A stretch of DNA of 40,844 bases from Balneolia bacterium (GTDB lineage Bacteria; Bacteroidota; Rhodothermia; Balneolales; Cyclonatronaceae), in the NCBI GenBank assembly GCA_022565795.1, contig JAIUMA010000028.1, forward strand, positions 1 to 40,844, written 5' to 3'. The translations under genes and the position numbers were made by a program. Within the stretch, counting starts at the first letter, position 1, and every line of letters starts with the position of its first letter. Positions 1-40,844 of this stretch are shown here, piece by piece. A model generated the notes under the pieces. It made no database searches. It was not told the origin of the DNA and saw nothing but the letters and a program-made list of their open reading frames with translations.

Positions 1-712
1 CTACCACTCCCCAGGTCGCTTCACCCTCAGTGCGTGTAAGGCCCGGCATTTCATCCATGCGGTCAATTCCGTTAGCCGGTGTGAATTTCATCCCCGCCAG
101 CTCAAGAGCTGGAATATCTCCGGAGCTGTCGCCAATATATGCCATCTGCTCCATCGGGATTTTGCACTTTTCCGAAAGCCAGCGCAAGCCGGAGCCCTTG
201 TTCGAACGACTCATTATTACATTGATTGAAATCTCGGTTCGGTGTACCTCAAAATCCGGATGAGATTTCAGGATATACTCCTTCACCTGTTCATACATTT
301 CTATGATGATTGCCTCATCTGTATGAATGATGCCGACATCAGTTCGTTTGGTGAATTCGATTGCCGATCCATCATAATTCGATATGATATGCGCATCAAC
401 CCATGTACGGATTTCTGCAATTTCTGATTCTCGCCTGCTGTCAAGATGGTCAGGCCAGTGCAGCTTCACCTTTACCGGATCGAACATACCGCCGCCGCTT
501 TCAAATACCAGCGGCTTATAGGCGCCAAGCCACTGCCCCACGGCTTCGACATAGGGTTGTGGCCGGCCGCTGCAGATAGTTACCGGCGGCACCGATGGAT
601 CAGTGCGGCTTCGGTCATTCAAACGACGAATTTCAGCAAGAGCGTCCCAATCCGGGATTTCGAAAGGCATGGTCACACATCCGTCTATATCAAGTACAAA
701 AAGTTTAATCAT
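1..712 (-). CDS. HAD-superfamily phosphatase (type IIB-like), 3' end cut by window edge
   Basis: The minus-strand frame opens with ATG at 712 and stays open for 237 codons to the window edge. The first residues, MIKLFVLDIDGCVT, carry HAD motif I (DxDGxxT; nucleophile Asp8, acid/base Asp10). Near the visible end a lysine (SNKGSG) and then GDSSGDIPAL give motifs III and IV. The long segment between motifs I and III resembles the C2B cap of the Cof/MPGP-type phosphatases, which dephosphorylate small sugar or glycerate phosphates. The substrate cannot be read from sequence. It lies 65 bp downstream of the vWA gene on the same strand, so it may be the last gene of the glycerate-kinase operon. That context makes a phosphoglycerate- or phosphoglycolate-type substrate possible, but this is inference. 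Confidence 0.8.
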   Translation of the reverse strand, partial: MIKLFVLDIDGCVTMPFEIPDWDALAEIRRLNDRSRTDPSVPPVTICSGRPQPYVEAVGQWLGAYKPLVFESGGGMFDPVKVKLHWPDHLDSRRESEIAEIRTWVDAHIISNYDGSAIEFTKRTDVGIIHTDEAIIIEMYEQVKEYILKSHPDFEVHRTEISINVIMSRSNKGSGLRWLSEKCKIPMEQMAYIGDSSGDIPALELAGMKFTPANGIDRMDEMPGLTRTEGEATWGVV

Positions 713-777
713 GAATCAGACCGGTTCAATTTCCGGTAAATAAATAATGGTATATGTGGTTAAAAATACTCCTAATG

Positions 778-1800
778 CTATACGTCTTCCGGCTTTCGGT
801 ATGCCGGTATCATCATAGAGATGACAACCAGAAGCAGTCCTGCAGCGACCGGGTACTGATACCGGTTTGCATAGTCCGAAAAACGCTCTGAAGCGAACTC
901 CCTGCGTTCGAGTTCAGCAAGCTGCGAAATGAATCCATCAATTCGGTCGTTGCCCCTTCGTATTTCGTAATAACTTCCGCGACCAACTTCTGCCATTCGT
1001 CTTAAATTATCAGGTTCAAGACGTGAAATTACAGTACTTCCTGCTCGGTCTCTGTGGTTGCCAATAACCCTGCCCTGGCCATCAAATACAGGAATAGGTG
1101 CACCGGACGTGCTGCCGATACCAACTGTATATATATACACACCCTGGTCTCTAAGCTGATTCAACTCCTGATCAAATCCCGGGCTATGATCCTCACCGTC
1201 CGAGAAAAATAACACAACCTTAGCTGCGTCCCGGGCTGACTGCGGGCGGTCTTCGAAAACACGGGCTGCTTCTCTGAGCGGAGCCCGAAAATCCGTGCCG
1301 GGATGCGGAAACTGATCGGTCGAAGCAAGATCCAGATACATTCTGAATGCCGAGTAATCAGTTGTTAGCGGGGACTGCAGAAATGCCTGATTGGTAAACA
1401 GAACCAGCCCGATTCGGTCGCCCTGCAAACGGTCGACCAGGCTTGAAATTTCAAACTTGGCTTTATCCAGACGGTTGGGCCGAACGTCTTCGGCCAGCAT
1501 ACTTCTTGAAACATCGAGTGCAATCAGCAGATCTACACCCTCTCTTTTCACCTCTCTGATTTCACTGCCCAACTTCGGACCCGCCATTCCGATAATTAGA
1601 AGCGAGAGGCCCGGGTAGAGAAATAAATGCTTCAGCTTTCTGCCGCGACTCCAGCTCTTGGTGCTTAACCTGCCGATGAGATCTTCCGAGAAAAACTTTT
1701 TAAGCTGTTTCTTTCGGCGGGCTCCCACATACCAGCCTGCTGCAAAAAGCAGCACCGGCACCACTAAAAGCCACAAAAGTTGCGAGTGTTCCCAAATCAT
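778..1800 (-). CDS. von Willebrand factor A membrane protein, BatA/BatB-like
   Basis: 340 residues. A hydrophobic helix at about 7-26 and another at about 60-73 anchor the N terminus. A vWA domain begins near residue 89 with the MIDAS motif DVSRS (96-100), followed by the TTD segment and a downstream FFSDGEDH strand that complete the metal site. A last transmembrane helix lies at about 315-334. This layout (two N-terminal helices, vWA, C-terminal helix) is that of the Bat aerotolerance proteins of Bacteroidota and spirochaetes, which normally sit in a moxR-DUF58-batA-batB-batC cluster. None of those partners is visible here; the neighbours are a glycerate kinase and a phosphatase. Its ATG overlaps the TGA of the glycerate kinase gene (ATGA), which indicates translational coupling. 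The family assignment is firm; the cellular role is unknown. Confidence 0.85.
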   Translation of the reverse strand: MIWEHSQLLWLLVVPVLLFAAGWYVGARRKKQLKKFFSEDLIGRLSTKSWSRGRKLKHLFLYPGLSLLIIGMAGPKLGSEIREVKREGVDLLIALDVSRSMLAEDVRPNRLDKAKFEISSLVDRLQGDRIGLVLFTNQAFLQSPLTTDYSAFRMYLDLASTDQFPHPGTDFRAPLREAARVFEDRPQSARDAAKVVLFFSDGEDHSPGFDQELNQLRDQGVYIYTVGIGSTSGAPIPVFDGQGRVIGNHRDRAGSTVISRLEPDNLRRMAEVGRGSYYEIRRGNDRIDGFISQLAELERREFASERFSDYANRYQYPVAAGLLLVVISMMIPAYRKPEDV

Positions 1801-3083
1801 GCGTCAATTAAAATTAGCTGAAAATCCATAACGTTATTCCCCGTCGGGCCGGTAAAAATAAGGTCACCGAGCGTCTTAAAAAAGTGATAGGAGTTGAAAT
1901 CCCTGAGGAAATCATTGGCATCAATGCCGAGCTTTGCAGCCCGGCTGCTCGTGTCTGAAGCTGCAAACGCTCCGGCAACGTCCGTATTGCCGTCTACCCC
2001 GTCGGTTCCTGCGCTCAGGAGCAAAGTGTTTTTCCTGCGGCTGATTTTTTTTGACATCAGCAGGGCAAGATGCTGATTCCGGCCACCTTTGCCATCACCC
2101 TTTACATGCACCGTGCTTTCCCCATGAAAAATAAACGCCCGTTTTCCGCTTTTTTTCTTTCTGAGCTCGCTGGTGATGTACTTCGCGACCTTCTCTGCAT
2201 CCTCGGTGTATTGCTTCTTACTAACTACCGTGCTGTATCCCAGATCACGACAAAGCTTTCCGGCTTCCTGCGCAAACATTCCTGAACTTCCGATAATGTG
2301 CGATTTGTGTTTAGAACGGATTTCATTATTCGGATTGAGGTCTTTTACGCTGAGGTGCTCTATAACAGCTTCCGGAATGCTATCGCTCAGACCAAACTTT
2401 TCAATTACCTTCAGCGCATCTTTTTTCGAGGTATTTGAAGGAGTGGTCGGTCCGCTCGCAATAAAAGCGGGATCGTCTCCGGGTACATCGGAGATGATTA
2501 GCGACGCTGAAACGCCTGATTTCAGAAGGGAAAGCAGCTTGCCGCCTTTAACGTCTGAAAGCTGCTTCCGAACCGTATTCATCTCCTGAATAGTCGCCCC
2601 GCTTTTGAGAAGCGCATCGTAGGTTTTCCTTATTTCCTCCAGCTCAAGGGCGCCAGCCGGCGCCTCCATGAGTGAAGATGCACCTCCCGAAATTAAAAAA
2701 AACACGCAGGCGTCTTCCGGTATAGCTCGGGTAAAGTCCATAAGCTCAAGCGTGGATGCCACGGTCTGCTCATCCGGCCGGGGATGCGTTCCCTCAAAAA
2801 CCTGAATCACGGATAGATTTGATTCCGTCCCCACGGGCGCAATCACAATTCCGTCTTTAATAGCATTGCCCAAAACGTTTTCGAGTCCTGCCGCCATCTG
2901 CACAACGGCCTTTCCGGCGCCTACCACATAAACCGGCGTTTGGGACGAGTCAGCAAGCTTTTTGCCACCGACATTAATATCGGTACCTTTAAGCTCTACA
3001 GCTTTTTTAACGAGATTATCGGGACGCATCTCATCAAGCGTTTTTCGAAAAATATCTGCAGCCGTTCTTCTCAGGGAATCCAT
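1797..3083 (-). CDS. Glycerate 2-kinase (DUF4147/MOFRL family)
   Basis: 428 residues, the usual length for class II glycerate kinases. These enzymes phosphorylate D-glycerate to 2-phosphoglycerate, feeding lower glycolysis from glyoxylate, serine or sugar-acid breakdown. The N-terminal DUF4147 domain has the glycine-rich VVGAGKAV stretch and the serine/glycine-rich FLISGGASSL loop. The C-terminal MOFRL domain has HGESTVHV, GGRNQHLAL and SAGTDGVDG, all family hallmarks. It starts at ATG 3083, with a 208-bp divergent spacer to cysS holding the promoters of both. It leads a minus-strand operon with the vWA gene (4-bp overlap) and the HAD phosphatase. The symbol varies between organisms (gck, garK-like, ttuD), so none is given. 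Confidence 0.92.
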   Translation of the reverse strand: MDSLRRTAADIFRKTLDEMRPDNLVKKAVELKGTDINVGGKKLADSSQTPVYVVGAGKAVVQMAAGLENVLGNAIKDGIVIAPVGTESNLSVIQVFEGTHPRPDEQTVASTLELMDFTRAIPEDACVFFLISGGASSLMEAPAGALELEEIRKTYDALLKSGATIQEMNTVRKQLSDVKGGKLLSLLKSGVSASLIISDVPGDDPAFIASGPTTPSNTSKKDALKVIEKFGLSDSIPEAVIEHLSVKDLNPNNEIRSKHKSHIIGSSGMFAQEAGKLCRDLGYSTVVSKKQYTEDAEKVAKYITSELRKKKSGKRAFIFHGESTVHVKGDGKGGRNQHLALLMSKKISRRKNTLLLSAGTDGVDGNTDVAGAFAASDTSSRAAKLGIDANDFLRDFNSYHFFKTLGDLIFTGPTGNNVMDFQLILIDA

Positions 3084-3291
3084 AAGCTTCTAAAGTTTTG
3101 GGTTTCAGGATGATAATTGAATTGATAACATGTTGCGATTCATCAAAATAAACAAATCGGATGAGCCATCGTTCAGTTTGTTATGCCCCTATATCAGATC
3201 AATAAAGCGACAATTCCTTCCTGTTACTTTGTGCGGTGTTTCGTATTTTGTAAAATTGCATAAGAATGCACAAACCGAATATTATTTTTTT

Positions 3292-4764
3292 ATGACCGAG
3301 ATCCACATACAAAATACCCTGAGCCGCAAAAAAGAGCGTTTCGAACCGATTACAGACGGATTTGTTGGTATTTATGTTTGCGGTCCCACCGTGTACGGCG
3401 ATGCACATCTCGGGCACGCCAAGAGCTACACTTCCTTCGACGTTGTAGTGCGCTATTTCCGCTATAAAGGCTACAAAGTTCGCTACGTACAAAACATCAC
3501 CGATGTGGGCCACCTTACGGACGATGCCGATGAGGGCGAAGACAAACTCGCTAAGCAGAGCCGTATTGAGCGAATGGAACCGATGGAAGTTGCGGAAAAG
3601 TACACCAATCGCTACTTCGAGGATATGGATAAACTCGGCCTGCTTCGGCCGGACATCGCACCGCGGGCAACCGGCCATATTCCTGAACAGATTGAGATGA
3701 TCCAGCAGCTCATCGAGAACGGCCACGCCTACGAATCGGGCGGCAACGTCTATTTCGACGTGACTTCCGATCCTAATTATGGTCAGCTGAGCGGCCGCAG
3801 CCTTGATGATGCCGAATCCGGAACCCGGGTGCAGACGGCGGGCGATAAGCGTCACCCTTCCGACTTTGCGCTCTGGAAAAAAGCCGATGAGTCTCACCTC
3901 ATGAAATGGTCATCGCCCTGGGGCATTGGCTACCCGGGCTGGCATATCGAATGCTCGGCAATGAGCACCAAATACCTCGGCGACAGCTTCGATATTCACG
4001 GCGGTGGTCTGGAAAATCAGTTCCCGCACCACGAATGCGAAATCGCACAAAGTACGTGCGCACACGGCAACACTCGTACACACCCGTTCGTGAAGTACTG
4101 GATGCACAACAACATGGTTACGCTCGAAGGTCACAAAATGGGCAAATCATTGGGCAACGCGATTTCCTTACGCCAGTTTTACGACGGAAGCCACAAGCTG
4201 CTCACCCGCTCCTGGGATCCCCTGGTGATACGATTCTTCCTGCTCCAAAGCCACTATCGTAGTACAACTGACTTCAGTGAGAAAGCCCTTGAAGCGGCCG
4301 AAAGCGGATACAACAACCTTAAAACCTATTTGGCTGACCTCACGAAGTTTGCTGAGACGGATAAGAAAACGGGTGAAGCCATCCCGCTCGAATCTATTGT
4401 CTCAGAAATTGAGGGCTCCATGAACGACGACTTCAATACCGCACAGGCAATAGCTCACATATTTACGAGCATCAAGTCGGTAAGAGCTGCGTGCAACAGC
4501 GGGAAAGTTCCGCCTAACCTGAGCGAGTATCTGGAATGGATGAAAACTTTCCTGAATGATGTACTGGCAATCTGGCCGGATTTCAGCGAGTCGCAGGCTG
4601 GTGACGAAAAAATCACCGGCGGTCTTATGGAGCTTATCATCGAGCTGAGAAAAGAGGCGCGTCAATCCAAGAACTGGGCCGTTGCCGACCAGATTCGCGA
4701 CAAGCTGAACGAGCTGGGCATCACCATTAACGACACGCCCGAAGGCACCACCTGGTCGGCCTGA
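3292..4764 (+). CDS. cysS: Cysteinyl-tRNA synthetase
   Basis: Charges tRNA-Cys in the cytoplasm. I start the gene at ATG 3292 (490 aa). The same frame is open from 3130, but the extra 54 residues match nothing in the family, and [15 protein letters not shown] is a typical CysRS beginning. Class I signature HLGH (39-42, HIGH-type) follows the zinc ligand Cys30 (VCGPTVYG). The other zinc ligands lie in HIECSAM and HHECEIAQ, and the KMSKS loop reads KMGKS. A helical C-terminal domain ends near EGTTWSA. About 20 residues upstream of the KMSKS loop sits the anticodon-side insertion expected for bacteria. There is no clear Shine-Dalgarno site; an A/T-rich run precedes the ATG. lgt follows 56 bp downstream. 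Confidence 0.96.
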
Positions 4765-4820
4765 CCGCCACCACTGAAGCCATCACACTATATTCTGACT
4801 GAACTACTAAAAAAATATAC

Positions 4821-5894
4821 ATGAATTCTTCTTATTTCGTCTGGCACGGCGATCCGGTGATGTTCGAGTTCGGCCCGATCGGCCTTCCGTTCGACATCAG
4901 CATTTTTGGTCTTTTGCTGTCTGTTGTACTCATCTATCTGGGGTACAATCAGCTCGACAAAACCTACAATCCGCAGCCCGATAAAAGAAGAAAAAAAGCG
5001 AAAGAGGCTAAGAAGCAGAAATCCAACATTCCGGCTACCCACTTGTGGGCTATGGTGATCGGACTGATTGCAGCAGGACAACTACTGTTTCTCGTTATCC
5101 CTTCACCGGTCATCAGCAATATCGGCCCGATAGAGATGCGGTGGTATGGTTTTGGTTTTGCGATGGCCTTCATTCTGGGCTACTTCATAGGCTCGTCTAT
5201 GTTCCGCCATGCCGGATTCAAACAGGAAGATGCCGATGCACTTCTAACCTATCTCTTTGTGGGAACCATTGTTGGAGCCCGTCTTGGCGAGGTGATTTTC
5301 TACAATCCGGAATACTATCTGCGCAATCCAGCCGAAATCATTATGATCTGGAAAGGCGGACTTGCCAGCCATGGCGCTTTCATCGGTAATATTCTGGCTA
5401 TCTGGCTGTATGTAAGAAAACGTCCGCATATCACCTACATATGGGTGCTGGACCGAATGACCATTCCTTTCGCAATAGGAGGTGTGTTCGTTCGAATAGG
5501 CAACTTTTTCAATTCAGAAATATACGGGCTTCCTACCGATGTATCGTGGGCGGTAATTTTCGAGCGCGTGGATATGCTTCCACGCCATCCGTCCATGCTG
5601 TACGAAGCCGGTGTCGGTTTATTGCTGTTTGTTATTCTATGGGGAATGTACAAATACTGGAGGCATCAGCCTCCCGCAGGCGCGCTTTTAGGAACATTCC
5701 TTACGGTACTTTTCACCGGTCGGTTCCTGATTGAGATAACCAAAGTCGAGCAGGCTGACTTTGCCGTGGAATGGATTGTGGGCATGGGCCAACTGCTCAG
5801 CATCCCGCTGGTTATTGCCGGGCTTTATATTCTCATTTCCCGAGTTGACTGGAAAAAGCACGGACGTGCGGAAGCACCGGAAAAATCAGCTTAA
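4821..5894 (+). CDS. lgt: Prolipoprotein diacylglyceryl transferase
   Basis: Inner-membrane enzyme that moves diacylglycerol from phosphatidylglycerol to the lipobox cysteine of preprolipoproteins. 357 residues with about seven membrane helices. The signature segment RIGNFFNSEIYG is present (invariant Asn and Glu), and so are HGAF, the catalytic-histidine region, and RHPSMLYEA. The first two helices are separated by a strongly basic stretch (about residues 53-69, rich in Lys and Arg) that is longer than in E. coli Lgt and probably faces the cytoplasm. The N-terminal HGDPVMFEFGPIGLPFDI segment is family-like, which supports ATG 4821. It lies between cysS and a phosphohexomutase on the same strand. 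A substrate, the lipoprotein encoded at 8701-12036, is in this window. Confidence 0.95.
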   Translation: MNSSYFVWHGDPVMFEFGPIGLPFDISIFGLLLSVVLIYLGYNQLDKTYNPQPDKRRKKAKEAKKQKSNIPATHLWAMVIGLIAAGQLLFLVIPSPVISNIGPIEMRWYGFGFAMAFILGYFIGSSMFRHAGFKQEDADALLTYLFVGTIVGARLGEVIFYNPEYYLRNPAEIIMIWKGGLASHGAFIGNILAIWLYVRKRPHITYIWVLDRMTIPFAIGGVFVRIGNFFNSEIYGLPTDVSWAVIFERVDMLPRHPSMLYEAGVGLLLFVILWGMYKYWRHQPPAGALLGTFLTVLFTGRFLIEITKVEQADFAVEWIVGMGQLLSIPLVIAGLYILISRVDWKKHGRAEAPEKSA

Positions 5895-5959
5895 AAAAAC
5901 GCATTAGAACAAAAACTGCAGAGTTTATCAGCACCTTTATCATCCAATAATTTTCTTAC

Positions 5960-7378
5960 ATGTCTGACATTAAATTTGGTACCGACGGCTGGAGAGCCAT
6001 AATCGCAGAGCAATACACTTTTGATAACGTAGCCCGCGTTGCAGCGGCTACTGCTGCCTGGATTAAAGACAGCGGTGTTACCTCAAACGGCGTAGTTATG
6101 GGCTATGATGCCCGCTTTCTCAGCCGTGAGTTTGCGGTGCTTGCAGCCCGCGTCATCACTTCAGAGGGTGTTCAGGTCAGGCTCTCTAACGACATCACCC
6201 CAACTCCTGCGGTGAGCCTGGGCGCGCAGCAGTTCAATGCCGTTGGTGTGGTAATTACGGCAAGCCATAATCCTCCGGAATACAACGGCTACAAAATCAA
6301 GGCGCCGTTTGGAGGATCAGCATCCCCTGCACAAATTCGCGAAGTTGAAGCCCGTATTCCCGACACCTTCAGCTATTCGACGCTGGAATCTCTGGATGAT
6401 TTGATGGAGCAGAAATCCATCGTCCCGATTGACCTCAACCAGCGCTATCTGGACATCATCCGTGAGCGAATTGATCTGGATTTAATTGCAAAACACGGCG
6501 CTAAAATCGCCCATGATTCCATGTTTGGATCGGGATCCGGAATGATCTCTGCGCTTTTAGGCGATCAGGTGATCAACCTGCACGATGACCGCAATCCCGG
6601 TTTTCACGGCACGAACCCCGAGCCGATTGTCAAGAATCTGATTGAGCTTCCTGAGGTAATCCGCGAGAACAGCTGCTTCCTTGGAATCGCAAACGACGGA
6701 GATGCCGATCGTGTAGGCATGTTCGACGAAAACGGTAACTATGTGGATTCACATCAGATTCTGTCGCTGCTTGCCAAGTATATGGCAGATACGCGCGGAC
6801 TAAAAGGTGAACTTGTGAAAACTATCTCCACCACCGACATGATGCGCAAACAAGCCGAAAAGTATGGACTAACCATCCACACCACGCCAATCGGGTTCAA
6901 ATACATCACAGAGAAAATACTTGAGGGTGATGTGCTCGTTTGCGGAGAAGAGTCTGGTGGTATCGCCGTGAAAGGCCATTTGGCTGAGCGTGACGGCATC
7001 TATATAGGTCTGTTGATTGCAGAAATGTGCGCCAGACGCGGTAAATCGCTAAGCGCATTGGTGCAGGAATTGTTCGATGAATTCGGCGAGCACCATTGCC
7101 GCCGTAATGACCTTCACACTACCGAAAAGCGCAAACTGGCCATGATTGATTTCTGCAAGGGTGAAAAACTGACTTCCATCGGCGGTTCTAAGGTTGTGAA
7201 GACTGAGCAGCCCGACGGTATCAAACACTGGCTCGAAGACGGCGGCTGGCTGCTTGTAAGAGCTTCCGGTACCGAGCCCGTGCTCCGCATCTATTCGGAA
7301 GCATCGACGCCCGAACGTGCTCAGCAGCTTGTGAATGAAGTAAGCGAAATGGTGGAATCGGACGTGATTTTTAGCTAG
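5960..7378 (+). CDS. Phosphoglucomutase/phosphomannomutase family (alpha-D-phosphohexomutase)
   Basis: 472 residues with all four loops of the phosphohexomutase superfamily. The phosphoserine loop is TASHNPPEYNG (Ser102). The Mg-binding loop is NDGDADR (Asp246, Asp248, Asp250). The sugar-binding loop is GEESGG (329-334), and the phosphate-binding loop is RASGTEPVLRIY (434 onward). It interconverts hexose 1- and 6-phosphates. The GEESGG loop is that of glucose/mannose mutases rather than GlmM, and the length is typical of the PGM/PMM group in Bacteroidota. Whether glucose or mannose is preferred cannot be told from sequence. It starts at ATG 5960, 65 bp after lgt, and is followed tail-to-tail by a small membrane protein gene. 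A role in supplying nucleotide sugars or glycogen is likely by family. Confidence 0.92.
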   Translation: MSDIKFGTDGWRAIIAEQYTFDNVARVAAATAAWIKDSGVTSNGVVMGYDARFLSREFAVLAARVITSEGVQVRLSNDITPTPAVSLGAQQFNAVGVVITASHNPPEYNGYKIKAPFGGSASPAQIREVEARIPDTFSYSTLESLDDLMEQKSIVPIDLNQRYLDIIRERIDLDLIAKHGAKIAHDSMFGSGSGMISALLGDQVINLHDDRNPGFHGTNPEPIVKNLIELPEVIRENSCFLGIANDGDADRVGMFDENGNYVDSHQILSLLAKYMADTRGLKGELVKTISTTDMMRKQAEKYGLTIHTTPIGFKYITEKILEGDVLVCGEESGGIAVKGHLAERDGIYIGLLIAEMCARRGKSLSALVQELFDEFGEHHCRRNDLHTTEKRKLAMIDFCKGEKLTSIGGSKVVKTEQPDGIKHWLEDGGWLLVRASGTEPVLRIYSEASTPERAQQLVNEVSEMVESDVIFS

Positions 7379-7401
7379 TACCAGTCGAATAAAGGGGCGG
7401 A

Positions 7402-7764
7402 TCAGATAATCAGCACCAGAATGTTCGCAAGGCTGAACAGCAAACCGAAAATAAGGGCCACTACCATGAAAGGTCGTGGCACCTTCAGTTCCTGAATTTC
7501 TTCGGGCGTCTCAAGTTCACGAACCATCAGGAAGCTTGAGATAAATCCGGCGATTACATATGAAACGAATAGAATAGGAACCAGCAGTTTCAGGCCGTAC
7601 AGCTCTTCACTGAAAAGATAAATTAAGCTGATAACCAACCAGACAACTTCTACGGTTGAGGCAACGGAGCTGATTTTGCTGGCTTTGCCGTTTTCTCTGA
7701 GCAAGTGAACGGCATCAAAAATGAGAATAAGCCCAACAAGAACGCTAACGGGTGTATAGAGCAT
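7402..7764 (-). CDS. Small four-helix membrane protein, function unknown
   Basis: 120 residues that I do not recognise as a named family. Four hydrophobic segments can be seen: about 3-21, 38-54, 58-80 and 98-119. Short charged loops separate them (LLRENGKASK, and LETPEEIQELKVPRP). The loop after helix 3, rich in Glu and Pro, is probably cytoplasmic. It starts at ATG 7764. The stop at 7402-7404 is 23 bp from the end of the convergent mutase gene, with no hairpin between them. There is no signal peptidase or lipobox motif. The gene stands alone, with 136 bp separating it from the toxin gene upstream on the same strand. Its composition matches the neighbours, so there is no sign of recent transfer. 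Confidence 0.7.
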   Translation of the reverse strand: MLYTPVSVLVGLILIFDAVHLLRENGKASKISSVASTVEVVWLVISLIYLFSEELYGLKLLVPILFVSYVIAGFISSFLMVRELETPEEIQELKVPRPFMVVALIFGLLFSLANILVLII

Positions 7765-7900
7765 AGAGTGTGAGGCGGAGAAAATGGGCTTGAAATTGCG
7801 GTATTTGTAAGCTGTAAAAGTGCAGATGATTTCCCAAAGTTACAAATCCGCTTTTTCTCCTCTTTGCATCATGATATCGGAAAAATCTCCGGGCCTGCTA

Positions 7901-8236
7901 CTACATATCCCCTAATTCGAACAGTTGTAAGAGTCTTACGTTTAGCTCGTTCATCTCGCGGGTCGAAAGCGTGCCCAGTCTTCCTGTGATGTATTCCTTG
8001 TCGATGGTAATCATTTTGTTTAACCTTACCAGCGATCTTCTCTTGAGTCCGTTCCCCTTTTTAGGGTGAAGGATGAGGTCGCATTCGTCCTGCAGCTCTA
8101 CCTGAGTAGTGATGAATGCTACCGTAGCGCTGCCCTCATTGTCGAGGCCAAGGACCAAAGCCGGAACAAGCTTTAGATTCCCGTGTGCTTCGCTTTGATA
8201 CGACAGCGGTATTAAAACAATATCTCCTTTAAACAT
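7901..8236 (-). CDS. MazF/PemK-family mRNA interferase toxin
   Basis: 111 residues. It opens with KGDIVLIPL, the conserved MazF/PemK first strand, then LVPALVLG, equivalent to the RPALVL strand of the fold, and VAFITTQ. The second half, RSLVRLNKMITIDKEYITGRLGTLS, is characteristic of the family: a basic strand carrying the active-site Ser/Thr region, followed by the closing helix. Relatives cut single-stranded RNA at short motifs. Its ATG lies directly after the TAA of the upstream small gene (no spacer), the usual antitoxin-then-toxin order and coupling. The spacing and order support a two-gene toxin-antitoxin operon. The target sequence cannot be predicted from this. Confidence 0.85.
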   Translation of the reverse strand: MFKGDIVLIPLSYQSEAHGNLKLVPALVLGLDNEGSATVAFITTQVELQDECDLILHPKKGNGLKRRSLVRLNKMITIDKEYITGRLGTLSTREMNELNVRLLQLFELGDM

Positions 8237-8455
8237 TTAGTACTTCTCTTTAAGGTCATCCAGTGTATAAATCTCTTCTTCGTCTTCAAGAAACGACAGC
8301 GAAAGAATATTGCATGAAAGTTCACATAGATGCTTTGCTCTGGAAATTCCGTAGTGCTTCTCTACTTGCTCCGGGCTTTTGCCGTCGTTCCTGAATGTGC
8401 CGTTCATCTGACCGTTATGTATTTCAAGGTCAGGAGCCTTGGATTCATCAAACAT
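8237..8455 (-). CDS. Putative antitoxin partner of the MazF/PemK toxin
   Basis: A 72-residue acidic protein, beginning MFDESKAPDLEIHNGQM and ending YTLDDLKEKY. The stop is immediately followed by the toxin's ATG. I choose ATG 8455. The frame is open to a TTG at 8566 (109 residues), but no ATG lies in the extension, and the shorter form has normal antitoxin length. The middle (GKSPEQVEKHYGISRAKHLCELS) could be a short DNA-binding helix region. The acidic C-terminal third (SFLEDEEEIYTLDDLKEKY) is the type of tail that wraps the toxin in MazE-like partners. I do not recognise the family; the role is inferred from position and size. A perfect 11-bp direct repeat lies just upstream (8459-8469 and 8525-8535). 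Confidence 0.6.
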   Translation of the reverse strand: MFDESKAPDLEIHNGQMNGTFRNDGKSPEQVEKHYGISRAKHLCELSCNILSLSFLEDEEEIYTLDDLKEKY

Positions 8456-8458
8456 GAA

Positions 8459-8535
8459 TAAATAACGTTGGTTAATGTTGCTAAGATGACACCTCAAACC
8501 CTGCCATCTGGCTATTCGTTCATGTAAATAACGTT
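8459..8535. repeat. 11-bp direct repeat in toxin-antitoxin upstream region
   Basis: TAAATAACGTT occurs at 8459-8469 and again at 8525-8535, 66 bp apart, and each copy is preceded by CATG. On the minus strand each copy is AACGTTATTTA followed within 1-3 bases by an ATG. One is the proposed antitoxin start and the other opens only a three-codon frame. The core AACGTT is a palindrome. The copies could be operator sites for autoregulation by the antitoxin complex, as in many type II modules, or a duplicated start region. Confidence 0.5.
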
Positions 8536-8629
8536 TTTTAAAGGAGTGGAATTCATCAACAGGCAAACCAAAACTGCTTTTACATTCGAAATTGATTGAC
8601 GCTCAAAAGCTTAATACTCTGTATAAACC

Positions 8630-8665
8630 AAGAAAGGGATTCGGCAAAAGCCAAATCCCTTTCTT
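8630..8665 (-). terminator. Hairpin terminator after the amidohydrolase gene
   Basis: AAGAAAGGGATT-C-GGC, a loop of AAAA, then GCC-A-AATCCCTTTCTT: a 15-bp stem with one mismatch. It lies 35 bp beyond the stop of the large amidohydrolase gene on the minus strand. The A-rich and T-rich ends of the arms replace a separate U-tract, as is common in Bacteroidota terminators. It is nearly symmetrical and could act on both strands. It also insulates the toxin-antitoxin operon from readthrough. Confidence 0.75.
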
Positions 8666-8700
8666 GTATAAATCTCTAAAAGAATCAGTTCAACCCTTAG

Positions 8701-11700
8701 CTATTGGTTGATGACTCCATGCGAAGAGCCGCATACACACTGAATACGACCTTCAGACTCAGAGACGGCGTGAAAGTCGAACTGCGCATCATAACCGTCG
8801 CGCTCCCACCAGAAAGGCAGGCGCTCACGATTTACGTTTCCGATTTCATGCATGGTCTCCGCATCAAAGAGGCGGCCGTTGATCATGGTGTGAGACACAA
8901 ACTCGGTGTCCCGCAGGTTCTCGAGCGGATTTCCGTCTATCAGAATCAGATCGGCAAGTTTTCCGGTTTCGAGTGAACCAATATGATCGCCCATACCGAT
9001 GTAGCGGGCACCGTTAATCGTTGCGCTGCGAAGCGCCTGCATTTGCGACATTCCGCCTTGCTCAAACATCCAGAACTCCCAGTGTGCAGCAAGACCTTGC
9101 AGCTGTCCATGACCGCCTACGTTCACCAAAATACCCTGCTCATAGAGGTCTTTAGCAAGAGCCGCACTTTGAAAGTGCCCCGCCTCATACTCTTCGTAAG
9201 GGATCATGGTGCGGTGGCGCGAACGTGAATCCACTACGCTTCGTGGCGTGAAATTCAGCAGACGCTCTTTTTCCCAAACGTTGGTGTGCTGGTACCAGTA
9301 GTACTCACCGCTTACGCTTCCGTAATTAACGACGATGGTTGGCGTGTATCCTACAGCCGTGTTGCTCCACAGAGACATTACATCGTTGTAAACCGGATAA
9401 ATCGGAATGTTGTGCTCGATACCGGTATGACCATCAACAATCATGCTCATGTTGTGGGTGAAAGTCGATCCGCCTTCCGGAACGACCAAAATACCCTGCT
9501 CACGTGCAGCCTGCATCACCATCTGCCGCTGATCGCGCCTTGGCTGATTGTAACTCTTCACAGAGTGCGCACCAAATGCAGCGGTACGGCGAATCGCCGA
9601 GCGGGCATCATCCAGGCTGTTAATTACCGCTTTAAAGTCACCCTCTGCACCGTAAAGGATACGGCCTGTGGAGAAAATACGCGGCCCGGTCATGTGTCCG
9701 GCGCGCACCATTTCGGCCTGCGAAAAGATCATCTCGGTGTTGGAAGACGGATCATGCACGGTTGTTACTCCGTACGCCAGATTGGCGAAATACTCCCACT
9801 GCTGCTGCGGGCTAAGTCCGTCACGGAAGTTTCCGATATGGGCATGCACATCCACAATTCCCGGCATGATGGTTTTCCCTTCAGCATCGACTACGAATGC
9901 GTCGGACGGGATTTCAATATCGCCGGCAGCACCAAGGCTGTGAATCCGGTTTTGATCGATGATGATGGTGCCGTTTTCGAACACCGTGTCGTCGTCATCC
10001 ATGGTAACGATACGCGCGTTGATGAACGCAATTATGCCTTGCGGAACGTCGCTGTCTATTTCAAGCCCGATATTGATCCCCTGATTTTCTCCAAGAGGCA
10101 GTTCAGCGGTGCTGTCGCCGTTTAGGAAATCAAAAGCATCTTTGAGTGAAACACTGAAATACTCTTCACCAAGCGTCCAATGAAGCTTGTCTCCGTCGCC
10201 GGACCAGTGCAGGTTAATACCCGCATCTTCGGCCACGTGCGTTACGGGAATCGCGCGGGTATTGGCGCTGAGGCTAAGCTCACGACCAGACATCGGCATT
10301 GGAGCGATATACACCTTAAACAACTCGTTAAACGCAATCCATTTGTTATCCGGACTCGGCACAAAGTTGTTCGCGTAGGTTGATGTGAAGTGTGTGCGCT
10401 GATCATGTCCGTTCAGATCCACGCTTTGGAAAGCACGGTTGAGGTAGCTCCCACCCAGAAAGAATATTCGCTCTCCGTCAGCGCTGAAGCGAGCATCCGA
10501 GCCTCCGCGGCGAATCATGCGCTTTTCGCCACCGTCTGCCGGCATCACATAAATCCCCGGGTTGAGCGTGAATGCATGTCCCTGATGGTTGTTACCCGAC
10601 TCTCTGCGGAAAATGAGCGTTTCACCATCAGGAGAAAAGCGTGGCTCTCGAAAAATCCCTTTTTGCTCCGTAAGTTTCTCCGGCTCTGCTCCTGAACGGG
10701 TGAGATCAAGTCGATGGATTGCCCCCATGTACTCATCGGACCAGCTCACAAAAACGAGATGGTTTCCGTCTGGCGAGAACTCAGGCTCAAACTCAAACGC
10801 TCTTCCATTTGTAAGGCGCTCTGGAGTACCGTTCGGCAGAGACTTTTTCCAGAGATATCCGGCAGCGTTGAAAACAAGCATCGATCCGTCGGGAGAAGTC
10901 ACCGCATGGCGAACAGCACGCGAGGTGAAGGTGTCAGGCGCCGGATCAAATTCCGGTCTCAGAGCCTCAGCAACCTGATGCGTTGCGTTCACCGTAAACG
11001 GAATTTCAGTCAGCTCAAGGGAAGAGACGTCCAGCTTGTGAATGCCACCTTGTGCCCAAAAGATAATATGCTCGCTGTTCGGCGTCCAGCTCATATTGGT
11101 GTACGGACCAAAAATTGCCCATGCTTCCTGCTGATCTCTGCTCAGACCATCAAAAACCGGGTACTCGCGACCGGTCTCCAGCTCGCGGATAAACAGAACC
11201 GACTGTGTGCGCACACGACGTACGAAGGCAAGCTTTTCGCCATCAGGAGAAACGGTTGGCGTCATGGCTCCGCCGTTTCCGCCGGTGATGCGCATGGTCT
11301 CTCCGGTTTCACGATCATAGCGGTTAATTACGTAAATCTGGCTGTTGGGATCTTTGTTGTACTGAAACATCCCGCCCGGATAAACATCCTGGCTGTAGTA
11401 AACATACCGGCCATCAGGTGATACAAAAGGCTGGCCTAAATCCTGCTGATCGTTCATGCGCTGCACCAGCTGAATTCCCGAACCTCCGGTGATGTGGTAC
11501 ATCCAAAGCTCACCGGCCCCAAGCGAACGGGTTGATGTAAAGTGCTTACGGGCAATCAGGAAATCACCATCCGGCGACCATGAGGCATTGTTCAGAAGTC
11601 TGAAGTCTTCGCCGGTAATCTGGCGTGCATCAGACCCGTCGCGGTTCATCACCCAAATGTTGTCTCCGCCTCCTGCATCACTGGTGAAGGAAATTTTACT

Positions 11701-12036
11701 TCCGTCCGGGCTGAATCGCGGCTGAATCTCATAGGCATGCCCACTGCGCAGCGCAGTAGCTTCACCACCCTCAATCGGCATGATGTAGATATTGCCGAGC
11801 ATGTCGAATACGATGTGCGTGCCGTCGGGGCTCACATCGAGATTCATCCAGGTTCCTTCGCTGGTTGTGTAGCTGATTTCGCTGGTTGGCCAGTTATCCC
11901 ACTGTTCTCCGTCGATTTCCCACGACGCATCTTCAGCGGGTCTCCATACGTCCTGCGCTACCTGAGCACTCAGGCTGCAGCCGGCAGTAAGGATTGCCAG
12001 CCATAAGACCGTAAAACTTTTCATAAATTTGATCAT
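8701..12036 (-). CDS. Large lipoprotein: PD40/TolB-like beta-propeller fused to an amidohydrolase
   Basis: 1111 residues. A type II signal peptide ends in the lipobox LTAGC (Cys20), so the protein should be an Lgt-modified, cell-envelope lipoprotein. Residues of about 60-600 hold PD40/TolB-like propeller repeats with SPDG turns at 69, 109, 154, 206, 263, 381, 421 and 468. From about 665 a metal-dependent amidohydrolase follows: N-terminal strand region, then GIVDVHAHIG with the HxH metal pair (His731, His733), later histidines in EHNIP and GGHGQL, and the C-terminal GSLETGKLADLILIDGNPL typical of imidazolonepropionase/dihydroorotase-like enzymes. This fusion is known in several marine and soil phyla, where the substrate is mostly undefined; a peptide or cyclic amide is a guess. 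ATG 12036 is used; Met5 is an alternative. A terminator follows at 8630-8665. Confidence 0.9.
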   Translation of the reverse strand: MIKFMKSFTVLWLAILTAGCSLSAQVAQDVWRPAEDASWEIDGEQWDNWPTSEISYTTSEGTWMNLDVSPDGTHIVFDMLGNIYIMPIEGGEATALRSGHAYEIQPRFSPDGSKISFTSDAGGGDNIWVMNRDGSDARQITGEDFRLLNNASWSPDGDFLIARKHFTSTRSLGAGELWMYHITGGSGIQLVQRMNDQQDLGQPFVSPDGRYVYYSQDVYPGGMFQYNKDPNSQIYVINRYDRETGETMRITGGNGGAMTPTVSPDGEKLAFVRRVRTQSVLFIRELETGREYPVFDGLSRDQQEAWAIFGPYTNMSWTPNSEHIIFWAQGGIHKLDVSSLELTEIPFTVNATHQVAEALRPEFDPAPDTFTSRAVRHAVTSPDGSMLVFNAAGYLWKKSLPNGTPERLTNGRAFEFEPEFSPDGNHLVFVSWSDEYMGAIHRLDLTRSGAEPEKLTEQKGIFREPRFSPDGETLIFRRESGNNHQGHAFTLNPGIYVMPADGGEKRMIRRGGSDARFSADGERIFFLGGSYLNRAFQSVDLNGHDQRTHFTSTYANNFVPSPDNKWIAFNELFKVYIAPMPMSGRELSLSANTRAIPVTHVAEDAGINLHWSGDGDKLHWTLGEEYFSVSLKDAFDFLNGDSTAELPLGENQGINIGLEIDSDVPQGIIAFINARIVTMDDDDTVFENGTIIIDQNRIHSLGAAGDIEIPSDAFVVDAEGKTIMPGIVDVHAHIGNFRDGLSPQQQWEYFANLAYGVTTVHDPSSNTEMIFSQAEMVRAGHMTGPRIFSTGRILYGAEGDFKAVINSLDDARSAIRRTAAFGAHSVKSYNQPRRDQRQMVMQAAREQGILVVPEGGSTFTHNMSMIVDGHTGIEHNIPIYPVYNDVMSLWSNTAVGYTPTIVVNYGSVSGEYYWYQHTNVWEKERLLNFTPRSVVDSRSRHRTMIPYEEYEAGHFQSAALAKDLYEQGILVNVGGHGQLQGLAAHWEFWMFEQGGMSQMQALRSATINGARYIGMGDHIGSLETGKLADLILIDGNPLENLRDTEFVSHTMINGRLFDAETMHEIGNVNRERLPFWWERDGYDAQFDFHAVSESEGRIQCVCGSSHGVINQ

Positions 12037-12279
12037 ATCGTTATGTTTCTGATTGATGTAGTACTGCGCCGGAGCCGCCCTGAAGGGAGCTACACGCTTT
12101 ACGTTACTTTTTTGCCGGATCTAACATCATACGCCTCATCATCCGGATCGAACCTTACGAAAATACTAAACGCCTGCCATCAAACAAGCATCCCTCTTTC
12201 GCAATAACCTTTTTTAACACAAGCCGGCTCCCTGCCTTTTTTGTATTTTAATAAAGAAGCTATTCACCTAACCTAATCC

Positions 12280-13125
12280 ATGAAGCCTCTTAAAGTCCAG
12301 ATAATCGAGTTTTTCCTTGATCACCTCATGCGTCAGCACCATGATATTGAGCGCGATATGAGCAAAAAGTTTACTCAGCCTAATGTCATTCAGATGTATT
12401 CGCTGGATAATTATCGCAGTACGTTTCTGGAGCAGATCAAGCTTGGCAAAGAGGTCGGGCTGAGCACCGAGGAAACCTATGAGCTGGCCAGTCTCGTGCG
12501 TAAGGATGAATACATCCATTTCGAAAACTTCTCCGAATTGGGCGTAGGAGCATACGTCGCCCGGGTTGAGTTCGGGGGCGGAGTTACGGCAGGACAATAC
12601 GATTTATTTCGCTACAAAGACCACTATCTGCTCAACTCAAGATCGAAGAGCGGACACCACCACTATCGACTCGCTGCAGGCGATGAAATTGCGGCTCCGT
12701 TTTTCATGGATTTTTGTCTGCGTGAAGAATTCGGAGAGCAGGGAATCACCGATTATGCGGCGTTTCGTCCTTTGATGCTCAACGCCGGAGAGGATGTTCG
12801 AAACGAGCTGCGAACCATCTTTAGCGGCTTCATCCTGCAAAATGAGCCCAACGCCGACCAGCTTGCCGATCTGTTTACGGTGATGGCATCCGAGACCGAC
12901 TTTCAGCTTTTTGAGCAGCAGCTCCGCAGGTATAAGGAGCTGTATGATGAAGCTCCCGAGGATGCCTATACCCTGCTCAGGATGGTGACTCCCGATCCGG
13001 AGCGCATCACCTTTACATTTAAGAAAGACCAAATGGCCACCTGGCTGGAAACACTTAGCGATCAGCATATAGGGAAACTCACCGGTTATATGTTCATGGC
13101 TTTGAGCCAGCACTATCTCGCGTGA
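12280..13125 (+). CDS. Uncharacterised 281-residue cytoplasmic protein paired with a lipid kinase
   Basis: I do not recognise the family. There is no signal peptide or membrane helix. The N-terminal part (about 1-90) looks helical and charged. A glycine-rich segment (ARVEFGGGVTAGQYDLF) and the unusual SGHHHYRLAAGDEIAAPF follow at about 105-145. The rest is again helical, ending at YMFMALSQHYLA. The frame is open throughout, with codon use like the neighbours, and the TGA is one base before the ATG of the diacylglycerol-kinase-family gene, so the two are almost certainly co-transcribed and coupled. A 243-bp divergent spacer separates it from the amidohydrolase gene. It may act with the lipid kinase; nothing more specific can be supported. 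Confidence 0.75.
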   Translation: MKPLKVQIIEFFLDHLMRQHHDIERDMSKKFTQPNVIQMYSLDNYRSTFLEQIKLGKEVGLSTEETYELASLVRKDEYIHFENFSELGVGAYVARVEFGGGVTAGQYDLFRYKDHYLLNSRSKSGHHHYRLAAGDEIAAPFFMDFCLREEFGEQGITDYAAFRPLMLNAGEDVRNELRTIFSGFILQNEPNADQLADLFTVMASETDFQLFEQQLRRYKELYDEAPEDAYTLLRMVTPDPERITFTFKKDQMATWLETLSDQHIGKLTGYMFMALSQHYLA

Positions 13126-13126
13126 G

Positions 13127-14038
13127 ATGACCAAGCCAGATGACTGCCTGTTTGTCCTGAACCCTAATGCCGGCGGTGGAAAAGCCGGTCGATTCTGGGA
13201 GGTCATCACGAGTGAATACCCGTCTGTGGCAACATCAACTCTTAAGTGCGACAACCATGCGAGTCTTGCCAGGAAACTAAAAGAAACGCTTAAACCGAAC
13301 ATAAAAAGGGTAATAGCGGTGGGGGGAGACGGCAGCGTGCACCAGCTGATAAATGCTGTGATTGCCCTGGGACTTGAGAGTGAGCTTGCTGTTGGGCTTA
13401 TTCCTGCCGGAAGCGGCTCTGATCTCAGACGAAATCTCGGGATACCGAATATCAAGGATCCGGCTGCTCTTTTCCAAAGGGTGATGCGCTCCGAGACCCG
13501 CTCCACTGGTTTAATTAAAGTCGAACACGATGAGGGTGTCTTTTATTCAGTAAACATCTGCTCCGTTGGCATATCTGCAAATGTGGCTGAAGCAGTGAAC
13601 AGCGGCGTTTCCGGTAGTAATAAAAACTATATACGCACAGCTCTAAAACTTCTTCTGCATTGGAAAGGGGTACACGCCGGGACTAACCTGACTGACGCCG
13701 CCATTGATCCGGAAACATTCGATCTGATACTTTTTGCTAACGGAAGCTATTTCGGAAACGGCATCCAAATTATGCCGGGGGCATCGGTTTTCGATTCGGA
13801 GATTCGATTGCTCATCGTTCGAAAGCAACAATTACATAAACTGATGACCGCCATCACTCTTCTTCCCTTCGGAAAACACACATTCCTGTCGGGCATTGAG
13901 CAAAACACACTCACCGGCACAGCAAAAATCGCTGCTGCCGTAAACAAAACCCTTTTGATGGAGGCCGATGGCGAGCTTTACAGCTCCGGCTCGTTTCGGA
14001 TCAGTCTGGCCCCGGATGCCATCAGGCTTCTTTGCTAA
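13127..14038 (+). CDS. Diacylglycerol/sphingosine-kinase-family lipid kinase (DagK/YegS type)
   Basis: 303 residues with the DAGK catalytic motifs in order: NPNAGGGKAGRFW (about 11-23, nucleotide loop), VGGDGSVHQLINAV (GGDG phosphate-binding site), IPAGSGSDLRRNLGIP (substrate loop), and the C-terminal MEADGELY, whose Asp/Glu are catalytic in relatives. Length and motif spacing match soluble bacterial YegS/DgkB proteins, which phosphorylate diacylglycerol or related lipids. The lipid substrate is not deducible. It is coupled to the unknown gene upstream (one-base gap). It ends 270 bp before the convergent Bmp gene. Confidence 0.9.
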   Translation: MTKPDDCLFVLNPNAGGGKAGRFWEVITSEYPSVATSTLKCDNHASLARKLKETLKPNIKRVIAVGGDGSVHQLINAVIALGLESELAVGLIPAGSGSDLRRNLGIPNIKDPAALFQRVMRSETRSTGLIKVEHDEGVFYSVNICSVGISANVAEAVNSGVSGSNKNYIRTALKLLLHWKGVHAGTNLTDAAIDPETFDLILFANGSYFGNGIQIMPGASVFDSEIRLLIVRKQQLHKLMTAITLLPFGKHTFLSGIEQNTLTGTAKIAAAVNKTLLMEADGELYSSGSFRISLAPDAIRLLC

Positions 14039-14308
14039 GTTGAACAGTTATCGGATCGCCGTTTAAGGTGCGGGTCTTCAACGCTAAAATTAAACCTGAA
14101 CGGTATTCCTGTCACCTTGAAACGCATTGTTATATGGCTGATTTTGAAATACACAAAGGATTAAAAGAACGTCGAGATATAGAGTTGAAATTAGAAACTG
14201 ATTTTGTTGATTGGTAAATAGATACGCATTGCAGTTGCCTTGTCGCTATTATCATTTATCAGTCTCGGAAATACGAAAGTTTTATTTCAAATGGAAAGAC
14301 ATACATCA
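14039..14308. other. Intergenic stretch with an attC-like inverted repeat and a 27-codon ORF
   Basis: 270 bp between the convergent lipid-kinase and Bmp genes. GTTTAAGGTG (14061-14070) pairs with CACCTTGAAAC (14113-14123) apart from one bulged base. Nine bases past the right arm, after GTTATA, an ATG at 14134 opens a 27-residue AT-rich ORF (MADFEIHKGLKERRDIELK and on) that stops at 14217. ACGCATTG occurs both before it (14122-14129) and after it (14224-14231). The arrangement recalls a miniature integron cassette or the remnant of one, but no integrase and no second full recombination site is visible. No terminator was recognised. Confidence 0.35.
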
Positions 14309-15379
14309 CTAATTATCCCAACCGGTAGCAATCGCTCCGTTGATGATACCCGAGCGTATGGTTTCAAGTTCTTCCCTGATTTCATCAGACATATGCTCGC
14401 TGAAATAGTGAAACGGAGCCAGGTCTACATCGCCATTTTCCAATGTTCCATATACAAGTGTTTCTCCGTTCCAGCTTCCGTTTCGAATAAAAGTTCGAAT
14501 GAGCTCATAAACGGTGTTATCGAGATTTTTGACGCACGAGGTAAGCAGCTGACTTGCCACAGCGGGATAGCTGTACACCTGATCGGTATCCACGCCAATT
14601 GCCCAAAGCTGTCGCTCCCAAACGGCGTTCAAAGCGCCGTAGCCCGTTAAACCAGCAAACGGGAAAATCACCACAGCACCGGCATCAGCCAGTCTGTTTG
14701 CCGCCGCATAGCCTTCCTCTGGCTTCATAAAACCTGAAGTATGCTCACCAATAACCTGTACATCTGCTCCGTGCGCTTCATTAAAGAATGCGATTCCCGA
14801 CTCGAAGCCTGCACGGAATTTTTCTATTTCATCTATAGGAGGGCCGCCAACCCAGCCGGCTACGGGTGTTTCACCATTTTGCTCTCTGGACCACCATGCG
14901 GCCAGGAATCCGCTCATAAACGCTGCCTGATCAACCTGGTAAACAAAGCTGCTCAGGTTTTCGGGTGCGTCTTCAGCACGACCGTCAAGAAGTGCAAAGT
15001 GGATGTCAGGGTTATTTCTGGCGGCTTCAACTATAAAAGGTTGTGAAAGCGAACCCACACTAATTATTAAATCATATCCTTCATCCACAAAATACTGGAT
15101 GTTGTTTCGTATATCTTCCAAGTCCGCACTTTCGCGGCTTTCCGCGTGGAAATCATACGCCTGTGCAGCACGCTCAAATCCTGAAAAAGCCAGATGGTTG
15201 AAGCCACCGAAAACGAATCCACCTTCAGAGCTGACCAGTCCGATTTTGTAGGTGCTGCTATCGAAATCCTCATAATCCCGTGCGGTGGTAAACGGAGAAC
15301 TGATTAGCAGCAATAGCCCAACAGATAGAAAAACGACTGCGTGTGGAAGAGTGACGATGTTGAAGTGAGATCGTTTCAT
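14309..15379 (-). CDS. Bmp/PnrA-family ABC transporter substrate-binding protein
   Basis: 356 residues. A signal peptide (basic start, hydrophobic core at about 13-27, likely cleavage after SPFTTA) leads to a periplasmic Bmp domain: YKIGLVSSEGGFVFGGFNHLA, then DLIISVGSLSQPFIVEAA, FALLDGRA, QVDQAAFMSGFLAAW, GWVGGPPIDEIEKFRAGFESG and WAIGVDTDQ. These match the basic-membrane-protein/PnrA family, which binds purine nucleosides or other small ligands for ABC import. There is no lipobox cysteine, unlike many homologues. No permease or ATPase gene lies beside it. ATG 15379 is preceded by AAAGGTG, one of the clearest Shine-Dalgarno sites in the window. A leader of about 150 nt with several hairpins precedes it. 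Confidence 0.88.
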   Translation of the reverse strand: MKRSHFNIVTLPHAVVFLSVGLLLLISSPFTTARDYEDFDSSTYKIGLVSSEGGFVFGGFNHLAFSGFERAAQAYDFHAESRESADLEDIRNNIQYFVDEGYDLIISVGSLSQPFIVEAARNNPDIHFALLDGRAEDAPENLSSFVYQVDQAAFMSGFLAAWWSREQNGETPVAGWVGGPPIDEIEKFRAGFESGIAFFNEAHGADVQVIGEHTSGFMKPEEGYAAANRLADAGAVVIFPFAGLTGYGALNAVWERQLWAIGVDTDQVYSYPAVASQLLTSCVKNLDNTVYELIRTFIRNGSWNGETLVYGTLENGDVDLAPFHYFSEHMSDEIREELETIRSGIINGAIATGWDN

Positions 15380-15540
15380 AAAGCACCTTTTATTCTTTTT
15401 AGGATGAAGGCGATAGGGGAAGGCAACACCTGCTGCTACGCAAACAGGCTGAGTCGGAGTCTCCAGCTCCGTTACCGGCTTTAGTTAAAAGCCGTGGTCA
15501 TCGAATCGTGCAAAAACCCGGCAGATCGTTACCGGTTGAT
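15380..15540 (-). promoter_or_regulatory. Structured 5' leader of the Bmp gene
   Basis: Read on the minus strand, four possible hairpins lie in series ahead of the start codon. A bulged AACCGG/CCGGGTT stem followed by TTT resembles a terminator (15511-15537). CGGCTTT pairs with AAAGCCG (15476-15494), CGGAG with CTCCG (15455-15471), and CCTG-TGC with GCA-CAGG (15429-15448). The stretch does not match any riboswitch class I know. The remaining bases of the 313-bp gap, 15541-15649, hold an AT-rich palindrome TTAATATATTAA (15542-15553) and presumably the promoter. Confidence 0.4.
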
Positions 15541-15649
15541 ATTAATATATTAAACGGCGGCATCATTATCCATTTGTTTCATGATGAGGTGTGCTTAATG
15601 ATAAAGCTACACAGAAAAGTCAAAACGAAACATTAGGTGCCTCGAACAA

Positions 15650-15673
15650 AAAAGGCGCCCGAAGACGCCTTTT
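15650..15673 (-). terminator. Terminator after the mscS pseudogene
   Basis: AAAAGGCG at 15650-15657 pairs with CGCCTTTT at 15666-15673 across an 8-base loop. It lies 20 bp beyond the stop of the channel gene on the minus strand, and on that strand the stem ends in a run of T. It separates the channel gene from the Bmp leader. Confidence 0.8.
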
Positions 15674-15692
15674 CGTTGAAACCATAGGGAAA

Positions 15693-16541
15693 TTACTTCT
15701 CTGATTTTTCATTTTTGGAATGGTCAAAAAAGTGTACATCCCGCTGCGGAAATGGAATGGTAATACCGTTTTCATCGAACGCAGCTTTAATTTTCTCCAT
15801 ATTTTCCCAATATATAGGCCAGAAATCGGGTACCATAGCCCACACGCGGATTGACAAATCAAGACTGCTGTCGCCGAAGTTGGTAAACAATACCACCGGA
15901 GCAGGATCCGGCAAAATACGCTCATCCTGTTTCAAAACATCGAGAACTATCTGCCTCGCCTTTGGAATGCTGCTGCTGTAGCTTATTCCCACCTTCATCT
16001 CTACACGACGACGGTCTTTTTTTGTAAAGTTTACCACTTTCGAGTTAGCCAGCTGTCCGTTCGGCACGGTAATTACTTTATTATCGAACAGCTTTAGCTC
16101 GGTGTACAGGATGCTGATGTTCTCAACAAGGCCCACATCTTCGCCCCATTGAATTACATCTTATACCTTAAATGGCTTGAACGTAAGGATGATGACACCA
16201 CCTGCGAAGTTAGAAAGGCTTCCCTGAAGAGCAAGACCAATTGCCAGACCACCAGCACCAAGCAGGGCAATAAGCGAAGTGGTTTCGAAGCCAAGAATTC
16301 CCGCAACAATAATAATGAGAATCAGCTTCAGAATGAATGAGCTAAGGCTTTTAAGAAAGGATTTAAGTGATGGCTCAAACTCATACTTATCCATCACTTT
16401 CTCGAAAGCCAACATCATATAGCGAACAATCCGAAAACCAACGAACAGAATAATTACGCCTGCCAGAATGCTGAGACCAAACTCAACACTCAGCTCAATC
16501 ATTTTTTCATATATAAATTCCAGATTTAAATCTTCAAACAT
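15693..16541 (-). pseudogene. mscS: MscS-family mechanosensitive channel interrupted by an in-frame TAA
   Basis: The frame from ATG 16541 to the stop at 15693 would encode 282 residues, the size of E. coli MscS (286). Codon 127 is TAA (16161-16163). The first part has three membrane helices and the pore helix TM3 (ALLGAGGLAIGLALQGSLSNFAGG, up to FKPFKV). The second part resumes in the same frame with DVIQWGEDVGLVE, VPNGQLANSKVVNF and the full beta and alpha/beta cytoplasmic domains. The stop replaces a position that is usually glycine (FKPFKV-G-D; FRPFRAGE in E. coli). No shift of frame is needed, and the rest of the gene is intact. It is either a recent nonsense mutation, a base-calling error, or recoding. 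If the stop is real, a 126-residue fragment without the cytoplasmic cage is made. Confidence 0.88.
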
Positions 16542-16732
16542 TAGTACACTGTATTTTTAGATTAATAGTTTTTTGAATGCCAAATACGGCTTTAAAATCT
16601 GCATCATATTGCCGTTCATGAGTTAAAAAAGAAGTTAAGGGATAATCATTCCATATTAAACAAAACTGTTTTATACTGAGGCCACTCAGGTTTTTGTCTA
16701 TTCCAATTAATTGGCGGTCACCGCCCGGCTTT

Positions 16733-17995
16733 TTGAAAAAAGAACAACTCTACAAGATTTTTACCGATCCGATTCACGGTTTTATAAGCGTGCCAAAAGG
16801 GCAAACGCTTCGACTTTTGGATCATCCGTATGTACAGCGACTCCGCCGTGTTCGTCAGCTGGGGCTGGCTTACAATGTTTTCCCTGGCGCGGAACACTCC
16901 CGTTTTTCGCACGCGCTTGGCGCCGTTGGCCTGATGATTAAGGTCCTTAACAACCTTCGTGACAAAAACACGACCATCACCAATGCCGAATATGATGGCA
17001 TGCTCGCCGCAATTCTGCTTCATGATATAGGTCATGGCCCGTTCTCGCACACGCTGGAGCACACGCTCATTCGTGATTTTCACCACGAGATGATGACGCT
17101 CGCCCTCATGAAGGAGTTGAATAACCAGTTCGATGGCCAGCTTGATACGGCCATCAATATTTTCACCAATCAGCACAGCAAGCCGTTTCTGCACCAGCTT
17201 ATCTCCTCCCAGCTGGACATCGACCGCCTTGACTACATCAAACGGGACAGTTTTTATACAGGGGTTCTGGAAGGCTCAATCGGAATTGATCGCATCATCA
17301 AAACGCTGCGAGTGCATCAGGGAAACATCGTAATTGAGCGAAAAGGGATTTACGCTATCGAGAACTACATTATGGCCCGCCGGTTCATGTACATGCAGGT
17401 TTATCTGCACAAAACGGTGATTGGAGCCGATATGCTGTTTCGCTCGGTTTTCCGCCGGGCGCGCGATCTTATGAAGGAGGGCTACAAGCTCTCTTTTCCC
17501 TCCCCGGCTCTGAAATACTTCATAGAGAAATACCCAAGCGCAAAAAAGGGAATCAGTGCCGAGCTGCTCAACTACTATGTGATGCTCGATGATAACGACG
17601 TGCTGATTTGCATCAAATACTGGCAGCAGGAGAAGGATCCGATTTTGTCGGACTTGTGCAGACGTTTTCTCAACAGAAAGTTTTTCCGGGCATCGGCCAC
17701 TCAGGCGGAGCTAACCGACCAAACGCTGGAACAGCTTAAAAAAGCAACTGCCGATCATCTCAGGAAAACACGGATGCCCTTCGATGAGCGTAGCGTGTCG
17801 TACTATCTGGGCTCATTCAAGACGCAAAATGAGGCTTACAAATACAAAAACGACAGTCTCTATATCCTCGATACCAGCGGAACGGCCGTTGAGTTTTCAA
17901 AAGCAGCCGACGCCCGGCACATCGAGGCGCTCAGCAAGGCGGTAGTTAAGCACTTTGTAATACACATGAAGGATGTAAGCGTACCCGAAGGCTAA
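16733..17995 (+). CDS. HD-domain phosphohydrolase (dNTPase/SAMHD1-like)
   Basis: About 420 residues. The N terminus KIFTDPIHGF and the segment HPYVQRLRRVRQLGL are standard for this family. RFSHALGAVGLM supplies the first histidine, LLHDIGHGPFSHTLE the HD pair, and SSQLDIDRLDYIKRDSFYTG the last aspartate. Such proteins hydrolyse dNTPs or other nucleotides; the exact substrate is open. No ATG is suitably placed. I prefer TTG 16733 (KKEQLYKIFTDPI), which matches the usual short N terminus; TTG 16694 would add 13 residues. It is divergent from the channel pseudogene, with about 190 bp between them. Confidence 0.88.
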   Translation: MKKEQLYKIFTDPIHGFISVPKGQTLRLLDHPYVQRLRRVRQLGLAYNVFPGAEHSRFSHALGAVGLMIKVLNNLRDKNTTITNAEYDGMLAAILLHDIGHGPFSHTLEHTLIRDFHHEMMTLALMKELNNQFDGQLDTAINIFTNQHSKPFLHQLISSQLDIDRLDYIKRDSFYTGVLEGSIGIDRIIKTLRVHQGNIVIERKGIYAIENYIMARRFMYMQVYLHKTVIGADMLFRSVFRRARDLMKEGYKLSFPSPALKYFIEKYPSAKKGISAELLNYYVMLDDNDVLICIKYWQQEKDPILSDLCRRFLNRKFFRASATQAELTDQTLEQLKKATADHLRKTRMPFDERSVSYYLGSFKTQNEAYKYKNDSLYILDTSGTAVEFSKAADARHIEALSKAVVKHFVIHMKDVSVPEG

Positions 17996-18056
17996 TGGAA
18001 ACAGTGAACAACAGCTATAAATTGCTTCCTGTTCACAGATTACTGCAGACTGTTGG

Positions 18057-20417
18057 CTACCAGTCTACCCGGCCCCGGCGCTCGGTTTCCTGACGGTCTT
18101 GTCTGCGCTGATCTCTTGGCGGTTCAGGCACATAGCCCACAGGCTGCTCGAAGGCATCGAAGCTCCAGTTACCAGCCGGATCGTTAGAAACCCGCAAAGA
18201 CCATTCGGCAACAATTGGAAGAGCTGTACGAGCTCCCTGGCCCAGGACACTTCGTTCAGGAAAACGCACACGATAATCTTCTCCACCAACCCAAGCCCCA
18301 GCCACGACGTGAGGGAATGCGCTCACAAACCAGGTGTCACTACCTCTTGTAGTCGTACCTGTTTTGCCTGCTACATCCTGACGAATACCCATGTTTCTCA
18401 TACGAACACCGGTCCCGTGTCCCCAGTCTCCGCCGGAGATTACGCCACGCATCATATCGATCATGGTGTAGGCCGTGAGCGGGCTCATTACCTCCTGCTG
18501 CATCTGAGGCGGGGCTTCATAAAGCACGTTGCCCTCGCGGTCTTCGATCCTGAGAATCGTCCGTGGCTCCATGTACACACCGCTGTTAGCAAAGGTGGCA
18601 TAGGAATTTACCAGCTCCAGAAGATTGACTTCGGCTGTACCGAGGGCTATCGACGGGACGGCCTGCATAGGTGATTTGATGCCCATTTTACGCGCCATGT
18701 CGGCAATCTGCCTCGCAGCAGGAATCAGGTCTTCTAACTGATCCGTGCCAGGGTGACCGGCAAGCTCAGGCAGCATACGAATAGTAACGTTATTAAGGCT
18801 TCGGGCTACCGCTTCGCGCATCGATACCATTTCAGGACCCGGAGCAATACTCATATCATTTGGTGCCCATATCCTGCCGCTTCGTTCGCGAAAACTCAGC
18901 GGGTAGCGCGAGAACTCATGATAAGGCTGATATCCGTTATCAATGGCCAGCGCATAAACAAACGGCTTAAATGTAGAGCCCGCCTGACGGCGAAGCTGAG
19001 AAACGTTATCGCGCTGGATGGTCGAATAATCGGTACCCCCGACCCAGGCCAGAACGTGTCCGGTTCCGGGCTCGATAGCCACGAACCCAGCCTCAAGCTT
19101 CACGCGCTGTCGTTTAATTTTATCCAAAAACTCAGTATCTGCCATAAGCGAATCGAGGGCAGCCTCACGGCTCATTCCGTTTTCTCTAACGGCGGCCTGA
19201 AATTCGCCGGACTCCTGAACATATTCTCTAAGGTGATGCGGAAACTGCTGGAAATAGCGGGGCATGTAGTTACCCGAACCATTATCTCCGCCCCAGATAC
19301 GCACGAATTCACGCTGCAGTGAGTCGACCTTGGCCTCCATCACCCTTTCGGCATGGCGCTGCATATTGGCATCGATCGTTGTATGCACGACCAGACCATC
19401 GCGGTAAATGTCATAGTTGTTTTCTCTTGCCCAGCTCATCAATTCCTGGCGTACATGCTCGCCAAAATAACGGCTCTGACGACTCTGAGCACGCGGACGC
19501 TGATAATCCAGTTCTATTGGCTGAGCAGCCAGTGTAGAGAATTCATCATCAGAGATAAATCCACGGCGGTTCATCTGGCTGAGCACGATGTTACGTCTGC
19601 GCTGTGAGCTTTCCGGGTTTAGTCTCGGGTTGAAGCGCGATACCGCCTGAAGCGAGCCGATTAAAACGGCCGATTCCTCAACGGTGAGATCCCTTGCCTG
19701 CTTGTTGAAGTGAGTGCGCGCGGCAGATTCAATTCCAAAAGCACTATTGCTGAACTCAACCGTGTTCAGATACATCTGGATGATTTCAGACTTGGTATAG
19801 TTTCGCTCGATCTGGATAGCTGTAATCATCTCACGAAGCTTACGTATCACAGAAACATCACGACCGATTGAACGATACAAATTTCGAGCCAGCTGCTGAG
19901 ATATAGTTGACCCGCCCTGTGGCGCACCGCGCAGAATATGATAAGGAATCGCCAGCGTACGCTGCATGTCGATACCCCAATGGTCGTAAAACCGGTGATC
20001 TTCGGTTGCGATCAACGCATTTACCGTGTTGGGAGAAATTTCATCAATTGTAACGAAACGGCGGTTTTCGATGAAGTAGGTATCGAGTACCTCGCCATCA
20101 CGGCTCATTACAAAAGATGCTATATCAGTGCGGGGATTTTCAAGCTCCTCAATCGATGGAAGGCCCTGAGCCAGAAAAAAAAGAAAAATCCCGCCGCCAA
20201 TTAGCATCAGAATTAAAGTTGCTCCTACCAGGCTCATAAATACGCGCATAGGGCTGGCGCTCATCCGTTCAAACAGACTTACCGATGCGGTTGGATGACT
20301 CTTTTTTGCCGTTATATTAACCCTGCCCTGCTCTGTTTTCTGACGCTCCCTTATCTCCCTGCGGTACTCAGGATCGTTCAGATAACGTTCTTCATCGTAT
20401 TTAAAAGTCTTGCTCAT
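18057..20417 (-). CDS. Penicillin-binding protein 1A (bifunctional transglycosylase/transpeptidase)
   Basis: 786 residues. A basic cytoplasmic N terminus of about 58 residues precedes a single anchor helix (59-83). The GT51 domain has ATEDHRFYDHWG (catalytic Glu139), QGGSTISQQLARNLY, the second-glutamate region RNYTKSEIIQMYLN, and the FSNSAFGIESAA segment. The transpeptidase domain has STFK (Ser481, acyl-enzyme serine), SLN (540-542) and KTGTT (685 onward). It polymerises and crosslinks peptidoglycan from lipid II at the inner membrane. The C terminus is a highly charged tail rich in Arg, Gln and Glu. It is last in the operon with the polyprenyl synthase, NYN protein and lpxH; the gap from lpxH is 12 bp. 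I see no frameshift or missing catalytic residue. Confidence 0.95.
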   Translation of the reverse strand: MSKTFKYDEERYLNDPEYRREIRERQKTEQGRVNITAKKSHPTASVSLFERMSASPMRVFMSLVGATLILMLIGGGIFLFFLAQGLPSIEELENPRTDIASFVMSRDGEVLDTYFIENRRFVTIDEISPNTVNALIATEDHRFYDHWGIDMQRTLAIPYHILRGAPQGGSTISQQLARNLYRSIGRDVSVIRKLREMITAIQIERNYTKSEIIQMYLNTVEFSNSAFGIESAARTHFNKQARDLTVEESAVLIGSLQAVSRFNPRLNPESSQRRRNIVLSQMNRRGFISDDEFSTLAAQPIELDYQRPRAQSRQSRYFGEHVRQELMSWARENNYDIYRDGLVVHTTIDANMQRHAERVMEAKVDSLQREFVRIWGGDNGSGNYMPRYFQQFPHHLREYVQESGEFQAAVRENGMSREAALDSLMADTEFLDKIKRQRVKLEAGFVAIEPGTGHVLAWVGGTDYSTIQRDNVSQLRRQAGSTFKPFVYALAIDNGYQPYHEFSRYPLSFRERSGRIWAPNDMSIAPGPEMVSMREAVARSLNNVTIRMLPELAGHPGTDQLEDLIPAARQIADMARKMGIKSPMQAVPSIALGTAEVNLLELVNSYATFANSGVYMEPRTILRIEDREGNVLYEAPPQMQQEVMSPLTAYTMIDMMRGVISGGDWGHGTGVRMRNMGIRQDVAGKTGTTTRGSDTWFVSAFPHVVAGAWVGGEDYRVRFPERSVLGQGARTALPIVAEWSLRVSNDPAGNWSFDAFEQPVGYVPEPPRDQRRQDRQETERRGRVDW

Positions 20418-20429
20418 GTGTTGCGCACA

Positions 20430-21218
20430 CTATCGTTTGTAGGTTAAAAACTGCCGGGTATCTGCCTGCCATCTAACGAGTTCAAACCCGTTTGTGGTAT
20501 AAACAGCCAGCGTAGAATCGTGACAAAAATTCCCAAGGTTTATATAGAGCCCAAATTCTGTTCTGTTAAACACAGGCTTGTGATGGTGACCACATATCAT
20601 AACGTCAGCTTTGCCCGCTTCGAGCATTCGTTCTGCCCAGCTATCGATATGTTTGGTCTCACGCTGAAGCTTCTCAACGCTGTCCCGGCTTCGGGAACCT
20701 CGCGAAAATGAACGCATCAGCGAAATGCCTGTTGCCGGCGGGAATACCGCCTGATATACCTTCAAAAAATACGGATTTCTGAGGAAGCGGTGAAATAAAG
20801 GTCGGGGAAAGCCAAACTCCGAACTACTTAACCCGTCGCCATGAGCCATCATAACCTTTTTACCACCAAGGGTGATGGTTCTCAACTCATGCTCAATATC
20901 GAATCCTGCCTGCTCGAGTCGTGGTCCCGTCCAGTTGTCATGATTCCCGGTAATGAAGACCGTTTTAGACTGCTTGTTGAGCTTTTCAAACCGCTTCAAG
21001 ACCACATCGGCATAATCCGGCCATCTGCCGCGGTACTCCATCCAGTAGTCGAATAAATCCCCGACAACCATCATACTGCACTTTTTCTCGATGGTTTCAT
21101 CAATCAAAGACAGCAGTCTGCTTTCGATGGACGCGTTTATGTCAGGCGAGAAACCGCCCAGATGCACATCCGACACAAAGATCACATCACCCTTCCCTAA
21201 AGAAACAGAATCGCTCAT
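20430..21218 (-). CDS. lpxH: UDP-2,3-diacylglucosamine pyrophosphatase
   Basis: 262 residues of the calcineurin-like metallophosphoesterase fold. Metal-binding motifs are in order: DVHLGG, VVGDLFDYW, GNHDNW, AHGDGL and CGHHHKPVF. LpxH removes UMP from UDP-diacylglucosamine to give lipid X in lipid-A synthesis, at the inner face of the inner membrane. The FDYW segment after the GD motif and the length fit LpxH of Bacteroidota rather than generic phosphoesterases. Its ATG overlaps the TGA of the NYN-domain gene by four bases. LpxI/LpxG are alternatives elsewhere, but the motif set here favours LpxH. Confidence 0.9.
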   Translation of the reverse strand: MSDSVSLGKGDVIFVSDVHLGGFSPDINASIESRLLSLIDETIEKKCSMMVVGDLFDYWMEYRGRWPDYADVVLKRFEKLNKQSKTVFITGNHDNWTGPRLEQAGFDIEHELRTITLGGKKVMMAHGDGLSSSEFGFPRPLFHRFLRNPYFLKVYQAVFPPATGISLMRSFSRGSRSRDSVEKLQRETKHIDSWAERMLEAGKADVMICGHHHKPVFNRTEFGLYINLGNFCHDSTLAVYTTNGFELVRWQADTRQFLTYKR

Positions 21219-21751
21219 TTATCCTTGCTGAAAAGCTTCAGGAACATATCAATATCTTCCTCTGGCGTAGGCGGGTTTTCCACCGCGCCGGGATCTTTCA
21301 CCTTCTTTTTCGGGGCTTTCTTTTTGGGTGATGGCATTGATCCCTTTGCGATTTCCTGTGCTTTATCGACCTCCAGAATCCGGTCGATAAACAGCCGACA
21401 CCTCAAAATTTCAACATGGTGATAAAACGCTTTGTGCCGAATCTCGCGGTCATCGGATACTAGAATCCAACTTGCATCGGCCCCTTCTTCGGCCATAAGG
21501 CTCATGATGACTTCATCAGCCGTACGCTCCCGCGAAAAAAGCAGCTTTAAACCGGCGTAGTTACCGGGAATCATAAGCGGAACTCCGTCGAAAACCACCG
21601 TAGCTTTACGCTTTTCGGCAATACAGGCTTTTCCAACTCTGCGACACAATTCCCTCATGGCCTCCAAATGGTTCGACTGCAGCATCCCTTTGATGTCAGG
21701 TATCTGATGCATCAGGTTGTGTGCGTCGATAAGCCACTTTTTCTTTCGCAT
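21215..21751 (-). CDS. NYN/PIN-like domain protein (YacP family), predicted RNase
   Basis: 178 residues. The N-terminal WLIDAHNLMHQ, then VVFDGVP, TADEVIMSL and ILVSDDREI, place it in the NYN (YacP/DUF901) group. There the four acidic residues bind a metal in a PIN-like nuclease fold that acts on RNA. After about residue 138 comes a basic linker (PSPKKKAPKKKVKD) and an acidic end. It lies between the polyprenyl synthase (16-bp gap) and lpxH (ATGA overlap), so it is translated with envelope genes. The substrate is unknown. An RNase inside an envelope operon suggests, but does not prove, post-transcriptional control of its neighbours. Confidence 0.82.
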   Translation of the reverse strand: MRKKKWLIDAHNLMHQIPDIKGMLQSNHLEAMRELCRRVGKACIAEKRKATVVFDGVPLMIPGNYAGLKLLFSRERTADEVIMSLMAEEGADASWILVSDDREIRHKAFYHHVEILRCRLFIDRILEVDKAQEIAKGSMPSPKKKAPKKKVKDPGAVENPPTPEEDIDMFLKLFSKDK

Positions 21752-21767
21752 GGAAGCCGGTCCGGTT

Positions 21768-22787
21768 TTACTTCTTACGTGATGTGATGTACCGGATCAG
21801 AAGCTCCATTTCGTTACGGCGTTCTGATGGCGGAAATTCGTGCAGCAGCTCGAGAGCCCTGTTGCTGTAGGTTTCCATCTCTTTGGCGGCTTCTTCAAAT
21901 CCACCGCTTTCATGAACAAAACGGGTAATTTTTTCGACCAGCGCAGGTTTCTTGTTTTCCTTGCGAAAGCGAAGTTTCCACTTCTGACGATCAAGAAATG
22001 AAGATTTCTCCAGCGCCTTAATAAACGGAAGCGTGATTTTCTTTTCTCGAATATCATTACCAACCGGCTTTCCGACATCATCCACGCCATAGTCGAACAG
22101 GTCATCCCGAATCTGAAACGCTATACCAATATTAATACCGATGTCGCGCATTCGCTCGACCATCACCCTGTTCTCGGTTGCCGTGTAGGCTCCGCTTTCT
22201 GTACAGGCTGCCAGCAGACTCGCCGTCTTGTCGCGAATAATTTCGAAGTATTTTTCTTCGGTCATGTTTTGCAGCTTCGAAGCCTTAAGCTGGCGCAGTT
22301 CACCCTCGCTCATTGCTTTTACTGCTTTCGACATAATTTTCAGGAGCTGAAACTCATCGGCATCCAGTGAAACAAGCAGGCCCTTGGAGAGCAGAAAATC
22401 ACCTAAAAGTATGCTCGCCTTGTTCTTCCAAACCTGGTTAAAGCTAAGAAGACCACGGCGCTGCTCGGCATCGTCGACTACATCATCGTGGATAAGTGTT
22501 GCCGTATGAAGAAGCTCTATCATCGTTGCTGCACGGTAGCTTCGTTCGTTAATTTCTCCGCATAATCTTGCGGAATAAAGCACTAAAATAGGCCGAAGTT
22601 CCTTACCTTTCATCCGGTGCAGATACTTGATCATCTGATCCAAAAGAAACACATCTGTTTTTAGCGCTTCCTTAAAAAATGCGCGAAACTCAGTCAGTTC
22701 AGTTTCCACGGGTCTTCGAAGGTCGCTGAGGCTAACAGCCGATTCTACTTTAGAATGATTAAGTTCTTTATCTTTCGTAAATTTCAC
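21768..22787 (-). CDS. ispB: Long-chain polyprenyl diphosphate synthase
   Basis: 339 residues. ELRPILVLYSARL is followed by LIHDDVVDDAEQRRG, the first aspartate-rich motif. The second is FQIRDDLFDYGVDDVGKPVGND, in the trans-prenyltransferase arrangement. Such enzymes extend farnesyl diphosphate to the side chain of menaquinone or related lipids; chain length cannot be fixed from the motif alone, so octaprenyl versus heptaprenyl is open. The start is GTG at 22787 (KFTKDKELNHSK); there is no ATG nearby. It is first in the operon with the NYN protein, lpxH and PBP1A, and divergent from pfkA across 127 bp. Confidence 0.88.
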   Translation of the reverse strand: MKFTKDKELNHSKVESAVSLSDLRRPVETELTEFRAFFKEALKTDVFLLDQMIKYLHRMKGKELRPILVLYSARLCGEINERSYRAATMIELLHTATLIHDDVVDDAEQRRGLLSFNQVWKNKASILLGDFLLSKGLLVSLDADEFQLLKIMSKAVKAMSEGELRQLKASKLQNMTEEKYFEIIRDKTASLLAACTESGAYTATENRVMVERMRDIGINIGIAFQIRDDLFDYGVDDVGKPVGNDIREKKITLPFIKALEKSSFLDRQKWKLRFRKENKKPALVEKITRFVHESGGFEEAAKEMETYSNRALELLHEFPPSERRNEMELLIRYITSRKK

Positions 22788-22859
22788 AGTGTGCTATTAA
22801 AATAATGCAGATAACGTTCCAGCAGGCTCTATCGGTGAATTTAGCTTGATTGGGCGTGC

Positions 22860-22894
22860 TTGAGTGCGTAATTTTCTCAATTCTGTTAGTTTTG
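22860..22894 (+). promoter_or_regulatory. Candidate Bacteroidota-type promoter of pfkA
   Basis: TAGTTTTG at 22887-22894 is an exact match to the -7 consensus TAnnTTTG. A TTG at 22860-22862 may be the -33 element, though the 24-base spacer is a little long. Transcription would begin near 22900, leaving a leader of only about 15 nt before the TTG start codon of pfkA. Confidence 0.45.
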
Positions 22895-22914
22895 AAAACT
22901 AAACAAATATTCCT

Positions 22915-23892
22915 TTGAAAACGATCAAAAAAATTGGGGTTTTAACAAGTGGCGGCGATTCCCCTGGCATGAATGCCGCAATCCGGGCTGTAACAAGAGC
23001 AGCAATATATAAAGGCCTTTCAGTAACCGGAATCAGATATGGATATCAAGGTGCTATTGAAGCAGACTTCGTGGAGATGCAAAAATTATCGGTCTCCAAT
23101 ACGATTCAGAAGGGCGGCACAATTCTTAAGTCGGCCCGTTCCAAGGACTTTATGACCAAAGAAGGTCGTGCAAAAGCGGCCAAGAACCTTAAAGCAAACG
23201 GCATCGATGCCCTGGTTTGTATTGGCGGTGATGGTACGTTTCAGGGTGCCACCGTACTGCATCAGGAGCACGGAATTCCGGTTGTTGGTATTCCCGGCAC
23301 CATCGATAACGACCTGAGCGGTACCGACGAGACCATCGGCTACGATACCGCCCTGAATACGGCTCTCGAGGCTATCGACAAAATCCGCGACACAGCCGAT
23401 GCCCACGAGCGTATGTTCCTGGTTGAGGTGATGGGCCGCGATGCGGGATTTATCGCTCTTGAAACCGGCATTGCCTGCGGCGCAGAGCTCACGCTGCTGC
23501 CCGAGACGCTGGTTCACATAAATGAGATTAAGGCATCTCTTCATGAGATTCTTGCTAACAAGAAGCGCAGTACGCTGGTTATTGTCGCCGAGGGTGATGA
23601 ATCCGGCGGCGCCATGCAGCTTCAGCAAAACCTGCGCGACGACTTTGCCGATATTGATATGCGCGTCTGCGTTCTGGGCCACATTCAGCGGGGCGGTAAC
23701 CCGACGGCACGCGACCGTGTGTTAGCCAGCCGTATTGGCGTCGCAGCTGTAAATGCACTACTCGACGGTCACGTAAGCGTGATGGTGGGTATAGTGAATA
23801 ATAACATCAAGCTCACGCCCCTGAAAAGCGGATGGAGCAAAAAGAAGAGCATCCAGATGGAAATGCTCGACCTGGTTAAAATTCTCAAGTAA
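22915..23892 (+). CDS. pfkA: 6-phosphofructokinase, ATP-dependent
   Basis: 325 residues, the length of bacterial PfkA. LTSGGDSPGMNAAIR opens the ATP site; CIGGDGTFQGA has Gly at the position (GGDG) that marks ATP rather than pyrophosphate dependence; GIPGTIDNDLSGTD holds the catalytic Asp131 and Asp133. VEVMGRDAGFIA and GHIQRGGNPTARDR complete the fructose-6-phosphate and effector sites. It commits fructose 6-phosphate to glycolysis in the cytoplasm. The start is TTG at 22915: homologues begin with the same KTIKKIGVLTSGG and no ATG is available. pgi follows 12 bp later, so two consecutive glycolytic steps share an operon. Confidence 0.96.
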   Translation: MKTIKKIGVLTSGGDSPGMNAAIRAVTRAAIYKGLSVTGIRYGYQGAIEADFVEMQKLSVSNTIQKGGTILKSARSKDFMTKEGRAKAAKNLKANGIDALVCIGGDGTFQGATVLHQEHGIPVVGIPGTIDNDLSGTDETIGYDTALNTALEAIDKIRDTADAHERMFLVEVMGRDAGFIALETGIACGAELTLLPETLVHINEIKASLHEILANKKRSTLVIVAEGDESGGAMQLQQNLRDDFADIDMRVCVLGHIQRGGNPTARDRVLASRIGVAAVNALLDGHVSVMVGIVNNNIKLTPLKSGWSKKKSIQMEMLDLVKILK

Positions 23893-23904
23893 TTTATCCT
23901 TCCT

Positions 23905-25200
23905 ATGATTCGGTTTGACCACAGCTCAGCGCACTCTTTCATTCAAAAAGATGCGCTTCAGAAAGCGTATGCCTCAGCTCAGGAGGCTTTTGGCAAAGTT
24001 CAGTCTAAAACAGGCCACGGTCCGGAGTGGCTTGGATGGCGGGATATTCTTTCAACTCCCAACGATGCGCTTTTAAGCGAGATCGATTCCCTTGCACACG
24101 CCATCCGTGAAGATGCCGATGTATTCATCGTTTGTGGTATTGGTGGCTCTTACCTGGGTGCACGTGCCGTAATAGATGCGCTCACGCCCTACTTCGGGGC
24201 GGTTAAGGGTCCGGAAATTATCTACGCCGGACATCATATGAGCGGCACCTACCTCCGGGATTTGATGAACTATCTCAAGTCTCCGAAAGCTGACGGTTCT
24301 GCTAAGAGCGTCTATGTGAATGTAATTTCCAAGTCTGGTACAACAACCGAGACCGCTCTGGCTTTCCGCGTAATCCGCAAATGGATTCACGAAGCCTACG
24401 ACGATGCCCAAAAGCGCATTATCTGTACGACCAGCGCCAGCGGCGGTGCTCTCAACAAGCTCATCGATGCTAACGGCTACAAAAAGTTTGTCCTTCCGGA
24501 TGATGTGGGCGGACGCTTTTCTGTGCTAACACCCGTAGGGCTGCTTCCTATCGCGGTAGCCGGTGTAGATATTCAGGGCCTGTTTTACGGCGCGGTTTCG
24601 GCATACAATGAAGTTGAGGAAAACCCGAAAGAGCTTCTCACCTATGCAGCAACACGTCTCGCGCTTTACCAGGACGGAAAAGTAATGGATATGATTGCCA
24701 GTTTCGAGCCTGAGCTTGGCGGCATGGGCGGCTGGATGCAACAGCTTTACGGCGAAAGTGAAGGCAAAAACGGAAAAGGCATGTTCCCGGTACTACTGGG
24801 GTTCTCTACCGACCTGCACAGCGTGGGCCAGATGGTACAGGAAGGTCAGCGCAATATGATGGAAACCTTTTTGGTGGTCGATAACGCGCCTAAAACCATC
24901 ATTGTGGAGGAAGAAGAGGGTGATACCGACGGGCTGAACTACCTGGCCGGAAAATCATTTCATGAAATTAACAGTAAAGCGTACCTTGGCACACGTGAAG
25001 CGCACGTTGAGGGTGGTGTGCCCTGCATCAGCATTCATTTCGATAAGCTGGATGCCGAACATGTGGGCCGTTTCATTTATCTTTGCGAAATTGCAATCGC
25101 GGTTTACGTCTACTGTCTGGATGAAAATCCGTTCGACCAGCCGGGCGTGGAAGCTTACAAAAAGGCGATGTTCCGCCTGTTGGGCAAACCGGGCAGTTAA
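23905..25200 (+). CDS. pgi: Glucose-6-phosphate isomerase
   Basis: 431 residues, the short form of Pgi found in Firmicutes and Bacteroidota (E. coli's is about 550). IVCGIGGSYLGARAVIDAL forms the sugar-phosphate loop, NVISKSGTTTETALAFR the SIS phosphate-binding site, and DDVGGRFSVLTPVGLLP with the arginine is a signature region. The C-terminal PFDQPGVEAYKKAMF is the second signature and carries the catalytic lysine. It interconverts glucose 6-phosphate and fructose 6-phosphate, the substrate of the enzyme encoded just upstream. ATG 23905 lies 12 bp past pfkA. The deoxynucleoside kinase follows after 66 bp. Confidence 0.95.
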   Translation: MIRFDHSSAHSFIQKDALQKAYASAQEAFGKVQSKTGHGPEWLGWRDILSTPNDALLSEIDSLAHAIREDADVFIVCGIGGSYLGARAVIDALTPYFGAVKGPEIIYAGHHMSGTYLRDLMNYLKSPKADGSAKSVYVNVISKSGTTTETALAFRVIRKWIHEAYDDAQKRIICTTSASGGALNKLIDANGYKKFVLPDDVGGRFSVLTPVGLLPIAVAGVDIQGLFYGAVSAYNEVEENPKELLTYAATRLALYQDGKVMDMIASFEPELGGMGGWMQQLYGESEGKNGKGMFPVLLGFSTDLHSVGQMVQEGQRNMMETFLVVDNAPKTIIVEEEEGDTDGLNYLAGKSFHEINSKAYLGTREAHVEGGVPCISIHFDKLDAEHVGRFIYLCEIAIAVYVYCLDENPFDQPGVEAYKKAMFRLLGKPGS

Positions 25201-25266
25201 TTCACGAAGGGCCAAAAAACCTTCACCCTTACATAACTATTTTATTTCGATCATCAACTTAACTTC

Positions 25267-25902
25267 ATGTCTGAAACCGGGAAGAAGTATTTCACAGCTA
25301 TCGCGGGTAACATCGGTGCGGGTAAGTCTTCGCTGACCGGCCTGCTATCCAAGCACTTTAAATGGCAGCCATACTACGAATCTGTAGATGATAATCCGTA
25401 CCTGTCTGACTTTTACGACGATATGCGCCGCTGGAGCTTCAACCTTCAGGTATATTTTCTGTCAAGCCGTTTTAAGCATCAAAAATTACTGATGCAAAAA
25501 AACGAAAGCTACATTCAGGACAGAACGATTTATGAGGACGTTGAAATCTTTGCCAAGAACCTTTTCGAGATGGGGCTGATGAGCGAGCGGGACTACGAAA
25601 ACTACAGCTCACTATTCATCGAAATGACGTCGTATCTGAAGCCGCCTGACCTGTTAATTTACCTTCGCGCCGATGTGCCGACTCTGGTAAAACAAATCCA
25701 GCAGCGTGGCCGTGATTACGAAACCACTATTCGAATTGATTATCTTGAAGGTCTGAACAAGCTTTATGAAGACTGGATCAGTCGTTATCCGCATGAAAAG
25801 CTGATAATCGAAACAGATGAGCTGGACTTCGTTAACAAAAAAGAAGACCTCGGAAGGGTTATTGAGGTAGTGGAAAACCGTCTTTACGGTCTGTTCTCAT
25901 AA
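25267..25902 (+). CDS. Deoxynucleoside kinase (dCK/dGK family)
   Basis: 211 residues. The P-loop is GNIGAGKSS (14-22). A following YESVDDNPYLSDFYDDMRRW supplies the Glu and Tyr/Trp substrate-site region, and FNLQVYFLSSRFKHQKL the LQ..F.. helix. QDRTIYEDVEIFA has the catalytic ERS/DRT-type arginine, and LIYLRADVPTLVKQIQQRGR is the lid with its arginines. It phosphorylates deoxynucleosides for salvage. Deoxyadenosine/deoxyguanosine versus deoxycytidine preference cannot be read. It is on the same strand as pgi and may be part of that operon. With thyA and folA downstream it makes this a region with several DNA-precursor genes. Confidence 0.9.
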   Translation: MSETGKKYFTAIAGNIGAGKSSLTGLLSKHFKWQPYYESVDDNPYLSDFYDDMRRWSFNLQVYFLSSRFKHQKLLMQKNESYIQDRTIYEDVEIFAKNLFEMGLMSERDYENYSSLFIEMTSYLKPPDLLIYLRADVPTLVKQIQQRGRDYETTIRIDYLEGLNKLYEDWISRYPHEKLIIETDELDFVNKKEDLGRVIEVVENRLYGLFS

Positions 25903-25932
25903 AACACCCTCTGTCGCTGTATAGCATTGATT

Positions 25933-25961
25933 CTTACCCGATATACCTTTATATTGGTAAG
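25933..25961 (+). promoter_or_regulatory. Inverted repeat upstream of yceD
   Basis: CTTACC (25933-25938) pairs with GGTAAG (25956-25961), and the inner bases ATATA and TTATAT extend the stem with a small internal loop. It sits 21 bp ahead of the yceD start, at the head of the yceD-rpmF-plsX-fab run. It has no U-tract, so an operator or leader hairpin is more likely than a terminator. Confidence 0.3.
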
Positions 25962-25981
25962 CTTTAGAATAAAATAGCAAA

Positions 25982-26488
25982 ATGAAGTTTAGAATTAGCG
26001 ACATACCAGACAGCAAGTCGGTTCGCGAGCTCACAGTGAGCCCGTCGGATTTCAGTCTGGGTGATATTGAGCACGACGGCATAGACCTGAAGGTTCAGTT
26101 CACCAAAATACTGAACACACTGCAGGTCCGGTATGATGCCAAAACCAATCTTCAGCTTACATGCGACCGCAGTTTAGAAAAATTCAGCTATCCGGTCGAT
26201 GTTAACTACGTAATTTTATTCAAACCCGATGTTGAGGACGATGAAAGCGACAATCAGGCCATCAGGCAGCTGAATGTTTCTTCAAACATAATCGATATCG
26301 AACAGGAAGTTCGCGACAGTATTTTATTAAGCATTCCGATAAAGAAGCTTCACCCCCGGTTTATACGGGATGATGGAACCCAAACAGAATACACCGAAAC
26401 ATTCGGTCATTCTGAGGAACCAAATAGTGATGAAGCTTCTACGGATCCACGTTGGGATGCTCTAAAACAATTAAAGAATAAACAATAA
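25982..26488 (+). CDS. yceD: YceD/DUF177 family protein
   Basis: 168 residues. The central VRYDAKTNLQLTCDRSLEKF contains the CDRCL-type signature of DUF177 (here CDRSL, with one of the usual cysteines missing). The acidic middle (KPDVEDDESDNQ) and the IDIEQEVRDSILLSIPIKKLHP segment are also typical. The family is linked to 23S rRNA or L32 handling and nearly always sits just before rpmF, as it does here (20-bp gap). The biochemical function is only partly known. The assignment rests on the motif plus context. Confidence 0.85.
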   Translation: MKFRISDIPDSKSVRELTVSPSDFSLGDIEHDGIDLKVQFTKILNTLQVRYDAKTNLQLTCDRSLEKFSYPVDVNYVILFKPDVEDDESDNQAIRQLNVSSNIIDIEQEVRDSILLSIPIKKLHPRFIRDDGTQTEYTETFGHSEEPNSDEASTDPRWDALKQLKNKQ

Positions 26489-26508
26489 ATCAGTATCAGT
26501 TTTTAGCC

Positions 26509-26685
26509 ATGGCACATCCAAAACGCAAGATATCCAAAGCCCGTAAGAACAAACGCAGAACACACCAAAAGCTAAGCGACGTTACGCTTTCCAAGTGTTC
26601 TAACTGTGGTTCTTTCCACAAAGCACACCATGCATGCGCAGACTGCGGATATTACAGAGGAAGACAGGTAATAGCAGTTAACTAA
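26509..26685 (+). CDS. rpmF: 50S ribosomal protein L32
   Basis: 58 residues. It begins MAHPKRKISKARKNKRRTH, the conserved basic L32 start. Two CxxC pairs (Cys30, Cys33, Cys43, Cys46) form the zinc ribbon (CSNCG and CADCGYYRGR), so this is the zinc-binding C+ form. It ends RQVIAVN. It binds 23S rRNA in the large subunit. It lies between yceD (20 bp) and plsX (26 bp), the standard order in most bacteria. Confidence 0.96.
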   Translation: MAHPKRKISKARKNKRRTHQKLSDVTLSKCSNCGSFHKAHHACADCGYYRGRQVIAVN

Positions 26686-26711
26686 AATTTTCCCTCACAG
26701 CCGGAGATCTT

Positions 26712-27698
26712 ATGCTAAGAATTGCGATTGATGCTGTAGGTGGTGATCATTATCCTCAAAACCCGGTTCAGGGTGCCATAGACGCTGTTAAAGAGCGTCC
26801 CGATATCGGCATCATGCTTCTTGGCCCTGAGAAAATGGTCTCCGATGAAGTTGAAAAACAGGGGTATTCGGGCGATAACATTCACGTTATTGATGCCCCT
26901 CAAATTATTGGAATGGATGAAGCTCCGGCTACCGCTATTAAAACCAAGCGCAATTCATCCATCTGTGTTGGCCTTGGAATGCATGCGCAGCAAAAGTGCG
27001 ATGCATTTTTCAGCGCTGGTAATACTGGTGCCCTCCTTGGCGCCTCCATGTTTATCCTCGGGAAAATCGATGGTGTGCTTCGGCCGGTAATTGGCAGTAC
27101 CTACCCTTCCGTGGAAGGAAACAAGTTCATGCTTGATGTAGGCGCCAATATAGATGTCAAACCAGAAGCCCTCTACCAGTTTGGACTGATGGGTAAGGTT
27201 TTTGCAAAAAACATGCTCGGTATAGAAAATCCGCGACTTGGCCTGCTCAACGTTGGCGAAGAAGAGGAAAAAGGCCGGGAAGCTGTACGTCTTGCCTACG
27301 ACTTGCTCAAACACCGCGACGACTTCGTAGGAAACGTCGAAGGCCGTGATGTAATGCGAGCAAAAGCCGACGTTTATATCTGTGATGGTTTTGTTGGAAA
27401 CCTCATGCTTAAACTTGGTGAGTCTATTCCGGAAAACGTGCTGAATATCCTTAAGGCATCCCAGCGTGCTAAAACACTTAACAGAGAAGAACTCGGGTTC
27501 ATTAAATCTGTTCTTCTGGATGCCCTCTCTCCTTTCGATTACCAGCTTATCGGCAGCGTACCATTCCTCGGAGTGAACGGTGTGAGCATGGTTGGCCACG
27601 GTGGAAGCACGCCACTAGCTATCAAAAACTCTATATTTAGTGCGGAAAAGATAGTTAAGAAACAGGTCAACCGTCAGATAAAAGAAGCTCTGAACTAA
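26712..27698 (+). CDS. plsX: Phosphate acyltransferase
   Basis: 328 residues. [19 protein letters not shown] is the PlsX opening (AxDxMGGD type, here DAVGGD). Other conserved blocks are [62 protein letters not shown] and [12 protein letters not shown]. PlsX makes acyl-phosphate from acyl-ACP for glycerolipid synthesis, at the membrane surface. A good Shine-Dalgarno (GGAG) precedes ATG 26712. It is followed by fabH after 14 bp. Confidence 0.95.
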
Positions 27699-27712
27699 AC
27701 ACAACTACTTCA

Positions 27713-28711
27713 ATGTCGAATCAACCCAAGGCAACAATTACGGCTTTAGGCCACTATGTGCCCGAATACCGGCTAACCAATGCTGAGCTCGAAACCATGG
27801 TGGAGACCAACGACGAATGGATTCGCTCCAGAACCGGTATCAGCGAACGTCGTATTTTGAAAGATCCGGATAAAGCCACTTCCTTTATGGGAGGAAACGT
27901 TGCCCGCGAGATTCTGGAAAGCAGAGGTATTGATGCTTCAGAAATCGATTGTATAATAGTTGCAACCGTAACTCCCGATTACCTTTTCCCTTCAACGGCC
28001 TGCCTTATTCAGCGTGAAATAGGTGCGACAAATGCCTATGGTTTCGATGTTTCGGCTGCCTGCTCCGGTTTTCTTTATGCGCTTACCACCGGCTCTATGA
28101 TGATTGAGTCAGGCCGCTACAAGAAAGTCATGGTTATTGGAGGCGACAAAATGAGCTCTATCGTAGATTACACCGACCGTGCTACCTGCATCATTTTTGG
28201 TGACGGCGCTGCAGGTGTACTACTCGAGCCAACTTTTGAAGATGAAGGCATCATCGATGCCATTCAGCGCTGCGACGGTACTGAAGCAGAGCTACTCTGC
28301 CAGCCTGCCGGCGGAAGTAAGAACCCTGCGACCATCGATACGGTAAATGCGAACATGCATTATCTGAAGCAGGAAGGACGAGTGGTTTTCAAAAAAGCTA
28401 CAGAGTCTATGGCCGCTGTTTCGCTCGAAATTATGGAGCGTAACGGACTTTCCAATGATGATGTAGACTGGTTTGTTCCCCACCAGGCCAACGAACGCAT
28501 TATTACCGCTACCGGCTCGCGCATGGGGCTGGATAAAGATAAAGTGATGCTCAACATTTCCAGATACGGCAATACCACTGCCGCAACTATTCCATTATGC
28601 CTTTATGAGTGGAAAGACAAGCTCAAAAAAGGTGATGATGTTATCCTTGCTTCATTCGGAGGCGGATTTACATGGGGATCCATTTACATTAAGTGGGGTG
28701 AGCCAAAATGA
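27713..28711 (+). CDS. fabH: Beta-ketoacyl-ACP synthase III
   Basis: 332 residues. Catalytic Cys117 lies in [14 protein letters not shown], the histidine in [13 protein letters not shown], and the asparagine in the [14 protein letters not shown] block. [16 protein letters not shown] is the KAS III coenzyme-A/ACP entry region. It condenses an acyl-CoA starter with malonyl-ACP to begin fatty acid elongation. The stop overlaps the fabD start by four bases (ATGA). It is placed between plsX and fabD, as in E. coli. Confidence 0.96.
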
Positions 28712-29598
28712 GTAAGACAGCCGTAGTTTTCCCGGGACAGGGATCGCAAAAAGTGGGCATGGCTCTCAATCACTATGAAGAGAATGCCGAATTCAAAAAG
28801 ATGGCTGACCGTGCCAATGAAGTGCTCGGATACAGCCTCACCGATATTATGTTCAACGGTCCTGAGGAAACTCTCAGACAAACCGAACACACGCAGCCCG
28901 CTATTTTTCTTCATTCCGTAGGGCTTTACAATACGCTCGGTCTCAAACCTGACGCCGTTGCCGGACACAGCCTGGGCGAATTCTCAGCGCTTGTAGCATG
29001 TGGTGCCATTGAATTTGAAGATGCTCTTAAGATTGTGCGCAAACGAGGTCAGCTCATGCAGAAGGCCGGAACGCAAAACCCGGGCACAATGGCCGCCGTA
29101 ATCGGCATGGATGATGATAAAGTTGCAAAGATTTGCGAGCAGGCTTCTGAAGGTGAAAACGACCTGGTTGTTCCTGCCAATTTCAACTGCCCTGGTCAGC
29201 TGGTGATTTCCGGACATGAGACCGCGATCGACCGTGCGCTGGTTCTGTTAAAAGAAAACGGATGTCGAATTGCTAAAAAGATTCCGGTAAGCGGGGCTTT
29301 CCACTCTCCTCTTATGCAGCCGGCACTCGACGGCCTCCGCGCCGAGCTGGAGAGTCTTAAAATCAGCACACCGTTTTGCCCGATTTATTCCAACTATACG
29401 GCTGAGGCAACAACCGATCCGGAAGAAATCCGTTCGAATCTGCTCAATCAGCTTTTAAATCCTGTTCGCTGGACCCAAACGCTTCAGAATATGCAGGAGT
29501 CCGGCCTAACGAATTTCGTAGAAACCGGTCCCGGTAACGTACTTCAGGGACTCGTAAAACGCACGCTTAAAGGCGTCGAAACCTCAGGAAACGAATAA
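28708..29598 (+). CDS. fabD: Malonyl-CoA:ACP transacylase
   Basis: 296 residues. It starts [13 protein letters not shown], with the GQGSQ motif. The catalytic serine is Ser88 in [11 protein letters not shown], and GAFHSPLM carries the active-site histidine. It ends with the usual [15 protein letters not shown]. It loads malonyl groups onto ACP. It is coupled to fabH by a four-base overlap, and fabG begins four bases after its stop. Confidence 0.96.
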
Positions 29599-29602
29599 TA
29601 CT

Positions 29603-30349
29603 ATGTTCTCACTTGAAGGAAAAACAGCACTTGTAACAGGGGGAACCCGTGGAATCGGAAAAGCTATTGTTCTGGCTTTGGCCAATGCGGGCGCAGACGT
29701 AGCATTCACCTATGCGCGCTCCGAAGAGGCTGCTAAAGCCGTACAAGCGGAAGTGGAAGCAGCTGGCCGCAAAGCGATGAGTTTCCAGGCCGACGCCGTG
29801 GATTTCAAACGTGCGGAAGAAGTGATCAATGAAATCACTTCTGGCTGGGGCAAGCTCGATATTCTTGTAAACAATGCAGGTATCACGCGAGATACGCTGA
29901 TTATGCGCATGAGCGAAGATCAGTGGGATGATGTCATCAACACAAACCTGAAGAGTATCTTCAACTACAGCAAAGCATGTGTTCGCCCGTTCATGAAGCA
30001 GCGTGCCGGCTCGATGATTAACATCAGCTCCGTGGTAGGACTTTCCGGTAATGCCGGGCAGACCAACTATTCGGCTTCAAAAGCGGGTATTATCGGTTTC
30101 AGCAAATCTTTGGCTAAAGAGCTGGCCAGCCGTAATATACGTGTGAACGTATTGGCGCCGGGCTATATCTCAACAGAAATGACCGGACAACTTCCAGAAA
30201 AAGTGATGGAATCGATTAAAGCCAGCATCCCTATGGGACAGCCGGGCGAAGTTGAAGATATTGCTAACGGAGTCGTATTCCTTGCCAGCGACGCATCACG
30301 CTATATTACCGGTGAGACCATCCGTATTGATGGCGGCATGGCTATGTAA
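29603..30349 (+). CDS. fabG: 3-oxoacyl-ACP reductase
   Basis: 248 residues, classical short-chain dehydrogenase. The cofactor loop is VTGGTRGIGKAI, the structural motif NNAG is at 90-93, and the catalytic residues are Ser143, Tyr156 and Lys160 (YSASK). The end TGETIRIDGGMAM is the FabG form. It reduces beta-ketoacyl-ACP with NADPH in the elongation cycle. Its reading continues straight from fabD. After it comes a 102-bp gap with an inverted repeat and promoter signals before acpP. Confidence 0.95.
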   Translation: MFSLEGKTALVTGGTRGIGKAIVLALANAGADVAFTYARSEEAAKAVQAEVEAAGRKAMSFQADAVDFKRAEEVINEITSGWGKLDILVNNAGITRDTLIMRMSEDQWDDVINTNLKSIFNYSKACVRPFMKQRAGSMINISSVVGLSGNAGQTNYSASKAGIIGFSKSLAKELASRNIRVNVLAPGYISTEMTGQLPEKVMESIKASIPMGQPGEVEDIANGVVFLASDASRYITGETIRIDGGMAM

Positions 30350-30355
30350 TCATTT

Positions 30356-30395
30356 ATAATATTTGTAAGCCATTGTATAACAAATATTATCTTTG
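30356..30395 (+). promoter_or_regulatory. Predicted acpP promoter overlapped by an 11-bp inverted repeat
   Basis: TTTG (30362-30365) and TATCTTTG (30388-30395) fit the Bacteroidota -33/-7 pair (TTTG, TAnnTTTG) with 22 bases between them. A perfect inverted repeat, ATAATATTTGT (30356-30366) and ACAAATATTAT (30380-30390), 13 bp apart, covers both boxes. It has only two G/C pairs and no U-tract, so it suits a regulator's operator better than a terminator. Confidence 0.5.
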
Positions 30396-30451
30396 GCTTA
30401 TACTCCTTTTTTAGTACATTTTACCAACCAAAAACCCTTAGACAAACCATT

Positions 30452-30688
30452 ATGTCACAAGAAATCTCTGATAAAGTAAAAGCAATTATCGTTGAAAAAC
30501 TAGGTGTAGACGAAGCCGATGTTACTGAAGCGGCAAACTTCACCAACGACCTCGGTGCCGACTCTCTCGATACCGTTGAGCTGATTATGGAATTTGAAAA
30601 AGAATTCGATGTTAGCATTCCTGATGAAGATGCCGAAAACATTGCTACTGTTGGCGATGCTGTTAAGTACCTTGCCGACAAGAAGTAA
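30452..30688 (+). CDS. acpP: Acyl carrier protein
   Basis: 78 residues, acidic, with the 4'-phosphopantetheine attachment site [12 protein letters not shown] (Ser38). The helix II recognition surface [17 protein letters not shown] is as in other bacteria. It carries growing acyl chains between the Fab enzymes and also serves PlsX and LpxA-type enzymes. Its own predicted promoter lies in the gap before it, which suits its need for much higher expression than its neighbours. fabF follows after 68 bp. Confidence 0.97.
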
Positions 30689-30756
30689 TTTCTTCTCAAA
30701 GCAGTTTTTCAATACGTAGTACAATACAATCTCTGATTAATTTTAATTGAGCTTTA

Positions 30757-32001
30757 ATGTCTGATCGCAGAGTAGTAGTAACCGGAATGGGGGCTATAAC
30801 CCCTATTGGAAACACCCTCGATGCATTTTGGGACGGTCTCAAAAATGGCAAAAGCGGAGCAAGCACCATCGAACATTTCGATACGGAGCGTTTTGCAACC
30901 AAATTTGCCGCCATGGTAAAGGATTTCAACGTTGGCGACTTCATGGATCCAAAAGCGGCACGCCGCATGGATCGCTTTAGTCAGTTTGCCAGTGTTGCTT
31001 CCGACATGGCTATCGAAGACTCATCCATCAACCTAGATGAAATCGATAAAAACCGCGTTGCTGTACTAATCGGTACCGGAATCGGGGGCATGGATACGTT
31101 CTATAAGAATTGTGTCGCCTACGAAAAGCATGGACCTAAGGGCATCTCGCCTTTCTTCATTCCTATGCTTATTCCGGATATCGCCTCTGGCCACGTTTCC
31201 ATCAAATATGGATTCCGCGGTCCGAACTACTGTGCTGTATCGGCATGTGCTACAGGATCTCACAATATCGGACTGGCGTACGATGCGATTCGCAACGGCC
31301 AGTCCGATTTTGCTGTATGTGGCGGAGCAGAAGCCCCGATTATTGAAATGGGCGTTTCCGGCTTCAACTCAATTAAAGCCATGTCTACCCGTAACGACGA
31401 TCCGGAAACGGCATCCCGTCCGTTCGATATCGATCGCGACGGCTTCGTACTGGGTGAGGGCTCCGGTATTCTTTTCCTGGAGACTTATGAAAGCGCCGTC
31501 AAGCGCGGAGCTCGTATATATGCGGAAATCTCCGGCTATGGCTTCTCGGCCGATGCGCACCACATCACCGCTCCGGATCCGGAAGGTCATGGCGTAATGC
31601 TTGCTATCACCGAAGCGCTGAAGGCTGCAGACATCAAACCCGAAGAAATTGATCACATTAACATGCACGGAACATCCACCCCGCTGGGTGATATTGCCGA
31701 AACGAACTCCATCAAAAGGGTATTTGGCGACTATGCATACAAAATCAATTTGAATTCGACCAAGTCGATGACCGGGCATATGCTCGGAGCAGCAGGTGCT
31801 GCTGAATCTATTGCCACCATCCTGGCGATCTACAACGACTTGATTCCTCCTACTATCAATCATTTTAACACCGACCCGCAGTGCGACCTTAACTACACGG
31901 TTAACGAAGCACAGGATCGCAAGATCCGCTATGCACTGAACAATGCCTTCGGATTTGGCGGTCACAACACCACGCTGGTCATGAAAAAGTTCGACGACTG
32001 A
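30757..32001 (+). CDS. fabF: Beta-ketoacyl-ACP synthase II
   Basis: 414 residues. The active-site Cys164 is in AVSACATGSHNIG. The two histidines are in NMHGTSTPLGD and KSMTGHMLGAAGA, and NNAFGFGGHNTTLV closes the fold. It is the elongating condensing enzyme of type II fatty acid synthesis and controls temperature-dependent unsaturation in some bacteria. It ends two bases before rnc. Confidence 0.96.
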   Translation: MSDRRVVVTGMGAITPIGNTLDAFWDGLKNGKSGASTIEHFDTERFATKFAAMVKDFNVGDFMDPKAARRMDRFSQFASVASDMAIEDSSINLDEIDKNRVAVLIGTGIGGMDTFYKNCVAYEKHGPKGISPFFIPMLIPDIASGHVSIKYGFRGPNYCAVSACATGSHNIGLAYDAIRNGQSDFAVCGGAEAPIIEMGVSGFNSIKAMSTRNDDPETASRPFDIDRDGFVLGEGSGILFLETYESAVKRGARIYAEISGYGFSADAHHITAPDPEGHGVMLAITEALKAADIKPEEIDHINMHGTSTPLGDIAETNSIKRVFGDYAYKINLNSTKSMTGHMLGAAGAAESIATILAIYNDLIPPTINHFNTDPQCDLNYTVNEAQDRKIRYALNNAFGFGGHNTTLVMKKFDD

Positions 32002-32003
32002 GC

Positions 32004-32759
32004 ATGATTAACCGAATTAGAGCGTATCTGAGCAAACGTACGCTCGATTCAGGTTCAAGGCAAAAAATTGATTTTCTTGAATCCGTAATTGGCGAGCCTA
32101 TCCAACGCCCTCAGTACTTTCTGAGGGCGCTTCGCCATCGTTCAAGACTTATTGAAGACGGACTGGACCAGGCTGAGAGCTACGAACAGCTTGAGTTTTT
32201 AGGTGATGCTGTACTTGACCTCGTCGTCACGGAGATGCTATTTGAAATGTACCCCGACAAGAATGAAGGATTTATGACCAAGCTCAGATCCCGTCTTGTT
32301 CGCGAGGACGCGCTGGCCAATTTATCTAAAAAACTCGGTTTCCCGGCCTACATAGAAGTAGGCGCACGGGTTAAAAGCCAGGGCATAGAGCTCAAAAACA
32401 GCGTTTTGTCGGATATATTTGAAGCCGTTATAGGGGCAGTTTACAAAGATTTAGGTTACGAAGCTGCGCAAAAATTCATCAAAAATGTGTATACTGTTCA
32501 TGTCGATATATCCGATGTGAGCACTACTCAGGATAACTACAAGAGCCTGCTTCTGGAATTCACCCAGGCGAGGAAACTTTCGATACCTGAGTATGTTGTT
32601 ACTGCCGAATCCGGTCCGGATCATGATAAGACGTTCCAAATAGACGTTAAGATAAATGAAGATGTTTTTGGCCATGGAAAGGCTAAAAACAAAAAGAAAG
32701 CCGAACAGGCTGCCGCACAGGAAGCACTGGAAATTCTCCAGAAACAATTTTCTTCCTGA
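32004..32759 (+). CDS. rnc: Ribonuclease III
   Basis: 251 residues. The RNase III signature ESYEQLEFLGDAVLDLVV (metal-binding Glu and Asp) is followed by the second acidic site, SDIFEAVIGAVYKDLG. The C-terminal third is a double-stranded RNA-binding domain (DNYKSLLLEFTQ to KKKAEQAAAQEALE). It processes rRNA precursors and cuts duplex RNA. Joining acpP-fabF to rnc is the order seen in many Bacteroidota and Proteobacteria. A GGTGC/GCACC hairpin lies 51 bp after its stop. Confidence 0.96.
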   Translation: MINRIRAYLSKRTLDSGSRQKIDFLESVIGEPIQRPQYFLRALRHRSRLIEDGLDQAESYEQLEFLGDAVLDLVVTEMLFEMYPDKNEGFMTKLRSRLVREDALANLSKKLGFPAYIEVGARVKSQGIELKNSVLSDIFEAVIGAVYKDLGYEAAQKFIKNVYTVHVDISDVSTTQDNYKSLLLEFTQARKLSIPEYVVTAESGPDHDKTFQIDVKINEDVFGHGKAKNKKKAEQAAAQEALEILQKQFSS

Positions 32760-32884
32760 GACTGTTAACTAACAAGCTGCAACTGTGAATTTTGTAATAT
32801 CCGGAGACAGGTGCGTTTTGCACCGACGGGTTGTACAGTACTCACAGTAGCACCTTTAAATTTTTACCGTAAATTTCCAGGACT

Positions 32885-33976
32885 ATGCTCGAAACAACAG
32901 AGTCAAGCGTTACTGCCGTTTTTCCGGTCGACCACGTAAAAGTGTCAAGAAGGTCTGAGGTTGATTATAACAAGCTCAAATTCGGCGATATATTTGCCGA
33001 TCACATGTTCGAAATCCGCTGTAAAAATGGAGAGTGGTCACAAGGCCAGATTATGCCTTACGGCCCAATCGAAATGATGCCTTCTGCCAATATCCTCCAT
33101 TATGGTCAAGGCTGCTTTGAAGGGATGAAGGCCTTCAGATACAAAGATGGCGACGTTAACATATTCCGTATTAAGGAACATCATCATCGTTTTTCAAACT
33201 CCTGCAAGCGCCTGAATATTCCTGTGGTGCCTTTAGAAGTATTCCGCGACGCCATTGTGCAGCTCGTTGATCTTGATCGTGACTGGGTTCCGGGCGAAAA
33301 GTACAAAGCCCTCTATCTGCGTCCGTTCGTTATTGCAACTGAAGAGTTTCTGGGTGTGAAGCCATCAACCAGCTATCGGTTTTATGTAATTTCCGGCCCT
33401 GTAGGAAACTACTACAGTGAAGGCATCAAACCGATACGGCTAACCACCATGCCCGACTACGTGCGCGCCGTGAAAGGCGGTGTAGGCGATGCCAAGGCTC
33501 CGGGTAACTACGCCGCAAGCCTTAAGCCAACTCAGGAAGCTATGAATCAGGGTTATGCGCAGGTGCTCTGGCTCGACGCTATGGAGCGTGTGTATGTGGA
33601 AGAGGTTGGCGCAATGAATATGTTCTTCGTACTCGACGGAAAACTCATCACCTCTCCCCTTACCGGTACCATTCTGCCGGGAATTACCCGCAAAAGCGTA
33701 ATTGAGCTTGCTAAAGAGTGGGGAATGGATGTTGAAGAGCGACCCATTTCAATTTATGAACTTATTGAGGCCAGTAAAAGCGGCCGCCTGACCGAAGCAT
33801 TCGGATCAGGAACCGCTGCAGTGATCTCTCCGGTTGGCTACATCCACCATAAAGGCGATGCAATCCAGCTGGACCAGGAGAAAATGGGTCCTGTAGCCAA
33901 AAAGCTGTACAATACTATTACCGGAATTCACCACGGCGACGTGGAAGATCCGGCCGACTGGTGCACCGTTATCTAA
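32885..33976 (+). CDS. ilvE: Branched-chain amino acid aminotransferase
   Basis: 363 residues, class IV PLP-dependent enzyme of the longer (eukaryote-like, BCAT2) subgroup. LHYGQGCFEGMKAFRY and RIKEHHHRFSNSCKRL form the substrate arginine and loop region. VKGGVGDAKAPGNYAASL follows, with the PLP lysine. EVGAMNMFFVLDG and TLTGTILPGI-type loops (here SPLTGTILPGITRKSV) complete the site. It transaminates leucine, isoleucine and valine. The 125-bp gap after rnc contains a two-tier hairpin (32801-32829) without a U-tract, so readthrough from rnc is possible. An efficient terminator follows. Confidence 0.93.
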   Translation: MLETTESSVTAVFPVDHVKVSRRSEVDYNKLKFGDIFADHMFEIRCKNGEWSQGQIMPYGPIEMMPSANILHYGQGCFEGMKAFRYKDGDVNIFRIKEHHHRFSNSCKRLNIPVVPLEVFRDAIVQLVDLDRDWVPGEKYKALYLRPFVIATEEFLGVKPSTSYRFYVISGPVGNYYSEGIKPIRLTTMPDYVRAVKGGVGDAKAPGNYAASLKPTQEAMNQGYAQVLWLDAMERVYVEEVGAMNMFFVLDGKLITSPLTGTILPGITRKSVIELAKEWGMDVEERPISIYELIEASKSGRLTEAFGSGTAAVISPVGYIHHKGDAIQLDQEKMGPVAKKLYNTITGIHHGDVEDPADWCTVI

Positions 33977-33998
33977 AGTGTTCCAGGTACTTGAGATT

Positions 33999-34032
33999 AA
34001 AGCCCGGCAGACTCAGTTTGTCGGGCTTTTTT
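33999..34032 (+). terminator. Rho-independent terminator after ilvE
   Basis: AAAGCCCGGCA (33999-34009) pairs with TGTCGGGCTTT (about 34019-34029) with one G-U pair, followed by T residues. It begins 22 bp beyond the ilvE stop and ends the long yceD-to-ilvE run of genes. Confidence 0.88.
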
Positions 34033-34128
34033 CGTGGATAACACCGTCATTTTTTATATTTTGTCGGGGCAGGATGTGATTCTCTATTTGCCCTTTACAT
34101 CATCAATCTAACCGAAAAAAGCAGATCT

Positions 34129-34977
34129 ATGAAAGCCTATACCGACCTCGTGAAACGGGTACTTGAACAAGGTGTCAGGAAGCCTAATCGTACAGGAACC
34201 GACGCTATCAGCAGTTTTGCCGAGTCGTACAGAGTAGACTTGTCGGAAGGTTTTCCGCTGCTTACCACTAAAAAGATGATGTTTCGCTCCGTAGTACTGG
34301 AGCTGCTATGGTATCTTCGCGGTGAGAACCACATCCGCTGGCTGCGGGATGAAAACGACTGCCATATCTGGGACGCCTGGGCCGATGAGAATGGTCACGT
34401 TGGCCCTATCTATCCTGTGCTCTGGCGCCGCTTCCCATACAACTGCTACGAGGAAATCGAGTTTGAAGGCGTTGGCGCATCTTTCAAAAAAGACACCCGT
34501 ACATTCAAGGAATTCGATCAAATCCGTAACGTGATTGATCAGCTGAAAACCAACCCAACCAGCCGCCGCCTTGTGGTAAGCGCATGGCACCCCGGGCTTC
34601 TGGATCAGATGGCGCTTCCACCCTGCCACCTGATGTTTATTTTCAACGTATCGAACGGAAAGCTGAACTGCCACCTTACGCAGCGATCAGGCGATATTGC
34701 GCTGGGAATTCCGTTCAACCTGGCGTGCTATTCTGCGCTCACGATGATAATCGCGAAGCAGGTTGGCCTTGAGCCCGGCGTATTCGCCCATACCATCGTT
34801 GATGCCCATATCTATGAAAACCACGTCGACGGTATGAAAGAGCAGATCACCCGTGAACACCTGCCGCTTCCGACCCTTGAGATTGCCGACAAAGATATCG
34901 ATGAGCTCACCCTGGAAGACTTCACTCTGAAAAACTACAAGCATCATCCGGGAATTAAGTTCGAAGTAGCGGTATGA
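34129..34977 (+). CDS. thyA: Thymidylate synthase
   Basis: 282 residues, slightly longer than the 264 of E. coli ThyA because of an extra stretch between the VLWRRFPY region and the TNPTSRR arginine site. The nucleophile is Cys166 in LPPCHLMF. TQRSGDIALGIPFNLACYS binds dUMP and folate, and HTIVDAHIYENH is the closing part. It methylates dUMP to dTMP with methylene-tetrahydrofolate and yields dihydrofolate, which the enzyme encoded next (folA) reduces. It starts at ATG 34129. Confidence 0.96.
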   Translation: MKAYTDLVKRVLEQGVRKPNRTGTDAISSFAESYRVDLSEGFPLLTTKKMMFRSVVLELLWYLRGENHIRWLRDENDCHIWDAWADENGHVGPIYPVLWRRFPYNCYEEIEFEGVGASFKKDTRTFKEFDQIRNVIDQLKTNPTSRRLVVSAWHPGLLDQMALPPCHLMFIFNVSNGKLNCHLTQRSGDIALGIPFNLACYSALTMIIAKQVGLEPGVFAHTIVDAHIYENHVDGMKEQITREHLPLPTLEIADKDIDELTLEDFTLKNYKHHPGIKFEVAV

Positions 34978-35162
34978 TAATCGTGAATGGTGAGATGTGA
35001 ATTGGGGCAGTTAATTCGCTTCTGGTGTTTATGATTCATGATCAAAACTCTGGATTCAAGAATCAGAAATCAACAGACTTTCAAGTTTAGTTGATTATAT
35101 TAGGTAAGCTCCTTCGAAGATTACCGGGTTTGAGCAGCCTTTGACCTCTAAATTTATGCGCT

Positions 35163-35672
35163 ATGCCTGATTCGACAATGAGATATACCATAATTGTGGC
35201 CCATGACCCGAATTTGGTCATTGGAAAAGACGGACAGCTTCCCTGGCATTTCCCTGAGGATTTGAAACATTTTAAGCGGACGACCATGGGTCAGCCTCTC
35301 TTCATGGGACGCAAAACCTACGAAAGTATTGGCTCTAAGCCTCTTCCCGGAAGACCATGCTTTGTTCTTTCAAGCTCGGCCACATACGACAACGCCAAAA
35401 CGTTCAAAACGCTCGAGAAGGCGCTGGCCTGGTTTGAGGATTCGGAATATGACCGCATCTTTGTTGTTGGTGGCGGTAGGCTATACAAGAGAATGCTCGA
35501 TGAAGCCGTGGAGCTTATCATCACTGAAATCAAACAGCCGCATGAGGGTGATGTTTTCTTCCCGGAATACCGCGACCGGATCGGCACCGACTGGGAATTG
35601 ATCGAACACACCGATCATCCTGATTTTACCATTAAGACATACAGTCGGATTGATCATAACTTTGATTCTTGA
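35163..35672 (+). CDS. folA: Dihydrofolate reductase
   Basis: 169 residues. YTIIVAHDPNLVIGKDGQLPWHFPEDL has the Met20-type loop and the conserved Trp, with Glu/Asp for protonation. FMGRKTYESIG, LPGRPCFVLSS and IFVVGGGRLYKRML build the NADPH site. It regenerates tetrahydrofolate after ThyA. ATG 35163 gives MPDSTMRYT; the second ATG at 35178 would start at MRYTIIVAHD, closer to most homologues, so either is possible. The 185-bp gap after thyA shows no terminator. Confidence 0.94.
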   Translation: MPDSTMRYTIIVAHDPNLVIGKDGQLPWHFPEDLKHFKRTTMGQPLFMGRKTYESIGSKPLPGRPCFVLSSSATYDNAKTFKTLEKALAWFEDSEYDRIFVVGGGRLYKRMLDEAVELIITEIKQPHEGDVFFPEYRDRIGTDWELIEHTDHPDFTIKTYSRIDHNFDS

Positions 35673-35687
35673 ATGTTGAACCAAAAG

Positions 35688-35726
35688 AAAAAGGCTCAGC
35701 ACATATTGATGTGATGAGCCTTTTTT
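35688..35726. terminator. Bidirectional terminator between folA and atpC
   Basis: AAAAAGGCTCA (35688-35698) pairs with TGAGCCTTTTTT (35715-35726), with further CACA/TGTG pairing inside. The stem is flanked by A and T runs on either side, so it can end transcripts from folA and from the convergent atpD-atpC. Confidence 0.88.
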
Positions 35727-35758
35727 AGTTTTTGACGTTTTAAAGCTTCTGAAAGATA

Positions 35759-36169
35759 TTAACCGAGCTGGTGGAGTTTAATTCGGTTGATTGCTCTCTT
35801 AAGAGCGAGCTCTGCTTTCAGTACATCTTCCTGCGGCGCTTTTCTATCTTTCTCCTTGCGGATTTCATCGGCTGCACGTGCTTTTGCAGCTCTGGCGCGC
35901 TCCAGATCGATGTTTTTCACGTTTTCCGCTGATTCCGCCAGTACGGTAACACGATTGTCGTGTACTTCAACAAAGCCGCCGTTTACAGCGAACAGATGCT
36001 CAGCTCCGTCTTTCTGGCGAATGATAATCTTGCCGATGTCGAGCATGGACATCAGGCTGGCGTGATTGAATTTTACTTCAAATGCACCTTCGGTTCCCGG
36101 CAGGTTCACCCCGGTTGCAAGTCCTTCAAATACCGGTCCGAATGGTGTTACAATACTTGTGCGTATCAT
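35759..36169 (-). CDS. atpC: ATP synthase F1 subunit epsilon
   Basis: 136 residues. The N-terminal beta-sandwich is complete (SIVTPFGPVFEGLATGVNLP, GAFEVKFNHASLMSML, HLFAVNGGFVEVHDNRVTVLA). A two-helix C-terminal hairpin rich in Ala, Arg and Glu/Lys follows. It is part of the rotary central stalk, and the C-terminal helices can inhibit ATP hydrolysis. It is second in a two-gene operon behind atpD, but with an unusually long 127-bp gap containing a perfect hairpin. The rest of the F1Fo genes are not in the window, as usual where atpDC is separate. Confidence 0.94.
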   Translation of the reverse strand: MIRTSIVTPFGPVFEGLATGVNLPGTEGAFEVKFNHASLMSMLDIGKIIIRQKDGAEHLFAVNGGFVEVHDNRVTVLAESAENVKNIDLERARAAKARAADEIRKEKDRKAPQEDVLKAELALKRAINRIKLHQLG

Positions 36170-36224
36170 CTAAGCTGTAGTTAAAAATCGTGTATTCCAG
36201 TGCCGGTTTGAGAATCGTGTACAA

Positions 36225-36255
36225 AGGGTGATGCGTTTTTGGAGCGCATCACCCT
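36225..36255 (-). promoter_or_regulatory. Perfect hairpin in the atpD-atpC gap
   Basis: AGGGTGATGCG (36225-36235) is exactly complementary to CGCATCACCCT (36245-36255): an 11-bp stem around a 9-base loop. On the minus strand it follows the atpD stop and is followed by TTTG rather than a T-run. It may be an RNA-processing or partial-termination site that sets the beta to epsilon ratio. AATCGTGTA occurs twice beside it (36186-36194, 36213-36221). Confidence 0.6.
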
Positions 36256-36296
36256 ACTATACACTTTCAAATTCTGCTCATCCGGCTTTTGTCGGA

Positions 36297-38137
<1,841 letters not shown>

Positions 38138-39457
38138 TTGGAAAACGTAAGCAATGCACGAATTTCGAGCATCCGACTGCTCGAGAAATTTGATAATGAA
38201 AACATTCTTGATCTGGAAATGATCAACAAGCTGGACCGCCAGGAGCGCCAGCAGGCCAATGAGTATGTACAGGGAATTTTGCGCCGCAGATCGTATCTCG
38301 ACTTTCTGATTTCACAGTTCAGCTCGGTGGAAATCGAGCGTATGGATTTGTTCTTCAAAAATATTTTGAGACTCGGCATCTACGACCTTCTCTTTATGGA
38401 TTCCACACCCGATTATGCGGCGATCAACGAGTCCGTTGAAATTGCAAAGACAAAAATCAGCAGTAAATCCGGTGATCTTGCAAATGCCATTCTGCGTAAG
38501 GTGCAGCGGGAAATCGACGCTCTCCCGAAGCCAAACATGAAAAACCGCACCGAGCTGATTGCCACCACCTTTTCTCATCCCGAGTGGCTGGTTGAGCGCT
38601 GGGTGAAGCGTTTTGGCGAGCGTGAGGCCTTCCAGCTCATGCAGGCCAACAACCAGCGTCCGAACTACTACCTGAGAGCCAACTGTCTAAAGACATCACC
38701 CGATACTTTCAAACTGCGCATGGAAAAAGCCGGCGTTGAGTTTGAGGAAAGCGAGTGGCTGCCCGGCTACTATAAGGTGAGTACTCTTGCGGAAGTGCGC
38801 AGCAGACGCTGGTTCGAAAAAGGTCTCTGCTACGTGCAGGACATCGCCGCCGGATTCGCGCCAACCATTCTTGATCCTGTTGCCGGTGAAAGCGTCATTG
38901 ATGTTTGTGCCGCTCCCGGAACCAAAACCCTCCTCCTCGCCGAATTAATGGAGAACGAGGGAAGCATTCTGGCCGTGGATATCAATCCGGACCGGATTCA
39001 TAAGATTGCCGAAAACGCCGAGCGCGGCGGTGCCAATATCGTTAAGATTCAGCGGGCCGACGCCACCCAGGAACGTTTCAAGCTGGCTGACGCCGTGCTG
39101 CTCGACGCTCCGTGTACCGGAACAGGCGTTCTGAGCAAGCGTGCTGACCTCCGCTGGAAGCGCACTCCGGAAGACCTGGAGCAGGCCATTGCCCTGCAGG
39201 CTGAATTGCTCGACGCCGCTGCAAATATGGTGGCTAAAAACGGCCGCCTGGTCTACTCTACCTGCTCACTGGAGCCGGAAGAGAACATGATGCAGATCGA
39301 AAAATTCCTCAAAGAGTACGACAACTTCGAGCTCGAGGAGCTGGATGATTATCTGCCGGAAGAAGTGCTGAGCGACGACAATAAGTCCTACCAGACTTTC
39401 CCGCATATCCACGGCTGTGACGGTCACTTTGGCGTTCTGCTCAAGCGTAAGTTTTAA
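38138..39457 (+). CDS. rsmB: 16S rRNA m5C967 methyltransferase
   Basis: 439 residues. The N-terminal half is a NusB-like RNA-binding domain (ARISSIRLLEKF, DFLISQFSSVEIERMD). The C-terminal half is the methyltransferase: VIDVCAAPGTKTLLLAEL (SAM site), AVDINPDRI, DAVLLDAPCTGTGVLSKR, and YSTCSLEPEENM. The last two supply the cysteines of the m5C mechanism. It modifies 16S rRNA. The start is TTG 38138 (ENVSNARIS); no ATG precedes it in frame. A strong terminator follows, separating it from valS. Confidence 0.94.
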   Translation: MENVSNARISSIRLLEKFDNENILDLEMINKLDRQERQQANEYVQGILRRRSYLDFLISQFSSVEIERMDLFFKNILRLGIYDLLFMDSTPDYAAINESVEIAKTKISSKSGDLANAILRKVQREIDALPKPNMKNRTELIATTFSHPEWLVERWVKRFGEREAFQLMQANNQRPNYYLRANCLKTSPDTFKLRMEKAGVEFEESEWLPGYYKVSTLAEVRSRRWFEKGLCYVQDIAAGFAPTILDPVAGESVIDVCAAPGTKTLLLAELMENEGSILAVDINPDRIHKIAENAERGGANIVKIQRADATQERFKLADAVLLDAPCTGTGVLSKRADLRWKRTPEDLEQAIALQAELLDAAANMVAKNGRLVYSTCSLEPEENMMQIEKFLKEYDNFELEELDDYLPEEVLSDDNKSYQTFPHIHGCDGHFGVLLKRKF

Positions 39458-39477
39458 GCTGAAACTGCTCTTTTCTG

Positions 39478-39534
39478 AGACACTAAGGCACAACGTCCGG
39501 CTTCGTCCTGATTTTGTCTCTTAGTGTCTTTTCT
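39478..39534 (+). terminator. Terminator after rsmB
   Basis: AGACACTAAG (39478-39487) is exactly complementary to CTTAGTGTCT (39520-39529), followed by a T-rich tail (TTTTCTTTTTT). The 32-base loop has some inner pairing. It starts 20 bp beyond the rsmB stop. Confidence 0.8.
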
Positions 39535-39613
39535 TTTTTAACACCATCCCACAATCCTTTTTCACGCCGGCCGGAGCTTTTTTCCACGGCCGCGCAACAC
39601 AATTCAACAGGCC

Positions 39614-40844
39614 ATGAGTATCAACGAAATTCCTAAAGTCTACTCTCCAACCGAAGCTGAAGCAAAATGGTATACCTGGTGGGAGGAGCAGGGCTTTTTC
39701 CACTCCGAACCCGACGAGCGTGAGCCTTACGCCATTGTGATCCCACCGCCCAACGTAACCGGCGTGCTCCACATGGGCCACATGCTCAACAATACCATTC
39801 AGGACGTAATCATCCGCCGGGCGCGTATGATGGGCAAGAACGCCTGCTGGGTGCCGGGTACGGATCACGCTTCGATTGCTACGGAAGCCAAGGTTGTGGC
39901 GCGTCTGCGCGAAAAGGGAATCAAGAAGAGCGACCTTAGCCGTGATGAGTTTCTGAAACACGCCTGGGACTGGACCAACGAATACGGCGACACTATCCTG
40001 AAGCAGCTTCGCAAGCTGGGCGCCTCCTGCGACTGGCAGCGCACGCGCTTCACCCTTGAAGATGATCTGTATGATGCCGTGATTGACTGCTTTATACACT
40101 ATTATGAGAAAGGTCAGATCTACCGCGGACTTCGCATGGTGAACTGGGATCCGGTTGCCAAAACCGCGCTTTCAGACGAAGAAGTTATTCACAAAGAGGT
40201 GAATTCAAAGCTGTACCACGTGAAGTATCAGATCAAAAATTCGGATGAGTTTGTGGTCATTGCCACAACGCGTCCGGAGACCATTCTGGCCGACACGGCG
40301 GTTTGCGTAAATCCAAATGACGAGCGCTATACGCATCTGATTGGAAAAACGGTCATCATACCGATGGTGAATCGTGAGGTGCCTATCATAGCCGATGAGT
40401 ACGTTGAAATGGAGTTCGGAACCGGCTGCCTTAAGGTGACGCCCGCCCATGACGTGAACGATAACGAGTTGGGCATCAAGCACGGCCTCGAAGTTATTGA
40501 TATGCTCAATGATGATGCCACCCTGAGCGAAACGGCGCAGTTTTACGTTGGTGAGGACCGTTTTAAGGCCCGCAAGCTCATCACCAAAGATCTGGAAGAA
40601 GCCAGGCTACTGGTGAAGACAGAGGATATCAAAAATAAGGTTGGGTATTCGGAGCGGACCGACGCCGTGATTGAGCCGAAGCTCTCTTTGCAGTGGTTTC
40701 TCAAAATGGAGGAAACCGCGAAGCCGGCCCTCGAAAACGTGATGAACGACACCATCAAATTTTATCCGGAAAAGTTCAAAAACAGCTACCGCAACTGGAT
40801 GGAGAACGTGCACGACTGGTGCATTTCGCGTCAATTGTGGTGGG
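39614..40844 (+). CDS. valS: Valyl-tRNA synthetase, 5' part only
   Basis: About 410 residues up to the window edge. The class I signature is HMGHMLN, in the [10 protein letters not shown] block. [16 protein letters not shown] is the ValRS-type ATP region. The CP1 editing domain has [13 protein letters not shown] and [14 protein letters not shown]. It charges tRNA-Val and edits threonyl mischarging through CP1. ATG 39614 is preceded by a leader hairpin (GGCCGG and CGGCCG around 39568-39592) with a T-rich loop. The KMSKS loop and anticodon domain lie outside the window. The visible part shows no frameshift. Confidence 0.95.

Follow-up and report, generated by a model that had tools for sequence, protein, structure and literature searches.

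A single in-frame stop codon in an otherwise undecayed MscS-family channel gene of a Balneolia bacterium: a probable very recent nonsense mutation

Introduction

Among the closest described counterparts of the gene studied here are the small-conductance mechanosensitive channel MscS of Escherichia coli (e.g., PDB 2oau) and MscS 7dlu, in which transmembrane (TM) helices are followed by a pore helix, a beta domain and a C-terminal alpha/beta domain. Two reports indicate how far such a protein can be reduced. The miniature MscS of Trypanosoma cruzi has no cage but retains the beta domain (PMC12334622), and removal of the last 20 residues of E. coli MscS already impairs its recovery from inactivation (PMC4440785).

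Many in-frame stop codons in bacterial genes have been argued to be tolerated, with the stress laid on stops shared by orthologues (Belinky et al. 2021, PMC7918605).

Here we describe an MscS-family gene in a window of 40,844 nucleotides, the whole stretch of DNA that was analysed, from a Balneolia bacterium (contig JAIUMA010000028.1, G000:C28 in our set; draft genome of 3.59 Mb in 145 contigs). The gene has the full domain order of E. coli MscS but differs from it at one position: where Gly133 of the E. coli protein aligns, it carries an in-frame TAA, and its own orthologous group has Glu, Asp or Asn. Like the single-stop genes of Belinky et al. (PMC7918605), it combines one in-frame stop with an otherwise constrained frame; those authors, however, lay weight on stops whose position is shared among orthologues, whereas here the stop is private to one genome. 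An orthologue in Balneolia bacterium T1Sed10_100 (PWID01000113.1, a MAG and apparently the same contig as G002:C126) is 87–88% identical and lies in the same neighbourhood, but it is intact and reads GAA at codon 127.

Results

The MscS gene occupies positions 15,693–16,541 of the minus strand, a strand that the sequence-only reading of this DNA had not given. It runs from an ATG at 16,541–16,539 to a terminal TAA at 15,695–15,693 and would encode 282 residues if codon 127 were read through. The sole interruption is that codon, a TAA at 16,163–16,161 between the motifs FKPFKV and DVIQWGEDVG. The open part ahead of it (16,161–16,541, minus strand, stop included) encodes 126 residues comprising TM1–TM3, and 155 open codons follow it (15,693–16,160, minus strand).

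Pfam domains were found on both sides of the stop. MS_channel_1st and MS_channel_1st_1 lie ahead of it (PF21088, PF05552), MS_channel_2nd (residues 108–174) spans it and MS_channel_3rd comes after, the part of the frame past the stop being recognised by PF00924 and PF21082. With codon 127 written as X, PF21088, PF05552 and PF00924 all scored above their curated cut-offs, which accounts for the TM helices, the pore helix (TM3) and the beta domain. The C-terminal alpha/beta cage domain (PF21082) was recognised in the conceptual full-length protein with E=1.1e-19 and is absent from the 126-residue ORF.

In alignment with E. coli MscS, the conceptual protein was matched over residues 18–274 (13–274 when MscS 7dlu is taken in as well), and the stop paired with residue 133, a glycine located just past the pore helix. 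This match, together with 87% identity to a syntenic sister gene, shows that the interrupted frame did not arise by chance. The minus-strand translation and the Pfam domains on either side thus bear out the earlier description of an MscS gene intact except for one in-frame TAA at codon 127.

Among 60 relatives, the best match was the syntenic gene of genome G002 (87–88% identity), an intact orthologue at the same locus. The neighbourhood is conserved as well, with an HD gene divergent upstream and a BMP-type lipoprotein gene and further genes downstream. As a side observation, a diacylglycerol-kinase-like neighbour (13,127–14,038 of the window) is only 52% identical to the copy of the sister (locus L099), against 72–92% for the other flanking genes compared, which may reflect fast evolution or replacement.

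Codon 127 is GAA (Glu) in G002, and a single G→T change separates this sense codon of the sister from the stop. The next four orthologues have GAT, AAT, AAT and AAC (Asp, Asn, Asn, Asn). Nearly all of the homologues that are more distant carry glycine, as does E. coli MscS. A stop at codon 127 was found in no other orthologue examined, which makes the TAA private to the present genome; of the stops flagged within the matches of other relatives, those in loci that were extended turned out to be terminal. The sequence-only reading had placed a family glycine exactly at codon 127, which is wrong for the orthologous group and applies to the more distant homologues. Its proposal to compare close relatives did return a sense codon in the sister, but GAA rather than a glycine codon. 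An ancestral glycine codon (GGA→TAA, two changes) is not supported in view of the sister's GAA and the Asp and Asn codons of the next orthologues.

Past the stop, 41 columns are invariant in 14 homologues, and none of them (0/41) is altered in the interrupted gene; the claim that the 155 codons keep both frame and conservation therefore stands. In this part we counted 3 private residue changes in the lineage of the present genome vs 3 in the sister. Ahead of the stop the corresponding numbers were 5 and 1, one of the 5 being an alignment artefact at the start codon. Only changes that three outgroups allowed us to polarise were counted as private, and the age bound drawn from them is therefore approximate.

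Since pairwise dS had reached or nearly reached saturation and was unfit for dating, we turned to private residue changes and a neutral simulation. For the 3′ half, the simulated probability of at most 3 residue changes and no stop fell from 0.46 to 0.06 and then to 0.005 as neutral drift rose from 0.01 to 0.02 and 0.03 substitutions per site. The lesion is thus no older than about 0.02–0.03 substitutions per site, longer neutral drift being excluded by the simulation, within the approximation stated above. At fourfold sites, the gene and its sister differ at 20 of 51 positions (39%) in the 5′ half and at 42 of 51 (82%) in the 3′ half. Set against the simulated limit, this divergence means that any loss of constraint is confined to a small terminal portion of the branch. 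The fourfold divergence (measured against L009) is higher past the stop, although the later half is the more conserved in protein; past recombination or uneven synonymous constraint may be involved.

Seven genes with PF00924 were found in the genome, and the other six carry no stops. No recognisable MscL gene (PF01741) was found in the genome; with seven MscS-family genes present, osmotic protection may rest on MscS-type channels alone. A close orthologue of the interrupted gene is absent from the congeners G004 and G005, and the HD locus of G004 has other genes in its place. Absence from two congeners and the presence of six other open MscS-family genes suggest that the genus can do without the gene.

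When the window and 400 kb of the genome were scanned by codon usage, eight candidate same-frame interruptions emerged. On inspection, only the MscS gene looked like one gene cut in two, and the other candidates had the look of neighbouring genes or of antisense frames. Of the 33 clear genes of the window, 15 end in TAA, a normal use of this codon as a terminator. This use, and the fact that no other interrupted gene turned up in about 440 kb, led us to reject a genome-wide recoding of TAA. No stop-reading anticodon was present among the tRNAs recovered, an incomplete set. The 100 bases past the stop folded no better than shuffled sequences (z = −0.97) and no Rfam family matched near the stop, so that an RNA structure stimulating readthrough and a known RNA element were both rejected.

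Discussion

In general, our results are probably best explained by an ordinary event, a very recent nonsense inactivation of a redundant MscS-family gene, present either as a pseudogene or as a strain polymorphism. What we observed directly is that the sequence as given carries the stop, that the frame is intact and undecayed, that the sister has a sense codon and that paralogues are present. Judging by the sister, a single nonsense substitution would have changed GAA to TAA. Ribosomes would then halt after 126 residues and release a membrane-only TM1–TM3 fragment with neither the beta nor the alpha/beta cytoplasmic domain. Such a fragment is expected to be non-functional or degraded, and the loss would be tolerated thanks to the six other open MscS-family genes. 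The stop may be fixed or may be only a strain polymorphism.

It had been predicted that a truncated product would keep the pore and lose the cytoplasmic cage. This is correct, as TM1–TM3 are retained, but the whole beta domain is lost too. Since the beta domain is kept even in the miniature MscS, and since a loss of 20 residues already impairs the recovery of E. coli MscS from inactivation, a functional 126-residue channel appears unlikely.

Some observations temper the pseudogene reading. A lack of excess change past the stop is expected of a very young lesion, but equally of a gene that is no pseudogene, and the frame would look just as undecayed with a base error or with functional readthrough of the gene. 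Without a recognisable MscL, this bacterium may also depend on MscS-type channels more than most bacteria do.

The main rival to a recent pseudogene or polymorphism is a single-base error in sequencing, assembly or binning consensus, with the gene intact in the organism. We regard it as possible, though clearly the less likely of the two. The sister codon is one base away, neither a second lesion nor decay follows the stop, and the stop is known from one draft assembly in 145 contigs. Against this, the genome is scored as 100% complete with 0.16% contamination, and the lack of any other clearly interrupted gene in about 440 kb indicates that the consensus is not generally poor. The earlier reading had offered a very recent lesion or a base error, and both the undecayed post-stop half and the single G→T difference from the sister support that pair.

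Its third option, that the stop is read through, gained no positive support. Readthrough frequent enough to yield a working full-length channel would account for the frame and constraint kept past the stop, and other bacteria are reported to have in-frame stops in genes under constraint (PMC7918605). However, the constraint on the 3′ half predates the stop and, being inherited, does not speak for readthrough; moreover, the stop is not conserved among orthologues, TAA serves as a normal terminator, the recovered (incomplete) tRNAs include no suppressor, and neither an unusual downstream fold nor an RNA family was detected. We therefore consider this explanation very improbable. The same holds for its variant in which low-level readthrough of the TAA would keep the channel functional but limited in expression, in a bacterium that lacks MscL.

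A split into two genes, one for a short TM1–TM3 protein and one for a cytoplasmic part with its own start, one or both functional, is hardly credible: a 147-residue ORF does open with GTG at 16,136, but this start sits within the beta domain, the arrangement is seen in no relative, and pore helix and beta domain remain connected even in the smallest described MscS (PMC12334622).

The gene adds to the known single-stop genes a further case in which sequence alone does not tell pseudogene, polymorphism and error apart. Annotations should mark it as a single interrupted gene and not as two short proteins. As six paralogues remain, the osmotic biology of the bacterium is probably little affected.
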